From NCBI GenBank assembly GCA_002238865.1, contig MPNE01000020.1:1-64000 (forward strand): 64,000 nucleotides of DNA. The letters run 5' to 3'. Source of the DNA: Gemmatimonadetes bacterium bin94 (GTDB taxonomy: Bacteria; Gemmatimonadota; Gemmatimonadetes; Longimicrobiales; Gaopeijiaceae). Made by a program: the position numbers and the translations under genes. Below are positions 1-64,000 of the stretch, in pieces; within the stretch, counting starts at the first letter, position 1, and each line of letters starts with the position of its first letter. A model generated the notes under the pieces. It was not told the DNA's origin. It searched no databases and worked only from the letters and a program-made list of their open reading frames with translations.

Positions 1-638
1 AAATTCGATGAGCATAGCGTGGCGGTGTACGAGTTGGTGGCGGCGGGCGATGCCGGTTAGCTCAGATGGACGGATTGAGCCTGTCACCAATCGGGAAACC
101 GAATGGAGACTCCCTCCACCGCGCGGGATCTTCCGGTGGCGAGGTGGTCGGCGTCCGGCGGAGATAGCAGCTCGGCGAGCTTGCCGATGTCCAACTCGGG
201 AAGGTGGTGGGAGGACGAGGCAGAGGCGCGAGAACTCGCGCTCAAGCGCCGGTTTGTTGGGGGGATCGAAGGGGGGCGGAGCCACCCCTCGTCAGCCTCC
301 GTGTTATACACGGGGTATGCTGGCTGACGACCACTAAGGGTCGTGAGCCAGCCCCTGCGGACGCCTTAGAAACGCCGCTCCGGGTCATCGCCCGAAACAG
401 CTTCGGCCGGGCCGTCGCGGGCCAGGCTGCCGGCCTCTTGGTCGAGCGGCTCACGGGCGACGAGGACGAGTCCGTTCCCGGTGGCGATGGCGGCACTCTC
501 TGCCGCCCGCCGCGTTCTGCTCTACCGTATCCCCTCTGGGACCCGAGATCGTCGATCCAGGGCCATTCTGTGGCCCGTAGATTCCCCGAATAGCCTCTAG
601 ACCGACCGTAAACGGCTTCCGAACCCGTCGCGGAGGCG
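1..638. other. gene-free flank of integrase
   Basis: I find no convincing protein gene here. The open frames on both strands are short, arginine- or serine-rich and have no recognisable domain or good ribosome binding site. The stretch lies downstream of the tyrosine recombinase (which reads leftward into it) and contains two overlapping hairpins at 291-349, listed separately. It is probably non-coding DNA of the integrated element or its flank. A gene that begins left of the window cannot be excluded. Confidence 0.5.
291..349. other. two overlapping, mutually exclusive hairpins
   Basis: GTCAGCC (291-297) pairs with GGCTGAC (322-328), enclosing an inner stem CGTGT/ACACG (300-304 with 308-312). 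The arm 322-332 (GGCTGACGACC) can instead pair with 339-349 (GGTCGTGAGCC), with one mismatch and a six-base loop. The two structures compete for 322-328. This resembles an attenuator or the structured end of a mobile element. The role is unknown, and no reading frame immediately follows. Confidence 0.4.
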
Positions 639-1862
639 TCAGGTCTCGGTGCCCGCGCTCTGGCCCGCCAGATACGCTGCCCAGTCGTCCATGAGCCGAC
701 GCCTCCGCTCGAACAGGTCCGTGCGACGGTATGCGGCTTCCACCTTGTTCTGGACCATGTGCGCCAGCGCCGCCTCGACCACCTCTCGGGGGTGATCCGT
801 TTCCTCTGCCGCCCAGTCCCGGAACGACGACCGAAACCCGTGCGGCACCGCCGCGATCCGGTGCTTTTGGAGCAACTGGCGCAGCCGCTTCTCGATGAGC
901 GGCTTTCCGTTCAACCGCGTGAACACCAACCGACAGCCCTCGCCGCCCAGCTCCCGAGCCTCCCCGAGGATCTCGACCGCGCGGCGGCACAGCGGCACCC
1001 GATGCTCCCGCTTCGCCTTCATGCGCGTCGCGGGCACCGTCCACACCGCCTCGCTCAAGTCGATCTCCGACCACTCGGCCCAACGCACCTCACCCCACCT
1101 CGCCGCCGTCAGCACCAGAAACTCGAACGCCAACCGGGCCACCGGCATCTCGTCCGTCGTCCTCGCCTTCCGGATCGCCGATCCAACCTCCCGATGAGGG
1201 AGCGCCTTCATGTGCTTCACGACCCGGTTCTGCGGCCCGAGCACCGACCGGATCCGGTCGCAGGGGTTGTCGGTCCGGTACTCCATCGCCACCGCCCACT
1301 CGAACACCGAGCGCATGCGCTGATGCACCGATTGGGCCGTGGATCCCTTCGTGTGCCAGATCGGTGTGAGGATCTCCAGAACATCGGCTGTGGCCACCTC
1401 CGAGACCGCGATCTGACCGATGCGCGGGAAGGCGTAGCGTTTCAGGGTCGATAGCCAGTCCTTCGCATGCTGCTTGCTGCGCCATCCGGCCTGCTTCTGT
1501 TTCAGGACGCGCCCCGCCGCCTCGGCGAAGCTCGGGATGCCCCGTGCCCGTCGCCGTTCGGCGAGCGGATCGCCGCCCTCGCGGGCGAGCTTGCGGTTGG
1601 CCCGCGCCTTCTCGCGGGCCTCGGCCAGCGACACGAGCGCGACGCTGCCGAGTCCGAAGTCGCGGCGGCGGCCGCGAATGACGAGGCGCTGCACCCAACT
1701 GCGTGCACCGCTCGGCTGAACGTAGAGGTAGAGTCCATTGCCGTCGCAATGCCTCCCGGGAGGTGCGGCGCGCACGAAGGCAGCCGACAGCCGCTTGTGG
1801 GGGTGGCGGCCCTTCGGCTTGGTTTTCCGGGTCGGAGCGGGTGTGTGGGTTACGTCATCCAT
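639..1862 (-). CDS. tyrosine recombinase / phage-type integrase
   Basis: Site-specific recombinase of the P4-type family with an N-terminal arm-binding (DUF4102-like) domain, a central SAM-like core-binding domain and a C-terminal catalytic domain. The catalytic residues are all visible: Arg in AARWGEVRW, Lys in RMKAKREHRVPL, His-x-x-Arg in HGFRSSFRDW, a second His in LAHMV and the nucleophile Tyr in AAYRRTDLF. About 407 residues, the normal length for the family. I chose the ATG at 1862 because a GAGG sits just upstream and the frame beyond it (to 1952) reads as unrelated residues. It lies between a gene-free flank and a truncated surface gene, so it probably marks the end of an integrated element. 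It appears intact and possibly active. Confidence 0.9.
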   Translation of the reverse strand: MDDVTHTPAPTRKTKPKGRHPHKRLSAAFVRAAPPGRHCDGNGLYLYVQPSGARSWVQRLVIRGRRRDFGLGSVALVSLAEAREKARANRKLAREGGDPLAERRRARGIPSFAEAAGRVLKQKQAGWRSKQHAKDWLSTLKRYAFPRIGQIAVSEVATADVLEILTPIWHTKGSTAQSVHQRMRSVFEWAVAMEYRTDNPCDRIRSVLGPQNRVVKHMKALPHREVGSAIRKARTTDEMPVARLAFEFLVLTAARWGEVRWAEWSEIDLSEAVWTVPATRMKAKREHRVPLCRRAVEILGEARELGGEGCRLVFTRLNGKPLIEKRLRQLLQKHRIAAVPHGFRSSFRDWAAEETDHPREVVEAALAHMVQNKVEAAYRRTDLFERRRRLMDDWAAYLAGQSAGTET

Positions 1863-2011
1863 TACCTCATAATATGTGGGATCGGATCGGAAGTCAAGGC
1901 ACGTGGCAGGAAGACAAACGGCGAGTATGTGTAGGATAAACGATGATAACACAACGATATACTGTACTTCCTCGAACGCTCTTGGATGTTACTGGACCCC
2001 GCTAGGAGACA

Positions 2012-3328
2012 GTGACGGTGACCGTCGACGCGAACAAGCCCCCCATGGCCAGGGGCGAATTCCCGGACTTCTCGCTTTCGGCCGGTGGCGGAAGCATGGC
2101 AGTGGCGCTGGCCGCTTTCTTCCAGGATCCCGACAACGACGTAGTGGATCTCACCTTCACGACCCGCTTGAGCGATCCTGCCGTGGCCACCGCCGAGGTG
2201 GTCGTTGACGAAGAAGGGCACGCAGCCATCGTCCTGACCGGTACGGCAGTCGGCACCACGGAACTCACGATCGTCGCCACCGACCCCGGGGACCTTTCCG
2301 CCGAGCAGTCGGCTACCCTGACAACCGACGGTGAAGGCGCTACTCCGTTTCCGGGCATCACGGTAGCGGACAACACGCTCAGGATACTGGGCAATACGAT
2401 CGTGGGCGTCTGTACCCCGACCCTGCGGAACGTGACCACCCAGGTAGGGTTCATTTTCACACTCAATGCGTCGCTTTGGCAGCGCCGAAGCGACTCGGCG
2501 TCTGCCTGGACCGGCGTCGAAGGCACGACGAGGACCGACGGTACTGCTTGTTCCCATACCACCACCGTTGCCGGCGAATACCGCCTGGTCTTCAACCTGA
2601 CCGTGCAAGTCGACGAGCATCACACCCCGATCACGGGCAACTATCGCAGTGAGAACACCTTCACGGTGGTGGACACCGTGTCGGGGAACCGGGCTCCCGT
2701 GCTCGACCCGTCTCACACCCGGGCACTCACGCTCGGGTCCGGCGGCGGCCCGATTGCCTTCGTGGCGGGCAGATTCCTAACGGACCCTGATGGTGACGCC
2801 CTCACGTTCGCGCTGACCAACTCCGACCCGACTTCGCTGTCTGCGGTGCTGGCCATCGATAGCCTGGGGCACGCCACGATTGCGCTGAGGGGCCTCGCGG
2901 AGGGCTCGAGCATGGTGACCGTGACCGCCACCGATCCGAGCGGACTCGGCACAGACTGGACGATCGATGTGACGGTAGCGGATTCCGGCTACACGCCGTT
3001 CCCCCTGTTCTTCGTAGCCAACGGCGTGATCGTCGTAGGCGGGTCTCAGGTTGGTGTATGTCTGCCACCTATCGTCAACCTGCCTATCCCCGACGGCAGC
3101 GTGCTTACGGTGCATGCTTCCAAGTGGCAATGGAGAAGCGATTCGACCGCCGAGTGGTCCGACGTGCCCGGCTCCGAGAAAACGAACGGACAGATCTGTC
3201 CCTATGCGACAACCGACGCGGGTGACTATCGCCTGGTGTATGAAATGTCCCTCCTGTACGAACCGCACGTGCCGGACATCCGGGGGTGGTACCGCAGCCC
3301 GAACCACTTCACGGTGTCGGGCAGCTGA
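2012..3328 (+). CDS. 5'-truncated cell-surface protein with two cadherin-like repeat units
   Basis: The protein consists of two related units of roughly 215 residues, separated near the NRAPVLDPSH segment. Each has an Ig/cadherin-like part (LTIVATDPG in the first, VTVTATDPSG in the second) followed by a second module starting TPFP and containing a VGVC motif, W-Q-R/W-RRSDS and GEYRLV/GDYRLV. Such repeats belong to secreted adhesin-like proteins. There is no signal peptide. The frame opens at a GTG only two codons after a TAG stop and begins in the middle of a repeat (TVTVDANKPP). It therefore looks like the C-terminal remnant of a longer gene cut at its 5' side by the element carrying the neighbouring integrase. 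Expression is uncertain. Confidence 0.6.
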   Translation: MTVTVDANKPPMARGEFPDFSLSAGGGSMAVALAAFFQDPDNDVVDLTFTTRLSDPAVATAEVVVDEEGHAAIVLTGTAVGTTELTIVATDPGDLSAEQSATLTTDGEGATPFPGITVADNTLRILGNTIVGVCTPTLRNVTTQVGFIFTLNASLWQRRSDSASAWTGVEGTTRTDGTACSHTTTVAGEYRLVFNLTVQVDEHHTPITGNYRSENTFTVVDTVSGNRAPVLDPSHTRALTLGSGGGPIAFVAGRFLTDPDGDALTFALTNSDPTSLSAVLAIDSLGHATIALRGLAEGSSMVTVTATDPSGLGTDWTIDVTVADSGYTPFPLFFVANGVIVVGGSQVGVCLPPIVNLPIPDGSVLTVHASKWQWRSDSTAEWSDVPGSEKTNGQICPYATTDAGDYRLVYEMSLLYEPHVPDIRGWYRSPNHFTVSGS

Positions 3329-3335
3329 GGGGGGG

Positions 3336-4319
3336 TCACATGGGCCGAGCGTCTCGACGTTCACGCGCGTCGCGCGGATCGGCGCCCAGTTCCGTCGGCA
3401 GGTCCGGCCGGTCCCCCCAGTTACGCCAGCTGCCGTCGTAGAAAAGGATGTCCAGCCCCAGCAAGCGTGCCGCCATGTAGTCCACGCTGGCCCGCATGCC
3501 GATCATGCAGTAGGCGACGTGGGTCTTCCCCTCGCCCGCCCCGTGGCGCGCCATGATGTCGGCGATCTCGGCGGTCGGTCGGAAGCGGGTGTTGTTGGCC
3601 GGGTCCATGAGCTCTTCCCAGTAGAGTTGGGCAGCCCCCGGGATGTGTCCGGGCCTCCCCCCGTTGCCCAGTCCTCCATCCTCGCCGGTGTACTCGTGAT
3701 CCGGACGCGCATCGAGCAGCACGAGTGACTCGTCGTCCAGGCGCGCGTTGATCCAGTCGGCGGAAACGCGAAAGTCGACCGGGTCGACGGGCACGACGTC
3801 ACCGGACGCAAGCCCCTCGGCCGGCCCGCTCTCCACCGCGCCTCCGGCATCCTTCCAGGCGTCCATTCCCCCGTTGAGCACGAACGCGCGGTCGCCGAGG
3901 CCCAGAAGGTCGAAGGTGACCCAGGTCCGCGCCGTGGCCGTCATGCTCGCGCCGTAGATGACCACCTTCGAATCCCGGTTGATCCCGGCCGCCTGCAACG
4001 CGTGCGTGATCTCGTCCACGCTCCTGAACTCGGCGATCCACCCCTCGTCGCCCTCCCAGGCGATGTCGTCGAAGCGAAGCGGACGCGCGCCCGCGATGTG
4101 CTCCTCCTCGAAACGTCCCGCCCGGCGCTCGGCCTGGACGACGACCACGTTGTCGTCAGCGATGTGGGCCAGGAGCCATTCAACGTCGACCAGCGGATCG
4201 ACCGGCATGGACTGCAAGGCGGGCTCCTGGGCGGAGCCCGGCACCGTGTGGAGCAACACCGCGAGCATCGGGCCAGCCGCGGAGCGGTGGACGTGACGGG
4301 CGGAAAACAACTGTTTCAT
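3336..4319 (-). CDS. periplasmic double-rhodanese sulfurtransferase
   Basis: Thiosulfate/3-mercaptopyruvate sulfurtransferase family, which moves a sulfane sulfur from donor to thiophilic acceptor through a Cys persulfide. A signal peptide precedes the mature part (cleavage near GSAQ-EP), so it acts in the periplasm. Two rhodanese domains follow, about residues 40-165 and 185-315. The C-terminal domain has the active-site loop YCMIGMRAS (Cys-x-x-Gly-x-Arg). The N-terminal domain has YGASMTATA at the equivalent loop and lacks the Cys, as is usual for the structural half of this family. ATG at 4319 is chosen over an upstream TTG because of the signal peptide and a GGTGAT spacer. Its 3' end faces the repeat protein 7 bases away. 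Confidence 0.85.
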   Translation of the reverse strand: MKQLFSARHVHRSAAGPMLAVLLHTVPGSAQEPALQSMPVDPLVDVEWLLAHIADDNVVVVQAERRAGRFEEEHIAGARPLRFDDIAWEGDEGWIAEFRSVDEITHALQAAGINRDSKVVIYGASMTATARTWVTFDLLGLGDRAFVLNGGMDAWKDAGGAVESGPAEGLASGDVVPVDPVDFRVSADWINARLDDESLVLLDARPDHEYTGEDGGLGNGGRPGHIPGAAQLYWEELMDPANNTRFRPTAEIADIMARHGAGEGKTHVAYCMIGMRASVDYMAARLLGLDILFYDGSWRNWGDRPDLPTELGADPRDARERRDARPM

Positions 4320-4356
4320 GGGCAAATCACCGTGAAAAAACGGAATTCGGATGGAG

Positions 4357-6567
4357 TCAGAACCGGGATGTCAACGTGAAACGAACGCTCCGGGTGGCGC
4401 CAGGGTTCCGTTCCTGGACATCTACGTACTCGGTCTGGAGAAGGTTGGCGATCTTGGCGTGGACATCCATGTCCATGATTGTGACCGCCATTCGCAGGTC
4501 CAACAGCGTGACCGCTCCCCGTTCGTCGAGCGGATAGACCAGGACCTGGTCCGGACGACTGCGGTGACGCACATCCACCGCGATGACGTCGCTCCAGCCG
4601 GAAAGGGTCGTCGTCAGGTTGTGCCGGGATCGATAGGCAAGGTGTCTGCCCGTTCGCCGGTCCTTCGAGTCGACGTACATGTAGTTGGCGTGGAGATTGA
4701 GCCTGGTGGGGACGAGCCCCACGCGGACACCCGTGTCGATGCCCCTTACCCGGGCCTCGGCGACGTTCTGGAACTGGAAGGTGAAGAACTGATTCGGGGC
4801 GGCACCGACCTCGATCAGACCCGTGTATTCGCTCCAGAAGAGCCCCGCATCGAGCCAGATCCGATCGTGAGGGCTGGCCGTCGCGCCTACCTCGCCGGCC
4901 CAGGCCGACTCGCCCCGGATCTCCAGATTCGGGACCACACGGAAGCCGAACACGGTCGTCGAGGTGAACTGCTCGGAGACGCTCGGGGCGCGGTATCCCC
5001 GGCTGAACGAGGTCCGAAGGCTGACACGTTCGCCGGGGTGATACACCAATCCGATCTTGGGGCTCAATGTCAGGTCGTCCTCGACGAACGAGGTCCGGTG
5101 AGAGTCCAGCCGAACGCCAACGGACGCCCGCACCCGGTCCGAGACCTCGATTTCGTCCTGGGCAAAGAGGGCCAGGTCCGTCACGGACGGTGTCGGGCTC
5201 AGGAAGTTCGAAGCGACCCTGGTGTACGCGCCATCCCCACCGACGGTCAAGGCGTGCCGCTCACCGCCGAATACGGAGAGCTGGGCGTCCGTCCCGAACC
5301 GGGTGGAGCGATGGTAGTCCACGTTGTCGTGGAAGTAGTTCTGCGAGCGGACGTGCTGAAGTTGTGGCCGTATCTGCAGCTTCAGGCTGGAGGTCACCAG
5401 GGGGGTGGCCGTCATCCCGACAACGAGGTCCGAACCCCGCTTGAAGTCACCCAACGCGACCGGATCGACTTCCAGACGCCGGTCCTCGGAAAGCCAGGTG
5501 AAGAACTCCTCCGCTTCTTCCCGCTTCCAGCTGGCAAACACCTCCCAGGGGTTGGCCGATTCCGGACCGAACACCGTCTTGACCCTGAGTTGCCACCGGC
5601 CCATGGCCCCGTTCTCACGAAATCCATCGGAGCCCTCGCGCCCAAAGGAGAGCGTCAGGTCGTTGTCGCCGATCCTTCGCGAGTGCTGGAGTTGAATCCC
5701 CTCCATGTTCAGCCGTTCCTCGGAGAAGTCCAGCTCGCCGGGGATATCGAAGACACCGTAGTAGCCTCGCACCACGGTTTGTTGGCCTCCCGGCGGCGCC
5801 CGCGTGATCACGTTGACGACCCCGCCCATGGCGTTCGTGCCCCAAAGCGTCGAGTGGGGACCCTTGACGATTTCGATCCGCTCGACGTCGAGAAGGGGCA
5901 GGACACCGAAGTCGATGGCCGAATCCACGCCCCCGAGGACCCGGTGGCCGTCCAGGAGCATGAGTACCCGGCTGCCCACGCCACGAGCGATGCCGCTGGA
6001 TCCCCGGATGTCCATGTGGCCCGCGTTGAAGGTCACCCCCTGGGCGAAGGGGAGCGCTTCCTTGAGGTTGGTGACGTTGCGCCCCTCGAGTTCATCCGCG
6101 CTGATGACCGCGACACTCACAGGTGCTTCTCCCGGGCGGGCGACCCCCCGGCTTGCGGTAACGGTCAGTCCCGGCACCTCGAAGAGAAGGCGTTCCATGG
6201 GGATGCGCAGCGGCTCGCCTGACAGGCTCGCGGAGTCGACAGTCTGCTCCGCGGTCCGGAATCCGGTGGCCACCACGACCAGCGTAAACTCACGCCCGCC
6301 CGGAAGCGCGATCTCGAAGGTTCCATCCGCTCCGGTCGCGGCCCGGAGGGGCGTCGCCTGCAGGAGGACTTCCGCGTCCACGATCGGCGCGCCCGACTCC
6401 TCCTCGACGACGACACCACGGAGTCGCGGTCCTTCCTGGGCGACCAGAGACAGTGGCACGAAACTGACGAATGCCAGCAGCCGGCACGCCCTGACCATCC
6501 GGGTAGTCAGCAGCCCGAAACACGATCCGAGCGGCGGCATGCGGCGCCTGACTATTGCCGCTGCCAT
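4357..6567 (-). CDS. TonB-dependent outer-membrane receptor
   Basis: Outer-membrane active transporter for an unidentified ligand, energised by TonB. Order of parts: signal peptide (MVRACRLLAFVSFVPLSLVAQ), a carboxypeptidase-regulatory-like beta-sandwich (GVVVEEESGAPIVDAEV), a plug domain with VERIEIVKGPHSTLWGTNA and GGVVNVITRAPPGG, then a full beta-barrel ending in aromatic Phe (FTLTSRF), the signal for Bam-mediated insertion. Length about 710-736 residues, typical of vitamin B12/iron-type receptors. Three in-frame ATGs are possible (6567, 6540, 6498). None has a strong ribosome site; the last gives the cleanest signal peptide, and the first overlaps the preceding lipoprotein stop by 16 bases, which suggests coupled translation. 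Confidence 0.9.
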   Translation of the reverse strand: MAAAIVRRRMPPLGSCFGLLTTRMVRACRLLAFVSFVPLSLVAQEGPRLRGVVVEEESGAPIVDAEVLLQATPLRAATGADGTFEIALPGGREFTLVVVATGFRTAEQTVDSASLSGEPLRIPMERLLFEVPGLTVTASRGVARPGEAPVSVAVISADELEGRNVTNLKEALPFAQGVTFNAGHMDIRGSSGIARGVGSRVLMLLDGHRVLGGVDSAIDFGVLPLLDVERIEIVKGPHSTLWGTNAMGGVVNVITRAPPGGQQTVVRGYYGVFDIPGELDFSEERLNMEGIQLQHSRRIGDNDLTLSFGREGSDGFRENGAMGRWQLRVKTVFGPESANPWEVFASWKREEAEEFFTWLSEDRRLEVDPVALGDFKRGSDLVVGMTATPLVTSSLKLQIRPQLQHVRSQNYFHDNVDYHRSTRFGTDAQLSVFGGERHALTVGGDGAYTRVASNFLSPTPSVTDLALFAQDEIEVSDRVRASVGVRLDSHRTSFVEDDLTLSPKIGLVYHPGERVSLRTSFSRGYRAPSVSEQFTSTTVFGFRVVPNLEIRGESAWAGEVGATASPHDRIWLDAGLFWSEYTGLIEVGAAPNQFFTFQFQNVAEARVRGIDTGVRVGLVPTRLNLHANYMYVDSKDRRTGRHLAYRSRHNLTTTLSGWSDVIAVDVRHRSRPDQVLVYPLDERGAVTLLDLRMAVTIMDMDVHAKIANLLQTEYVDVQERNPGATRSVRFTLTSRF

Positions 6568-7007
6568 ACCGTGGTGGATACCGAAAAGGCGGGTTCCGTA
6601 ACAACGACGGTGAGGGTACCGCCCTCCAGCTCGTAGGTGCCCTTCCCCTGCAGGACCTGACCCGCCTGTTCCCAGGTCCCGTCAGTACGCACCGTGTAGG
6701 TTCCCTCATCGGTGATGAGCTGGGTTCCGCCCGCCCCGTCCGGTAGCATGACTTCCACGGTCATGGTGCCGCTGGCCTCCGGTCCCACCACGGTCAACTG
6801 CGTGACCTCGAACGTCCCCGATACGGCGGGCGCAGTCAGGGTCTCGCCGGCGGTCAGGATCGAGGACAGCGACCGGAGGGTGTAGGTGCCTGTAAGGTCG
6901 GGCGGCGAATTGTCCGGCTCCACCGGATCCTCCCCTTCGCCGCACCCTCCCGCGACGAACGTCCCGATCAGAACGGGCAGGAGCAGTTTCAATCTGGAAC
7001 GAACCAC
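6552..7007 (-). CDS. small lipoprotein of unknown function upstream of TonB receptor
   Basis: About 151 residues. A GTG start at 7007 is fixed by a strong AAGGAGGAG five bases upstream. The protein opens with a lipoprotein signal (LLLPVLIGTFVAGGC), Cys at about residue 22, then an acidic linker and a beta-rich domain (TGTYTLRSLSS, GTYTVRTDGTWEQ, GKGTYELEGG) reminiscent of lipocalin-like domains of Bacteroidota/Gemmatimonadota lipoproteins. It overlaps the TonB receptor downstream, so the two are probably co-translated and the lipoprotein may be an accessory surface partner. That role is inferred only from position. Confidence 0.7.
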   Translation of the reverse strand: MVRSRLKLLLPVLIGTFVAGGCGEGEDPVEPDNSPPDLTGTYTLRSLSSILTAGETLTAPAVSGTFEVTQLTVVGPEASGTMTVEVMLPDGAGGTQLITDEGTYTVRTDGTWEQAGQVLQGKGTYELEGGTLTVVVTEPAFSVSTTVWQRQ

Positions 7008-7122
7008 GGTCTCCTCCTTAACATACCCGCAGGACGCCTGCGAAACCCTCGCGTGGACGGCACACAGCGCCCTTGACAACGTACTTTCTCAAGCTCCGCC
7101 TCACCAGACCGGATACCCAACC

Positions 7123-7662
7123 ATGACCGACCTCCCGCTCACCCTGATCGACGGCGGCACGCCGAGGGGACCCACCGACCTTTTTGACCGCCTGGCTCAA
7201 CTCGGGGTTCTCCACAGGACGATGCATCACGCCCCCGTGTTTACCGTGCCCGAGGCACGGCGGCTGCGGGGCCGGCTCCCCGGAGCCCATTCCAAGAACC
7301 TGTTCGTACGCGACAAGAAGGAGCGCCATTGGCTCGTTTCCTGTCTCAGCGAACGGACCCTCGACCTCAAGTGGCTGGCCAACGAACTGGGGACCAAGCG
7401 GCTGACCTTCTGCAGCGAGCGCCGCCTTGTCGGGTATCTTGGCATCCGGCGGGGCGCAGTTTCGCCCTTCGCGATCCTCAACGACACCGGCGGCGCCGTG
7501 CAGGTGGCGCTGGACGCCGATCTGCTGGCCGCGGAACCCCTCAACTTCCACCCGCTCGACAACGCCATGACCACCACCGTCTCCACCGCAGGGCTCCTGC
7601 GTTTCCTGGAGGCGGAGAACCATCCGGCACGGATCGTGTCCTTTCCGGATCACACCGGGTAA
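7123..7662 (+). CDS. prolyl-tRNA editing (YbaK/ProX-type) deacylase
   Basis: Trans-editing protein that hydrolyses mischarged aminoacyl-tRNAs such as Ala- or Cys-tRNA(Pro) in the cytoplasm. The 179-residue protein matches the usual single-domain length. It shows the family pattern: HAPVFTVPEA near the N terminus, the catalytic-region Lys in SKNLFVRDKK, GYLGIRRGAVSPFAILND in the middle and FHPLDNAMTTT near the end, all typical of the ProX subgroup. The ATG at 7123 is chosen because the frame upstream has no family similarity. Divergent from the lipoprotein gene across a 115-base promoter region. Confidence 0.85.
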   Translation: MTDLPLTLIDGGTPRGPTDLFDRLAQLGVLHRTMHHAPVFTVPEARRLRGRLPGAHSKNLFVRDKKERHWLVSCLSERTLDLKWLANELGTKRLTFCSERRLVGYLGIRRGAVSPFAILNDTGGAVQVALDADLLAAEPLNFHPLDNAMTTTVSTAGLLRFLEAENHPARIVSFPDHTG

Positions 7663-7724
7663 TCCACGCACCGCCCGTGCTGGCCACTGCCCGGGAACCC
7701 GTACGGGATCCGGCCACGGCGCTG

Positions 7725-8873
7725 CTATCGGAAGGCGGGGACGATGTACTCCACCAGCATGTCCATCGTCAGCCGCTCGTACCGGCCGGCCTGTTCCCCG
7801 GCTCCACGCCAATTGCTGGTGGCGACGACAACGAGGTTGAGGTCCGGGACGACAACGATGTATTGGCCGCCGTGCCCCCATGCAAAGTAGAAGGGCTCGG
7901 GTGCGTCGGGCACGATCCACCAGAGATACCCGTAGGAGATTCCCTTGAGCGAGCCGGAGTCGATTCGCCAGTCAAAGCGCTCGATCGTCGACCTGTCGAC
8001 CCAATCGACGGGCACGATCCGCTTTCCGGCGCTCGAGCCCCGCTGAAGAAACAGCTGGCCGAATCGGGCCAGGTCCCTCGGGCGCAGGTCGAGCCCCGCA
8101 CCGCCGTTGTGAAACCCTCCGCCCAGGGATTCCCAACGGCTCATCGAAATGCCCATGGGTTCGAAAAGTGCCTGTTGGGCAAGGTCCGGGAGCCGCATTG
8201 TGGTCGCCTGTTCAACCACGACGCCCAAGAGGTGGACGGCCCCGGAGTTGTAGTTGAAGTCGGTTCCCGGAGGTGAAACCAATGACCGTTCCAGAACGAA
8301 GTTGAGGTAGTCGCCGGATCGGATCCACTCGATGTATGAGCCGAAGCCACCGGTTTCATCCCACTCCAGACCGCTGGTCATCGTCAACAGCTGACCAACG
8401 GTGATCGCCCGCTTCTCGGGTCCGGCGCCCTTCACCAACGGATCGAGGTAGTCGCCGATGGGATCGTCAAGTCCGCCAATGTCGCCTCGCGCGAGGGCAA
8501 CGCCGGCCAGTGTGGATACAACGCTCTTGGTGACGGAGCGGACATCGTGCAGGTCGTCGGGCCCGCGCCCTCCGAAGTACTCCTCCACGACCAGGCGTCC
8601 GTCCTTTACCACGAGCAGGCTCAGGAGACGGTCGTTGGCACGGGCCCGCTCCAGCCCCCCGGCCACCATCTCGTCAGAGCCGCCGACCTCCTGTACCGAC
8701 GCCGTCACCCACGGCAGAGCCAGGTCGATGTCGGGGGGACCCAACGGGGGGGAGACGGTTCCGGGACCGCACGCCGAATGGAGCACCGCTGCAACAACAA
8801 CCCCTCGTCGCAACGGTGCCGGGCAGGAAGGGCAGATCGTATGTCGCACGGCAACGGTCCCGTCGCGGGGCAT
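7725..8873 (-). CDS. serine hydrolase, class C beta-lactamase-like lipoprotein
   Basis: Penicillin-binding-protein/beta-lactamase-fold hydrolase of the exported esterase type. The Ser-x-x-Lys nucleophile motif is SVTKS, the Tyr-x-Asn motif is YNSG and the third motif is HGGQ near the C terminus. An N-terminal hydrophobic segment ends in a lipobox-like VLHSAC, suggesting membrane attachment in the envelope. About 382 residues. The substrate cannot be told: members act as D-Ala carboxypeptidases, esterases or amidases. Convergent with the prolyl-tRNA editing gene; the 62-base gap includes the short palindrome CCCGTACGGG. Confidence 0.85.
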   Translation of the reverse strand: MPRDGTVAVRHTICPSCPAPLRRGVVVAAVLHSACGPGTVSPPLGPPDIDLALPWVTASVQEVGGSDEMVAGGLERARANDRLLSLLVVKDGRLVVEEYFGGRGPDDLHDVRSVTKSVVSTLAGVALARGDIGGLDDPIGDYLDPLVKGAGPEKRAITVGQLLTMTSGLEWDETGGFGSYIEWIRSGDYLNFVLERSLVSPPGTDFNYNSGAVHLLGVVVEQATTMRLPDLAQQALFEPMGISMSRWESLGGGFHNGGAGLDLRPRDLARFGQLFLQRGSSAGKRIVPVDWVDRSTIERFDWRIDSGSLKGISYGYLWWIVPDAPEPFYFAWGHGGQYIVVVPDLNLVVVATSNWRGAGEQAGRYERLTMDMLVEYIVPAFR

Positions 8874-9023
8874 TCAGCGTTGGCAGAGGGAATCTGTACA
8901 CGACTACCCTCCCGACGCCAGTGAGGGTCCACTGGCGCCGGAGCCCGCTCCGTGGGATCTTCGACTGTGCGGTGCGACCCCGTCCACCCCAGGGCACAAC
9001 GTCTTCGCAACGAGAGGAATCGG

Positions 9024-9611
9024 ATGATCATGGAACGCCTGCCACTCGCCTTGGCGGCACTGGCAATTTCCGGCAGTTGGAGTTGCGCGTCCCCCCAGGT
9101 CGCGAACCCGGAGGAGCAGATCGCGCAGGCGCTCGCCGCCGCGCCCGAGGACAAGGCGGAGGGAGCACGCATCCTTGGCTATGCTGCCGACGGCAGCGTG
9201 GTCGAGCTGAGGCCGGGATCGAACGATTTCATATGTCTGGCATCGAATCCGGCCCGTGAGACCTTCTCCAGTTCCTGCTATCACGCGTCGCTCGAGCCGT
9301 ATTTCGCCCGCGGCCGCGAACTCGACGCCGAGGGAGCAACCCGCGACGAGAGGTACCGGATCCGGTACGAGGAAATGGACGCCGGGACACTGGCGAAGCC
9401 GGTGATGTCGGCGGCGCAGTACATCCTTGATGGCAGCTGGGACCCGGAGAGCAACACCGCGGAGGGGCAGGTGAGATGGGTGATCTACGTTCCCGGAGCG
9501 ACAGAGGAGACGACCGGGCTTTCGATCATACCGCAGGAAGGCGGTCCATGGATCATGTTCCCCGGCACACCGGGTGCCCACATCATGATCGTGCCGCCCG
9601 GGGACGAGTAG
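9024..9611 (+). CDS. lipoprotein of unknown function
   Basis: About 195 residues. The ATG at 9024 is preceded by GAGAGGAATCGG. A short lipoprotein signal ends in SGSWSC, followed by an acidic/alanine-rich stretch (EEQIAQALAAAPEDKAEG). The rest has a pattern of beta strands with two cysteines (FICLAS and SSSCYH) and ends in IMIVPPGDE. I do not recognise the family. Similar small exported proteins are common in this type of genome. It stands alone between the serine hydrolase and cardiolipin synthase genes. Confidence 0.7.
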   Translation: MIMERLPLALAALAISGSWSCASPQVANPEEQIAQALAAAPEDKAEGARILGYAADGSVVELRPGSNDFICLASNPARETFSSSCYHASLEPYFARGRELDAEGATRDERYRIRYEEMDAGTLAKPVMSAAQYILDGSWDPESNTAEGQVRWVIYVPGATEETTGLSIIPQEGGPWIMFPGTPGAHIMIVPPGDE

Positions 9612-9702
9612 CCGGAGAAGGAGGGCGCCTCATCGACTGCCAGCGCCTGGTGGACAGGATGGAGAGAGCACGGAGGGCGGTGAGGCCCCCGAGCCTTCAG
9701 GC

Positions 9703-11145
9703 ATGATCGACGCCCTCGCCGCGTTCGCCCTCACCGCCGGCTTTGTCGGAGTGCATGCCGTCTTCGTGGTGTTCGTGCTGCTGCGGCCGCGTGTCAGGCA
9801 GCCTTCTTCCCTGGCCTGGATTCTGGTGATTCTCGCGCTCCCCGTCGGGGGCATTGTTCTCTATCTGGCGGTTGGTGAAGTGCGCACCGGCAGCCGGCGA
9901 AAGCGCCGGCATCGGACGATCCAAAGCGATATTCGCAGGGCACTGCAGCGAGCCTGGCACACCGCGTCCGGGACCGCAGTCGTCCCATGGGGAACCGAAG
10001 CCATCGCCAAACTCGCCCGACTCGGTAGCGAGACCGAGCCGCGAAAGGGAAATCGCCTGACACTCGTGGCCACCGGCGAGAGATTCCTGCATTCGCTGGT
10101 CGGCGACATCGACCGGGCCCAGGACCATGTACACCTTCTGTTCTACATCTACCTGGACGACGTGGTGGGGCGAGCCGTGGCGGACGCCCTCGTCCGGGCC
10201 GAGATGAGAGGGGTCCAGTGCCGGGTACTCGTCGACAACGTGGGATCGGCCGACTTCCTCAAGGCAGACCTTTGCCGCGAAATGAGAGACGCCGGCATCC
10301 AGGTGGTCGCGGCGCTGCCGACGCGCGTGACCCAGATCGCGTCGATTCGCTTCGATATGCGCAACCATCGCAAGTTCGCGGTCGTGGACGGCAGGATCGG
10401 CTATACGGGAAGCCACAACATCGCTTCCGAAGCGTTTCATCCCAAGCCGAGATTTGCCCCGTGGATTGACGCGACGGTGCGCATCGAGGGCCCCGTCGTG
10501 CGCGATCTGCAGGCTCTGTTCATCGAAGACTGGTTCATGGACACCGCCGAGAACCTGGACCATCTCCTGGCCATCGCTCCGGCGGAACACCAGGGCGGCC
10601 ACACCGTGCAGATCGTGGGCACGGGCGTGAATTCCCAGAACGAGGCTCTCGTGCGCGTGATCCAGTCCGCAGTCCACATGGCCCGGGAGGAATTGATCCT
10701 CACGACGCCCTACTTCGTACCGGACGAAGGAACTCTCGCGGCCCTCACAACGGCCGCGATACGCGGTGTGCGGACGATCATCGTGGTGCCGGAGCGGAAC
10801 GACTCGCCGCTGGTGGCACTCGCGAGCCGCAGCTTCTACGAGCCCCTCATGGCAGCGGGCGCCGAGGTGCACGAGTACACGAAGGGGCTGCTTCACGCCA
10901 AGACAATTACCGTTGACCGTGATTTCGCCCTGGTGAGCACGGCCAACCTGGACCGGCGCAGCTTCGAGATCAATTTCGAGCTCAGCACGCTGGTGTACGA
11001 CAGCGACTTCGCCTCCCAACTCCGCCTCCTCCAGATGAGGTACCTGGAGGATTGCCGCCAGGTGGACGCCGCGCTCTGGTCGGCGCGGCGCTGGCCGGTC
11101 AGGTTGGCGGAGAATGCAGCCGGCCTGGTGAGCGCGCTGCTGTGA
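9703..11145 (+). CDS. cls: cardiolipin synthase, phospholipase D superfamily
   Basis: Makes cardiolipin from phosphatidylglycerol at the inner membrane. Two N-terminal transmembrane segments (about residues 3-27 and 33-56) are followed by two HKD catalytic motifs, HRKFAVVDGRIGYTGSHN and HAKTITVDRDFALVSTAN, each with the His-x-Lys-x4-Asp pattern. At 480 residues it has the length of Cls-type enzymes. The neighbouring methyltransferase starts within its stop codon (GTGA overlap), implying co-translation. Confident on family; other PLD transphosphatidylases are less likely because of the membrane anchor. Confidence 0.9.
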   Translation: MIDALAAFALTAGFVGVHAVFVVFVLLRPRVRQPSSLAWILVILALPVGGIVLYLAVGEVRTGSRRKRRHRTIQSDIRRALQRAWHTASGTAVVPWGTEAIAKLARLGSETEPRKGNRLTLVATGERFLHSLVGDIDRAQDHVHLLFYIYLDDVVGRAVADALVRAEMRGVQCRVLVDNVGSADFLKADLCREMRDAGIQVVAALPTRVTQIASIRFDMRNHRKFAVVDGRIGYTGSHNIASEAFHPKPRFAPWIDATVRIEGPVVRDLQALFIEDWFMDTAENLDHLLAIAPAEHQGGHTVQIVGTGVNSQNEALVRVIQSAVHMAREELILTTPYFVPDEGTLAALTTAAIRGVRTIIVVPERNDSPLVALASRSFYEPLMAAGAEVHEYTKGLLHAKTITVDRDFALVSTANLDRRSFEINFELSTLVYDSDFASQLRLLQMRYLEDCRQVDAALWSARRWPVRLAENAAGLVSALL

Positions 11146-12251
11146 CCTCCCGTCGCGGCGACGCGGCCTCGCTGGTGGCGGCCGAGTTCGCGCGGGAACG
11201 GCCCGGCCCACCACCCGGCGAGACCTCGCACACGCCCGCCGCCCTGCTCATGGGAGACCCCGCCCCGCACCTTGCCCTCGCCCTGCGGGATGCGGGGTAC
11301 GAAGTCACCCGCTGGCACCGCTTCCTCACCCCCGGCCAACTCTGCACGGCCTGGCCGCCAACGGGGCGCTTCGACGAGGTCTGGGTACGGATGCCACGGT
11401 CATCCCGGGAAGCCGCCATGCTCCTCCACGCGGCTGCGGCGCGGGTCGTCGATGGAGCGCCCATCCACCTCTACGGCGCCAGCGACGAGGGCATCCGGTC
11501 GGCGGTCAGGCACTTCCCCGCGGGCATGGCGGTGCCCCGCCCCGCCCTCATCAAACGCCGCTGCCGGGTACTCGTAGCGGTCAGGCAGAACCCGCCGCCA
11601 CGCGCGGACGGCCTGGACCGGTGGACGTTTCAGGCACCGGTCGACTGGGGCGCAGGCGAGCGTGCGTGGACGTTCTACCCGGGCGTATTCGCCTACGGCC
11701 GCCTGGACCCCGCCACGGCGCTCCTCATCGGCCGCCTGCCCCCGGCCGGGGCCACCGGACGGGTCCTCGACTTCGGTGCGGGCACCGGCGTCATCGGCGC
11801 CGCGGTGCTGGAACGCGGCGGCGGCGGCGAGGTCCACCTCCTCGAGCCGGACGCGGTCTCCCTGGCCGCGGCGGCCCGCAACGTCCCCGGTGCGGTCCCG
11901 GTTCACGGGCGCGACCTCTCCGCGGTATCCGGCCCCTTCGACCTCATCGTCTCCAACCCGCCGATCCATCGCGGCAAGGCCCACAGCCTCCACACCGTCG
12001 AGGCGCTCATCCGCGACGCCCCGGACGTCCTCACGAGGGGCGGCACACTCCTCCTGGTTGCCCAGCGCCGCCTGCCGGTCGGAAAGCTCCTGGCGCGCAC
12101 GCTCGGCGACGTGCGCGTTGTCGCCGACCACCGCGCCTTCCGGGTCTGGTCCGGCAGCGCCACCGGACCACCACCGAGGGACGTGCCTTCCGAAAAGCGA
12201 CGCGGAGCCGCTACCGCGCGTCGTGAACGATCCGTCCGTCGACGATCGTGA
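11142..12251 (+). CDS. RsmC/RlmG-like rRNA guanine-N2 methyltransferase
   Basis: SAM-dependent class I methyltransferase with the two-domain layout of RsmC. A degenerate N-terminal half (to about residue 170) precedes a catalytic half with motif I VLDFGAGTGVIGAAVL, the acidic motif HLLEPDAVSLAAA and the substrate motif SNPPIHRGKAH (NPP-type for base amino-group methylation). Likely modifies 16S or 23S rRNA m2G. Start GTG at 11142 overlaps the cls stop. The C-terminal 25 residues are basic and low-complexity, and the frame overlaps the convergent amidohydrolase by 41 bases. Confidence 0.75.
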   Translation: MTSRRGDAASLVAAEFARERPGPPPGETSHTPAALLMGDPAPHLALALRDAGYEVTRWHRFLTPGQLCTAWPPTGRFDEVWVRMPRSSREAAMLLHAAAARVVDGAPIHLYGASDEGIRSAVRHFPAGMAVPRPALIKRRCRVLVAVRQNPPPRADGLDRWTFQAPVDWGAGERAWTFYPGVFAYGRLDPATALLIGRLPPAGATGRVLDFGAGTGVIGAAVLERGGGGEVHLLEPDAVSLAAAARNVPGAVPVHGRDLSAVSGPFDLIVSNPPIHRGKAHSLHTVEALIRDAPDVLTRGGTLLLVAQRRLPVGKLLARTLGDVRVVADHRAFRVWSGSATGPPPRDVPSEKRRGAATARRERSVRRRS

Positions 12252-13920
12252 GCACGGCAGCCAGATCGACGATGTCCTCTTCGGGCACCGCCATGTAGTC
12301 GCCCGACAACACTGCCAGGTCCGCGGCCATCCCGGGCGCAAGCGTCCCCCGCTCGGAGTCGGCGAAGACCTGGTACGCATACCCGGCCGTCATCAGGCCC
12401 AGGGCTTCTTCCCGGGTGACCGCGCACCGCGCTCCCATCGTGCCGGCCGAAATCGTGCCGCGGGTGGCAAAGTGGTACAGCACGGCAAACGGGTTGTGAG
12501 GGATCACCGGCGAATCGGTCCCGAGCGAGACGGGAACCCGCTCGGCGGCGTAGAGACCCACCGGCGTGGTCAGTGCCGCGCGCTCCGGCCCCCAGTAGTC
12601 CACGAGACTCGGCGCCGCAACGTACAGGTGGTGCTGCGCCGTGACGGTGAGGCCGAGCGCGCGGATGCGCTCGAAGTGGTCGGGGGCGGGGATGAAGCCG
12701 TGTTCGATCGTCCACCGCCGCTCCCGGATCGACGACCGGGCGTCGGCCTCTTCGTATGCGTCGAGGACCAGGTCGATCGCGGCGTCGCCCACCGCGTGGG
12801 TCGCGACGCGCCAACCGAGGGCGTTGAGTTCGTGGACGATCCCCCGAAAGACGTCGGTGGGCATGGTCTGGAGGCCGTGGAAGGTCCCGCCCCTGCCCCA
12901 CGGCTCCTCGTACGGCTCCCGCATCCAGCCTCCTTCGAAGCCGCCATCGACGCCCAGCTTGACTCCCCCGACCGTCAGCAGTCCGGTACTGAAATCGGGC
13001 GGCACGCCCCACGACTCCACGGTCGCTCCCACCTCTTCCGGAGCCGTGCCCCGTATCCGGAAGAGGAATTCGATCCGCATCGGCAGCCGGTTTTCCTCGG
13101 CCAGCCGGCGATAGACTCCGAACTGTTCGGATGACCCCCCCGGGATGCGCAGCGAGGTCACACCCAGCGCGCTCATGGCGGTGAGCGACTCCAGTAGCCG
13201 CTGTGCCGGATCTCCACCGGGGTCGGCGGGCGGAAGCCGCACCGGATCCTTCGCCCGATCCACCAGCTCGCCGTTGAGGCGGCCATCGTCGTAGCGCCCG
13301 ATCCGGCCGCCGGGGGGCGAGGCGGCATCTTCGCCGATTCCGAAGCGCGCCAGCGCGGCCGAGTTGAGGATGTACTCGTGTCCGCCGCGCACCACCACGA
13401 CGGGATGGTCCGGGGCGCCCCGGTCGAGGTCGTCCCGCAGGGGGAGTCGCTGTTCGGCCAGCTGTCCCTCGTGCCAGTTGCTGTTCGTGACGACCAGGCC
13501 GCCCGGTTCGGTCTCCGCCGCCCGCGCCGCAATCGCACCGAGCACGTCGGCCATCGTGCGCGCCTCGGAAAGGTCGACGCCGGGGCCACCGCCCAGCGCG
13601 TGGAAGTGGTTGTCGGTGAGGCCGGGGACAACGGCACGGCCCTCCAGGCTGATGACCGTGGTCCCGTCGGTCCCGTACCGGTTGATCTCGTCGTCGCTGC
13701 CCGCGGCCACGACGCCATCGCGTATGGCCAGCGCCGTGACCGTTCCGTGCTCGCCGTCCAGCGTGTGAACGAGCCCGCCCACCAGGAGAAGGTCCGCCGA
13801 GTCGGCGGCAGGTACCGAGCAAGCGGCCATATACCCCGCGAGCACGGCTGCGAAACACGACGTCGCACGCGCCCGATTGGCCGCGGCCGGGGCGAACCCC
13901 GTCACCCCCGTCCCGCTCAC
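12211..13920 (-). CDS. YtcJ-like metal-dependent amidohydrolase, lipoprotein
   Basis: Amidohydrolase-superfamily enzyme of the YtcJ/N-substituted-formamide deformylase group (amidohydrolase_3). It shows the strand-1 metal ligands in VVPGLTDNHFHALGG, a conserved VGDAAID segment with THAVGDAA, and the late Asp in SLGTDSPVIPHNP. About 569 residues. The N terminus carries a lipoprotein signal ending AGYMAAC, so it is probably periplasmic. The GTG at 13920 has GGGAG upstream and lies 17 bases after the second pstB stop, so the gene appears to be the last member of the phosphate operon. The substrate is unknown; a link to phosphate scavenging is inference from position. Confidence 0.8.
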   Translation of the reverse strand: MSGTGVTGFAPAAANRARATSCFAAVLAGYMAACSVPAADSADLLLVGGLVHTLDGEHGTVTALAIRDGVVAAGSDDEINRYGTDGTTVISLEGRAVVPGLTDNHFHALGGGPGVDLSEARTMADVLGAIAARAAETEPGGLVVTNSNWHEGQLAEQRLPLRDDLDRGAPDHPVVVVRGGHEYILNSAALARFGIGEDAASPPGGRIGRYDDGRLNGELVDRAKDPVRLPPADPGGDPAQRLLESLTAMSALGVTSLRIPGGSSEQFGVYRRLAEENRLPMRIEFLFRIRGTAPEEVGATVESWGVPPDFSTGLLTVGGVKLGVDGGFEGGWMREPYEEPWGRGGTFHGLQTMPTDVFRGIVHELNALGWRVATHAVGDAAIDLVLDAYEEADARSSIRERRWTIEHGFIPAPDHFERIRALGLTVTAQHHLYVAAPSLVDYWGPERAALTTPVGLYAAERVPVSLGTDSPVIPHNPFAVLYHFATRGTISAGTMGARCAVTREEALGLMTAGYAYQVFADSERGTLAPGMAADLAVLSGDYMAVPEEDIVDLAAVLTIVDGRIVHDAR

Positions 13921-13937
13921 CCCGCTTCGCTCCCGCG

Positions 13938-14723
13938 TCAGCCGTATCGCCCTTCGATGTAGTCCGCCGTCTCCTGGCACTCCGGCGCGAGGAACACTTC
14001 CTCCGTGCGCCCATGTTCGATAATGCGCCCCAGCAGCATGAAGACGCACTCGTCCGACGCCCGGCGCGCCTGCGCCATGTTGTGTGTCACCACGAGGATC
14101 GTGTACTCCCCTCGAAGCCGCCATATCATCTCCTCCACCGCCTCGGTTCCCGCGGGATCCAGCGCCGAACAGGGCTCGTCCATGAGGAGGACCTCGGGCT
14201 TCACGGGGAGCAGCCGGGCAATGCACAGCTTCTGCTGCTCCTCCAGCGACAGCCCGGTTGCGGGCTTGTCCAGGCGGTCCTTCACGGTGTCCCACAGGAG
14301 GACCTGGCGCAATGAAGACTCCAGGACTTCGTGTTCCTCGGCCGCGGTGATCTTGCGCAGCCGTGCCTCGTGGAGCCGGAAGCCGAAGAGCACATTCTCG
14401 CGGATCGAGATAGGCAAGGGATTGGGGCGCTGAAAGACCATGCCGATCTTCTTGCGCACCTGCACCAGTTCCACGTCGTCGCCGAAGATGTCGTTGCCGA
14501 GAACGGTCACGCTCCCCGTCGTGCGCACGTAGCCGAGCCGTTCGATGATGCGGTTGCAGGTGCGCAGCAAGGTGGTCTTGCCGCACCCGGAGGGTCCGAT
14601 CATGGAGGTGATGATCCCCTGCTTCACCCCCAGATCCACATCGAACAGGGCCTGGAAGTCCCCGTACCAGAGGTTGAGGCCCCGGGTCTCGATGGCGTAG
14701 TCGCCGCGGCCGCCGTCAGCCAT
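13938..14723 (-). CDS. pstB: phosphate ABC transporter ATPase, copy 2, with degenerate signature motif
   Basis: Cytoplasmic ATP-binding subunit of the Pst high-affinity phosphate importer (261 residues, normal length; the C terminus DYIEGRYG is diagnostic of PstB). Walker A GPSGCGKT (43-50), Q-loop GMVFQRPNP with Gln98, Walker B LLMDEPCSALDP (Asp182, Glu183) and H-loop VVTHNMAQA (His214) are intact. The ABC signature, normally LSGGQQQR, reads LSLEEQQKL (158-166), so the two glycines and the glutamine that contact the partner subunit's ATP are lost. It overlaps the other pstB by 8 bases. The defect is complementary to that of its neighbour, suggesting a heterodimer. Confidence 0.93.
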   Translation of the reverse strand: MADGGRGDYAIETRGLNLWYGDFQALFDVDLGVKQGIITSMIGPSGCGKTTLLRTCNRIIERLGYVRTTGSVTVLGNDIFGDDVELVQVRKKIGMVFQRPNPLPISIRENVLFGFRLHEARLRKITAAEEHEVLESSLRQVLLWDTVKDRLDKPATGLSLEEQQKLCIARLLPVKPEVLLMDEPCSALDPAGTEAVEEMIWRLRGEYTILVVTHNMAQARRASDECVFMLLGRIIEHGRTEEVFLAPECQETADYIEGRYG

Positions 14724-15528
14724 AGCGTCCCTCGATGTATCCCGTGGTGCGCTCGTCCTTCACCTTGCCTTCGAAGAGGTCCTCGGTCTCGCCGATCTCC
14801 ACCAGGTCGCCCATCAGGAAGAATGCGGTGCGGTCCGCCAGCCGCCGCGCTTGCTGAACCAGGTTGGTCACCAACACGATCGTCAGCTCCGTGCGCAGCT
14901 CCCTGAGCACGTCTTCGATCCTCATCGTCGTCACCGGATCGACGGCAATCGAGAACTCGTCCAGCAACAGCAGCTCCGGCTCCTGGGCCAGGGCCCGCGC
15001 GATCGTGAGGCGCTGCTGCTGCCCGCCCGACAACAGGCTCCCCAGCGAGTCGAGGCGGTCCTTCACCTCGTCCCAGAGCGCGGCCCGGGTCAGGCATCGT
15101 TCGACCACCTCGTCCAGCTTCTCCTTCTGGCGGATCCCGCGGAGCCGCGGCGAGAACGCGACATTCTCATACACGGTCAGCGGAAGTCCCACCGGGAGCG
15201 GGAACACAACGCCGATCCGGCTGCGCAGCGCGTACTCGTTGCGCCAGTCGTTGATGTCCTTCCCGTTGATGCGGACGCTCCCCTGCACGTCCATTGCCGG
15301 ATTGAAGGCGTCCATCCGGTTGAGCGCGCGCAGGAACGAAGTCTTGCCGCTGTTGGCGGGTCCGATGATCCCGAAGATCTCGTGCCTGTATACGTCCAGG
15401 TTGACACCGCTGAGCGCCGGCGTCCGGCTGTAGAAAACCGACAGGTCCCGGACCTGGACGATGGGGGACTCGTCGTAGCGGGGGCCGGCGGTGCCTTCGG
15501 TGCCCGCGGCCGCAGCGGGGCCTACCAC
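14716..15528 (-). CDS. pstB: phosphate ABC transporter ATPase, copy 1, with degenerate Q- and H-loops
   Basis: Second PstB homologue, 270 residues, also ending GYIEGRYG. Walker A GPANSGKT (56-63), signature LSGGQQQRL (166-174) and Walker B LLLLDE (Asp190, Glu191) are present. The Q-loop reads IGVVFPLPVG with Pro110 in place of Gln, the H-loop reads LVTNLVQQA with Asn222 in place of the switch His, and the usual DEP is DEF. This subunit therefore offers a good signature face but a poor catalytic face. Start is a GTG at 15528 overlapping the pstA stop by seven bases. It probably pairs with the adjacent copy 2 rather than forming a homodimer. Confidence 0.92.
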   Translation of the reverse strand: MVGPAAAAGTEGTAGPRYDESPIVQVRDLSVFYSRTPALSGVNLDVYRHEIFGIIGPANSGKTSFLRALNRMDAFNPAMDVQGSVRINGKDINDWRNEYALRSRIGVVFPLPVGLPLTVYENVAFSPRLRGIRQKEKLDEVVERCLTRAALWDEVKDRLDSLGSLLSGGQQQRLTIARALAQEPELLLLDEFSIAVDPVTTMRIEDVLRELRTELTIVLVTNLVQQARRLADRTAFFLMGDLVEIGETEDLFEGKVKDERTTGYIEGRYG

Positions 15529-16391
15529 TTCTTGAGCCCCCGGAGATAGACGCGGAAGCCGATCGAAACCGCGTTCATCAGCAGCACGATCGAGATCAGC
15601 ACCAGAGCCACGCCGAAGGTGAGCTCTTCCGGAACACCGGTCTGCTGCGTCGCGATGAAGTAGAGGTGATACGACAGCGCCATGGTCTGGTCGAACACTC
15701 CCTGCGGCAGGAAGGCCACGTACGCGGCAGCTCCGGTGAACATGATCGGCGCCGTCTCGCCCGCCGTGCGCGAAACTTCGAGGATCACGCCGGTGAGAAT
15801 GCCGCTGATGGAGTTGGGGAGCACGACCTTGCGGATGGTCTGCCAGCGCGTGGCCCCCATGTTCCAACACGCTTCCCTGAACGCCAGCGGCACGGCCTGA
15901 AGCGACTCGCGGGTGGCCACGATGACCACCGGTAGCGTCATGACGGCGAGGGTCAGGCTGGCGGCCAGGATGGAGGCCCCCATGTCGAAAAAGAGTACGA
16001 AAGCGCCGAAGCCGAAGAGCGCGTGAACGATCGAAGGCACGCCGGCCAGGTTGATGATGGCCAGATTGATGGCTCGGGTGAGGATGTTGTCCGGCGCGTA
16101 TTCGCTCAGGTAGAGGGCCGCGGCCACGCCGACGGGCACGGAGGCGAGCAGCGCGACGACCACCAGCCAGATCGTCCCCACCAACGCCGGCAGGATGCCA
16201 CCCGCCGTCATGTTGTTGGTGGGTGGCGTGAAGAGGAATTCCCACGAGATCGCCGGTCCGCCCTTGACGACCAGGGTGCCCACGATGATCAGGACCGGGA
16301 TCACCAGAGCCACCGTCATCAGGAAAAACGCGGCCTTCGCCACCGCTTGCGAGCGGTAGCTCCGTCGGTTGAGGGCGGTGGCGCCAAACAC
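15522..16391 (-). CDS. pstA: phosphate ABC transporter permease
   Basis: Inner-membrane permease subunit of the Pst importer, 289 residues with six predicted transmembrane helices. It shows the PstA landmarks: GGILPALVGTIWLV near helix 2, GVPSIVHALFGFGAF, and the EAA loop where the ATPase docks (AFREACWNMGATRWQTIRK). The first helix (MTVALVIPVLIIVGTLVV) is followed by the periplasmic TPPTNN segment typical of the family. It lies 3 bases after pstC and overlaps pstB copy 1. Confidence 0.93.
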   Translation of the reverse strand: MFGATALNRRSYRSQAVAKAAFFLMTVALVIPVLIIVGTLVVKGGPAISWEFLFTPPTNNMTAGGILPALVGTIWLVVVALLASVPVGVAAALYLSEYAPDNILTRAINLAIINLAGVPSIVHALFGFGAFVLFFDMGASILAASLTLAVMTLPVVIVATRESLQAVPLAFREACWNMGATRWQTIRKVVLPNSISGILTGVILEVSRTAGETAPIMFTGAAAYVAFLPQGVFDQTMALSYHLYFIATQQTGVPEELTFGVALVLISIVLLMNAVSIGFRVYLRGLKKW

Positions 16392-16394
16392 GGA

Positions 16395-17327
16395 CTACTT
16401 CTTCCTGATCCCGCGGACGACGAGGTCGGCCGTCAGGTTGATGATGAACGTCACCAGGAACAGGAAGATGCCCAGGGTGAAGAGGGCGCCCCAGTGATCC
16501 GATCCGTTGACGGTTTCACCGAGTTCGGCCGCGATCGTGGCGGTAAGTGCCCGCACCGAGTCGAAGGGGCTGGTGGGCAGGTTGATCGCGTGCCCCGAGG
16601 CCATGAGCACCGCCATGGTCTCGCCGAATCCCCTGCCGACTCCGAGGAGCACAGCCGCCAGCAACCCGTTCTTGCTGGCCGGAATCACCACCTTGAGAAT
16701 GACCTCCCACCTCGTCGCCCCAAGCGCTTCCGCGGCCTCGCGGTAGGTATCGGGCACGGCCTTGAGCGCGTCCTCGGCGATCGTCGTCATGATCGGTGCC
16801 GCCATCAGCCCGAGGATCAGGCCGGCGTTCAGGACTCCCAGCCCCAGGGGCACGTCGAAGACCCGGATGATCAGCGGGTTCATGATCGACATGCCCACGA
16901 ACCCCCAAACCACCGACGGAATCGCCGCGAGCATCTCCACGAGCACCTTCAACACCTCTCGGGTCTTCCCCGTGGCGAACTCGCCGATGTAGAGAGCGGC
17001 GCCCAGAGACAACGGGACCGAGAAGAGCATCGCGAAGCCGGTCACGCTGGCCGTACCCACCATCAGGGCGAGCGCCCCGTAGGTCGGGTTGTTGGAGGTG
17101 GGGCGCCAGGCGATAGAGGTGAAGAACTCGCCCAGGTCGAGGGACCCGAAGACGAAATCAAGGCCCTCTTTGGTCACGAAGACGAAGATCCCGACGATGA
17201 AGATGATCGCCGAGATCCCGCCGACGAAGACGAGAATGCGGGCTACCCGATCCACGTGCCACGCCAGGTCCCTGCGGTCCATGGCGTGCGGCGTCGCCAC
17301 GGTCGCCGATCGATCCGGAGGCGTCAC
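16395..17327 (-). CDS. pstC: phosphate ABC transporter permease
   Basis: Partner permease of PstA, about 310 residues with six transmembrane helices. Diagnostic stretches include FGALALMVGT-like YGALALMVGTAS, AIPSVVWGFVGM and the EAA docking loop YREAAEALGATRWEVI, with GRGFGETMAVLM after it. Start is a GTG at 17327 sharing four bases with the phoU stop; an ATG 15 codons later (MDRRDLAWHV) is an alternative that would trim a hydrophilic leader. Fourth gene of the pst operon. Confidence 0.92.
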   Translation of the reverse strand: MTPPDRSATVATPHAMDRRDLAWHVDRVARILVFVGGISAIIFIVGIFVFVTKEGLDFVFGSLDLGEFFTSIAWRPTSNNPTYGALALMVGTASVTGFAMLFSVPLSLGAALYIGEFATGKTREVLKVLVEMLAAIPSVVWGFVGMSIMNPLIIRVFDVPLGLGVLNAGLILGLMAAPIMTTIAEDALKAVPDTYREAAEALGATRWEVILKVVIPASKNGLLAAVLLGVGRGFGETMAVLMASGHAINLPTSPFDSVRALTATIAAELGETVNGSDHWGALFTLGIFLFLVTFIINLTADLVVRGIRKK

Positions 17328-18406
17328 TCGTCGTCCCGCACCCCTAGGGTCGTCATCAGGTCGCGAATTCGGTCCATCAGTTCGCGGTAGACAAGTTCGG
17401 CTTCCGAATCGGCGTTGATGCCGCTTTCCTCGAGATCCCACTGCAGAGCCGCGGAGCGGTAGGGCACGTCAAAGTGCTCCGATGGATCCACGCCGATCCC
17501 CACGACAACGTGATAGTGACGGGCGACATCGAGAGCGTCGTCAAAGGAAAGGGGCTCGTCGTCCGTCGGCAACAAGATACCCCGGCGCCGGAGGAACTCC
17601 AGCAGCTTCGGGTCGAACTCGTCGACGGGATTCATCCCGGCGGAGCCGAAGCGTCCCGCTTGCGGATAACTCGCCGCCGCCGCCACCTCCGCCAGTTTGC
17701 TGGTCACTGCGTGGTCGCCATCGAGGAAGAGAATCCGGAAACGCTTCCGTTCCTTGCGCTGGCCCGTCACCGCGAACAGGGTCATCTCGGTCGCGTTGTC
17801 CGCCTGCTCGGCGGCGCGCTGGAGGAGCCGGAACACGAGCAGGGCCCCGAACAGGTCCCGCACCCGCTGCGGATCGGATTCGGCGGCACTGGTGAGGACC
17901 TCGAAGGAGTAGGGGTAGATCGCCGCCGTCTGCGACGCGATCCCCCGGGCGACCCGCGCCAGGTCGGGGTCACCATCCAGGAACGCCGCCATCGAAGCCC
18001 CCAGCGCCTTGCCGGCCTGCTCCCCCATCATTCCGATGTTGTGGCGAACGGTTTCGGGGAGTTCCGATTCCATCTGGCGCGCTACCCGGCATATCGTCAC
18101 CGCGTAGTCGCCCGTCCGCTCGAGAGCCACCGCCAGGCGAAGTACCGCGGAGACGTACCGCAGGTGGCTCCCGCCGGGGAGGTGACGAGCCACGAACAGA
18201 TGGCACAGATGATCGAGATCCCGGATGGCCCGGTTCACCGCCCGATCCTTGATCACGGTCTCGTTGGCCAGACGCCGGTCGAGGCTGAGAACGGACTGGA
18301 CGCCGTGCCTGAGGTTGTCCTCGACGGACTCCACGATCATCCGCAATCGTGATCGGATGGCGAGAAGGTCCGCCTCCAGGCGCTTGTCGTAGAGGCTCAA
18401 ACGCAC
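17324..18406 (-). CDS. phoU: PhoU fused to a catalytically dead ArsC/LMW-phosphatase-like domain
   Basis: Residues 1-215 form the two three-helix bundles of PhoU, the cytoplasmic regulator that links the Pst transporter to the PhoR/PhoB phosphate response. Both metal-binding-type helices are visible (LERTGDYAVTIC, 95-106; RAAEQADNATEM, 197-208). Normal PhoU ends there at about 220-240 residues; this one runs to 360. Residues 222-330 match the low-molecular-weight protein-tyrosine-phosphatase/arsenate-reductase fold: strand RILFL, GSAGMNP, LLEFLRRRGI and the HYHVVVGIG strand all align. The P-loop that should read C-x5-R-S is DGDHAVTS, so catalytic Cys (Asp229) and Arg (Thr235) are lost. GTG start at 18406 overlaps the pstS end by 10 bases. 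Confidence 0.88.
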   Translation of the reverse strand: MRLSLYDKRLEADLLAIRSRLRMIVESVEDNLRHGVQSVLSLDRRLANETVIKDRAVNRAIRDLDHLCHLFVARHLPGGSHLRYVSAVLRLAVALERTGDYAVTICRVARQMESELPETVRHNIGMMGEQAGKALGASMAAFLDGDPDLARVARGIASQTAAIYPYSFEVLTSAAESDPQRVRDLFGALLVFRLLQRAAEQADNATEMTLFAVTGQRKERKRFRILFLDGDHAVTSKLAEVAAAASYPQAGRFGSAGMNPVDEFDPKLLEFLRRRGILLPTDDEPLSFDDALDVARHYHVVVGIGVDPSEHFDVPYRSAALQWDLEESGINADSEAELVYRELMDRIRDLMTTLGVRDDE

Positions 18407-19269
18407 TCCAGTTCGGCAACGGGTGCGTATCCGCGCTCAAGGATCAGGCACTGGCCGTCCGTGGACAGGATCCAGTTCATGTACTCCTCGACCGCGCCCT
18501 GTGGCTGACCGGCGGTGTACATGATCAAGGGACGGGCGATGGGGTAGCTTCCGTCAACGGCTGTGGTGATGGACGGCGCAACGCAGGGTCCGCCCTCTTC
18601 AGCGGAGATGCAAGGCATCTTCACATGCTCGGTGGCGTACGCCAGACCGCTGTAGCCGATCGCACACGGCGTGTTCTCCACCAGGTCGACGACGTCCTTG
18701 GAGCCGTGCATGTCCCGTGATCCGAGTCTGTACTCCAGGTCGTCCCCGAGCACTGTCTCCTTGAAGTAGACGTAGGTTCCCGAGTTGTTCTGCCGGCTGA
18801 CCAGGACGATCTCGTCGGAGTCGCACCCCGGAACGGCAACGCCCATATCCGACCACGACTCGACGGAGCCTCCGTCGCCGTAGACGGCCCGCAGCTGGGC
18901 CAGGCTGAGGCTGGTGATGGGGTTGTCGGCATGGAGGTAGACCGCCAGGGCATCGAAACCGACGACGAACTCCACGGGCTCGACACCGTTCTCCCGGGCC
19001 AGGCCTATCTCCGCGTCGCGCATCTTGCGAGACGCGTTGGCGATGTCCACCGTGCCGTTGATCATGGCCGAAATACCGGTCCCGGATCCGCCTCCGGTGA
19101 CGGCCACCGCCACGCTCGGGTTTATCGCGCCGTAGGCTTCGGCCCATGCCTGGGCCACGTTCAGCAACGTGTCCGAGCCCTTGTTCTGGATAACAGCCCG
19201 CTGGACGCGGTCAGCACCACCTCCGCACGCAACGATCGCAAGGGCCAACAGGGGGACGACTCGCTTCAT
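18397..19269 (-). CDS. pstS: phosphate-binding lipoprotein of Pst transporter
   Basis: Periplasmic substrate-binding subunit that captures phosphate and delivers it to PstCA. Lipobox LAIVAC at residues 10-15 indicates a membrane-anchored form. Conserved phosphate-contact segments: NKGSDTLLN, TGGGSGTGISAMINGT, IANASRKM, and VSRQNNSGTYVYFKE. 290 residues. The ATG at 19269 has GGAG about 10 bases upstream. First gene of a tightly packed operon phoU-pstC-pstA-pstB-pstB-amidohydrolase. A Pho-box-like repeat lies about 50 bases upstream. Confidence 0.93.
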   Translation of the reverse strand: MKRVVPLLALAIVACGGGADRVQRAVIQNKGSDTLLNVAQAWAEAYGAINPSVAVAVTGGGSGTGISAMINGTVDIANASRKMRDAEIGLARENGVEPVEFVVGFDALAVYLHADNPITSLSLAQLRAVYGDGGSVESWSDMGVAVPGCDSDEIVLVSRQNNSGTYVYFKETVLGDDLEYRLGSRDMHGSKDVVDLVENTPCAIGYSGLAYATEHVKMPCISAEEGGPCVAPSITTAVDGSYPIARPLIMYTAGQPQGAVEEYMNWILSTDGQCLILERGYAPVAELECV

Positions 19270-19319
19270 TGTCTTCTCGCTCCTTCGTCTGATTGAACCA
19301 AAGTGGGATTGTAGCGGTC

Positions 19320-19352
19320 ATATGTCACGGCACCGTAACCATCCAATGACGG
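19320..19352 (-). promoter_or_regulatory. putative Pho box (three 11-nt units) upstream of pstS
   Basis: On the minus strand three consecutive 11-base units begin CCGTCAT, TGGTTAC and CCGTGAC. They keep the spacing and the C-n-GT-n-A-C/T core of the PhoB unit CTGTCAT. The site ends about 50 bases before the pstS ATG. A similar array precedes the porin gene, which supports a shared phosphate-starvation regulator. No regulator gene is in the window. Confidence 0.55.
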
Positions 19353-19367
19353 CCCGGTACCAGGGCG

Positions 19368-19388
19368 CGGGCCCCCGCGACGGGCCCG
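19368..19388 (-). terminator. hairpin after porin gene
   Basis: CGGGCCC (19368-19374) pairs perfectly with GGGCCCG (19382-19388) around a seven-base loop, eight bases beyond the porin stop codon in its direction of transcription. There is no T-run, so it may be a weak terminator or attenuator separating the porin from the pstS transcription unit. Confidence 0.4.
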
Positions 19389-19395
19389 ACCGAAG

Positions 19396-20463
19396 TCAGT
19401 AATACAGATAGGTCTGCAACTTGAAGGACAACTCCCTGGCGGACGATCCGGGATCGTAGATGTCGAGGTTGACTCCGATACGGTTCTTTCCCGCGACGTA
19501 CAGAAAGACGCCGGGTGTGAGGAGCAGTGCGGTATCGTTCATTGCCCCGCGGTCCGGATCTCCCCAGCTCACGCGCGCCATGGGTTCGACACCCGCGAAG
19601 GCGTCCCCCTCCAGCGCAACGTAGCGGCTCATGATCGCCTGGGCGGTCAGGAAACGCGGGATCTCGCTCCCCGCCGGTGCCTCCAACCGCCAGTTCGCAC
19701 CCCCGATCAACCCGATCTGAAGGTGAGTGCCTCTCCGGAAGCCACCGAAATCCAGGTCGGCGCCGTATGCGGTGGCAGCTCCCGTGTCGCCGTCCCCGCG
19801 GACGAAGTCGTGCCGGGACACGTTGCCCGAAAGCGAGACACCGTCCGTCATCCTGACCGAGATGCGCCCCGCCAGCGATTTCCCCGAATTCTCGTCGCTC
19901 CCCGCGGTGCCCGTCCCGTTGGTCAGCGTGGCCATGTAGGAGAGCCGGTCACCGATGGCACCATCGGCCTTGAACCCGATGTCACGATCCGAGTACGCGA
20001 GCTTCTCCGTGAACCGGCTGAGAGCACAGGTTCCGCCCGGACCGGCGCAGCTGCTGCCTCCGTTGATTCTTCCGGTCCTCTCGACCACGACGATGTCCGT
20101 GGAGCTGTCGAGTTGAAAGATGTCGAAGGCGCGCTTGAACTGGCCGGCGGAAATCCGAAAACCCGGGTGGATATTCAGCCGGAAGTAGGCATCCTTGAGT
20201 TCGAGTTCGCCACCGCCGAAGTCGGGCTGTACCCGCCCAACGAGCAGGTCCGACACGGAAACATCGATGGTCAACCGCGCCCGCCTGGTGAAGAAATCGG
20301 TGGACTTGCCGTCTTCGGCCGAACTGGTGGCGAACTGGGAGTGGAGACGGCCTCCGAACCGCACCTCCGCGGCGCGGGCGGTGATGTCCGTCTGTCCCTG
20401 CAGGGCCTCCGTCCCGCCCATCGCGAGAAGCAGGACGGCACCGACCATACGGGTATTGATCAA
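19396..20463 (-). CDS. phosphate-selective porin (OprP/OprO family)
   Basis: Outer-membrane beta-barrel channel of the porin_O_P family, which lets phosphate or polyphosphate into the periplasm. Signal peptide (MVGAVLLLAMGG...LQGQ), then family features near the mature N terminus: FGGRLHSQFATS, FFTRRARLTIDVSV, VQPDFGGGELELKDAYFRLN and FRISAGQFKRAFDI. About 355 residues, ending LQTYLYY with an aromatic terminus for outer-membrane insertion. Directly upstream of pstS in the same direction and preceded by its own Pho-box-like array, so it probably supplies the Pst system. Confidence 0.85.
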   Translation of the reverse strand: MINTRMVGAVLLLAMGGTEALQGQTDITARAAEVRFGGRLHSQFATSSAEDGKSTDFFTRRARLTIDVSVSDLLVGRVQPDFGGGELELKDAYFRLNIHPGFRISAGQFKRAFDIFQLDSSTDIVVVERTGRINGGSSCAGPGGTCALSRFTEKLAYSDRDIGFKADGAIGDRLSYMATLTNGTGTAGSDENSGKSLAGRISVRMTDGVSLSGNVSRHDFVRGDGDTGAATAYGADLDFGGFRRGTHLQIGLIGGANWRLEAPAGSEIPRFLTAQAIMSRYVALEGDAFAGVEPMARVSWGDPDRGAMNDTALLLTPGVFLYVAGKNRIGVNLDIYDPGSSARELSFKLQTYLYY

Positions 20464-20511
20464 CGGTCCGGGACTCCTTGACTGTGGAAGGCAATCATGT
20501 GGGTCCGTAAA

Positions 20512-20529
20512 GGCGGGGCACGCCCCGCC
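20512..20529. other. short GC hairpin in porin leader
   Basis: GGCGGGGC (20512-20519) and GCCCCGCC (20522-20529) are perfect inverted repeats separated by two bases, located about 50-65 bases upstream of the porin start, between the Pho-box-like array and the gene. It could be a leader hairpin, or the terminator of the flotillin gene to the right, whose transcription also runs leftward. No T-run follows. Confidence 0.35.
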
Positions 20530-20558
20530 ACACGAGGAACGAGTCCCATCAGAGTCGA

Positions 20559-20602
20559 TCCGTGTAACGAATACGCTACCGAAAGTGGACGAATCGGTAA
20601 CG
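20559..20602 (-). promoter_or_regulatory. putative Pho box (four 11-nt units) upstream of porin
   Basis: Reading the minus strand, four exactly 11-base-spaced units begin CGTTACC, CGTCCAC, GGTAGCG and CGTTACA, about 96 bases upstream of the porin start. The core and spacing resemble the PhoB repeat and match the array before pstS. The rest of the 188-base gap (20464-20651) holds only the hairpin at 20512. Confidence 0.5.
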
Positions 20603-20651
20603 CATGCCGCGTCCCGTCACGGGGACGTCACGGAACGGGGCCGCAACCCCG

Positions 20652-21926
20652 CTACTCCTCCTCTTCGCTCCCGACGGCCCGTTTCAGCACCTTCCGGATG
20701 TCGAGGCCGAGCACCGACGCCAGCCCCTCCATCGTGCCGTAGGCCCCCTTCACGCGCTGGTTGAGCGCGTTGGACACACCCTCGCCGTGGCCGCCGTCCA
20801 TCACCACGACCCGGTCGATATCCACGCCCTCCACCGCTCCCACAGCGATCTCCAGCAGCTCGGGCAGCTTCTCGGCTATGAACACCGCGAACGCCGCCTC
20901 TCCACCGGCCCCCACCTCCCCGTAGAGCCGCCTGAGTACCTCCACCTGGGCCTTTCCGCGCTCCAGAATCGGCGCGGCTTCAGCCTCCGCCCTCGCGAAC
21001 GCGGCCATCTTCTCCGCCTTGGCGGGCTCGACCACATCTGCCCGGAGGCGCTGCTCCTCCTTCTCGACGCGCTTCATTTCGAGCACCTTCTCGGCTTCGA
21101 CCTCCGCTTCCTGGGCCTTCACGCGGGCGACCTTCTCCGCGGTCTCTCCCTCACGGTCCAGCTCCGCCTGCCGCACACGCAGCGCGTTGCGCGCCTCGGC
21201 AATCTTGATCGCCGCCCCTGCTTCCCGCACCTCGGCCCGGCGTCCGGCCTCCGCCTGGGCCTCGCGCGTGTCGGCCCGCTTCCGGGCTTCCGCGATCTCG
21301 GCCTGGCGAATCGCCTCGGCCGACTTCTCGCGACCGATCGCGGCCAGGTAGCCCCGCTCGTCGCTCACATTCTGGATCTTGAGCACATCGAGGTGGAAGC
21401 CCAGCGAAGCGAGGTCCTCGCCAGCGTCCTCCGACAGAGCCTTGGCAAAGCCCAGCCGGTCCTCGTTGACGGCTTCGGGGGTCAGGGTCGCCAGCACTCC
21501 ACGCAGGTTGCCGGTCAGCGTGTCCTGCGCCAGCGCCTTGATCTCGTCCTCGGTCTTCCCGAGGAGTCGCTCGACCGCGTTGTTGAAGACCCACTCGGGC
21601 TCGGAGGCGATCTTGACGTTGGCGATCGCTTCGACGTTGAGGGGGATGTTCCCCTTGGAGAAGGCATTGTTCACCGAGACCTCGATGGGGATGGTCTCGA
21701 GGTTCATGTGCTGCACCGTCTCGATGATCGGCACGCGGAAGACGCGCCCGCCGGAGATGGAGCGGTATCCTACCCGCTGACCATCCGCCAGCAGGCGGTT
21801 CCGGCCTGTGAGCACGGCAGCCCGGTTGGGCGGCGTGATGACGATGAGACTCTTGATGGTCGCCACCAGCACGACCACCACGATGACAAGTACGACGCCC
21901 GCTATCAGGGCCGCGAATGGGGTCAC
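20652..21926 (-). CDS. flotillin-like SPFH-domain membrane scaffold
   Basis: Flotillin homologue that organises membrane microdomains. An N-terminal transmembrane helix (about residues 5-23) is followed by the SPFH/band-7 domain (VITPPNRAAVLTGR to VLKIQNVSDERGYL), then a long heptad-rich coiled coil loaded with Ala-Glu (EIAEARKRADTREAQAEAG) and the conserved flotillin tail (ILERGKAQVEVLRRLY). 424 residues. Followed upstream in the operon order by an NfeD-type partner 43 bases away, the standard pairing. Confidence 0.9.
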   Translation of the reverse strand: MTPFAALIAGVVLVIVVVVLVATIKSLIVITPPNRAAVLTGRNRLLADGQRVGYRSISGGRVFRVPIIETVQHMNLETIPIEVSVNNAFSKGNIPLNVEAIANVKIASEPEWVFNNAVERLLGKTEDEIKALAQDTLTGNLRGVLATLTPEAVNEDRLGFAKALSEDAGEDLASLGFHLDVLKIQNVSDERGYLAAIGREKSAEAIRQAEIAEARKRADTREAQAEAGRRAEVREAGAAIKIAEARNALRVRQAELDREGETAEKVARVKAQEAEVEAEKVLEMKRVEKEEQRLRADVVEPAKAEKMAAFARAEAEAAPILERGKAQVEVLRRLYGEVGAGGEAAFAVFIAEKLPELLEIAVGAVEGVDIDRVVVMDGGHGEGVSNALNQRVKGAYGTMEGLASVLGLDIRKVLKRAVGSEEEE

Positions 21927-21969
21927 CTGGGACCTCCTGTTGTTGTGGGGCTCGCGCCCCTGTGTTGGC

Positions 21970-22551
21970 TCATTCTTCCAGCAGCTTCGGACCCACCGGG
22001 CTCACGGACGCGATGCCGTCCTCCATGTCGACCACGACGACCGGGTGCCCGGCGCCGAGCGCCTCGGTATCCGCGGAGCCTTCGGCAAGCCTTGCCCGGA
22101 TCCGGACGCGGCGGTCTCCCCGCCTCACGGTGACGGTCCCCGAACTGCCCGGCACGATCTCGAGCGATACCTCGCCCGTCAGTCCGACGAAGGAGTCTTC
22201 CCCGCGAAGAGCGCCCGTCTCCGTGCGCTTGAGGTACCCGAAAACCGCACTGATCAGCGCTCCCGACGCCAATCCGGTTCCGCCGGCGATCAACGCCGTC
22301 AACCCGGGCCGGCTCCCGGCCAGAAGCAGATGGAGCATGGTTCCGGCGGCACCAAACCCGAAGAGGGCATTGATGATCGAGCGGACGGAAAAGAGCTGCG
22401 CGATCCCTATTCCGTGGAAGTCCGTGTCCACATCGCCGCCCACATCCACATCCGTGTCGACGTCCACGTCTCCCTCGAGAAAGTCACCGAAGAAGGAAAG
22501 GGCGAGGAAGCCGCCGCCGACTGCCAGGGAGAAGATGTAGGCTGCGAGCAT
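21970..22551 (-). CDS. NfeD/YuaF-like membrane partner of flotillin
   Basis: About 193 residues with an N-terminal transmembrane helix, an extracytoplasmic Asp/Val-rich repeat (DVDVDTDVDVGGDVD), two or three further helices (FGFGAAGTMLHLLL, ALIAGGTGLASGALISAVFGYL) and a C-terminal OB-fold-like domain (FVGLTGEVSLEIVPGSSGTV). This layout is that of the YuaF/NfeD class that works with flotillins. The Asp-rich segment could bind cations, an inference only. It heads the two-gene operon and is divergent from the PQQ enzyme gene. Confidence 0.8.
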   Translation of the reverse strand: MLAAYIFSLAVGGGFLALSFFGDFLEGDVDVDTDVDVGGDVDTDFHGIGIAQLFSVRSIINALFGFGAAGTMLHLLLAGSRPGLTALIAGGTGLASGALISAVFGYLKRTETGALRGEDSFVGLTGEVSLEIVPGSSGTVTVRRGDRRVRIRARLAEGSADTEALGAGHPVVVVDMEDGIASVSPVGPKLLEE

Positions 22552-22681
22552 CGCGGCGCTCCTCTTGCGTGGTTGCTACTTTTCTACGTCTTGTCCACAG
22601 GTCATGTTCACCCGTCACACCATCGGCAAGGTACCTTGCGCTACCGGCTGCCGACACCCACCCAGCACCTGGAGTTGTGCC

Positions 22682-24646
22682 TTGAACGCCCGTCTTGTGA
22701 GCCAGGCAGGAGCGGCCTTGCTGGTCGCCTCGACCTCGTTTCTCCTCGCGTCGGCGAGCGCCGCCGGCCAGCAGGGAGCAATCAACGGGGAGTGGCGCTT
22801 CTACGGGGGTGACCCGGGCAGCACCCGCTACGCGCCCCTTGATCAGATCGACGGCGACAACGTGAACTCCCTGGAGGTTGCGTGGCGCTGGACGGCAGCC
22901 AACTTCGGTCCGGCTCCGGAGTACAACTACCGCACCACGCCGCTCATGGTCGGGGGCGTCCTGTATGCCACGGCGGGATACCGTCGCACGGTCGTGGCCA
23001 TCGACGCGGGTACCGGCGAAACCCTGTGGACCTACAGAATGGACGAGGGGGACCGGTCGGCCCCGAGACGGAATTCGGGCAGGGGCGTCGCCTACTGGGA
23101 GGCGCCGGACACGGGTCCGCGCATCTTCGTGGTGACGCCGGGCTTCCACCTGGTTGCGCTGGATGCCGCCTCGGGGAGGCCGGTCGCGGACTTCGGAGAC
23201 CACGGCGTGATCGACCTTCGCACGGGCCTGGGCCGCGACCTTGACCTGGTGCGCGCGCCAATCGGGTCCAGCTCACCGCCAATCGTCGTGGACGGGGTCG
23301 TCGTGGTCGGCTCGGCCCTGCCCTCGGGCGGTGCGCCCCGCTCCCGAGCGATGCCCCCCGGGCACGTGCGCGGCTTCGACGCCGTCACGGGCGAGCTTCG
23401 CTGGATCTTCCACACCATTCCCCAGCCGGGCGACTTCGGAAACGAAACCTGGGAAGACGGCTCCTGGGCGTACACGGGCAACGCCGCCGTGTGGACCGCG
23501 CTGAGCGCCGACCCCGCGCTGGGGTACGTCTACCTGCCCGTCGAGGCGGGCACGGGCGACTACTACGGTGGCCACCGCCCCGGCGACAACCTCTTCTCGC
23601 AGAGCCTGGTCGCGCTGAATGCCGCCACCGGGGAGCGGGTATGGCACTACCAGACCGTCCACCACGGGATCTGGGACTACGATCCCCCCGCAGCCCCGAT
23701 CCTGGTGGACCTGGTCGTTGACGGGCGCCGGATCGAGGCCGTCGCGCTGATCACCAAGCAGACCTTCACCTTCGTCCTGGACCGGAGAACGGGGGAACCC
23801 GTGTGGCCCATCGAGGAGCGGCCCGTCGAGCAGACGACCGTTCCCGGGGAGCGCACCGCCCCCACCCAGCCCTTCCCCACCCGGCCTCCGCCCTACGACC
23901 GTCAGGGCGTGGATCCCGCCGACCTCATCGATTTCACTCCCGAGCTGAGGGCACAGGCCGAGGAGATCCTCGCGCAGCTGCACTACGGCCCCCTGTACAC
24001 GCCCCCGACCGTGCCCGTGGAGGGAGGCACCCAGGGCACCCTCATGGTGCCCGGGTCGCTGGGAGGCGCCAACTGGCCGGGTGGCGCGGTGGACCCGGAG
24101 TCCGGGTACCTGTACGTGCAGTCGGCCACCGCACCGAGCGTCATCGCGCTCGTCAGCGAGCCCGAGGTCTCCGACATGGACTACATCCGGGGCGGCGGTC
24201 TGCGGCTGCGCGGCGGCGGTGGCCCCCAGGGCCTCCCCCTCTTCAAGCCGCCGTGGGGCAGGGTCACGGCGATCGACCTGAACGCCGGCGCGATCGCGTG
24301 GCAGGTCCCCAACGGCGAAGCGCCCGAGTACGTGAAGAACCACCCCGCGCTGGAGGGCATCGATGTCGGGAGGACCGGGAGGCCGGACCGGGGCGGCGTC
24401 CTCGTGACCCGTACACTGCTCTTCGCCGGCGAGGGCGGCGGGATGTTCGCCGCGGCAGGGTCGGGCGGGAACAAGCTGCGCGCCCACGACAAGGCGACCG
24501 GCGAGGTGGTGGCCGAGTTCGAGCTGCCGGCGAATCAGACCGGACTGCCCATGACCTACATGCACGAAGGGCGGCAGTTCATCGTGGTGGCGGTGGGGGC
24601 GCGGGGGCACGCCGGCGAGCTGGTCGCGCTGGCGTTGCCGGAGTAG
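22682..24646 (+). CDS. PQQ-dependent dehydrogenase (quinoprotein)
   Basis: Periplasmic quinoprotein of the membrane glucose/alcohol dehydrogenase family, an eight-bladed propeller holding pyrroloquinoline quinone. Signal peptide (ALLVASTSFLLASASAAGQ), then WRFYGGDPGSTRYAPLDQI, repeated tryptophan-docking blades (LEVAWRW; TPLMVGGVLYATAG; GERVWHYQTVHHGIWDYD) and a late LLFAGEGGG blade. No CxxCH haem motif, so electrons probably leave to ubiquinone or a separate cytochrome. The TTG at 22682, seven bases after GGAG, gives a clean signal peptide; an ATG at 22604 would add an unlikely leader. The sugar or alcohol substrate is unknown. Six bases before an acyl-CoA ligase gene. Confidence 0.85.
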   Translation: MNARLVSQAGAALLVASTSFLLASASAAGQQGAINGEWRFYGGDPGSTRYAPLDQIDGDNVNSLEVAWRWTAANFGPAPEYNYRTTPLMVGGVLYATAGYRRTVVAIDAGTGETLWTYRMDEGDRSAPRRNSGRGVAYWEAPDTGPRIFVVTPGFHLVALDAASGRPVADFGDHGVIDLRTGLGRDLDLVRAPIGSSSPPIVVDGVVVVGSALPSGGAPRSRAMPPGHVRGFDAVTGELRWIFHTIPQPGDFGNETWEDGSWAYTGNAAVWTALSADPALGYVYLPVEAGTGDYYGGHRPGDNLFSQSLVALNAATGERVWHYQTVHHGIWDYDPPAAPILVDLVVDGRRIEAVALITKQTFTFVLDRRTGEPVWPIEERPVEQTTVPGERTAPTQPFPTRPPPYDRQGVDPADLIDFTPELRAQAEEILAQLHYGPLYTPPTVPVEGGTQGTLMVPGSLGGANWPGGAVDPESGYLYVQSATAPSVIALVSEPEVSDMDYIRGGGLRLRGGGGPQGLPLFKPPWGRVTAIDLNAGAIAWQVPNGEAPEYVKNHPALEGIDVGRTGRPDRGGVLVTRTLLFAGEGGGMFAAAGSGGNKLRAHDKATGEVVAEFELPANQTGLPMTYMHEGRQFIVVAVGARGHAGELVALALPE

Positions 24647-24652
24647 CCGCCG

Positions 24653-26176
24653 ATGACACGTCCAACCCATATCCCGGACGTCCTGCGGGCCGGAGCCGAG
24701 GACGCCGTCGCCCTGTCCGCGCCGGGCCGGCCCGACCTCACCTACCGTGCCCTTCGCCGACACGTCGAACAGACCGTCGCCGGGCTGAACGAGCGCGGGA
24801 TCGGGCGGGGCGACCGTGTGGCCATCGTGCTCCCCAACGGACCCGAGATGGCCAGCGCCTTCGTCTCGATTGCAGCAGGCGCCGCCACCGCGCCGCTCAA
24901 TCCGGCGTACAAGCAGCCCGAGTTCGAGTTCTACCTGGCGGATCTGGGGGCCAGGGCGGTGGTGCTCGCCGAAGGGGACGACACGCCCGCCCGGGCCGCC
25001 GCCGCCACGCTCGGAGTGCCGGTGCTTGAGACCAGGGCGAACAGCGACGACCCCGCGGGAACGTTCCGGTTCGTGACGGAGCCTCGCGGGGCCCCCGCCG
25101 CCCGCCCGGGCATGGCGGAGCCCGACGACGTCGCGCTGGTCCTTCACACCTCCGGCACGACCTCGCGCCCGAAGATCGTGCCCCTGCTCCACCGCAACGT
25201 GTGTGCGACCGCCGCGAACATCCGCCGGACGCTTCGGCTCGAGTCCACCGACCGGTGCATGAACATGATGCCGCTCTTTCACATTCACGGACTCATGGCG
25301 TGCGTCCTGTCCACCCTGCATGCGGGCGCAAGCGTGTACTGCGCGCCAGGATTCAGCGCTCTGAAGGTTTTCGCGTGGTTCGCCGACTGCGTCCCCACGT
25401 GGTATTCCGCGGTCCCCACCATGCACCAGGCGATCGTGGCGCGGGCCCCCCGCAACGCCGCGGTCGTCGAGCGCATGAACCTCCGCTTCATCCGCTCATC
25501 CTCCGCGGCGCTGCCCACGCGCGTCATGGCCGAACTGGAGGACCTCTTCGCGGCTCCCGTGGTCGAGGCCTACGCGATGACCGAGGCCGCGCACCAGATG
25601 ACGTGCAACCCCCTGCCCCCCGCGCCCCGCAAGCCCGGCACGGTGGGCATCGCCGCGGGCCCCGACGTCTCGGTCATGGACGCCGCCGGCAACCTCCTCG
25701 CACCGGGCGAGGAAGGCGAGATCGTCATCCGGGGGCCGAACGTCACCCCCGGCTACGAGAACAACGAGGCAGCGAACGCGGAAGCCTTCACGGGGGGGTG
25801 GTTCCGCACCGGCGATCAGGGTTTCCGCGACGAGGACGGGTACTTCACGATCACGGGGCGCCTGAAGGAGATCATCAACCGGGGCGGGGAGAAGATCTCC
25901 CCACGGGAAGTGGACGAGGTGCTGATGGACCACCCGGCGGTGCAGCAGGTGGTCACCTTCGCCATGCCGCACCGGAAGCTGGGCGAAGAGGTGGCCGCCG
26001 CCGTGGTGCTGCGGGAGGGGGCGGCGGCCGAGCCGGGCGACATTCGCGACTTCGCGTCGGGACGCCTCGCCGGGTTCAAGGTGCCGCGCAAGGTGGTGAT
26101 CCTGGACGAGATCCCGAAGGGCCCGACGGGCAAGCTGCGCAGGATCGGTCTGGCGGATCAGCTGGGTTTGGCGTGA
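24653..26176 (+). CDS. acyl-CoA ligase, oxalyl-CoA synthetase (AAE3/Pcs60)-like
   Basis: ANL-superfamily adenylating enzyme, 507 residues. ATP loop HTSGTTSRPK (normally Gly where Ser stands), A5-type motif AYAMTEAAHQM, hinge GYFTITGRLKEIINRGGEK and the C-terminal catalytic Lys in GPTGKLRR are present. The central segments MPLFHIHGL, TWYSAVPTMHQ and AAHQMTCNPLPP are characteristic of the plant AAE3 / yeast Pcs60 oxalate-CoA ligase subgroup, so oxalate is the best guess for substrate; another short acid remains possible. Sits between a PQQ dehydrogenase (6 bases) and a PanE-like reductase (16 bases), likely one operon. Confidence 0.82.
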   Translation: MTRPTHIPDVLRAGAEDAVALSAPGRPDLTYRALRRHVEQTVAGLNERGIGRGDRVAIVLPNGPEMASAFVSIAAGAATAPLNPAYKQPEFEFYLADLGARAVVLAEGDDTPARAAAATLGVPVLETRANSDDPAGTFRFVTEPRGAPAARPGMAEPDDVALVLHTSGTTSRPKIVPLLHRNVCATAANIRRTLRLESTDRCMNMMPLFHIHGLMACVLSTLHAGASVYCAPGFSALKVFAWFADCVPTWYSAVPTMHQAIVARAPRNAAVVERMNLRFIRSSSAALPTRVMAELEDLFAAPVVEAYAMTEAAHQMTCNPLPPAPRKPGTVGIAAGPDVSVMDAAGNLLAPGEEGEIVIRGPNVTPGYENNEAANAEAFTGGWFRTGDQGFRDEDGYFTITGRLKEIINRGGEKISPREVDEVLMDHPAVQQVVTFAMPHRKLGEEVAAAVVLREGAAAEPGDIRDFASGRLAGFKVPRKVVILDEIPKGPTGKLRRIGLADQLGLA

Positions 26177-26192
26177 GGGTGGCACACGTCCG

Positions 26193-27188
26193 ATGAAGGT
26201 CGCCATCTATGGTGCCGGGGCCACCGGCGGATACCTGGGCGTGAAGCTGGCGCTGGCCGGCGTCGACACCACGTTGATCGCGCGGGGACCTCACCTTGAA
26301 GCCATGCAGCACAGCGGCGTGCGGCTGCTGATCGACGGAGGCGAGCTGGTCGCGCACCCCTTCTGCACCGGCGATCCCGCCGAAGCCGGCCCGCAGGACT
26401 ACGTCATCATCACCCTGAAGGCGCACTCGGCCACAAAAGTCGTTGACGCCATGCAGCCCCTGCTGGGACCCGATACGGCCGTCGTCACCGCCCAGAACGG
26501 CGTGCCCTGGTGGTACTTCCACAAGGCCGGCGGTCAGTGGGAGGGCCTGAAGCTGGACAGCGTGGACCCGGGGGGGCGCCAGTGGGAGGGGATCGGCCCG
26601 GAGCGGGCCATCGGCTGCGTGGTGTACGTGGCGACGGAGCTCGCCGAGCCGGGCGTGATACGCCACCTGTACGGGAACCGCTTCACCCTGGGTGAGCCTT
26701 CGGGAGAGAAGAGTCCGCGCGTCAGGGCGCTCAGCCGCATGCTCGCCGGGGCGGGGGTCAGGGCGCCCGTCCGCTCGATCCGGCAGGAGATATGGCTGAA
26801 GCTGTGGGGCAACGTCTCCTTCAACCCGATCAGCGCCCTCACCCTGGCCACCCTCGACAAGGTGGCCACCGAAGCGGGGACGCGGGCCGTCGCCCGGGGC
26901 ATGATGACCGAGACCCGGGAGATCGCCGAGGCGCTGGGCATCCGCTTCCGCATCGGCCTTGAGCGGCGGATCGACGGGGCCGCCGCGGTGGGCGCCCACC
27001 GGACGTCCATGCTGCAGGACCTGGAAAAGGGCCGCGCCATGGAGATCGACGCGCTGGTCACCTCGGTGCAGGAACTGGGCCGTCTGGTCGGGGTGGCGAC
27101 GCCGACGATCGACCTCGTGCTGGCCCTGGTGCGCCAGCGGGCTCAGGTGGCGGGGCTGTACCCGAGCCTCAACCCCCGAACAGTGTGA
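26193..27188 (+). CDS. 2-dehydropantoate 2-reductase-like (PanE/ApbA) enzyme
   Basis: NADPH-dependent ketopantoate-reductase family. Rossmann motif VAIYGAGATGGYLG at residues 3-16, the catalytic-Lys region EIWLKLWGNVSFNPISALT and the C-terminal helix with SMLQDLEKGRAMEIDAL are all present. About 331 residues, slightly longer than typical PanE because of an insert around GPERAIGCVV (WEGLKLDSVDPGGRQWEG). It could serve pantothenate synthesis or act on another 2-keto acid; placement after an acyl-CoA ligase would suit either. Its 3' end overlaps the convergent transporter gene by 20 bases. Confidence 0.83.
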   Translation: MKVAIYGAGATGGYLGVKLALAGVDTTLIARGPHLEAMQHSGVRLLIDGGELVAHPFCTGDPAEAGPQDYVIITLKAHSATKVVDAMQPLLGPDTAVVTAQNGVPWWYFHKAGGQWEGLKLDSVDPGGRQWEGIGPERAIGCVVYVATELAEPGVIRHLYGNRFTLGEPSGEKSPRVRALSRMLAGAGVRAPVRSIRQEIWLKLWGNVSFNPISALTLATLDKVATEAGTRAVARGMMTETREIAEALGIRFRIGLERRIDGAAAVGAHRTSMLQDLEKGRAMEIDALVTSVQELGRLVGVATPTIDLVLALVRQRAQVAGLYPSLNPRTV

Positions 27189-28650
27189 TTCCGAACACCC
27201 GCGCCGCGATCAGGATCAGGCTCAACCCGGTGAACACCACGATGCTGACCACCGTGAACACCCGCGCGAACGCCGACGGGTAGAAGTGCGGGTCGTCCTT
27301 CGGGATCACCTTGAGGCAGTAATAGAAGTTCAGGCAGAAGATCACCGGAGCCACGAAGTAGGCCAGCGCCGACGCGACCAGCACCAGAAACACCGGCCGG
27401 GGCACCCCGGCGATCAGCACGACCGAGGCGATCAGCGAAAACAACATCGTCGCCCGGTAGATGTTGTATTCGGAACACCAGCGGCGCCGGTGCTCGGGGG
27501 TGAGCTGGTCCGCCGCGGTACCCTCCAGCGCCGCGGTCGGCCGGAAGAGGTTGCGCGCGCAGGCACCGACGATCCTGGGCCAGCCGTCGAAGTAGTTGAA
27601 GGCGGTCGAAAAGGTCGCGGCGAAGGCGCCGATCATGAAGATCGTCATCATCCAGGGGCCGACGCTCTCCGTGAAGATCCCCGCGATCTCGCCCATCACG
27701 GCCCGCCCCTCGACGGGGCTCGGATAGAGCCAAACGGCGGACAGCAGCACGAAGATCGTCGCGATGATGAACGACACCACGTGGCCGAGGCGGAAGTCCC
27801 ACAGGCTGATCCGGAAGCAGCGGCGGCTGTACTCGACGGCCCGCTCCGGGAGTCGCCGCACGTCGACGGTGAGGTCTTCGAGCCTTGGTGCAAACGCGTT
27901 GAACGTGCCGGCCAGACCCGCCTGCTCAAGCCTTCCCCGAATCCTGGACATCCCGGCCCGCTTGGCCTTCCCCCATTCGGAAGCCTGGAGCGATACATCG
28001 ATGCCCGTGGGCAGCAGCCCCAGGAAACCCGCGATGACCAGCCACGAACCCTCGGGAGCGTCGAAGATCAGGAAGTGGCTGAGCTCGCCGATCGGGGCGG
28101 GCCGCACGAAGTACACCACGACGGCGGAAACGAAGAGCAGTCCGCCCGCGATCTTGGCCCCGGCTTCGAGCGCGGCGTACCGTCCCCGCAACAGGATCAG
28201 CACCGACGCGACGCCGAGTATCGCCGCCCACCCCGCAAGCGGAACCGGCAGGCCCATGCTCGCAGAGAACAGGTAGTAGAAGACCGCCGCCGCCGCGATG
28301 AGCCGGCCCGCCTGGCCGATCGCGCACTGGATGACGGTCGTGACGAGCACGTACCAGACGGGGAGCTTTTTCCACGCGGTTGCGTACGCAGCCATCATGC
28401 TCATGCCGGTCGCGTTCGTGAACCGGAAGGCCAGCTCGAAGCCGTAGTACTTGAAGACGTAAGCCACCGGAATGCACCAGAGCAGCGCGTACTCGAAGCG
28501 CCCACCCGCCGTCGGGGCCGTCACCAGGTGGCTGGTCCCGATCCCGGTCATCATGAGGATCATCCCGGGCCCGAATTGGCGCAGCAGGCTGCGCGGGCTC
28601 ATGTCGGGGATCTTCAAATCGTCGAAGGTGGGGGATGGGCGGTCGGCCAT
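27169..28650 (-). CDS. Nramp-superfamily transporter lacking canonical metal-site motifs
   Basis: Integral membrane protein of about 493 residues with roughly 11 hydrophobic segments in the APC/LeuT-fold Nramp pattern (GPGMILMMTGIGTSHL in helix 1; FMIGAFAATFSTAFNYFDG late). True Nramp metal transporters have DPGN in helix 1 and MPH in helix 6. Here helix 1 reads GTSH at that point and helix 6 reads LLPTGIDVSL, so the usual Mn/Fe site is absent and the substrate is uncertain. ATG at 28650 with GGAG seven bases upstream is preferred over a longer arginine-rich leader. Divergent from the flavoprotein operon. Confidence 0.8.
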   Translation of the reverse strand: MADRPSPTFDDLKIPDMSPRSLLRQFGPGMILMMTGIGTSHLVTAPTAGGRFEYALLWCIPVAYVFKYYGFELAFRFTNATGMSMMAAYATAWKKLPVWYVLVTTVIQCAIGQAGRLIAAAAVFYYLFSASMGLPVPLAGWAAILGVASVLILLRGRYAALEAGAKIAGGLLFVSAVVVYFVRPAPIGELSHFLIFDAPEGSWLVIAGFLGLLPTGIDVSLQASEWGKAKRAGMSRIRGRLEQAGLAGTFNAFAPRLEDLTVDVRRLPERAVEYSRRCFRISLWDFRLGHVVSFIIATIFVLLSAVWLYPSPVEGRAVMGEIAGIFTESVGPWMMTIFMIGAFAATFSTAFNYFDGWPRIVGACARNLFRPTAALEGTAADQLTPEHRRRWCSEYNIYRATMLFSLIASVVLIAGVPRPVFLVLVASALAYFVAPVIFCLNFYYCLKVIPKDDPHFYPSAFARVFTVVSIVVFTGLSLILIAARVFGITLFGG

Positions 28651-28885
28651 TCGGCGTCTCCGGAGGGAACGGTCACGTTGCGCTGCCGCAGAGAAGAGTA
28701 CGGAGTGGGGTGGGTGCGGGCAAAACGGGGCGCCCGCGGCACGTGACCGACTGTCACCCGCACCATCCGACTCCCCTCCCGGCTCCCTTCCCCGTACCAC
28801 CCCCGCGGGATAGATTGGGATCAGGTCCCCGGGGCGGATGCGGAGTCACCCTCCGTTGCCCCCTGTAGCCGCACTGCCGCCCTTG

Positions 28886-30743
28886 ATGAAACCAACCGAC
28901 ACCACAGACCCGCGCCACTACCACCGCGTCGTCGACTGCCAGTGGGGATGCCCGGCGCACACCAACGTCCCCGAGTACATCCGGCTCATCGCCAACGGGC
29001 AGTACACCGAGTCGTACCTCCTCAACCGGAAGTCCAACATCTTCCCCGGGATCCTGGGCAGGACCTGCGACCGCCCCTGCGAACCGGTCTGCCGGCGGGG
29101 GCGGCTGGGGGGACCGGGTGGGCGGGGGGGGGGGGCGGGGGGGGGAGCCAGTGGCGATCTGCCGGCTGAAACGGGTGGCCTCCGATCTCAGGGACGACAT
29201 CCGCCCCTTCCTGCCGGACATTCCCGAAGAGAAGAACGGGAAGCGGATCGCGTGCGTCGGGGCCGGAGCCGCCTCGCTCACCGTCGCCAACGACCTCATG
29301 CCGCTGGGGTACGAGGTCACGATCTTCGAGAAGCTGGCGGCGCCGGGCGGTCTGATGTGGACGAACATCCCGGAGTTCAGGCTTCCGGCCAAGGTCCTGT
29401 GGGAAGAGATCGAGTACATCACCGACATGGGGGTGGACCTGCGCCTCAACAGTCCGGTCGACAGTCTGGCCGCACTTCTTGAAGAAGACTACGACGCCGT
29501 CTTCATCGGCTCCGGGGCGCCCAAGGGCAAGGAACTCAACCTTCCCGGGCGCTGGGATTCGGAGCAGGTGCACATCGGGATCGACTGGCTGGAATCGGTA
29601 CGCTTCGGCCACGTCGAAAGCTGCGGGGACCGGGTGCTCGTGATCGGCGTGGGCAACACCGCGATGGACTGCTGCCGCACGGCCCAGCGACTCGGAGCCA
29701 GCGATGTGAAGGTGATGGCGCGCAAGACCAAGCCCCACTTCAAGGCGTCCCCGTGGGAGCTGGAGGACGCGATCGAGGAGCAGGTGGAGATCCTGGAGAA
29801 CCACTCCCCGTCGAAGTTCATCGTCGAAGACGGCCAGGTGAAGGGCATGGTCTTCGACCTGGTCTCCTGGCATGAGGGCGAGGGCGGCCGGCTCAAGGCC
29901 GAGGTGCACGACAGCAAGGTGATCGAGTGCGATGAGGTCATCCTGGCCATCGGGCAGGACACGGCCTTCCCGTGGATCGAACGCGACATCGGGATCGACT
30001 TCAACAACTGGGACATGCCGATCGTCGACAAGACCACCTTCATGACCTCGCGCACCGGCGTGTTCATGGGCGGGGATGCGGCGTGGGGGCCCGAAAACAT
30101 CATCTGGGCGGTCGAGCACGGCCATCAGGCGGCCATCTCGATACACGCATACTGCCACGGCGAGTCGCTCACCGACCGTCCGGCGGAGGGGATGAACCTG
30201 GTCAGCCAGAAGATGGGGCTGCACGAGTGGACGTATTCCAACGACTACGACGAGGCCGAGCGCGTGAAGATGCGTCACGTCGACCTCCAGGAACGCTTCA
30301 AGCGGCTGGACATCGAGGTGGAAGAGGGCTTCGACATCGAGCAGTCGCTGACCGAGGTCGAGCGCTGCCTGAATTGTGATGCGCAGACCCACTTCGAGAC
30401 GGACCTCTGCATCGAATGCGACGCCTGCATCGACATCTGTCCGCTGGACTGCCTGACCATCACGCACAACGGGCCCGAAGAAGAGCTCACCGGGCGGCTG
30501 ACGGCGCCGCTTCTCAACCCCGAGGAGCCCCTCTTCATCTCGGAAGACCTGCCCCAGACCGGCAGGATCATGGTCAAGGACGAGGACCTCTGCATTCACT
30601 GCGGCCTCTGTGCCGAGCGGTGCCCCACGGCGGCCTGGGACATGCGCAAGTCGGACCTGCTGATTCCGTACGCGGGGCTCGACGCGGGCGAAGTCCACCC
30701 GGGCATGTCCATCATGGACCTGGCCGGGGCCGGAGCGCGCTGA
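28886..30743 (+). CDS. GltD-like FAD/NAD(P) oxidoreductase with two ferredoxin clusters, frameshifted
   Basis: Flavoprotein related to glutamate-synthase small subunit. It carries an N-terminal Cys cluster (CQWGCPAHTNVP and GRTCDRPCEPVCRRGR), a dinucleotide site (ACVGAGAASLTVANDLM), a second nucleotide motif (VLVIGVGNTAMDCCR) and a C-terminal bacterial ferredoxin with two 4Fe-4S motifs (CIECDACIDICP, CIHCGLCAERCP). The N-terminal 70 residues are in one frame and the rest, from EPVAICRLKR at 29145, in another. The switch falls in an almost pure-G stretch (29097-29145) encoding no family sequence, so the break may be an assembly artefact. ATGA-type overlap with the alpha subunit shows it belongs to the 2-oxoacid oxidoreductase, probably passing its electrons to or from NAD(P). 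Confidence 0.82.
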
Positions 30744-32575
30744 TGGCCCTCGACACGCAGGTGCTCGTAAACGGCGGGCCGCCGGCGACCGCGTCGCGCG
30801 TCAACGACCTCGCCTTCAAGATCGGAACCGTGAACGGCACCGGGTCGGCCAGCGCAAACGGGCTGCTGCGAAGCGCGATCTTCCGCATGGGGATCCCCGT
30901 TTCGGGCAAGAACCTGTTCCCTTCGAACATCCAGGGGCTGCCCACCTGGTACGAGATCCGGGCGAACAGGGACGGGCACACCGCGCGGACGGCGCGCTTC
31001 GACCTCATCGTGGCAATGAATCCGGCGACGTATGCCCGTGACGTCGAGGAAGTCACGACGGGCGGCTGGGTCATGCACGACTCGAGCTGGCCCCTGCCCC
31101 GCGATCTGAACCGAGACGACGTGCACTTCCTGGGCGTCCCCCTGGCGAAGATGACGGTGGACAACTTCGAGGGATCGCGCGTCCGGATCCTCATGAAGAA
31201 CATCTGCTACGTGGGGGCCCTGGCCGCGCTGCTGGACATCGACATGGAGATCGTGCGCGGCCTGCTGAAGGAGACCTTCGCGGCCAAGGCGAAGCTGCTG
31301 GACGCCAACTTCCTCGCGATCGATCTGGGCTACGACTACGCCCGCGAGCACTTCGACTGCCCCCTGCCGGTGCACCTGGCGCCGATGGACGGGAACGAGG
31401 ATTCGATCGTCATCGACGGCAACACCGCCGCCGCGCTGGGGTGCGTCTATGCAGGGGCGACGGTGGCCGCGTGGTACCCGATCACCCCGTCCACCTCGCT
31501 GGTCGACGCCTTCACCGCCTTTTGCAACCGGTTCCGCAAGGACCCCGAGACCGGCAGGAACCGGTTCGCCATCGTCCAGGCCGAGGATGAGCTGGCGGCG
31601 GCGGGCATGGTCCTCGGCGCAAGCTGGGCCGGGGCGCGGTCCTTCACCTCGACCAGCGGCCCGGGGCTCTCGCTGATGAGCGAGTTCATCGGGCTTGCCT
31701 ACTATGCCGAGATTCCGGCCGTCTTCTTCGACGTGCAGAGGGTCGGCCCGTCCACGGGAATGCCCACGAGGACGCAGCAGGGGGACATCCAGTTCGCGGC
31801 CTACGCCTCGCACGGGGACACGAAGCACATCGTGCTGTTCCCCTGCGACCCGCGGGAGTGCTTCGACTTCGCCGTCAAGGTCTTCGACCTGGCGGACCGG
31901 TTCCAGACACCCGTGTTCGTGCTGACGGATCTGGACATCGGCATGAACGATTGGGCCGTGCCGAAGCTGGAATGGGACGACTCCTACAGGCCGGACCGGG
32001 GCAAGGTGCTCTCGGCGGAGGACCTTGAAGAGGCGTCGGGCGCCTTTCGCCGCTACCTGGACGTGGACGGCGACGGGATTGCCGCGCGCACCCTGCCGGG
32101 CGTCCACCCGGACGGGGCGTTCCTGACGCGGGGTTCCGGGCACGACAGGTACGGGAACTACACGGAGGACTCGGAGCCCTACGCCGATGTGCTGGCCCGG
32201 ATCGGCCGCAAGATCGAGGGCGCGGCACCCCACCTGCCGGCCCCCGAGGTGCGGTTGCGGGAAGGCGCGACCATCGGGTTGCTGACGGTGGGCGGCTGCC
32301 GGGGCGCGGTGCTGGAAGCCGTGGATGAGCTCGCCGAACAGGGGGTCGATGTGGACTATATGCGCGTGCGGGCGTTCCCCTTCCACCCGGACGTCGAAGA
32401 ATTCCTCATGGACCACGACGTCAACTTCGTCGTGGAGCAGAACCGGGACGGACAGTTGCGCAAGCTCCTTATCACCGAGACCCGGGTTGACAAGGACCGG
32501 CTCGCGTCGATCCTCTACTACGGGGGCTACCCCATGAGCTGCCATCATGTGATCGACGGCCTTGCTTCGACATGA
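30743..32575 (+). CDS. korA: 2-oxoacid:ferredoxin oxidoreductase, alpha subunit with fused gamma domain
   Basis: Large subunit of a CoA-dependent 2-oxoacid oxidoreductase, most like 2-oxoglutarate:ferredoxin oxidoreductase. Residues 1-190 are the gamma domain (VNGTGSASANGLLRSAIFRM). The alpha domain then carries the YPITPSTSLVDAF motif and the GGAW-type substrate segment STSGPGLSLMSEFIGL followed by RVGPSTGMPTRTQQGD. 610 residues, normal for the two-subunit type. ATG at 30743 overlaps the preceding stop. The exact 2-oxoacid (2-oxoglutarate versus pyruvate or branched-chain) cannot be settled by eye. Confidence 0.88.
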   Translation: MALDTQVLVNGGPPATASRVNDLAFKIGTVNGTGSASANGLLRSAIFRMGIPVSGKNLFPSNIQGLPTWYEIRANRDGHTARTARFDLIVAMNPATYARDVEEVTTGGWVMHDSSWPLPRDLNRDDVHFLGVPLAKMTVDNFEGSRVRILMKNICYVGALAALLDIDMEIVRGLLKETFAAKAKLLDANFLAIDLGYDYAREHFDCPLPVHLAPMDGNEDSIVIDGNTAAALGCVYAGATVAAWYPITPSTSLVDAFTAFCNRFRKDPETGRNRFAIVQAEDELAAAGMVLGASWAGARSFTSTSGPGLSLMSEFIGLAYYAEIPAVFFDVQRVGPSTGMPTRTQQGDIQFAAYASHGDTKHIVLFPCDPRECFDFAVKVFDLADRFQTPVFVLTDLDIGMNDWAVPKLEWDDSYRPDRGKVLSAEDLEEASGAFRRYLDVDGDGIAARTLPGVHPDGAFLTRGSGHDRYGNYTEDSEPYADVLARIGRKIEGAAPHLPAPEVRLREGATIGLLTVGGCRGAVLEAVDELAEQGVDVDYMRVRAFPFHPDVEEFLMDHDVNFVVEQNRDGQLRKLLITETRVDKDRLASILYYGGYPMSCHHVIDGLAST

Positions 32576-33642
32576 CCCACATTGCCAAGCCGCGCATTCA
32601 CCACCCGGGTCTCGCCCGGAACCGTCTCGGGCTGACCCGCCGCGACTACGAAGGGCCCATGTCGACCCTCTGCGCCGGGTGCGGCCACGACTCGATCACC
32701 GCGGCGATCATCGAGGCTTTCTGGGAGCTGGAGATTGCGCCGCACCAGGTCGCAAAGATGTCCGGCATCGGCTGCAGCGGGAAGACGCCGACCTATTTCC
32801 TGAAGGAAGCACACGGCTTCAACGGCGTGCACGGCCGCATGCCGGCGGTTACTACCGGCGCGCACGCCGCCAACCACGAACTCGTGTGCATCGGCGTCTC
32901 GGGCGACGGTGACAGCCTTTCGATCGGCCTGGGCCAGTTTGCCCACGCCATGCGGCGCAACATCGACATGCTCTACATCATCGAGAACAATGGCGTCTAC
33001 GGCCTGACCAAGGGGCAGTTCTCGGCCTCGGCCGACTACGGCACGAAGGCGAAGCGGGGCGAGGTGAACCGGGAACACCCCATCGACCCGGTCCTGCTGG
33101 CGCTGAATCTGGGTGCGAGCTTCGTGGCCCGGAGCTTTTCGGGCGACAAGGCGCAGCTCGTTCCCATCATCAAGGGAGGACTACGGCACCAGGGCTTCGC
33201 CATGGTCGACATCATTTCGCCCTGCGTGACCTTCAACGATCACCGCGGCTCGACCAAGAGCTACGAGTACACCCGCGACCACTACAACGAGCTCGTGCAG
33301 GCCGACTTCGTCCCGCCGGCGCAGGAGATCACGGCGAGCTACGAAGCGGGGGACGTACGCACGGTGACGATGCACGACGGGAGCCGGATGCGCTTCCGCA
33401 AGGTGCCCGAGGACTACGACCCGCAGGACCGCGACCAGGTCTACGCCTACATCCGGGACCGCCAGCGGGCCGGCGAGATCGCGACCGGGCTGCTGTACCT
33501 GGAGGAAGTGCCGCCGGACGGAGAGGGGACGCACTTCCACGGCATCCAGGGCACGGTGGACGAGCCGCTTGTCAACTATCCGTTCGAGGAACTGTGTCCG
33601 GGGGCGGAGGCGCTCGAGGAGTTGCAGAGGCGGTTTCGGTAG
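32572..33642 (+). CDS. korB: 2-oxoacid:ferredoxin oxidoreductase, beta subunit (TPP-binding)
   Basis: Catalytic thiamine-diphosphate and 4Fe-4S subunit. TPP/Mg site GVSGDGDSLSIGLGQ with ENNGVYGLTKGQ. Cluster cysteines as in two-subunit enzymes: LCAGCGHDS, GIGCSGK and IISPCVTFN. 356 residues, somewhat longer than average through a C-terminal extension (EVPPDGEGTHFHGIQG). It overlaps the alpha gene by four bases (ATGA). With the upstream flavoprotein it forms a three-gene set that could couple 2-oxoacid oxidation to NAD(P) reduction or run reductively for CO2 fixation. Confidence 0.9.
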   Translation: MTHIAKPRIHHPGLARNRLGLTRRDYEGPMSTLCAGCGHDSITAAIIEAFWELEIAPHQVAKMSGIGCSGKTPTYFLKEAHGFNGVHGRMPAVTTGAHAANHELVCIGVSGDGDSLSIGLGQFAHAMRRNIDMLYIIENNGVYGLTKGQFSASADYGTKAKRGEVNREHPIDPVLLALNLGASFVARSFSGDKAQLVPIIKGGLRHQGFAMVDIISPCVTFNDHRGSTKSYEYTRDHYNELVQADFVPPAQEITASYEAGDVRTVTMHDGSRMRFRKVPEDYDPQDRDQVYAYIRDRQRAGEIATGLLYLEEVPPDGEGTHFHGIQGTVDEPLVNYPFEELCPGAEALEELQRRFR

Positions 33643-33755
33643 CTCACCGCCACCATCTCCATCTCGCGGTCAGCGCCGGGAGCGGACTTCTTCAACTCGC
33701 CTCGCTCGAACTTCTCCAGGCTTTCCCGCTCCCCGGAATTCAGCTGGTCGCTCAC
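33576..33755 (-). pseudogene. truncated CopG-type antitoxin remnant
   Basis: A GTG at 33755 follows a strong AGAGGAGGTCATC site and opens a 59-codon frame. The first 35 residues (SDQLNSGERESLEKF, ERGELKKSAPGADREMEM) resemble the acidic N terminus of CopG/BrnA-like antitoxins, which normally continue into a ribbon-helix-helix. Here the frame instead runs antisense into the 3' end of korB and stops at 33576, so the DNA-binding half is missing. No toxin gene is adjacent. Confidence 0.45.
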
Positions 33756-33783
33756 GATGACCTCCTCTTCTGATAGTCCCGCG

Positions 33784-34953
33784 TCACGAACGGTACCCTA
33801 CCACCCCATCCCCCCACAGCCTCTCCAGGAACCTCTCCCACGGCAGGATCCAGATCCCGTCGTCCGTCCGCCGCGAGGCACTCTCGTTGCACACGACCAC
33901 AGCTTGCCGCGGCCGGTGCTCCTCGACGAACGCCCGCAGTCCCCTCAGGTCTGCTCGCCGGACTCGGCTGTCACCCTTCACCTCGATCGCCACTTCCCCC
34001 TCCAGGCCCAGGACGAAATCGCACTCCAGACCGGATTTCGTGCGCCAGAACCGGACGGGGAAATCGCGCTCGCGATAGGAGCGGTACGCCAGCAGCTCCA
34101 TCAGCACGAGGTGCTCCAGGGCCCGCCCGAAATCGGGACTCGCGGTGCTTTCGATTCGTCTGCCGGCCACATGGTTCGCGACGCCCACATCGAACAGGTA
34201 GAACTTGGGCGCGCGGGTGATCACGGCCCGTGACCGCCGTCGGCTGAACGGCTCGACCAGCACGCCCAGCAGCGTGTCAACCAGAATCTGGAAGTACTCC
34301 TTCACGGTCTTGGAACTCACCCCACAGTCTCTGGCGACGTTGCTGTAGTTCAGAAGCTCGCCATGACAGAATGCAAGGGCCTCGAAAAACCGGGCAAAGG
34401 CAGGTGCGTTGCGGGCCAGGCCTTCATCGAACACCTCCTCCTTGAGGTAGTCGTCCACGTATCCCGCCAGGCCCCGCCGATGATGCGCGGAGTCGTAGTG
34501 TTCGGGGATGAGGCCTTGGTTGAGGGCCCTCACGAGGTCGAAGTCCGGGACCTCAGGCCAGGTGAGCGGGTGGAGGGCGTAGCGCCAAGCGCGGCCGCCC
34601 AGGAGATTCGCACGCCCGCGCTTGAGTTTTCTCGCGCTGGAGCCGCACAACACGAAGCTCAGGCGCTCGCTCTCGATGAGCCTGTGCACCTCGTCGAGGA
34701 TCGCTGGCACCTTCTGGACTTCGTCGATGATGACGGGCAGCACCCGGCTGTACCGCCCGAATGCCCGGATTCGCTCAGCGAGGGTCCAGGGCGCGCGGGT
34801 CAACTCAAGCAGCAGCCGCGTGTCGAGCAGGTCGAATCGAATCGAGTGCGGGAACCGGTGCCCAAGCAGCGTGGACTTGCCCGTCTTCCGGGCGCCCCAG
34901 AGGAAGGCCGACTGACCCCGAGGCAGTTCGATTTCGAGCGTACGACGGTACAT
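33784..34953 (-). CDS. AAA ATPase with C-terminal DUF4143 nuclease-like domain
   Basis: About 389 residues. N-terminal P-loop WGARKTGKSTLL (Walker A, residues 20-28) and VLPVIIDEVQK (Walker B) with SFVLCGSSARKLK (sensor 1). A winged-helix part (NYSNVARDCGVSSKTVKEYF) precedes DUF4143 with a PD-(D/E)xK-like core, SGLECDFVLG and VAIEVKG. Such proteins are common in accessory regions, and their cellular role is not established. Start ATG at 34953. Two copies of a 25-base repeat lie just upstream, and a truncated antitoxin lies beyond its 3' end, so the locus has the look of a mobile or defence-type cassette. Confidence 0.82.
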   Translation of the reverse strand: MYRRTLEIELPRGQSAFLWGARKTGKSTLLGHRFPHSIRFDLLDTRLLLELTRAPWTLAERIRAFGRYSRVLPVIIDEVQKVPAILDEVHRLIESERLSFVLCGSSARKLKRGRANLLGGRAWRYALHPLTWPEVPDFDLVRALNQGLIPEHYDSAHHRRGLAGYVDDYLKEEVFDEGLARNAPAFARFFEALAFCHGELLNYSNVARDCGVSSKTVKEYFQILVDTLLGVLVEPFSRRRSRAVITRAPKFYLFDVGVANHVAGRRIESTASPDFGRALEHLVLMELLAYRSYRERDFPVRFWRTKSGLECDFVLGLEGEVAIEVKGDSRVRRADLRGLRAFVEEHRPRQAVVVCNESASRRTDDGIWILPWERFLERLWGDGVVGYRS

Positions 34954-34964
34954 CGCCTTTTACC

Positions 34965-35020
34965 AATCTGAAGTGTACTCCCAAATAGTTGCACTAATTT
35001 GAAGTACACTCCGAATCAGT
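34965..35020. repeat. two 25-base direct repeats upstream of DUF4143 ATPase
   Basis: Copies at 34965-34989 and 34996-35020 match at 19 of 25 positions and are spaced 31 bases apart (three helical turns). Each contains GAAGT-(GT/AC)-ACTCC. They begin 12 bases upstream of the ATPase start codon and are much more AT-rich than the surroundings, so they probably combine promoter and operator. The rest of the gap to 35122 shows nothing further. Confidence 0.6.
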
Positions 35021-35122
35021 CAAGCCAACGACCCCCGACCCGCCCCCGAACACCCGTCCGACTTCGCCGCCATCACGAAGTCGTTCACGTGCAGGCCTCG
35101 CAGGTCCGCCCGGCGAGTGCGC

Positions 35123-35683
35123 TCACGGCCACAGCCACCCGAAGGCGCCTCCGGTGACCAGCCCGTAGATCAGCCCGTCCAGCATGCTGCGGAGGGTTGC
35201 GGGCCACCCCTGCGACATCCAGATGGCGTCCTGGGCGTGCGCAAGCGCGTACCCCATGAAGGCCGTGGTCGACGCGACCTTGAAGACCGCCATGTACTCG
35301 GCACCGGGGCCCAGCGCCTGGCCGGTCACGTAGGCCGCGAACAGACCCACGACCAGGCAGTACACGAACCACTGGACGAACTGCTTGCCCATGTCCGACG
35401 GATCGCCGGGGCGCAGAACCGTCATGAACAGCGTCGGGCCGCGCTTGGCCCTGGCCTGGAACTCCTCGCTCTTCATCACCTCCATGCTCTCAGCACGGGG
35501 GACCAGGTAATTGCCGGGCGAAATGCCGAATTCGCGCAAGGCATCCATCACCCCGTCCTCGTCCGGGACGCGCTGGAAGTCGTTCTTGTGCCAGTTGAGG
35601 AACATGTGGATGGCCGAGCTCGCCACGAACACGAGCACCGCGGCCACCAGGATGGGAAGCCAGAGACTGAGGGCGGGAACCAT
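35123..35683 (-). CDS. integral membrane protein of unknown function
   Basis: About 186 residues with an N-terminal helix (LWLPILVAAVLVFVASSAI), a soluble loop (HKNDFQRVPDEDGVMDALRE), then three further hydrophobic segments (WFVYCLVVGLFAAYVTG, FKVASTTAFMGYALA, LIYGLVTGGAFGWLW). I do not recognise the family by name. The loop motif GISPGNYLVPR and the aromatic end WLWP are distinctive. It lies 24 bases beyond the broken esterase gene in the same direction and may share its transcript. Confidence 0.65.
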   Translation of the reverse strand: MVPALSLWLPILVAAVLVFVASSAIHMFLNWHKNDFQRVPDEDGVMDALREFGISPGNYLVPRAESMEVMKSEEFQARAKRGPTLFMTVLRPGDPSDMGKQFVQWFVYCLVVGLFAAYVTGQALGPGAEYMAVFKVASTTAFMGYALAHAQDAIWMSQGWPATLRSMLDGLIYGLVTGGAFGWLWP

Positions 35684-35707
35684 GTGGTTACTCCTTTGTG
35701 AGGGGGT

Positions 35708-36577
35708 TTACCAATTCGGTTTCGGCAGATCGGCGATCAGATCGGCGTACACGTGCTGCAAGCCGTCTCCGATGATCGAAGGCATGGCCGTGAAGTGGTC
35801 GCGGTCGGTGTAGAACCGGGTCCGCAGATCGAGGCCGGGGTATTCGCGCAACCGCAGGTTCTCGGCCAGCAGCGTCGTGCGGCTGACCAGCCGCTGGGCG
35901 CACAGCGGCGCGTGATTGATCTCGCCGTCCGCCATGCCGATGAAGACCCTGGCCTCGAGATCGTCGTGGCGCCGGGCGTACTCCGCCTCCAGGTCGATCG
36001 TGAGGCCGTTGGTTCCGCTCCCGATGATGAATCGCCCGAACGCCCCTGGCCGGGCCAGCAGCGCGTAGCTCGCGAAACCGCCGCCCGCCGAGTGTCCCCA
36101 GAGCGCGTGATCGTCGGCCATGCGGTACCTGTTGCCGAGCGAGGGGCGCAGCTGATCCACCAGGAAGTCGAGAAACATGTCGCCCTTGAGGAACGGCAGC
36201 GCCATTCGAAAATCGAAGCCCATCTCCTCCATGTAATCCTGCGCCAGGCCCGGATCCGACCAGACGCTTCCCGGCGGAAACAGGTCGAAGGTGCGGTTGG
36301 CGAATCCCAGCATGCCCTGCCGGCTTGCGTGTCCGATGCCGACCACGATGATCTCCGGGATGCGCTTGCCGACCGTGTAGAGATTTGCGACACCGGCCGT
36401 CAGCGCGAACGCCATCGCGCCGTCCATGGACCAGACCACGGGATAGCGGCGGTCCGGCGAGACATGGTACGACGGTGGCAGCGCAACCAGGATCTCGTGG
36501 TCGTAGTCGTATCCGTCGGCCCGCGCATGGGTGGGCTCCTCCTAGGACATGGCGTAGGGGACGGTCAGGTCCGTCAC
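35708..36577 (-). pseudogene. alpha/beta-hydrolase esterase (esterase D-like) with in-frame amber codon
   Basis: Reading from a GTG at 36577 that overlaps the upstream peptidase stop, the frame begins VTDLTVPYAMS, meets TAG at 36544-36542, then continues through a normal esterase domain: DYDHEILVALPPSYHVSPD, nucleophile elbow LWGHSAGGGFAS, and His in DRDHFTAMP. No usable start codon lies between the TAG and the first conserved strand; the first GTG (36439) would remove that strand. Replacing TAG by a Tyr codon would restore a complete gene of 289 codons including the GTG start. It is therefore a nonsense-disrupted gene or contains a single-base sequencing error. Confidence 0.7.
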
Positions 36578-38043
36578 CGGATCACGTACCATTCGGTCTG
36601 ATAGGGCCGGAAGTACTCGTAGCCGTCGGGAGTCAGGTAGCCATCGTCCTCCATCGGGATCCTGACGGTGCCGCCGCCGTATTCGGGGATCGCGGTCGTG
36701 GCGCTGAACTCGATGGAGCGGTAGGAGCCGTCGCGCAGCTGCGAGTCCCATTCGGGCGGTGACGACAGGTCCATGTCGCGCGCGTTGATCGCGGGGCCGA
36801 GGGCGTGGCCGTGATAGCCGATGGGGTGCGAATACAGGCTCGGGAGGAAATCGACGTCCTCCAGCAGGGCGGCGATCGCAAGCGTGGCCTCCCAGCCGGT
36901 CATGCCGGGGCGGGGCGCGGCGGTGAAGGCCTCGTGCACGACGTTGGCGTTGCGGAGCGCGGTCCTGAGGCCCTCGGGCACACCCTCCTCGCCCTCGCGA
37001 AGGATGTACGCCACCTTCTGCCAGTCGCTCGCGAAGCCCAGGTAGTCGAAGCCGCAGTCGAGGTGGATGATGTCGCCCCGCTGGAACACCAGGTCGTCGG
37101 GAGCAGGGTGCACGTACGGGATCATCTCGCCCGTCGCCTCGTCGAAGCGCTGTACCGCCACGTGGATCTCGAACCACGGCTTCCCGCCCACGCCCAGCCC
37201 GGCGATGGTCTCGTCGAAGAACCACTTGATGTCCTCGGCCCGGGTCTCGCCGGGCGTGATCACGACGTTCGAAAGCGCGGTCTGCGCGATCACGTCGGTG
37301 GCAAGGACGAGCTGCCGGTAGTGCTCCAGCTCACCGGGCAGGCGCGTGTCGAAGACGTCCTCGATGAGTGGGGCGGCCGAGACGAAGCGCGACGCCGCTT
37401 CGGGGCCGAGGGCATCGGCGAGGAACCGGTAGCTGTCGTGGGTCAGGCTGCTGTCGTGCCCCCGGTTGCCGCCGATTGCGAGGCCGATCGTGGCGGGATC
37501 GTACCGTTCCAGGAGCACCCGCAGCCCGGTCGGGGTGTCCTGGATGCCGCGCTCGTTTCGCGCCGCAGGCATGGGCTCGAAGAACCGCCTATAGTCCTCG
37601 GTGGGCCGCCAGTAGTCCGAGTAGGCGCCGAGTCCGTCGTCACCGGCGTCCACGAACACCATCACGTCGCGCCGACGGGCATACTGCAGCGGCGGCGCGA
37701 CGTAGTAGAGGGCCGGATCCTGGTGAAACTCCTCGCTGACCACGATCCACATCTCGATCCCGTGCGTGCGCATCTGGTCGAGCAGCAGGGCGCGCTTCCC
37801 GGCGAGCCATTCCAGCCGCAATTCGTACTGGGCGCGCATACCGAGCAGTGCGGGCATCCCCGGGATGACCCGGCCGTCGAAGAGTTCCACGGGTTCGGCG
37901 CTGACCCGGGCGCCGCCCGCGGCGGTTGGTTCGGCGGCGGGTGTGCAGGAGGAAAGAAGGGCGGCGGTGGCGAGCGCGGCGATGGCCAGGGCGCTCGGCC
38001 GCAACCGTGCGGGACCGGCGCGAGGGGATGCAGAAAGACTCAT
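36574..38043 (-). CDS. M24-family Xaa-Pro peptidase-like lipoprotein
   Basis: Creatinase/aminopeptidase-P fold, about 489 residues. A lipoprotein signal ends ATAALLSSC. An N-terminal creatinase-like domain (MWIVVSEEFHQDPALYYVAP) is followed by a pita-bread catalytic domain. Metal ligands expected from the family appear as HLDCGFDYLG (Asp), FASDWQK (Asp), SHPIGYHGHALG (His) and RSIEFSATT (Glu). The last Glu, usually in a VRIE stretch, is less clear here (TVRIPMEDDG). ATG at 38043 gives the signal peptide. Exported peptidases of this type are frequent in this phylum. Four-base overlap with the following esterase frame. Confidence 0.82.
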   Translation of the reverse strand: MSLSASPRAGPARLRPSALAIAALATAALLSSCTPAAEPTAAGGARVSAEPVELFDGRVIPGMPALLGMRAQYELRLEWLAGKRALLLDQMRTHGIEMWIVVSEEFHQDPALYYVAPPLQYARRRDVMVFVDAGDDGLGAYSDYWRPTEDYRRFFEPMPAARNERGIQDTPTGLRVLLERYDPATIGLAIGGNRGHDSSLTHDSYRFLADALGPEAASRFVSAAPLIEDVFDTRLPGELEHYRQLVLATDVIAQTALSNVVITPGETRAEDIKWFFDETIAGLGVGGKPWFEIHVAVQRFDEATGEMIPYVHPAPDDLVFQRGDIIHLDCGFDYLGFASDWQKVAYILREGEEGVPEGLRTALRNANVVHEAFTAAPRPGMTGWEATLAIAALLEDVDFLPSLYSHPIGYHGHALGPAINARDMDLSSPPEWDSQLRDGSYRSIEFSATTAIPEYGGGTVRIPMEDDGYLTPDGYEYFRPYQTEWYVIR

Positions 38044-38176
38044 GAGGGCAGCGTCTCCGGAAAGAACGAACTTGCGACCGGCAGCGTCGGCGTCATTCAT
38101 CCATCTTGCCGTCCCCGGATGCGCCCGCAAGTGTAAGGCACCCGCCGGACATGCCCCCGAGTCCCGAGTATGCGCC

Positions 38177-39274
38177 ATGAGAATCGCAACAGCACCCGTG
38201 ATCGCCGCCCTCACCCTGCTCGTCGCCTGCCAGGCCGCCGACCAGCCTGCCCCACCACCGGGCGACGACGTCACGCCCCCATCCGGCTCCGATTTCGAGG
38301 GGCCCGCCTTCGAGTTCGAGGAGGTCGTTCCCGACGTCTACCACGCCCGGGGCACGGGCAGCCTCGCCGTGGGATCGCACGGTGCGGTAATCGTGAACGA
38401 AGATGACGTGCTCCTGGTCGAGTCGCACATCTCACCCGCCGCCGCCCATGCGATCGTGGACGAGATCGAGGCGCTGACCGACAGGCCCGTCCGGTACGTC
38501 GTCAACACGCACTACCACTTCGACCACGCGCACGGCAACCGGATCTACCCGCCCGAGGTGCACGTCATCGGCCATGAATTCACCCGCGAGATGCTGGAGA
38601 ACGGGGGTTCGATGGGGCGGTCGTACCAGATGTTCCTGGGAGGGCTGCCGGATCAGGTGGCCGCGCTCGAGGAGCAGGTCGCAGCTGCGGAGGACGACGA
38701 AGAGCGTGCCGAGCTGGAGGGCCGGCTGGCCTACATGCGGAACTACCTGGCGGGCCAGGAAGCGGTTGAGCCGATGGGTCCGAACACTACGCTGTCCGAG
38801 CGCATGACGCTGTTCCGCGGCAACCGCGAGATCCGCCTGCTCTTCTTCGGCCGCGGCCACACCGGCGGAGACGTGGTGGTGCATCTGCCCCAGGAGCGCG
38901 TGATCGTCACCGGAGACCTGCTGGTGCCGGGCCTGCCGTACATGGGTGACGGCTTTCTCGACGAGTGGGACGACACCCTCGAGCACCTCAAGTCGCTGGA
39001 CTTCGACTGGGTCCTCCCCGGCCACGGCACACCGTTCCAGGACAGGGAGCGGATCACCTACCTGCAGGAGTACATGCGGGATCTGCAGGCACGGGCGGCG
39101 GAGCTGCATGCGGAGGGGGTGACATTCGAAGAGGCGGCCGCCCGGATCGACATGACCGATCACGCGGACAACTATCCACAGATCACGGGACCAGGGGTGC
39201 CGGCCATCACGGTGCAGCGGGTCTTCGAGCTGCTGGACGAGGGCACCAGGAACGATGCCCCGGCACCGGGGTAG
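38177..39274 (+). CDS. MBL-fold metallo-hydrolase, lipoprotein
   Basis: Metallo-beta-lactamase-fold enzyme of about 365 residues. Lipobox TLLVAC sets it in the envelope. The two-metal site is seen as NTHYHFDHAHGN (His-x-His-x-Asp-His), GRGHTGGDV (His), VTGDLLVPG (Asp) and VLPGHGTP (His). A helical insert rich in Glu (QVAALEEQVAAAEDDEERAE) separates the halves. Substrate unknown; relatives include quinoprotein-relay and SoxH-type hydrolases. Divergent from the M24 peptidase across 133 bases. Confidence 0.85.
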   Translation: MRIATAPVIAALTLLVACQAADQPAPPPGDDVTPPSGSDFEGPAFEFEEVVPDVYHARGTGSLAVGSHGAVIVNEDDVLLVESHISPAAAHAIVDEIEALTDRPVRYVVNTHYHFDHAHGNRIYPPEVHVIGHEFTREMLENGGSMGRSYQMFLGGLPDQVAALEEQVAAAEDDEERAELEGRLAYMRNYLAGQEAVEPMGPNTTLSERMTLFRGNREIRLLFFGRGHTGGDVVVHLPQERVIVTGDLLVPGLPYMGDGFLDEWDDTLEHLKSLDFDWVLPGHGTPFQDRERITYLQEYMRDLQARAAELHAEGVTFEEAAARIDMTDHADNYPQITGPGVPAITVQRVFELLDEGTRNDAPAPG

Positions 39275-39323
39275 CCGCATGGTGGTAGCTTCCGTCATGA
39301 CCCGTCCGAGAAGGAGTCCCCCC

Positions 39324-39950
39324 ATGAGACAGCCGCTCGCAATCCTGCTCTGCGCATTCCTGCCGGCGATCCCCACGAATACCACCCAGGCCCAGGAGAG
39401 AACCACCGACCTGATTCTGGGAGCCGGTGCAACCATGGCCGTCGCGACGGACGAGGAAGCCACGGAAAGCCGCATCGGGCTGAATGTCGCGGGAGGATTG
39501 TCCCTGCGGATGACCGACCTGGTCGGCCTGCGGGTGGAAGCCGGCTTCATCCAGAAGGGCGCCGGGGCGGAGGTCAGCGAAGACGACGCGGCCGGTCATG
39601 TGAACATCGAGGTAGACTATCTCGTGGCGCGTGGCCTGCTTGAGATCGGCGGCGACTTCCACCTCCTCGCCGGCGCGAGCGTGGGGAGCAGCATGGGATG
39701 CAATGTGGCCCTCGACCTTTCGGTCAGCGGAATCAGCTCGTTGATCGACCAGAGCTGCGACGAATTGGGCGTCACCACGAACAGGGAGTTCGGCGTCACC
39801 GCCGGGGCGGGTTACAACCTTGGCCCCCTCGGCGCCACGCTTCTGTTCACCGAGGGGTTGACCGAGATCTTCGCCGACGACAACGGACCCTCAGGCCGGA
39901 ATCGCACCATCTCGCTCATCGGAACCATCCGCATCCCGCTGATCGGATAG
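39324..39950 (+). CDS. small outer-membrane beta-barrel protein
   Basis: 208 residues. ATG at 39324 follows AAGGAG by seven bases. Signal peptide ends TTQAQ-ER. The mature part alternates hydrophobic and polar residues in the manner of an eight-strand barrel of the PorT/OmpA-like type (GLRVEAGFIQKGAG, FGVTAGAGYNLG, TISLIGTIRIPLIG). Two cysteines (MGCNVALD and QSCDELG) may form a disulfide in an exposed loop. Its stop lies two bases from that of the convergent BNR gene. No known role. Confidence 0.7.
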   Translation: MRQPLAILLCAFLPAIPTNTTQAQERTTDLILGAGATMAVATDEEATESRIGLNVAGGLSLRMTDLVGLRVEAGFIQKGAGAEVSEDDAAGHVNIEVDYLVARGLLEIGGDFHLLAGASVGSSMGCNVALDLSVSGISSLIDQSCDELGVTTNREFGVTAGAGYNLGPLGATLLFTEGLTEIFADDNGPSGRNRTISLIGTIRIPLIG

Positions 39951-39952
39951 CC

Positions 39953-42900
39953 TCACCGCTCCGGCATCACCACCGCCTCACCCGGCTTCGGCCTCACGCC
40001 CTCGGCGTAGAGCTGCGCGTTCAGCGCGGGCACGCGCGACGTGATCAGTTCGTTGAGCGGATCGAGCAGTTCGGCCATCACCTCCCAGGCGTGGTCGACC
40101 TGCCACATCTGGTCCTCGGTCGGCAGCGTGGACGAGCCCTGGATGGCGCCGGCCACCCCCGCGTTGCGGCGCGCCTCGCCCACGTCCTCGTCGATCTCTT
40201 CCAGCGCTTCGCGGATCGCTTCCAGTTCCTCTTCGAGCCCTTCCGGCGCCTCGACGGCGGCCTCGATCAGCTCCTCGGCCGCATCCAGCTGTTCCTCGAT
40301 GGCGTCGATTGCGCGGCCGGCCCCGTAGATCGAAGGAGCCAGGGCGTGCAGGCTCATCAGCACGTCCTGGCGGGCCATGCGGTCCGCCCGGGTCATGGAC
40401 CGGCGCGGATCGGCCTGGATCTCGACGGTCGAGGACCAGGTCTGCCCGCCGACCTCCATGCTGACCGTGTAGACGCCCGGCAGCGCGATCGGGCCCTGCG
40501 GCGTTCCCGGCTGTCCGAACCCGACGGGTCCCTGCGGGCCCTCGGGATCGTACGGCGCGTCGTGGCGCCAGTCCCACACGACCTCGTTGATGCCGGCGTC
40601 GCCGGGCGCTTCCAGGGTGCGGACGTGGCCACCGTCCGAGTCCGTGATGGTGAGAGCGAAGGTGGACTCTTCCGCAGGCGCCCCGTCGGCCATGTCGCTG
40701 CCGTCTCCGGCGACCGGGTCGTCGCGCAGGTAGTAGCGGATCAGCGTGCCGCGCGGGGGGTTCGGAGCCGAGTAGGTGGCGCCGGCGAAGGGCCAGTCGC
40801 CACGCTGCGCCCACATGACCGTCTCGCGGGCCTGCGGGAACACCCGGCCGGCCTCGGCGAGCATCTCCTCCGACAGGTGCTCCAGCGGCGACACGTCCGC
40901 GAGGATCCAGAATGAGCGGCCGTGGGTGCCGACCAGCAGGTCGTTGTCGCGGGGGTGGATGAGGATGTCGTCGACCGGGACGACCGGGAGGTTGTTCTTG
41001 AGCTGCACCCACCGCTCGCCGCGGTCGACCGAGACGAAGACGCCGACCTCGTTGCCGACGAAGAGGAGGTTGGCCGCGCGCTGATGCTCCGTGACCACGT
41101 TGACCGACCAGCCGTCTGGAAGGCCGTCGGTGATGCGGCGCCAGCTGTCGCCGTAGTCCTCGCTGACGTAGACATAAGCCGCGTAGTCGCCGTTGCGATG
41201 GCCATCGAAGGACGCATAGACGCGCCCCTCGGCGTGCGCGGACGGCTCCATCCGACTCACGTAGGTGCGCTCGGGGAGCCCGTCGATCCGGTCCGCCACG
41301 TTGGTCCACGTGGCGCCGTCGTCGCGGCTGACCTGGACGTTGCCGTCGTCGGTGCCGACGTAGAGGAGTCCGGCGGCGAGCGGCGATTCCGCAAAGGCGG
41401 TGATGTTGCCGTAGGTGGAGATGCCGTCGTTGACCGACATCTGGGGCTCGGAGCCCGGCACGCCCATGATCTCGAGTTCCTCGCGGTCGATCTGATTGGT
41501 CAGGTCGACGCCGCCGACTTCCTCCCACGACATGCCGCGGTCGCGGGAGCGCAGGAGGTAGTTGGCGCCGAGGTACACGATCGCCGGGTCGTGGGGCGAG
41601 AGCTGGAGCGGCGAGTTCCAGTTGAAGCGGTACGTCTTGGCGGTGTCGCCGTCGGCGCGGGGACCGGTGATGGGACGCATCGGGGTCTTCTCGCCGGTGT
41701 TCAGGTCGTACCGGTTCATGTTCCCGTTCTGGGACTCGGAGAAGACGATGGTCGAGTCGGTGGGGTCGACGATGGTGAAGAAGCCGTCGCCGTACGCGGT
41801 CTCGTACCAGTCCTGGTGACGAATGCCGTGGAACGAGCGCGTGTTCGAGGGGCCGCACCACGGGTCGTTGTCCTGGAGGCCCCCGCAGACGTAGTACGGG
41901 TCGCGCATGTCGAAGCCGATGGCGTAGAACTGCCCCAGCGGCAGGTTGTCGAACATGCGCCAGTGGCCGGTGCCGTCCCAGCTCGCGGCCACGCCGCCGT
42001 CGCTGCCCAGGATGAGGTGGTCGGGGTCGTTCGGGTTGATCCAGAGCGCGTGGTGGTCCACGTGGACCTGCGCGGCGCCGTCGCTGCGGAAGGTGCGGCC
42101 GCCGTCGTCGGAGACCATCAGGTTGCCGCCCAGGACGTAGATTCGGTCGGCGTTGCCGGGGTCGATGCGAACCTGCGAGTAGTACATGGGGCGCGGGTTG
42201 GTGCTCGACACCTTCTCCCAGCTGTCGCCTCGGTCGAGGGAGCGGAAGAGGCCGCTCTGCGACTCGCCGCCACCGCCGCCGCCGAAGAAGCCCGCGCCGG
42301 GACTGCGCGCGTCCGCCTCCACGAGCGCGTAGACGACGTTGCCGTCCTGCCGGAAGACATCGACGCCGATCCGTCCCTTGTCGCCCTCGGGAAGACCCTC
42401 GGTGAGCTCGGTCCAGCTGTCGCCGCCGTCGAAGGTGCGGTAGAGGCCGCTCCCGGGACCGCCTCCGTTGAAGCCCCAGCCGGTGCGCTGCCGCTGGTAC
42501 ATCGCCGCGAAGATCGTGTTGGGGTCGCCCGGGTCCATGGCGAGGTCGATCGCGCCGGTGTGCTCGTCGATGTGGAGGACGCTTTCCCACGTCTCGCCGC
42601 CGTCGCGCGTGCGGAAGACGCCCCGCTCCTCGTTCGGGCCCCACAGGTCGCCCACCGCGGCGACGTACACGACGTCAGGGTTGCGCGGGTGGATGAGGAT
42701 GCGCGCGATGTGCCTGGTGGCGTCGAGTCCCATGTGGCGCCAGGTGTTTCCGGCATCGGTGGATTTGTAGACGCCGTTGCCCCAACCGGAGGACTGGCGG
42801 TTCTGCGGCTCCCCGGTGCCCACCCAGACGAGGTTCGGGTTGGACTGGTCGAGGGTGACGTCGCCGATGGAGCTGGTCGGCTGGTCGTCGAAGAGTGGCG

Positions 42901-43159
42901 TCCAGGAAGTGCCGTGGTTCTCGGTTTTCCAGACGCCGCCGGTTCCGGTCGCGATGTAGAAGACCTGCGGCTTCGACTCGACGACGGCCAGGTCGGCGAT
43001 GCGCCCACCCATGAGCGCCGGGCCGATCTCGCGGTATTGAAGGTGCGAGATGGCGTTCTCGACGGTGGTCTGGGCGTTGGCGGGGGTCGGCGCAATCGGG
43101 ACCATCACCGCGAAGAGGGTGGCCATCGCAGCGAACGAGAGGGTGGGGCTGGCTTTCAT
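39953..43159 (-). CDS. exported VPS10/BNR-repeat beta-propeller protein
   Basis: Very large secreted protein (about 1068 residues) of the sortilin-like/BNR type. A signal peptide (TLFAVMVPIAPTPANAQ) is followed by two ten-bladed-type propellers made of Asp-box repeats (SxDxGxTW), for example STDAGNTW, TRDGGETW, SLDRGDSW, SDDGGRTF, SRDDGATW and SEDYGDSW. A C-terminal beta-sandwich plus helical segment (IDAIEEQLDAAEELIEAAVE) ends the protein. Family members in this phylum are abundant and unassigned; glycosidase or peptide-binding roles are guesses. The divergent P450 gene starts 46 bases away, so the two share a promoter region. Confidence 0.85.
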   Translation of the reverse strand: MKASPTLSFAAMATLFAVMVPIAPTPANAQTTVENAISHLQYREIGPALMGGRIADLAVVESKPQVFYIATGTGGVWKTENHGTSWTPLFDDQPTSSIGDVTLDQSNPNLVWVGTGEPQNRQSSGWGNGVYKSTDAGNTWRHMGLDATRHIARILIHPRNPDVVYVAAVGDLWGPNEERGVFRTRDGGETWESVLHIDEHTGAIDLAMDPGDPNTIFAAMYQRQRTGWGFNGGGPGSGLYRTFDGGDSWTELTEGLPEGDKGRIGVDVFRQDGNVVYALVEADARSPGAGFFGGGGGGESQSGLFRSLDRGDSWEKVSSTNPRPMYYSQVRIDPGNADRIYVLGGNLMVSDDGGRTFRSDGAAQVHVDHHALWINPNDPDHLILGSDGGVAASWDGTGHWRMFDNLPLGQFYAIGFDMRDPYYVCGGLQDNDPWCGPSNTRSFHGIRHQDWYETAYGDGFFTIVDPTDSTIVFSESQNGNMNRYDLNTGEKTPMRPITGPRADGDTAKTYRFNWNSPLQLSPHDPAIVYLGANYLLRSRDRGMSWEEVGGVDLTNQIDREELEIMGVPGSEPQMSVNDGISTYGNITAFAESPLAAGLLYVGTDDGNVQVSRDDGATWTNVADRIDGLPERTYVSRMEPSAHAEGRVYASFDGHRNGDYAAYVYVSEDYGDSWRRITDGLPDGWSVNVVTEHQRAANLLFVGNEVGVFVSVDRGERWVQLKNNLPVVPVDDILIHPRDNDLLVGTHGRSFWILADVSPLEHLSEEMLAEAGRVFPQARETVMWAQRGDWPFAGATYSAPNPPRGTLIRYYLRDDPVAGDGSDMADGAPAEESTFALTITDSDGGHVRTLEAPGDAGINEVVWDWRHDAPYDPEGPQGPVGFGQPGTPQGPIALPGVYTVSMEVGGQTWSSTVEIQADPRRSMTRADRMARQDVLMSLHALAPSIYGAGRAIDAIEEQLDAAEELIEAAVEAPEGLEEELEAIREALEEIDEDVGEARRNAGVAGAIQGSSTLPTEDQMWQVDHAWEVMAELLDPLNELITSRVPALNAQLYAEGVRPKPGEAVVMPER

Positions 43160-43204
43160 GGCTGGGCTTTCGGTTTCCGGGGAATGACGCGACGATAATA
43201 CGGA

Positions 43205-44470
43205 ATGGGAATGAGGAACGCGATTGCGACGGCCGCCAGGTCGATCTACATCCGCGCACGATTGGCCGAGGAGCGGCTGCGAACCGGTGTGGCCTGGTGG
43301 CCGCTCGCGCCGGAATTCGTAGCCGATCCCTATCCCGTGTATCGCAGGCTCCGCGACCGGGACCCGGTCCACTACAGCATTCTGACCGAGCAGTTCGTGG
43401 TATCCCGCTTCTCGGACGTGGACCGCATTCTCCGGGATCATCGGAATTTTTCCAGCGACCTGCAGAGGGCGCGTTCATCACGTGGCTCCCTGGGTACGCG
43501 AAAAAAGCTCAAGCCCAGCATGCTCGTTCAGGATCCGCCGGACCACACGCGCCTGCGCCGGCTGGTCAACCGGGCGTTCACCCCCCGCTCGGTCGCGAAG
43601 ATGGAGGACTACATCCGGGCCACAGCTCACAAGCTGCTCGACGAGGTCGCAGGAACCGATGAGTTCGACCTGATGAAGGCTCTTGCGGTGCCGCTTCCGA
43701 CAATAGCGATCGCGAGAATGATCGGCGTGCCCGAGCGGGATCTGGATCGCTTCAAGGTGTGGTCGGACCACCTGGCACGAGCGCTGGAGCCGCTTCTCAC
43801 ACCAGACGAAGTGGAGGCGGTGTACCGGAGCGAACAGGAGCTCGCCGAATACCACAGGGCGATCATCGAGCAGCGCCGCCGCGAGCCCCGCGAGGATCTC
43901 GTCTCGCGGCTGGTAAGAGCTGAAGAGGAAGGCGACAAGCTGACACCCGACGAGACGATCGTGATGCTTCGCCTTCTCCTCGCGGCCGGAAACGAGACGA
44001 CCACCAACCTGATCGGCAACGGGGTTCGGGCCCTCCTGCGAAGTCCCGACCAGTTCGCATTCCTGCGTGAGCAACCGGAACTGATCCCTGCCGCAGTTGA
44101 GGAACTACTGCGCTACGATTCGCCGGTGCAGCTGGACATGCGCATTGCACGTCGCGATCTGCAGATCGGAGACACGGCCGTGCGGTCGGGGACCATGGTC
44201 ACCCTGGCTATCGGGTCCGCCAATCACGACCCCGAGCGGTTCAACCGACCCCACGAGCTTGACATCCGGCGGTCCGACCAGGGGAACATCGCGTTCGGCC
44301 GCGGCATCCATCACTGCCTGGGCGCTCCGCTCGCCCGACTGGAGGGCCGAATCGCGCTCGAGGTGCTGCTGGAGCGTTTCGACAGGATCGGGTTCGGTGC
44401 CCGCGCGCCGAAGTATCGGCCCAGCGTCGTGCTGCGAGGCCTCGAGCATTTCGACGTTCGGGTGGGCTAA
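43205..44470 (+). CDS. cytochrome P450 monooxygenase
   Basis: Soluble bacterial class-I P450 of 421 residues. The I-helix oxygen-activation motif is LLLAAGNETTTNL, the K-helix ExxR is EELLRYD, and the haem-binding loop FGRGIHHCLGAPLAR holds the thiolate Cys. The substrate-recognition regions do not point to a particular compound. No ferredoxin or reductase gene lies beside it. ATG at 43205 or the one two codons on; no strong ribosome site distinguishes them. Confidence 0.92.
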   Translation: MGMRNAIATAARSIYIRARLAEERLRTGVAWWPLAPEFVADPYPVYRRLRDRDPVHYSILTEQFVVSRFSDVDRILRDHRNFSSDLQRARSSRGSLGTRKKLKPSMLVQDPPDHTRLRRLVNRAFTPRSVAKMEDYIRATAHKLLDEVAGTDEFDLMKALAVPLPTIAIARMIGVPERDLDRFKVWSDHLARALEPLLTPDEVEAVYRSEQELAEYHRAIIEQRRREPREDLVSRLVRAEEEGDKLTPDETIVMLRLLLAAGNETTTNLIGNGVRALLRSPDQFAFLREQPELIPAAVEELLRYDSPVQLDMRIARRDLQIGDTAVRSGTMVTLAIGSANHDPERFNRPHELDIRRSDQGNIAFGRGIHHCLGAPLARLEGRIALEVLLERFDRIGFGARAPKYRPSVVLRGLEHFDVRVG

Positions 44471-44623
44471 CGGGCTTTCCGACGCGCCGACCGACCTGAA
44501 ACGTGGTTCCAGGCAAGGCATCCGGAGCAATCGGGCCAGACGTGCACGCGAGCCCATTTGCCCCTACCTTCCTGCTCGCTATTCGGGCACAAAACCTGAC
44601 TTCCCCCAACCGGAGTTGTCTCC

Positions 44624-46243
44624 ATGCGCTCAGTCGCCCGCGCCGTCGTCTTGGCGTTCGCCTTCATCACCCTCATTCCCCCACTGACCCACGCCCAGGA
44701 CCTCGACGACCTGAAGGACGAAGTCCTCGGCATGGTCGAGGCCCGCGCCAAGCAGGTGCAGGAGATCGTCGACATGCTCTTCTCGTTCGGCGAACTGGGC
44801 ATGCAGGAATTCGAGACCCAACGCTACCTGACCGGCATGCTCGAAGAGGCCGGCTTTGAAATTGAACTGGGCGTCGCGGGGATGCCGAGCGCGTGGACCG
44901 CCCGCTGGTCCAACGGCACCGGGTCGCCGGTGATCGCGCTGGGATCCGACGTCGACGGGATCCCCCAGTCCAACCAGAAGCCCGGCGTCGGATACCGCGA
45001 ACCGATCATCTCGATGGCGCCGGGGCACGGAGAGGGACACAACTCCGGGCAGGCCGTGAACATCGTGGCCGCGCTCGCCGTCAAGGAACTCATGGAGCGC
45101 GAGAACATCTCGGGCACGCTGCTCATGTGGCCCGGAGTCGCCGAGGAGCAGCTCGGCTCGAAGGCCTACTTCGTGCGCGAAGGCGTCTTCGAGGGTGTGG
45201 ACGTGAACCTGTTCACCCACGTCAGCAACAACTTCGGCGTGTCGTGGGGACAGGGCGGCGGCAACGCGCTCATGTCCGTCCAGTACCGCTTCACCGGCGA
45301 GACCGCGCACTCCGCCGGCTCCCCGTGGCGGGGCCGCTCGGCACTCGACGCGGTGATGCTCATGGCGCAGGCGATCGAGTTCAAGCGCGAACACCTCATG
45401 CCCGCCTACCGGATCCACTACATCATCGTTGACGGCGGGGACCAGCCGAACGTTGTGCCCCAGACCGCGACGATCTGGTTCTTCTTCCGGGAGCGCGACT
45501 ACGACAACGTGGTGGAGATCTACCAGGCCGCGAACCGGATGGCCGAGGGCGCCGCCATGATGACCGACACGCAGATCGACACGATCATGACCGTCGGTTC
45601 GGCGTGGAGCCGGCACTTCAACAAGCCGGTGGCCGAAGCGACGTACGCGAACATCCAGCACGTCGGCCTGCCCGAGTGGGACGACGACGACGTTGCCCTG
45701 GCGAAGGGCATCCAGCGCGAACTGGGCAGCGAGGAGCGTGGGCTGGCCACCGAGCTCAACGACCTCTCGGGCCCGGTCGACCTGAGCCGTTCACTGGGCG
45801 GCGGCTCCGACGACATCGGAGACATCTCCTGGAACATGCCGACCGTAACCCTTCGCTTCCCGTCGAACGTGAGTGGCACGCCCGGACACAACTGGGCCAA
45901 CGGCATCGCGATGGCCACGCCGATCGCACACAAGGGGGCGGTCGCGGGCGCGAAGGTTCAGGCGCGCACCCTCCTGGATCTGCTGCTCGAAGAGGACCTG
46001 GTCACCGAGGCATGGACCTACTTCAACGACGTGCAGACCGCCGAGACCACCTACACCCCGTTCATCACCCCCGAGGACCAGCCCGCGATCTGGCTGAACG
46101 CCGACATCATGCAGCGGTGGAAGCCCGAACTGGAGAAGTACTACTACGATCCTTCACGCTTCGGCTCGTACCTGGAGCAGCTGGGGATCGAGTACCCGAC
46201 GGTGCGCACCCGGCCGGTCAGCGAGGACAAAGAGGGCGGCTGA
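44624..46243 (+). CDS. M20-family amidohydrolase (AbgB-like), exported
   Basis: Dinuclear-metal peptidase/amidohydrolase related to p-aminobenzoyl-glutamate hydrolase subunit B, 539 residues with a signal peptide (cleavage near LTHAQ-DL). Metal-site segments: ALGSDVDGIPQ, APGHGEGHNSGQAVN and VAEEQLGSKAYF, then the lid domain with TGETAHSAGSPWRGRSALDAV and late PGHNWANGIAMA. In cytoplasmic relatives the second motif is usually GHGCGHN; here Glu replaces Cys. The 153-base gap upstream contains a TACCTT box 54 bases before the ATG. Confidence 0.82.
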   Translation: MRSVARAVVLAFAFITLIPPLTHAQDLDDLKDEVLGMVEARAKQVQEIVDMLFSFGELGMQEFETQRYLTGMLEEAGFEIELGVAGMPSAWTARWSNGTGSPVIALGSDVDGIPQSNQKPGVGYREPIISMAPGHGEGHNSGQAVNIVAALAVKELMERENISGTLLMWPGVAEEQLGSKAYFVREGVFEGVDVNLFTHVSNNFGVSWGQGGGNALMSVQYRFTGETAHSAGSPWRGRSALDAVMLMAQAIEFKREHLMPAYRIHYIIVDGGDQPNVVPQTATIWFFFRERDYDNVVEIYQAANRMAEGAAMMTDTQIDTIMTVGSAWSRHFNKPVAEATYANIQHVGLPEWDDDDVALAKGIQRELGSEERGLATELNDLSGPVDLSRSLGGGSDDIGDISWNMPTVTLRFPSNVSGTPGHNWANGIAMATPIAHKGAVAGAKVQARTLLDLLLEEDLVTEAWTYFNDVQTAETTYTPFITPEDQPAIWLNADIMQRWKPELEKYYYDPSRFGSYLEQLGIEYPTVRTRPVSEDKEGG

Positions 46244-46255
46244 ACCGTCATTTGG

Positions 46256-46299
46256 CCTGTTTGTCCGCCATTTCGGGGGGGAAATGGCGGACAAACAGG
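46256..46299. terminator. perfect 19-bp hairpin between convergent genes
   Basis: Left arm 46256-46274 (CCTGTTTGTCCGCCATTTC) and right arm 46281-46299 are exact reverse complements separated by six G residues. It begins 12 bases after the M20 gene stop and ends 34 bases before the stop of the convergent serine hydrolase. No long T-run follows on either side, so it may be a bidirectional terminator, an mRNA-stabilising element or a small repetitive palindrome. Confidence 0.65.
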
Positions 46300-46333
46300 G
46301 AGTGAGGCCCGAAAAACGAATCGTCCGCAGCCC

Positions 46334-47809
46334 CTACCGCACCTTCCGCGAGAAGTTTCCGTGCACGCTGTGGCTCTCGATCGCCCCCGATTCGTCCCGG
46401 TGGAAGATGTAGGCCTCGCCCAGTTCTCCGTCGTCGCGAATGCGCTGGAAGGTGTCATCGCCGGTTTGGCGCAGCTTGGTCATGGCCTCCATCGGATCGC
46501 TGCTCGGCACCCGGACCGCCACCAGGCTGTCGTCCCAGCGCAGAATGACCGTCTCGCCCCAGTTGGACTCGTAGAGCCCTTCGTATTCCGCGAGCGAAGC
46601 CGGGCGGGCCGTCGCGCGACCCGGGTCGTCCATGGCCGACTCCAGGGCGGGGCCCAGGATCGCGGCCATCTTCGACCACACGTCGTCCGGGCTGGCTCCC
46701 TGTGCGCTGACCATCACCACTCCGGCCAGCTTCTTCGCCGGGATCAACTGAAGCGTCGTCCGGAAACCGGGGCAGCTGCCGCCGTGACCGACCGTGCGCT
46801 GGTCGTTGCGCTCCGACACCGCGAAGCCGAGTCCCCACATGGTGTCGAAGTCGGGGTCGACCCAGTGGACGCGGTGCATTTCCCGTAGCGTGTTGGCACC
46901 AAGCACCTCGGCCCCGCCGTCTTCCAGAAGCCGGAACTGCCACGAAGCCAGGCGCGCCAGATCCTCGACGGTGGAGGCGAAGCCGGCCGCGGGAGCGATG
47001 CCACGGGCCTGGAAGAAGGTGGCCTTGTGACGCTGGCCATCGCGCCCCAGACGCGTGTAGCCCGTGGCGAAGCGGTCGCCCTTGTGCTCGGCGGGGATAT
47101 CCGTGTAGGTGTCGGACATGCCGAGCGGGTCCAGGATCCGGCTCCTCACGTACTCGTCGTACGTCATGCCCGACGCCTGCTCGACGAGCTGCCCCGCCAG
47201 CGCCATGCCGAGATTCGAATACTGGAAGTAGCGGGCGCCCGGGTAGAGCGTCTCCTGATCGGAGAGCCCGTCGATGATCTCCTCCCGGGTCGGGAACGGG
47301 AAATCGGGGCCGGTCCAGTACGGTTGGGCCGACTCGCGGGGGAGCCCGGAAGAGTGGGTCAGGATCCCCTCGACCGTGACGTCCGGCCCGTCGGGATACG
47401 CCTGCTCGAGGTCGAACCAGGGCAACAGGTCGGACACGGAGTCGTCGAGCCGCAGCTTGCCCTCATCGCGCTGCTGCATGACCCCGATCGAGGTGAACAG
47501 CTTCGAGATCGAGCAGATCGAGTACATGGTCGAAGGGGTCGCGGCGACGCCGGCGTCCGGGTGCGCGTACCCGTAGCCCTTGGCCCAAACGAGGTCCTGG
47601 TCGTGTACGAGACCCACCGAAACAGCCGGGATCTTCTCGTAGTCCATCTTGGCGTCGAGCCAGGCCTCGAAGAGGTCGACGGCTTGCTGGAAGCGGGGGT
47701 CGCGCGTGGGGTCGCCCGATTGGGCGCAGCCGGCCGTGGGAGCGAGGAAGAGGACCAGGAGCGAAAGGAGGGCGAAGGTTCGGGATCGGGGGCGGAGTGG
47801 GCGCTTCAT
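46334..47809 (-). CDS. class C beta-lactamase-family serine hydrolase, exported
   Basis: 491 residues with a signal peptide (LLSLLVLFLAPTAGC, also a lipobox). The catalytic motifs are YSICSISKLF (Ser-x-x-Lys), QYSNLGMAL (Tyr-Ser-Asn) and GHGGSCPGF (HGG). A C-terminal beta domain (SLAEYEGLYESNWGETVILRW) follows, resembling lipocalin-like tails of this family. Such enzymes hydrolyse D-amino-acid peptides or esters; the substrate is not evident. A second such hydrolase lies at 7725-8873. Confidence 0.88.
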   Translation of the reverse strand: MKRPLRPRSRTFALLSLLVLFLAPTAGCAQSGDPTRDPRFQQAVDLFEAWLDAKMDYEKIPAVSVGLVHDQDLVWAKGYGYAHPDAGVAATPSTMYSICSISKLFTSIGVMQQRDEGKLRLDDSVSDLLPWFDLEQAYPDGPDVTVEGILTHSSGLPRESAQPYWTGPDFPFPTREEIIDGLSDQETLYPGARYFQYSNLGMALAGQLVEQASGMTYDEYVRSRILDPLGMSDTYTDIPAEHKGDRFATGYTRLGRDGQRHKATFFQARGIAPAAGFASTVEDLARLASWQFRLLEDGGAEVLGANTLREMHRVHWVDPDFDTMWGLGFAVSERNDQRTVGHGGSCPGFRTTLQLIPAKKLAGVVMVSAQGASPDDVWSKMAAILGPALESAMDDPGRATARPASLAEYEGLYESNWGETVILRWDDSLVAVRVPSSDPMEAMTKLRQTGDDTFQRIRDDGELGEAYIFHRDESGAIESHSVHGNFSRKVR

Positions 47810-47890
47810 GCGACCTCCATGGCGCGGGACGGGTGAAAGGCGTGGGGACCGGCGCGGACGGAAGGCTGCACCATGCCACCTGCTCGCAGT

Positions 47891-48931
47891 CTACGGCGTC
47901 AGCCGCCTTGCCACCACTGTCTGCACCCCGAGTTCGTCCGTCTCGATGAACGCCAGCAATCCGTTGGGGCCGAACGCGGCCGGCATGGGCGTGTCGGCGG
48001 GGTAACTCCCCAGATACCGACCATCGGAGGTCAGCATCCGGTCCGTCATCGGCTTCGGGAGAATTGGGCGGGTCAGAACGCGCTCCAGTCTCCCGTCGGG
48101 ACCAACCAGCTTGATCCGATACCCTGACGAATCCGAAAAGGCTACACCGCCCCCGGGGAGCGCTCCAACAAGCAGCGGCGGCGTCAGCCTTCGTTCCCGA
48201 TATGATCCGTTCGGAGCCAGGAAACGCACTTGTGCAAGCTCCGCCGTCCATGCTTCGGCGATGGTGTCGGTTCGGACCCTGTCGTCGCCCAGGACGAGTC
48301 GGACAACCGGCCGTGTGGCGACCCTCGTGTTCGCGTTGCGGATCCCCGCCAAAGCCGCCGCTATGGACACCGAGCGCACCGTTCCGTTCGGAACCAGGGT
48401 TGTACCCCCCGCTTCCACGTCAAGCCCCGGCATGAAGCTGTGATCGCCCGGCAAACGAACAAGGCGTTCGATCGCGCCCTCGGAATCGAAGATGTGGAAG
48501 CCGTTCCTCTGCCAGTCGAAGACGACCGCCCGACCGTCTGCCGCGACGCCGATCCATCTGGCCTCCTCGAACTCGCCCGGCCCCTCGCCCGCCCGTCCGT
48601 ACTCGCGAACGCGTTGACCGTCCACGCTCACGACAAAGGCACGCGCCGCCTGCCCGTCCAGGATGTGAAGATTGCCCACCGCGTCGAAATCCAGGCCCGC
48701 GATCATCCCGAACTGCTGCCACTCGGGCCCATCGATCGCCCCGACCCGGTACACCTCCTCGAAGTCGGAGTCGAGCCACCGGTCCTCCGCGGGGAGCTCG
48801 AAGACCTGCTGGGCCGCCACAGGAGTCCATGCCAAGGCGTGGGCGGCACCAACCACGAACAGACAAATCGACTGTATAGAATACTTTACATAATGTAAAC
48901 TACACATGACTTTGTCAGTCATTCCGAACAC
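47891..48931 (-). CDS. 6-bladed beta-propeller protein, paralogue 1 (shortened)
   Basis: First of three tandem paralogues. Shared landmarks: [20 protein letters not shown]-type opening, [52 protein letters not shown] and the ending [20 protein letters not shown]. It lacks about 100 residues present in the other two: MTDRM is joined directly to LTSDGRY, removing the helical insert and the EVPVV...IWVQR blade. The start is uncertain: GTG 48931 or ATG 48907 (MCSLHYV); neither has a clear ribosome site and the region is AT-rich with a palindrome. Probably periplasmic. Confidence 0.75.
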
Positions 48932-48951
48932 CCGCGTCGATCAGACTCGGC

Positions 48952-50278
48952 TCAATTCATTTGATTCCGTTGCCGCGTCACCCGCCTCACCACCACCGTC
49001 TGCAACCCCAGTTCGTCGGCTTCCATGAACGCCACCAGCCCGCCCGGCCCGAAGGCGTCGGGCATGACGGTGCCGCTCGGGTAGCTCCCCGGATACCGAC
49101 CGTCCATGGTGAGCACATCGATCGGACCGTCGCTCACAGGCTCGTCACCCCTTCTCCGGACCCATATGTCCCCGTCCCACGTTGTGCGCAGGTCTTGAAC
49201 CACCGGGACTTCGGCGGCGGCAGGCAGCGCCTCCAGAAACAGACGCCTCGACCTCTTCAGACCCTCCCGCATCTGATCGTCGACGACACCCTGCACGGTG
49301 TTGCCGGTCCGCCCGTCCATGATGGTCCTCGGACTCCTGGACGCAGCGGCCTGATCCGCATACTCCTCGAGCTGACGCTCCACCTCGGCCTCCAGGATCC
49401 GATCGGTCACGGGCTCGGGGTGGAAGGGACGAGTCAGCACTCGGGAGACCATGCCCTCGGGGGTTGCGAGCTTGACCGCGTACGCGGAAGAATCGGAGAA
49501 CGCCACGCTTCCACCCGGGAGCGTACCCACGAGCAGCGCAGGATCGAAGGTGCGTGGAGGCGGAGTCTGGTCCCCGGTTCCGATGCTGCGCCCACCCACG
49601 CGGAACTCGACGACACCGGCGGACGGCGGGGCCCACGCTTCGACGATCGTATCCCTCACAACCCTGTCGCCCCCGAGCCCGAATCCGATCACCGGTCGCG
49701 TTGACGCCCATCCGTCCCCGTCCGCACTGCGACCGCCACCGATGACCGCCAGGATTCCCGACAGGACAACCGCCGAACCGCCGGTTCGATCCGGGTACAG
49801 CCGGCCCGCGAATCCCAGCAGATCGTCACCCAAGCGTACGCTGCGGGCGAACCGGCCATCGCTGCCGTAGACGTGAAACGCGCGCTGACCGGTGTCGCCC
49901 ACCACCACGGTCCCGTCCAACATGACCGCGAGGCTCCTTGGGAATCTGAACTCCCCGGGACCATCGCCGGCCCTTCCAAGGGCTCCCCCAAAGCCGCCCC
50001 CCGGGTCGACGACCACGACCCTCATCGAATAGGTGTCCAGGAGGTAGAGGTTGCCGGCCGCATCGAAGGCGACCTGGTGTATCCTCCCGAACTGCTCCCA
50101 CTCCTCCCCGGCGGCGGACCCGACGCGGTAGACCTCCTCGAAGTCGGCGTCCAGCCACTCGTCCTCCGCGGGGAGTTGGATGACCTCCTGCGCGGCCGCG
50201 AGAAACGGGGACCATCAAGCAGGTCAACAGGGCCAATGTGCTTCTCAACGCTCGTACCTCCGGATCGAGTGAAATCAT
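48952..50278 (-). CDS. 6-bladed beta-propeller protein, paralogue 2 (frameshifted)
   Basis: The ATG at 50278, with AAGGAGCGC before it, opens a signal peptide ([13 protein letters not shown]) that runs into the wrong frame at a run of four G (plus strand 50207-50210). Deleting one base there gives [16 protein letters not shown] joined to [20 protein letters not shown], the normal family start. From there the frame is open to 48952 with propeller motifs ([27 protein letters not shown], ending [12 protein letters not shown]). So this is one gene split by a one-base insertion, either natural or a sequencing error. If real, only an internal ATG at 50025 could start translation, losing the first blade. 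Confidence 0.75.
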
Positions 50279-50298
50279 GCGCTCCTTCTTGCAATCGG

Positions 50299-51594
50299 TC
50301 ACCTCACGGCAGGCGGCAGCCGCCTCACCACCACCATTTCCACATCGAACTCGTCCCGCTCAATGAACGCCGCCAGTCCGTTGGGGCCGAATGCGGACGG
50401 GATGGCCGACGCTCCGGCGGGATAGCTGCCGAGATACCGGCCCGCGGCTGTCAGCACGTCGATCGGACCGTCGCTGAGGGGGTCGTCCCCACCCCGCTGA
50501 ACCCAGATCGTACCTCCCCAACCCGTCTGCACACCGCGAACAACGGGGACTTCTTCATTGAATTCCATCGTCTCGACCAGTTCGCGGCGGGATTCCAGGA
50601 CGCGGCCCATCATTGCACCTATGCGTTCGGACACCCCCGCCGCCCTCCTGGACGCGTCGGACGCGTATTCTTCCTCCAGCCGCAGCTGGCGTTTCCTTTC
50701 CGCTTCCCGGACGCGATCGGTGACGGGTTGGGGCCGGAACGGCCGAGTCAGGATGCGCAATATGGCGCCCTCGGAGCCAGTCACCCTGATGCCGTAGGCA
50801 GACGAATCCGAGAACGCCACGCCACCCCCCGGAAGCGCGCCCACGAACAGGCTGGGCGCAAGCGCCAGGGCTTCGGAACCGAGCCAAACGACACCGTTGC
50901 TCGCCCGGCGCTGGGCGGTCTGCGCCGGTGGAGCCATCCATGCCTGGGCAATCGTATCCGTCGCCACTTCGTCGCCGCTCAGACTGAGGCGCGTTACCGG
51001 GCGCGAATGTCGTCCGGGCTCATCCGTTTCAAGCCCCGCCAACAGGTTGAGGGACACCGAACCCACGGATCCATTGGGAATGACGAAATCACCGGTCCCC
51101 GCAAGATCCAGATCGGGCATGTTGGTCATGAGTCCACCTCCCGGCATGCGCACGGTCCGGACAACCTGCCCACCCGGGTCGAAGATGTGGAACGCACTGT
51201 GCTCCCTGTCGAAGACCATTGCCTGCCCGTCGGCCATGACCACGATCTGGTTCGCGGCACGGAACTCGCCGGGGCCGTCCCCCGCCCGCCCGTACTCGCG
51301 GAGCCGGCTGCCGTCCGGAGCCACGACAACGACACGTGACGCCTGTCCGTCGAGCACGTGGAGGTTGCCGGCACCGTCAAAATCCAGGCTCGCGATCCTG
51401 ACGAACTGCTCCCACTCCTCCCCGGCCACCGATCCGACCCGGTAGACCTCCTCGAAATCAGCGGCGAGCCACTCGTCTTCGGCGGGGAGTTGGATGACCT
51501 CCTGGGCACCCGCCGAGCCTGCCAGCAGCGACCAACCCAACACGATCGCGAACCCGACGAATCTCCTGCTCGTTCCCCGCAGCCTTTCGCTCAT
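50299..51594 (-). CDS. 6-bladed beta-propeller protein, paralogue 3 (intact)
   Basis: Intact member of the tandem set, about 431 residues. Signal peptide ([18 protein letters not shown]), then [41 protein letters not shown]-type [34 protein letters not shown], a charged helical insert ([20 protein letters not shown]) and a last blade with [20 protein letters not shown]. The repeat of lowest blades resembles NHL/6-bladed propeller lipoproteins of Bacteroidota. Function unknown. Followed by 20 bases, then paralogue 2. Confidence 0.82.
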
Positions 51595-51614
51595 TTCGCC
51601 GTGGCTCTCCTCTG

Positions 51615-53015
51615 TCAGTTTGAAGCGGACGGACCCTCCTCTTCCCCCGACACATCCCCCTTTTGACTGCCGAGCCGCGATGAAAGTTCCCGGTACAGCG
51701 CCCCCAGACCCCACGCCGCTCCGATCACGATCAGCAGCAGCAGCACCCACCTGAGAACCGCCGCTCCAAACGCCGCATCCATCATGGTACGACGAAATTC
51801 GTAGAATGTCAAAGCGCTCCACCGTTCGGCCATCCAGTGCCAGCTGGTGTGGGCCACCAGCGCCGAGACGAGGATGCTCCCGGTCCGCTCCGCCATCACT
51901 TTCGAGAACAGAAACGCCAGCCCCGGTACCATGAAGAGGAGGACGAAGAGCTGGCCGAGTTCCACACCCAGGTTGAAGCCAAGGAGCGATGTGAAGAGGT
52001 GCGAGCCTGCGAACTGCAGCGACTCCCGGAGCTGAAAGGAGAAGCCGAAGCCGTGCACCAGGCCGAAGCCGAACGCCCACATCCATCGCCGCTTGAGCGT
52101 CCGCCCGACGATGTTCTCGAGCGCCATGAAAACGATCGAAACCGCGATCAGCATCTCGATGAGCGGAGGGAACCAGAGCGCATTGGGGGCGAGGCCCATC
52201 ACCGACGCCACCAGGGTGATCGAGTGGGCCACGGTGAAGGCCGTGACGACTTTCACGAGCGGCCAGAAGCGCCGGAGCGGGATCACCAGGCAGAGCAGGA
52301 ACAGGAGGTGGTCGATCCCGTCCAGGATGTGGGCAAAGCCGAGCACGACGAAGCGCAGCAGTGCCTGGTGCCACCTGGGGTCGAGCCGCACGCGCCCCGG
52401 GTTGCTCTGGTACTGGAAGACCCTCTCCGCCCCATCCGGGGTTACGAACCGCAGCACGGTGGTGGTGCGGATCCCCAGGTGAGCCCACGCGGGATCGATC
52501 GAGAAGCGCGAGTCGACGGACTCGATGGGGGTGCTCAACACGACGTCCAGCATGGCCTGTTCCAAGACCAGATCGATGCCGGAGGGGAGCGGGGGGGCGG
52601 AAATGTGGGCCACGGCCCGGTCATAGTCGGCAAACGAGGGGTCGGACGGAAGCGAGATCCTTGCCGCGGTCACGACCGGCGCGGGAAGGCGCGCGGACTC
52701 CTCGTAGAGGGTCACGTAGCCGGCGATCCACAGCGCCGCCTGATCCGTCAACATCGGGGTGGCCCCCTCGACGTCGACGTAGCCCGGACCTCGAACGGGG
52801 AAGTCCACGTCCCGCATCGACGTGAGTGGAACACGCACCACAAGCCGGAGCGCCCCGGCTTCGGCCTTGACGAACGCCCGCACGATCACGTCGGCGGGGA
52901 TTTCGTGGGGTGCCGGCGCGTTGGCGGGTCCCGAACCTCCCGCAGGCGACACGAGCATCCAGAACCCGGCCGCCAGCGCGAGGACCGCGCCGAGTGGCAT
53001 CCTCCGTGCTTTCAT
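51615..53015 (-). CDS. HupE/UreJ-family membrane protein
   Basis: 466 residues. Signal segment, then a long extracytoplasmic N-terminal domain (about residues 35-215, beta-rich), followed by seven transmembrane helices of the HupE/UreJ_2 type with conserved His motifs [28 protein letters not shown] and [12 protein letters not shown], and [10 protein letters not shown]. Relatives are proposed nickel/cobalt permeases or accessory proteins, but the domain fusion here has no assigned substrate. Ends with an acidic tail ([10 protein letters not shown]). Same direction as the propeller genes downstream, with a 20-base gap. Confidence 0.8.
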
Positions 53016-53184
53016 CCAATCATCTCCGACAAGAGCTCATGCGGCGCCCCGCTTGCCCGGGGATCGGGGGTTGCGCGGCGCCTCGGACCCCAACCCTGAA
53101 CCCCCAGCCCTTGGCTGACAAGCGGTTGAACCCGTACTTTGCCCCAAATCGTCTTTTCGCCCGTCCCACCAAGGGAGCTCTCAA

Positions 53185-54360
53185 ATGAAGCGCAACCAGC
53201 TTCTTGTCGCGGTTCTGGTGCTGGCCGTCGTGGTCATCTATTTCGCTCAGGATCGCCTCCAGACCGCCTCGGCCAACGCGGTCGAAGCCCCGATGTTCGA
53301 AGTCGATCCCTTCTGGCCGCAGCAGTTGCCGGATCACTGGGTGCTCGGGTCGACGATCGGGGTCGGAGTGGACTCCCGCGACCACGTGTTCATCGTCCAC
53401 CGGGGCAACCTCACCGAACGGACCGAAGGCGGCGCCGACGCCGACCCGCCGATCGGCGAATGCTGCCGGGCGGCGCCACCCGTGCTTGAGTTCGATCCCG
53501 AGGGCAACCTCGTCAATTCCTGGGGAGGCCCCTCCGACGATTATGTGTGGCCCGCGTCGAACCACGGGATCACCGTCGACCACATGGACAACATCTGGAT
53601 CGGCGGGAACGGGCCGAATGACACCCACGTCCTCAAGTTCTCTCGCGACGGCGAATTCCTGGCCTCGTACGGCGAGCCGGAGGCCGGTCCGGCGGACAGC
53701 AACAGTGAAACGCGCTTCAACCGGGTCGCGAAGCTGGCCTTCGACGGAGAAGCCAACGAGGCCTACCTCGCGGACGGCTACGGCGGCCGCCGCGTCGCGG
53801 TGCTGGACGCGTCGACGGGTGCCTTCAAGCGCTACTGGGGCGCGTACGGAAACGAGCCGGACGACACCCGGACCCCTCCCTACGATCCGGACGCCCCGCT
53901 CATCCAGCAGTTCCGCACACCGGTGCACTGCGCCGAGCCCTCGCTCGACGGCTTCGTGTACGTGTGCGACCGGCCCAACGACCGGGTCCAGGTATTCCGC
54001 AAGGACGGGACCTTTGTCGACGAGGTGCGGATCGCGCCGCGCACCCTGGGAGACGGGTCGACGTGGGACATCGCTTTCTCCCGCGACGCCGAGCAGAGGT
54101 ACATGTACGTGGCCGACGGGAAGAACATGAAGGTGTACGTCATGGACAGGCTGAACCTGGAAATCCTCACCAGCTTCGGTGACGGAGGGCGCCAGCCCGG
54201 GCTCTTCTTCGCGGTCCACAGCATCGCAACGGACTCGCAGGGCAACATCTATACGACCGAGACCTATGAGGGGAAGCGGGTGCAGAAGTTCGTCTACAAG
54301 GGCATGGGACCCGTGACGGCGATGGACCAGGGCGCACCCTGGCCGACAGGCAACGAGTAA
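53185..54360 (+). CDS. NHL-repeat 6-bladed beta-propeller, exported
   Basis: 391 residues. One N-terminal hydrophobic helix (LLVAVLVLAVVVIYFA) anchors or exports it. NHL-type blades follow: STIGVGVDSRDHVFIVHRG, NHGITVDHMDNIWIGGN, HVLKFSRDGEFLASYG, DGFVYVCDRPNDRVQVF and IATDSQGNIYTTETYEGKR. The sequence resembles the peptidyl-alpha-hydroxyglycine lyase-like propellers annotated in Acidobacteriota and Gemmatimonadota; catalytic activity is unproven. ATG at 53185 follows AAGGGAGCTC. A TACTTT box lies 45 bases upstream. Confidence 0.8.
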   Translation: MKRNQLLVAVLVLAVVVIYFAQDRLQTASANAVEAPMFEVDPFWPQQLPDHWVLGSTIGVGVDSRDHVFIVHRGNLTERTEGGADADPPIGECCRAAPPVLEFDPEGNLVNSWGGPSDDYVWPASNHGITVDHMDNIWIGGNGPNDTHVLKFSRDGEFLASYGEPEAGPADSNSETRFNRVAKLAFDGEANEAYLADGYGGRRVAVLDASTGAFKRYWGAYGNEPDDTRTPPYDPDAPLIQQFRTPVHCAEPSLDGFVYVCDRPNDRVQVFRKDGTFVDEVRIAPRTLGDGSTWDIAFSRDAEQRYMYVADGKNMKVYVMDRLNLEILTSFGDGGRQPGLFFAVHSIATDSQGNIYTTETYEGKRVQKFVYKGMGPVTAMDQGAPWPTGNE

Positions 54361-54429
54361 CACGGACATATGAGGCAAACCCGGATGTGAAGCGGGGACC
54401 GGACACCAGCAGACAGGAGCTGTGAGACC

Positions 54430-55113
54430 ATGAAGACCTTCGCAATCCCAACCTCGGCCGTGCTCGCCGGCCTGTTCATCGTGGCCGGCTGCGCCGAGAG
54501 CGACGCCCCCGAAACCGAAGAGGCGCCTGAAATGGCCGCCATGACCTTCTTCATCACCAGCGCGGGGCCCGGTGACGGGGCCAACCTGGGCGGTCTCGAG
54601 GGCGCCGACGCCCACTGCGAGACCCTCGCGGCCGCCGCGGGCGCCGGCGGGATGGGGTGGGCGGCCTATCTCAGCACGATCAACGAGGACGGGAGCGCCG
54701 CCGTCAACGCGCGTGACCGGATCGGGACCGGCCCGTGGCACAATCAGGCCGGGGTACTTGTGGCCAACGACGTCGACGAGCTGCACTCCGACGCCGCCAA
54801 CCTGACCAAGGAGACCATCCTTACGGAGATGGGCGACATGGTGAACGGCCGCGGCGACGAGCCCAACATGCACGACATCCTCACCGGCTCGAACATGGAC
54901 GGCACCGCCTTCACCGGCGAAGAAAACACCAATTGCGACAACTGGATGAGCAACGGAGAGGGGTCCACAGCGGTCGGCCACCACGACCGGACCGGCGGCG
55001 GCCAGAACCCCACCTCGTGGAACTCGGCCCACGGGTCGCGCGGCTGCAGCCAGGAGAACCTGCAGGGCACCGGCGGCAACGGCTTCTTCTACTGCTTCGC
55101 AGCCGGCAACTGA
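54430..55113 (+). CDS. lectin-like lipoprotein
   Basis: 227 residues with a lipobox FIVAGC at the start and a short acidic linker. The mature domain begins MTFFITSAGPGDGANLGGL, followed by ADAHCETLAAAAG, WAAYLSTI, and ends with GCSQENLQGTGGNGFFYCFA. This pattern is that of a family often labelled lectin, with a C-type-lectin/endostatin-like fold held by disulfides (Cys in DAHCE, TNCDNW, GCSQ and YCFA). Ligand unknown. Its TGA overlaps the ATG of the creatininase-like gene by one base, so the two are coupled. Confidence 0.75.
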   Translation: MKTFAIPTSAVLAGLFIVAGCAESDAPETEEAPEMAAMTFFITSAGPGDGANLGGLEGADAHCETLAAAAGAGGMGWAAYLSTINEDGSAAVNARDRIGTGPWHNQAGVLVANDVDELHSDAANLTKETILTEMGDMVNGRGDEPNMHDILTGSNMDGTAFTGEENTNCDNWMSNGEGSTAVGHHDRTGGGQNPTSWNSAHGSRGCSQENLQGTGGNGFFYCFAAGN

Positions 55114-55919
55114 TGCACCGGGTCGGAACCGCCGCCACCTGTGCGGCCCTGGCGCTGGGGGCGTGTGCGCAGGAGGAAGCGGCGGAAGCGGACAGCACGG
55201 TCTTCATCGAAGAGATGACCTGGACCGAGATCCGTGACGCGCTGGACGCCGGCAAGACAACGGTGATCGTGCCCACCGCCGGGACGGAACAGAACGGCCC
55301 TCATATGGTGATGGGGAAGCATCGCTACATCATCGACGAGGCCAGCGACAGGATCGCCCGCGAGCTGGGCAATGCGCTGGTGGCGCCTTCGGTCACCTAT
55401 GTGCCCGAGGGCGGCGTCGATCCGCCCTCGGGGCACATGCGCTACCCCGGAACCATCACGCTGCCGAACGAGTATTTCATGAAGGTGCTGGAGTACGCGG
55501 CGCTGAGCTTCCGGGCCCACGGCTTCACGGACATCGTCTTCATCGGCGACAGCGGCGGGAACCAGGGCGGCATGGAGGAGGTCGTGAACATGCTGAACGA
55601 GGCATGGGGCGGCGAAGGGGCCCGCGTCCACTTCATCGGCGACTACTACTCGGCCAACGGCTTTCGCGACTGGCTGATCGAGCAGGGAGAGACGGATGAG
55701 ACGATCGGGCGACACGCCGGCATCTCGGACACCTCGATCCTGCTGTACGTCGCGCCCGAGCACATCCGGGAGGACCAGCTGGCTCCGGGTGGCGCCTTCG
55801 AGGACAGCGGCGTTTCCGGTGACCCGACCCGGGCTTCCGCCGCGTACGGCAGTGTGGGAATGGACCTGCGCGTCGACGCCGCGGTTACCCAGATCCGGGC
55901 TGCGACCGGCTCGATGTAG
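55113..55919 (+). CDS. creatininase-family hydrolase, lipoprotein, altered metal site
   Basis: 268 residues with a lipobox ALALGAC. Fold of creatininase/MftE amidohydrolases: strand TTVIVPTAGTEQNGPHMVMG, ALVAPSVTYVPEGG, GTITLPNEYFMKVL and FIGDSGGNQGGMEEVV. In active enzymes the first motif is usually EQHGPHLPLGTD. Here the first His is Asn and the Asp is His (MGKH), so metal binding may be changed. Exported homologues of this form are found beside lectin-like genes. Overlaps the lectin-like gene and lies 15 bases before the plug protein. Confidence 0.75.
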   Translation: MHRVGTAATCAALALGACAQEEAAEADSTVFIEEMTWTEIRDALDAGKTTVIVPTAGTEQNGPHMVMGKHRYIIDEASDRIARELGNALVAPSVTYVPEGGVDPPSGHMRYPGTITLPNEYFMKVLEYAALSFRAHGFTDIVFIGDSGGNQGGMEEVVNMLNEAWGGEGARVHFIGDYYSANGFRDWLIEQGETDETIGRHAGISDTSILLYVAPEHIREDQLAPGGAFEDSGVSGDPTRASAAYGSVGMDLRVDAAVTQIRAATGSM

Positions 55920-55934
55920 GCGCGGGGTGCGTAC

Positions 55935-56801
55935 GTGAAGGGCCAACGACGCCGCCATCCCGCGCGTACGGCTGTGGTCGTCCTGGCGTGTGGGTTGGGT
56001 GTCGGCGCCGTGGCGATCGCACCGGTGCGCGCCACCGCGCAGGAGGCGCCGCAGTCCCGGGAGGCGCCGACGTTCACCCTTGCCGGGCAGATCGTCGACG
56101 CGGTCAACGAACGTCCCGTCATCGCGGCCGTGATCAAGGTGCCGGACCTCCGCCGCTTCGTTTTCTCGGACGTGCGGGGGCGCTTTTTCTTCTCCGACTT
56201 CCCGGAGGGCACCTGGGACATCGTCGTCGCGCAGCTCGGCTATCACACCCTGGAAGGCTCGGTAACGGTCACGGAAGGCAACGGACTCCATCTCCGCCTG
56301 GAACCCGACCCGGTCGCCCTGGAGGAGATCACCGCAGGGGGGTTGACCTACAAGACCCGGCTCAAGCGAAGGCGGAACCGCGCTCTGGCCAGGTCCTACG
56401 CGCTGGAGGGGGAGGCGCTCCTGACCAGCCGGAAGGACAACGTCTGGGACATGGTGGGGTGGCAGCACGGCTTCCACTTCGAGGGATACAACGACTTTGG
56501 CTGCCCAATGGCCACGATCTACGGAATCCGGGGCACCGTGGGCCTCTACATCAACGACCGTGCCGTGAGACTGGGGATCTTCGAGGAGTTCCGACCGCAG
56601 GACTTCGCCCTCGTGGAGGTCTACAGCTACGGGGGCACGATGCGTGCCTATACGCAGGAGTACCTTGACCGGATGACCCGGGAGAGGCGCGTCGCCGTGT
56701 CTCTGAACTCGATTCCCGGCCTTTGTCCCCGGGAGACCAGGGTGATCAGAAGGCGGGGCCGACTGGTGGAGGTTCCGATCGGGCCCGGCGGGCAATGGTG
56801 A
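55935..56801 (+). CDS. carboxypeptidase-regulatory domain plus plug-like domain, no barrel (copy 1)
   Basis: 288 residues, GTG start. Signal peptide (cleavage near ATAQ-EA), then a CarboxypepD_reg sandwich (TLAGQIVDAVNERPVIAAVI; SDVRGRFFFSDFPEGTWDI), followed by about 150 residues resembling a TonB-receptor plug (TIYGIRGTVGLYINDRAVRL, FRPQDFALVEVYSYGGT, YTQEYLDRM). The beta-barrel expected after such a plug is absent. Probably a periplasmic or surface-associated protein of unknown role. It overlaps a partner with a nearly identical N-terminal domain. Confidence 0.75.
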   Translation: MKGQRRRHPARTAVVVLACGLGVGAVAIAPVRATAQEAPQSREAPTFTLAGQIVDAVNERPVIAAVIKVPDLRRFVFSDVRGRFFFSDFPEGTWDIVVAQLGYHTLEGSVTVTEGNGLHLRLEPDPVALEEITAGGLTYKTRLKRRRNRALARSYALEGEALLTSRKDNVWDMVGWQHGFHFEGYNDFGCPMATIYGIRGTVGLYINDRAVRLGIFEEFRPQDFALVEVYSYGGTMRAYTQEYLDRMTRERRVAVSLNSIPGLCPRETRVIRRRGRLVEVPIGPGGQW

Positions 56802-57550
56802 GCGTTCGCGCGGCGGCCCTCCCCGCTGCCGCACTCGTGATTGTTGTGGGGTGGGCGGCGCGCCCGGCAACCGCCCAGGAGACGCCGACCTTCACCCTGA
56901 CCGGGCAGATCGTCGACGCGCTCAACGAACGCCCCGTGATCGCGGCCGTCGTCAAGGTGCCGGAGCTGCGCCGCTTCGTCTTCTCCGACGTGAACGGCCG
57001 CTTTCACTTCCCGGACTTCCCCGAAGGCACCTGGGAGATTGTGGTCGAGCAACTCGGCTATCACACCCTCGACGGTTCCGTCGCGGTGGCACAGGGCAAT
57101 GGACTCAGTCTTCGCCTGAACCCGGATCCGGTCGCGCTGGAGGGGCTGCGGGTCCGGACGCGCTCGGAACGGCTCCTCGAGCGTCGTCGGCGCCTGACCC
57201 CCTATCGGGTCACCAGGATTTCCCCGGAAGTCATCGCCAACGCGATCAACCCGGACCCGACCGCCATCTTCAGGCGGAAGGCCAACTCCCTGATCGTCCC
57301 CTGCTCGGCCGATTCCGATGAGCAGATGACCCCCGGCTGCGTCGTCGTGCGCGGGCGACAGAAGGCGATCACGGTGATGCTGGACGACCTCCCCCTTCCC
57401 GGAGGGATGGTCGTTCTCCAGATGTACCCGCACGACCACATCCACTCGATGGACTGGGTCGCGAGGGCGGGGGTCCTTCAGGTGTATACCAGGGATTTCA
57501 TTCGGCGGCTGGACGAGAACGGGATGAACCTGTCACCCCTGGTGTGGTGA
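56795..57550 (+). CDS. carboxypeptidase-regulatory domain plus plug-like domain, no barrel (copy 2)
   Basis: 251 residues, starting at ATG 56795 or GTG 56798, inside the end of copy 1. After the signal peptide the first 88 residues match copy 1 at about four positions in five (TFTLTGQIVDALNERPVIAA; FRFVFSDVNGRF-like RRFVFSDVNGRFHF). The following region differs: RISPEVIANAINPDPTAIF, CVVVRGRQKAITVMLDDLPL and YTRDFIRRLDENG, again plug-like without a barrel. Product of tandem duplication followed by replacement or divergence of the C-terminal part. Overlaps the di-haem gene by seven bases. Confidence 0.75.
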   Translation: MVSVRAAALPAAALVIVVGWAARPATAQETPTFTLTGQIVDALNERPVIAAVVKVPELRRFVFSDVNGRFHFPDFPEGTWEIVVEQLGYHTLDGSVAVAQGNGLSLRLNPDPVALEGLRVRTRSERLLERRRRLTPYRVTRISPEVIANAINPDPTAIFRRKANSLIVPCSADSDEQMTPGCVVVRGRQKAITVMLDDLPLPGGMVVLQMYPHDHIHSMDWVARAGVLQVYTRDFIRRLDENGMNLSPLVW

Positions 57551-58722
57551 CCATGCCCGCCGCGCGCATGGCCGTGCTGGTCATCTGCGTGGCCACCAGC
57601 ACGTGCACCCCGACCGTGCCCGAAGCGGAGCGGATCGGCGACCCCGTACCCGGGCTGACCGACGACGAACTGGCCCGCTTCGAGGCCGGGCGAGCCCTCT
57701 TCGACCGGATCTTCACGACCGAGGAAGGCGTCGGGCCGCTCTTCAACGAGAACCAGTGCAGCGCCTGCCACACCTTTCCCGCAACGGGCGGTACCGGCGA
57801 GCAACTCGTCATCAAGGCGACGCGGCGGCGTCCCGACGGCAGCTGCAACATCATGGCGGAGGAAGGCGGCGAGAACCTGCGCAGGCGGGCAACCCCCGCA
57901 CTGGAACGCCTCGGCACGGTACGCGACACGGTCCCTTCGGCCACCGCGGACATCGCGACCTTCGCGGTTCCCTTTCTCTTCGGCCTGGGAGCGGCCGACC
58001 TGGTGCCCGAAGACGCCCTTCGCGGCGCCGCCGACCCCGACGACCGCGACGGCGACGGCATCTCGGGACGATTGGGGCGCACGCCCGACGGCCGCGTGGG
58101 GCGCTTCGGACGGAAGGCCGACGTGGCCACCCTGCACGACTTCACCCACCTGGCCCTGTTCAACGAGATGGGGATCACCACCACCGCCCATCCCCGTGAG
58201 CGCGGCCCGAACGGCGCGCCCCTGCCCTCCGCCACCGATCCGGCCCCCGACCCCGAGATCGGCGACTCCGCCGTCGCGCTCATCACGGATTTCGTGCGCA
58301 TGCTCGCCGCCCCGCCCCGCTTGCCCGCCGCACCGGACGCGTCCACCCCGGCCACGCCGGGCGAAACCCTCTTCGCCCGGACCGGGTGCGCGGCCTGCCA
58401 CACACCCCACGTCACCACCGGACCGGCCCCCGTTGCCGCCCTCGACCGGGTACGCGCCCCGCTGTACTCGGACCTCCTGCTGCACGACCTCGGCCCCGCG
58501 CTCGCGAGCACCTGCGCTCCCGGCGCCACCGAGACGGAGTACCGCACCGCTCCCCTCCTGGGCCTGGGGTCGCGACGCTCCCTGCTGCACGACCTGCGGG
58601 CATCCAACATCGAGCAGGCGATCCAGCTTCACGGGGGCGAAGCCCGGACGGCCCGCGACGCCTTCGCCGCCCTGTCGGTCAGCGACCGTCAGGCCCTGCT
58701 CCGTTTCCTGCGCTCGCTCTAG
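57544..58722 (+). CDS. di-haem oxidoreductase-family protein (DUF1111)
   Basis: 392 residues, exported (ARMAVLVICVATSTC is lipobox-like). Two CxxCH haem c sites: NQCSACHTFPATGG near residue 75 and TGCAACHTPHV near 285. Motifs GPLFNENQCSACH, RATPALERLGTV, DGDGISGRLGR and ADVATLHDF are those of the DUF1111/di-haem oxidoreductase (MauG-related) family. Likely transfers electrons in the periplasm; partner unknown. Possible starts GTG 57544, GTG 57547 and ATG 57553. Confidence 0.87.
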   Translation: MVTMPAARMAVLVICVATSTCTPTVPEAERIGDPVPGLTDDELARFEAGRALFDRIFTTEEGVGPLFNENQCSACHTFPATGGTGEQLVIKATRRRPDGSCNIMAEEGGENLRRRATPALERLGTVRDTVPSATADIATFAVPFLFGLGAADLVPEDALRGAADPDDRDGDGISGRLGRTPDGRVGRFGRKADVATLHDFTHLALFNEMGITTTAHPRERGPNGAPLPSATDPAPDPEIGDSAVALITDFVRMLAAPPRLPAAPDASTPATPGETLFARTGCAACHTPHVTTGPAPVAALDRVRAPLYSDLLLHDLGPALASTCAPGATETEYRTAPLLGLGSRRSLLHDLRASNIEQAIQLHGGEARTARDAFAALSVSDRQALLRFLRSL

Positions 58723-58752
58723 CAGCCGGGCGCGGGACTCATCCACGGACTT

Positions 58753-60033
58753 CTACGGCTCTTCCAACTCCGACCTGAACAGCCGGTCCACGAACGTGGC
58801 CATCAGCGGCACGCCAACCGCAAGCGTCACCACTCCCAACCCCTCCAAAAAGCCCGTTTCTTCGCGCTGTCCGGCAATCCCGAAGGCATAGCCCGGAACC
58901 AGCGTGACGGCCGCGCCGACCACCGCCGGACCCAGCTTGCCGCGCGACCGCTCGGTCGAGCCCATGAGACGTGCCCCCAGCGCTGATCCCAGCGCCGGCA
59001 GAGCCACCGCGGCGGCGGCCGCCGCAATGGTGCTCGTCCCATTGCAATCGGAGAAGAGCGCGTCGTCCTCCGGCCCCCGGAATCCGATGCACCGGCTCGC
59101 AATCGCCACGCCCGCGGCCAACCCCGCGGCGTTCCCCCACGCCGACCCCAGGAACACCTTCCCAGTCGCATGGGGTTTGGCCTCGACAGTCCAGTCATAC
59201 CTTTGCGGACCATATGACCATGATCTCGAAGCCTCGCCCGGGTCGCGTCCAGGTCGCCTCGTCTCGATGATGAGCGCCCCCCACATGGAGCCGATGCCAA
59301 AGCGCGCCCCGGCTTCGGACGGCTGCACCAATTCGATGTTCTCGATTGTCTCGATCGGAAGGGTGGCGTACAGGGTGGCCGGATTGTGCACCAGCACTCC
59401 GTCCAGGTAGACCTCCGGAGAGTTGCAGCCCGGGTCGCTACTGCCAAGTCCGCGGATGAAGTTGCCTGCGCTCGCACCGCGGAACTCCACGCAGGTAGGT
59501 TGCCCGACAACGCCGCTCCGGGTGATCCGCACGCCCGGAACCCGCGCGGTGAGGAGTTCGACGAGGGTCATCGCAGTGTTTTCGTATCCCCGGATGTCTT
59601 CGCGCGAGATCCGGTTCAGCTGGCGGCCGGCACCCCGCCGTTCCCGTTCCCCCCGACTCATGGCTTCGACCACGAGCGGAGCCAGGCTGATCTCCGTTGC
59701 TGTCACCGAGATGGTCAGACGAAGCGGCTCGGCCCCCACCTCCACCTCCTGCCAGTGCGCGCCGTACGCAACGTGACGGACCGTGAGCACCCAATCGCCC
59801 CGGGGAACGCGGTCAAAGGTGAAGAATCCCGTCGCATCGGTGAACTGGGTGCCCACCCCATCGATCCAGACTTCCACGTCGGGCACGGGCGATCCCGTCG
59901 CCCGATCCACAACCTGTCCCGTCAACGGACTGCCGGACTGCGTCGCTGCCAGGGACGGAACGCCACCGAAGACGAAGAGCGCGGTCACCAGCACCGGCCG
60001 CACCCGACTGCGCCACGTCCTCTTCATACACAC
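58753..60033 (-). CDS. TonB-plug-like protein with C-terminal membrane-spanning segment
   Basis: 426 residues (ATG at 60027 is also possible). Signal peptide (LVTALFVFGGVPSLAATQ), a CarboxypepD_reg domain (LTGQVVDRATGSPVPDVEV), then a plug domain (ISREDIRGYENTAMTLVELL, VEFRGASAGNFIRG, VYLDGVLVHNP, IENIELVQPSEAGARFG). After GALIIETRRPG, instead of a beta-barrel, the chain continues with about 120 residues of Ala/Gly-rich hydrophobic helices (AAGLAAGVAIASR; IAAAAAAVALPALGSALG; LEGLGVVTLAVGVPLMATF). An unusual architecture with no recognised role. Convergent with the di-haem gene and divergent from the SusC-like gene. Confidence 0.7.
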   Translation of the reverse strand: MCMKRTWRSRVRPVLVTALFVFGGVPSLAATQSGSPLTGQVVDRATGSPVPDVEVWIDGVGTQFTDATGFFTFDRVPRGDWVLTVRHVAYGAHWQEVEVGAEPLRLTISVTATEISLAPLVVEAMSRGERERRGAGRQLNRISREDIRGYENTAMTLVELLTARVPGVRITRSGVVGQPTCVEFRGASAGNFIRGLGSSDPGCNSPEVYLDGVLVHNPATLYATLPIETIENIELVQPSEAGARFGIGSMWGALIIETRRPGRDPGEASRSWSYGPQRYDWTVEAKPHATGKVFLGSAWGNAAGLAAGVAIASRCIGFRGPEDDALFSDCNGTSTIAAAAAAVALPALGSALGARLMGSTERSRGKLGPAVVGAAVTLVPGYAFGIAGQREETGFLEGLGVVTLAVGVPLMATFVDRLFRSELEEP

Positions 60034-60120
60034 CTCCGGCTCCTACGCGAACCCTCGACCAAATGTACGCAATGTTGGCGACAGCGTTGCATGCGTCGTA
60101 TTGTTGTCGGACCCATAGTG

Positions 60121-60136
60121 GGGAGCGATCGCTCCC
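60121..60136. promoter_or_regulatory. 16-bp perfect palindrome in divergent promoter region
   Basis: GGGAGCGATCGCTCCC is a perfect palindrome in the 166-base gap between the divergent plug gene (start about 60033) and the SusC-like gene (start 60200). It lies 64 bases before the SusC start. An operator for a dimeric regulator is plausible; no regulator gene is nearby. Confidence 0.4.
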
Positions 60137-60199
60137 ACCGCACGTCGCGGTGGGGTGTCTGCGCTCACCAATCCATACTTCAGTCCCGGGGAGGACGCC

Positions 60200-63100
60200 A
60201 TGGCACAAGGAAAACGTAAGGGACCACTTCAGAGGGGAGGAGCCGCCGTTTTGGCGGTGCTCGCTCTTACTCTGCCCTCCGCTCTCGAAGCCCAGACGGG
60301 CTCGATTCGCGGGCAGGTGGTGGACGCAGTCACACAGAGGGTGATCGGAGGCGCCCAGATCGAGCTTGTCGATTCGCGCCGGGGCGGCCTCACCAACACC
60401 TCGGGCCAGTACCTGATCCTCAACGTCCCCGTGGGCGAGCACGACGTGCGGGTACAGTTCATCGGTTTCGCCACCGCGACGCAAACCGTGACGGTCACCA
60501 GCGGCGAGGCTGCAGTCCTGGACTTCGAGCTCTCCCAGTCAGCGCTCCAATTGGACCAGATCGTGGTCACCGGCACGGCGCAGGGGACCGAGGCGAGGTC
60601 GGTGGGCAACACGGTTTCAACCATCGACGCGGCGGAAATCGTGGAGATCGCGCCGATCAGCAACGTGCAGGAACTGCTGACCGCCCGGACTCCCGGATTG
60701 ACGCTGGTGGCCAACTCCGGTCAGGCGGGCGCGAGTTCCAAGCTTCGCATCCGGGGAGCGGGATCCATGGCGGCGGGGCTGGCACCCGTGGTCTACGTCG
60801 ACGGAGTTCGGATGAAGTCGGGTACGCAGGGAGGTCTGGACGTGGGCTGGGGCGGTGCTCAGGGAACCGACGCCCTCGACTTCCTGAACCCGAACGACAT
60901 CGAGTCGGTCGAGACCATCAAGGGCCCGGCAGCCTCAACCCTGTACGGAGCCGATGCGGCCGGCGGCGTCATCCAGATCATCACCAAGAAGGGCCGTGCC
61001 GGATCCGGATTGGTGTGGAACGCTTCGTTCGAAACCGGCTACAACGAGTGGGCACTCAATACGCCGACCAACTACTGGAGGTGCACCGCGTCCAACATCG
61101 GCAACCCCAGCATCTACCCGGGGTGCGCTGGCGTCGCGGAAAACACGGTGTTGGAGGATGACCCGGTGAAGCGTCATCCGCTGGCGCTTCGTCAGAATGA
61201 AGGGGGGACCGACAACTACGCCGATCTCAGCGCCTTCAACCTGTCCGCGCGCGGCGGGGGTGAAGCCTTCAACTACTACCTCTCGTTCGAGAAGAGCGGC
61301 GAAGAGGGTGTCTACTACAACAACTTCTCCAACCGGACCTCGGGGCGTGCGAACTTCGGGTTCACGCCCACCGAGAAGTTCTCGACGACGGTCAACGTCG
61401 GGTACGCGCGTACCCACGTGCAGATGCCGTTCGCAAACAACTCCTCGAACTCGATTCTGCGGAACGGGTTCCGTGGGAGGCCGGGATCATCCGCGCCCTG
61501 GGAAGAGGGATTCAGGGGCTTCGGCCCCATGCTGGCCAACGAGTACGACAATCAGACCGAGGCTGAGCGCACGACCATCGCCATGACCGCCAACTATCAG
61601 CCGTGGGACTGGTTCACGAACCGCCTGACGCTGGGGATGGACAAGCAGGACCGAACGAACTCCGAGATCTACCAGATCGACACCACGGGTGCCCAACCGT
61701 GGGGAGCCACGGCCGCCGCAGGTCGCGTTCAGCGCGATCTGCCCGTTGACCACTCATGGACAGCCGACTACGCGGGTACGGTCGGCACCGACATTACCAC
61801 TGAACTCACCTCGTCCCTGTCCTTCGGGGCGCAGCTGGTCAGGGAGCAGTTCTCGTCCCACTACGTCGAGGGGCAGGGCTTCGTAGCCAACAACCTGAAC
61901 CTCATCGGAACCGCCGCGACTACGCTGGCCTCGCAAGGTTTCATCGAGCAGACTTCTCTAGGGGTGTATGTGCAGGAACAGGCGGCCTGGCGGGACCGCC
62001 TCTACGGTACGGTGGCCGTGCGGGTCGACGACAACTCGGCGTTCGGGAATGACTTCTCGCTTGTGGTGTACCCGAAGGCTTCGCTGTCCTACATCATCTC
62101 GGACGAGGACTTCTTCAGTCTGCCGTACGTGGACGAGCTGAAGCTTCGCGGCGCCTGGGGTCAGGCAGGGAAAGCACCGGCCCCCTTCACGGCGGACCGG
62201 GCCTATGCGCCGGACGTGACCGTGGTCGGCGATGTTGCCGTGAACCAGCTATCGACCGCCTCGTACGGGAATCCCGACCTCAAGGCCGAGACGGGTACCG
62301 AGATCGAGCTCGGATTCGATGCGTCGCTCCTGGAGGGCCGCGCCGCTCTTGAAGTCACGTACTACAACCAGCGCACCACCGATGCGCTGATCTCGGTGCC
62401 GGATCCGCCCTCGAGCGGGTTCAGCGGCAGCCACTTCATCAACATCGGCGAGATCGCGAACAGCGGTTTCGAGATGCTGCTCACCGGATCGCCGATCTAC
62501 ACGCGCAATCTTCAGTGGGACGCGTCGGTGTCATTCTACACCAACTCGAACGAACTCGTCTCCTTCGGTGGTGCATTGGAAGACATCTCCTTCGGGGCGT
62601 TCGCCCAGGTGCACAAGCACATCGAGGGCTACCCGCTGGGCGGGTACTGGTCCGTCGACGTGGTACGGGACGCGAGCGGTAACCCCGTTCTCAACTCGGG
62701 CGGAGGCGTGACCGTCGACTACGACAACGAGGAGTACGTGGGACCGCAGTTGCCCACGCGGGAGATTGCGTTCTCCAACACCTTTACGCTACTCGGCAAC
62801 CTCCGGCTCTTCGCCCAGTTCGACTACAAGGGCGGCCACCACCAGTGGTGCGCGATCTGCTCGATCCGGAACCGGATCGACCGCAACAGCTGGGAGGTGA
62901 ACAACCCCGACGCCGATCCGGTCGAGGTCATGGTGTGGCGCAGCCGTCAGACCAAGACGCACCTGTTCCCGGCGGACTTCCTGAAGTTCCGGGAAATCGC
63001 CATGAGCTACACGTTGCCGACCAACATGAGCAACGCCTTCCGCGCAGACCGCGCGACGGTGACGCTATCGGGCCGGAACATCTGGATGTGGACCAAATAC

Positions 63101-63217
63101 GGAGGCACTTCCGATCCGGAAGTCACCTTCTACAGTACACGCGAGTTCAGTGAGCTCGACTACGCATCCACGCCGATGACCCGCAGGTTTTCGGCATCAA
63201 TCGCCCTGCAGTTCTGA
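60200..63217 (+). CDS. SusC/RagA-family TonB-linked outer-membrane receptor
   Basis: 1005 residues; ATG at 60200 with GGGGAGG six bases upstream. Signal peptide ends ALEAQ-TG. Then a CarboxypepD_reg domain (SIRGQVVDAVTQRVIGGAQI), a SusC-type plug (NVQELLTARTPGLTLVANSG; LRIRGAGSM; PVVYVDGVRM; DIESVETIKGPAASTLYGA) and a large barrel ending RRFSASIALQF with terminal Phe. Works with the SusD-like lipoprotein that follows 13 bases later to import oligomeric nutrients; the substrate is unknown. Confidence 0.93.
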   Translation: MAQGKRKGPLQRGGAAVLAVLALTLPSALEAQTGSIRGQVVDAVTQRVIGGAQIELVDSRRGGLTNTSGQYLILNVPVGEHDVRVQFIGFATATQTVTVTSGEAAVLDFELSQSALQLDQIVVTGTAQGTEARSVGNTVSTIDAAEIVEIAPISNVQELLTARTPGLTLVANSGQAGASSKLRIRGAGSMAAGLAPVVYVDGVRMKSGTQGGLDVGWGGAQGTDALDFLNPNDIESVETIKGPAASTLYGADAAGGVIQIITKKGRAGSGLVWNASFETGYNEWALNTPTNYWRCTASNIGNPSIYPGCAGVAENTVLEDDPVKRHPLALRQNEGGTDNYADLSAFNLSARGGGEAFNYYLSFEKSGEEGVYYNNFSNRTSGRANFGFTPTEKFSTTVNVGYARTHVQMPFANNSSNSILRNGFRGRPGSSAPWEEGFRGFGPMLANEYDNQTEAERTTIAMTANYQPWDWFTNRLTLGMDKQDRTNSEIYQIDTTGAQPWGATAAAGRVQRDLPVDHSWTADYAGTVGTDITTELTSSLSFGAQLVREQFSSHYVEGQGFVANNLNLIGTAATTLASQGFIEQTSLGVYVQEQAAWRDRLYGTVAVRVDDNSAFGNDFSLVVYPKASLSYIISDEDFFSLPYVDELKLRGAWGQAGKAPAPFTADRAYAPDVTVVGDVAVNQLSTASYGNPDLKAETGTEIELGFDASLLEGRAALEVTYYNQRTTDALISVPDPPSSGFSGSHFINIGEIANSGFEMLLTGSPIYTRNLQWDASVSFYTNSNELVSFGGALEDISFGAFAQVHKHIEGYPLGGYWSVDVVRDASGNPVLNSGGGVTVDYDNEEYVGPQLPTREIAFSNTFTLLGNLRLFAQFDYKGGHHQWCAICSIRNRIDRNSWEVNNPDADPVEVMVWRSRQTKTHLFPADFLKFREIAMSYTLPTNMSNAFRADRATVTLSGRNIWMWTKYGGTSDPEVTFYSTREFSELDYASTPMTRRFSASIALQF

Positions 63218-63230
63218 GAGGAGGAAGCAA

Positions 63231-64000
63231 ATGACTAGATTCAGCAAGACGCTGCGGCTCATGGCCGCGTTGGCCGTCGTTGGTCCGGTCGCAGGATGCG
63301 ACACCCTCGACGAACTTCTGATAGCGAACAACCCCGAGCGCATCTCCGAGGACGCGCTCAACGACGCCCTCCTGGTGGATGTGCTTACGAACAGTGTCAT
63401 CGGCGAGTTCTCGGCCATGTACGACGACCCGTTCATCTGGCGGGGCAGCATGTTCACCGACGAACAGATCACCGGGATCAACTGGGAATCGACCGCGCGG
63501 CTGAGCCAGAGGCTGGTTCGGTATGACGAGGGCGACCCCGACAACATGTTCTCGCAAATCAGTGCCGCACGAGTGATGGCCGACAGCGCCGCGGGACGGT
63601 TCCGCACACTGATCGACAACTCGGCAGCGGATGAGCGCATGGCTATCGCGCTGGTCTATGCCGGTTATTCCCACATCATTCTGGGCGACGCGATGTGCGA
63701 AGCCGTCTTCAACGTGGCAGAGACCATCTCGTCGCAGGCGCAGATCTATGAGCGCGGCCTGTCCCGCTTCGAGGAGGGCATGCAGGTAGCCGCGGCCGCT
63801 GGCCGTGGTGACCTGGTCAACCTGGCCCGCGTCGGCCTTGCCCGTGCACACCTCAACCTGGGCAATCACAGCCAGGTGATGCAGCACGCATCCGAAGTAC
63901 CTGCGGATTTCGTCCATTGGGTGGAGTACGAGCAGACTTCGGACGGCGGCACGGACCTGGTGCTGTGGGGCAGGATCAATGGCGGTAACCACTCCCTGGG
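63231..64000 (+). CDS. SusD/RagB-like lipoprotein, 3' end outside window
   Basis: ATG at 63231 preceded by GAGAGGAGGAAGCAA, a strong ribosome site. Lipobox VGPVAGC at residue 23, so the protein is surface-attached. The frame stays open for 257 codons to the window edge, with helical TPR-like segments typical of SusD (AADERMAIALVYAGYSHIIL, LVNLARVGLARAHLNLGNH). Partner of the SusC-like receptor immediately upstream; it would form the lid on that transporter. Incomplete here. Confidence 0.85.
   Translation, partial: MTRFSKTLRLMAALAVVGPVAGCDTLDELLIANNPERISEDALNDALLVDVLTNSVIGEFSAMYDDPFIWRGSMFTDEQITGINWESTARLSQRLVRYDEGDPDNMFSQISAARVMADSAAGRFRTLIDNSAADERMAIALVYAGYSHIILGDAMCEAVFNVAETISSQAQIYERGLSRFEEGMQVAAAAGRGDLVNLARVGLARAHLNLGNHSQVMQHASEVPADFVHWVEYEQTSDGGTDLVLWGRINGGNHSL

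What the first reader, a model, noticed from the sequence alone, without database searches (positions are those of the whole stretch)
17324..18406. PhoU fused to a pseudo-phosphatase (ArsC/LMW-PTP-like) domain
The last 140 residues align in strand order with the ArsC/low-molecular-weight phosphatase fold, but the C-x5-R P-loop has become DGDHAVT (Cys to Asp229, Arg to Thr235). That loop binds phosphate or arsenate in the active enzymes, so a dead version inside the Pst operon could be an anion or nucleotide sensor acting on PhoU signalling.
Basis: partly seen in the sequence, partly recalled or inferred. Interest (0 to 1): 0.72.

Follow-up and report, generated by a model that had tools for sequence, protein, structure and literature searches.

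The report
PhoU fused to dead ArsC domain
In many unrelated bacteria the phosphate regulator PhoU carries a tail that descends from an arsenate-reductase/phosphatase enzyme but has lost its catalytic cysteine, and it comes with a phosphate importer whose two ATPase subunits are consistently unequal, which points to an undescribed variant of a textbook nutrient-uptake system.

Summary
Window 17324-18406 (-) encodes PhoU (residues 1-217) fused to a domain (about 221-354). Its family profile finds ArsC/LMW-PTP structures (E 8e-12), and a model of it (pLDDT 92) matches them best (VIA Z up to 17). The catalytic Cys is Asp229, the P-loop Arg is Thr235, the Asp-Pro acid loop is gone, and the domain has no Cys. 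It is under purifying selection.

It is not a local oddity. The fusion occurs in eight phyla (e.g. 42/395 Gemmatimonadota, 23/398 Pseudomonadota, 16/149 Planctomycetota genomes). Asp replaces Cys almost everywhere; Cys was never seen in this lineage. Some Acidobacteriota have Cys->Asp alone, with Arg and Asp-Pro kept. One separate PhoU-ArsC fusion has an intact active site.

The larger finding is the setting, pstS-fusion-pstC-pstA-pstB1-pstB2: PstB1 lacks the Q-loop Gln and H-loop His (66/66), PstB2 lacks LSGGQ (62/62). That predicts one consensus and one degenerate ATP site in a phosphate importer. The ATPase pair also occurs without the fusion.

Best reading: a dead ArsC domain used as a docking or regulatory module of PhoU. 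An anion sensor is possible but disfavoured. The mechanism is inferred, not shown.

The parts
17324..18406 (-). PhoU-pseudoArsC fusion gene, 360 aa, GTG start
   Evidence: conserved in relatives
17756..18406 (-). PhoU part, residues 1-217 (six helices, two PhoU repeats)
   Evidence: PF01895/TIGR02135; helices 5-214 in the model
17345..17746 (-). pseudo-ArsC/LMW-PTP domain, residues 221-354
   Evidence: profile E 7.9e-12 to ArsC; model and fold match
17699..17722 (-). degenerate P-loop, residues 229-236 (DGDHAVTS): Asp229 in place of the catalytic Cys, Thr235 in place of Arg
   Evidence: alignments
17438..17440 (-). Trp323, invariant in 60 of 60 compared domains, at the start of the former acid loop (WDLEE, no Asp-Pro)
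18397..19269 (-). pstS
   Evidence: TIGR02136 219.8 bits, over its 206.6 cut-off
16395..17330 (-). pstC (the ORF is open up to 17441; upstream end approximate)
   Evidence: PF00528; synteny
15522..16391 (-). pstA
   Evidence: PF00528; synteny
14716..15468 (-). pstB1: intact Walker A/B and LSGGQ, Q-loop Gln->Pro (15199-15201), H-loop His->Asn (14863-14865), Walker B DEF; start approximate
13938..14723 (-). pstB2: Q-loop and H-loop intact, signature LSGGQ -> LSLEE
19396..20463 (-). phosphate-selective porin O/P-like gene next to pstS (possible member of the operon)
   Evidence: PF07396 E 1.8e-6; Porin_O_P also lies by the operon in L055 and L078

Best explanation
The gene is the PhoU of a variant Pst phosphate importer. 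Its C-terminal domain comes from an ArsC-type (LMW-PTP fold) enzyme that was fused to PhoU once in this lineage, lost its nucleophile by Cys->Asp first, and later lost the Arg and the acid loop. It is now a non-catalytic module. Most likely the Asp carboxylate sits in the old oxyanion pocket and holds the P-loop by its backbone amides, as a built-in substitute for the bound anion, while the conserved face (P-loop Asn, Trp323, Pro-Phe-His-Thr before it) binds a partner. The natural partners are the asymmetric PstB1/PstB2 ATPase dimer, on which PhoU would act as a brake, and a PhoR-type kinase. Shown: gene, fold, dead active site, selection, distribution, operon partners, sequence asymmetry of the ATPases. 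Inferred: absence of activity, the role of Asp229, and the binding partner. The stated confidence is for this mechanism; the identification as PhoU plus a dead ArsC-fold domain I hold at about 0.97.
For: Fold and homology. Asp at the Cys position in 76 of 80 genome-contig loci, the rest Gly or Glu, never Cys, and in 23/23 Pseudomonadota, 16/16 Planctomycetota and 11/11 Acidobacteriota fusions of this lineage found by an HMM search without a P-loop requirement. Intermediates L195-L198 keep Arg and Asp-Pro but have Asp for Cys, so Cys->Asp came first. The PhoU parts of main fusions and intermediates fall on one side of a 100/99 branch, standard PhoUs and the active PhoU-ArsC L199 on the other. 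Purifying selection. Nearly fixed operon with asymmetric ATPases; 67 of 69 sampled fusion genomes have PstB1 of this type, the other two have the fusion at a contig end. PhoU of E. coli binds PstB and PhoR (PMC4423584) and Salmonella PhoU binds PhoR (PMC9239213).
Against: The asymmetric PstB pair also occurs with a standard PhoU (L219, L220, L222, L223) or with no PhoU gene in the operon (L211-L217), so the domain is not required by the ATPase pair. No interaction or complex was modelled, and partner contact is untested. The full-length model has pTM 0.60, so the placement of the two domains is uncertain.
Confidence: 0.42

Rival explanations
1. Anion sensor: the dead P-loop still binds phosphate or arsenate and reports it to PhoU.
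For: P-loop fold kept, Asn of the P-loop kept in 48 of 60, SAG motif kept, position in a pst operon; a few members keep the Arg (L143, L175, L195-L198).
Against: Asp puts a negative charge where the anion would sit, and the Arg is lost in most members including the window. Gly or Ser, which would keep an anion pocket, are rare at this position (3 Gly in 60).
Confidence: 0.15
2. Nucleotide, polyphosphate or other metabolite sensor using the old active-site cleft with a different ligand chemistry (for example metal-bridged through Asp229).
For: Conserved Asp229, Asn232, Trp323 and Pro-Phe-His-Thr line up with the active-site elements; yeast LMW-PTP was solved with adenine as an activator (1d2a title); PPK2 genes lie by the operon in L084 and L107.
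Against: No ligand evidence; PPK2 neighbours seen in 2 of 14 loci examined; Asp231 is not conserved (24 of 60).
Confidence: 0.25
3. Still an enzyme, with Asp229 as a nucleophile (aspartyl-phosphate intermediate).
For: Asp is strongly conserved and sits at the nucleophile position.
Against: Arg and the Asp-Pro general acid are lost in the window and most members; the second Asp of a DxD pattern is not conserved.
Confidence: 0.05
4. A vestigial or purely structural tail without regulatory role.
For: The whole fusion gene is absent from some operons, for example from between pstS and pstC in same-genus genome G006 (L211).
Against: Kept intact across eight phyla with invariant residues and dN/dS 0.12-0.32.
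Confidence: 0.08

Closest known systems
PhoU (TIGR02135, PF01895; E. coli PhoU)
   Same: Two PhoU repeats, six helices, ERxGDYA signature, position among the pst genes
   Different: Extra 140-residue domain; scores below the TIGR02135 cut-off; gene lies between pstS and pstC; single-PstB systems replaced by an unequal PstB pair
ArsC-type arsenate reductases / LMW-PTP (PF01451; PDB 3t38, 1jf8, 1y1l, 1jl3)
   Same: Fold (Z 15-17), strand order, P-loop position, SAG motif
   Different: No catalytic Cys, no Arg in most, no Asp-Pro acid loop, no redox Cys; fused to PhoU
Pseudophosphatase D2 domains of receptor tyrosine phosphatases (e.g. RPTP-gamma, PMC2638020)
   Same: Inactive phosphatase fold kept as a regulatory, interaction-mediating domain (head-to-toe D1-D2 dimer reported there); that such D2 domains have Asp for Cys is from memory, not checked
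   Different: Different phosphatase fold class, eukaryotic, partner is an active phosphatase rather than an importer
PstB1/PstB2 of Enterococcus faecalis (PMC12096839)
   Same: Two adjacent pstB genes in one pst-phoU locus
   Different: Both E. faecalis proteins keep all canonical motifs; here each lacks the complementary half
ABC transporters with one degenerate ATP site (type I exporters, PMC7756269; RbsA and NupO importers, PMC11466899)
   Same: One consensus and one degenerate nucleotide site formed by two unequal ATPase domains
   Different: Here two separate subunits in a Pst-type phosphate importer; I found no report of this for Pst

Membership tests
PhoU (phosphate signaling complex protein) | PhoU domain (PF01895) over the curated cut-off | tested here: met
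   59.3 bits against 23.5, two stretches
PhoU (phosphate signaling complex protein) | Full-length equivalog TIGR02135 over cut-off | tested here: not met
   103.5 bits against 130.25 although residues 8-216 align over the whole model; so a divergent PhoU
PhoU (phosphate signaling complex protein) | Gene within a pst operon | tested here: met
PhoU (phosphate signaling complex protein) | Binds PstB and PhoR and represses the Pho regulon | not testable with these tools
   needs experiment
ArsC / LMW-PTP (PF01451) | Fold | tested here: met
ArsC / LMW-PTP (PF01451) | Sequence relationship | tested here: met
   family profile E 7.9e-12 to ArsC; 24/47 members hit PF01451; the window protein alone does not
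ArsC / LMW-PTP (PF01451) | Catalytic C-x5-R(S/T) | tested here: not met
   D229-x5-T235-S; Asp/Gly/Glu for Cys in all compared members
ArsC / LMW-PTP (PF01451) | General-acid Asp-Pro loop | tested here: not met
   QWDLEESG in the window; WDVG-type in relatives; DPS only in L195-L198
Thioredoxin-coupled arsenate reductase | Resolving cysteines | tested here: not met
   no Cys in residues 218-360 of the window protein
ABC importer with one degenerate ATP site | Complementary loss of catalytic motifs in two ATPase subunits | tested here: met
   PstB1 without Q and H residues 66/66, PstB2 without LSGGQ 62/62; also in loci without the fusion
ABC importer with one degenerate ATP site | PstB1 and PstB2 form a heterodimer with unequal ATPase activity | not testable with these tools
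   needs biochemistry or a complex structure

The most novel reading that the evidence does not exclude
A widespread, undescribed class of Pst phosphate importer: it runs on a heterodimeric ATPase with one consensus and one degenerate site, and is gated by a PhoU whose dead ArsC domain (Cys->Asp) works as an internal sensor or clamp on that ATPase pair.
Probability: 0.35. Interest if true: 0.8.

Novelty: new variant of a known kind. Interest (0 to 1): 0.63.

Why it matters
How PhoU connects Pst transport to Pho signalling is still only partly understood after decades of work. A natural PhoU with an added, clearly definable domain, found in eight phyla including polyphosphate accumulators used in wastewater treatment (Accumulibacter, Dechloromonas), gives a handle: delete or mutate the domain and read transport and signalling. 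It also documents an enzyme turned into a regulatory part by one residue change, with intermediates still alive, and it predicts that a phosphate importer can run on one working ATP site.

Tried and rejected
1) Chance similarity: rejected by profile, fold and conservation. 2) Response-regulator receiver reading of the 'RILFLDxD' start: considered because receivers begin alike; all 50 listed structure matches are ArsC/LMW-PTP folds, so dropped. 3) HAD-like DxD nucleophile pair: the second Asp is not conserved (24/60). 4) Sampling bias: one search pattern demanded LF[VL]D; an HMM survey without that demand gave the same result, plus the intermediates and L199. 5) The fusion as obligate partner of the asymmetric PstB pair: rejected, the pair occurs without it; the reverse (fusion without the pair) was seen only at contig ends. 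6) L199 as ancestor of the family: not supported; both its halves group with standard PhoUs and active ArsCs. 7) Published description: full-text searches for PhoU with ArsC+fusion, LMW tyrosine phosphatase, LMWPc, PhoU domain+arsenate reductase, PstB1+PstB2, PstB+degenerate found none; only open-licence papers are held, so this is not proof of novelty. 8) A plasmid-collection search found only ordinary PhoUs.

Full report
WHAT IS THERE. The ORF at 17324-18406 on the minus strand codes for 360 residues without an internal stop. Residues 1-217 are PhoU: PF01895 at E 4.9e-16 and TIGR02135 at E 1.2e-29 across the whole model, though below the equivalog cut-off, so a divergent PhoU. The gene lies in one operon-like run on the minus strand: porin O/P-like gene, pstS, the fusion, pstC, pstA, pstB1, pstB2.

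THE C-TERMINAL DOMAIN. The window protein alone has no LMWPc hit. The family does: a profile of 56 such domains from many species finds arsenate reductases and LMW-PTPs in the PDB, best E 7.9e-12 over nearly the whole domain, and 24 of 47 full-length members hit PF01451 themselves. The predicted full-length structure has six PhoU helices (5-214) and then strand-helix-strand-helix-helix-strand-strand-helix (223-353), pLDDT 88. The domain alone models at pLDDT 91.8, pTM 0.88. Foldseek's best 50 PDB chains are all ArsC/LMW-PTP folds (3t38, E 1.4e-8, TMq 0.76), and VIA-align gives Z 17.1 for 3t38 and 16.4 for S. aureus ArsC. The Asp-Pro acid loop is also missing (QWDLEESG), and there is no Cys at all in residues 218-360.

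IS IT CONSERVED. 21 of 23 genomes of the genus have the fusion at 62-75% identity. In the phylum (Gemmatimonadota by the records) 42 of 395 sampled genomes have it. A genome-collection scan returned 80 loci with full-length fusions in Gemmatimonadota, Planctomycetota, Acidobacteriota, Pseudomonadota (including Accumulibacter, Dechloromonas, Chromatiaceae, Thiomargarita, Lysobacterales, Magnetococcales), Myxococcota, Bacteroidota, Rhodothermota and Bdellovibrionota. HMM surveys found it in 23 of 398 Pseudomonadota (four of them with two copies), 16 of 149 Planctomycetota and 12 of 149 Acidobacteriota genomes, the last count including L199 described below. Within the genus, pairwise dN/dS of the domain is 0.12-0.32, close to that of the PhoU part. 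The domain is maintained, not decaying.

THE ACTIVE SITE ACROSS THE FAMILY. In 60 diverse domains the Cys position is Asp in 56, Gly in 3, Glu in 1, never Cys; the P-loop Asn is kept in 48; the Arg position is mostly Leu, Val or Ala; Trp323 is kept in 60, Pro315 in 58, Phe316 in 57. Because one pattern of the genome-collection scan required an Asp, I checked with the HMM surveys: 23/23 Pseudomonadota, 16/16 Planctomycetota and 11/11 Acidobacteriota fusions of this lineage have Asp. Four Acidobacteriota proteins (L195-L198) have LFVD[QE]HN[SH]CRS with the Asp-Pro loop still present: only the nucleophile is changed. One further protein (L199) is PhoU fused to an ArsC with intact LC-VHNSARS and Asp-Pro, in a canonical pst operon with a single PstB, beside an ArsR-ArsC fusion and an ACR3-like permease gene (the permease was recognised by eye only). 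Trees of both halves separate L199 from the rest: its PhoU groups with standard PhoUs and its ArsC with stand-alone ArsCs, while the main fusions and L195-L198 share one side of a 100/99 branch in the PhoU tree, and L195-L198 lie between active ArsCs and the main group in the domain tree. The trees are unrooted, so this is the simplest reading rather than proof: one fusion, Cys->Asp first, Arg and acid loop lost later, and an independent active fusion elsewhere.

THE OPERON AND AN UNEQUAL ATPASE PAIR. The order pstS-fusion-pstC-pstA-pstB1-pstB2 holds in all loci that are long enough to show it. In L200-L203 the fusion comes first instead. The two PstB proteins are unequal in a complementary way: PstB1 has VVFPLPVGLP where the Q-loop Gln should be (66/66 without Gln) and VTN in place of VTH in the H-loop, but LSGGQQQ intact (66/66); PstB2 has intact Q- and H-loops but LSLE[EQA]QQ instead of LSGGQ (62/62). 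By the established architecture of ABC dimers, in which each ATP site joins the Walker, Q and H elements of one subunit to the signature of the other, this gives one consensus site (PstB2 body, PstB1 signature) and one degenerate site (PstB1 body, PstB2 signature). E. faecalis also has two adjacent pstB genes, but both keep all canonical motifs (PMC12096839). Degenerate sites are known in exporters (PMC7756269) and in the fused importer ATPases RbsA and NupO (PMC11466899). I found no report for Pst.

ARE FUSION AND ATPASE PAIR LINKED. Of 69 fusion genomes in three phylum samples, 67 have PstB1 of this type (42/42, 15/16, 10/11); the two others have the fusion at a contig end. Conversely 87 genomes have this PstB1, 20 of them without a detected fusion. 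In those examined, the operon has a standard PhoU (L219, L220, L222, L223), no PhoU gene (L211-L217; in same-genus G006 pstS is followed directly by pstC), is truncated with a fusion end visible (L218), or is undecided (L221, cut short). The unequal motifs are present there as well. So the ATPase pair is broader, and the fusion is a regulator added to it. That fits PhoU's role as a dispensable brake better than a role in transport itself.

OTHER CONTEXT. The window's genome also has a second, canonical pst region with an ordinary PhoU (L029) and two ordinary LMWPc proteins. Neighbours of the operon elsewhere include Porin_O_P, a PhoR/PhoB-like pair, PPK2 and a Na/Pi cotransporter, all consistent with phosphate.

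HOW IT MOST LIKELY WORKS. Known: E. coli PhoU binds PstB and PhoR and limits transport (PMC4423584), and Salmonella PhoU binds PhoR (PMC9239213). Inferred: the ArsC-fold domain adds a second contact or input. Cys->Asp puts a carboxylate where the oxyanion would sit; it could satisfy the P-loop amides and freeze the loop, which explains why the Arg could be lost afterwards while Asp, Asn and Trp were kept. That argues for a binding surface and against phosphate or arsenate sensing, but a metabolite of another chemistry remains possible. I rate docking or regulatory module 0.42, metabolite sensor 0.25, anion sensor 0.15, vestigial 0.08, active Asp enzyme 0.05.

NOVELTY. PhoU, the ArsC fold, pseudo-phosphatases and degenerate ABC sites are all known kinds. 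The combination - a PhoU with a built-in dead ArsC domain in a Pst system with an unequal ATPase pair, in eight phyla - appears undescribed in the open-licence papers searched. Hence a new variant of a known kind.

Noticed in passing
window 13938-15468 (-): Adjacent PstB1/PstB2 with complementary loss of ATPase motifs (no Q/H residues in one, no LSGGQ in the other), the same in more than 60 loci; also present without the PhoU fusion.
   Followed up: yes
L204 7898-13626 (G1067:C9): PhoU fused to an intact-looking ArsC in a canonical pst operon, next to an ArsR-ArsC fusion and an ACR3-like permease gene: an apparent arsenate island built on pst genes.
   Followed up: partly
L211 9189-9222 (G006, same genus): The fusion gene is absent from between pstS and pstC while the rest of the operon stays at 70-89% identity.
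   Followed up: partly
L219 600-1346: A third PstB-like gene beside pstB2 with degraded signature (LTTSMILQ) and H-loop (ATND) motifs.
   Followed up: no
L224 4725-6224 (G1067:C19): A distant PstB pair (49-51% to the window's) already has the same asymmetry (Q->A and H->N in one, LSLEQ in the other), suggesting that the unequal pair is old.
   Followed up: no
L084 12641-14260, L107 2611-4134: PPK2-family polyphosphate kinase genes beside the operon.
   Followed up: partly
L101 4329-6857: Gene beside the operon with an ATP-cone domain joined to a phosphoglycerate-mutase-like metalloenzyme domain; similar-looking starts in L094 and L107.
   Followed up: no
L101 12670-16588 and on: A second, canonical-looking PstC-PstA-PstB set follows directly after the variant operon.
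   Followed up: no
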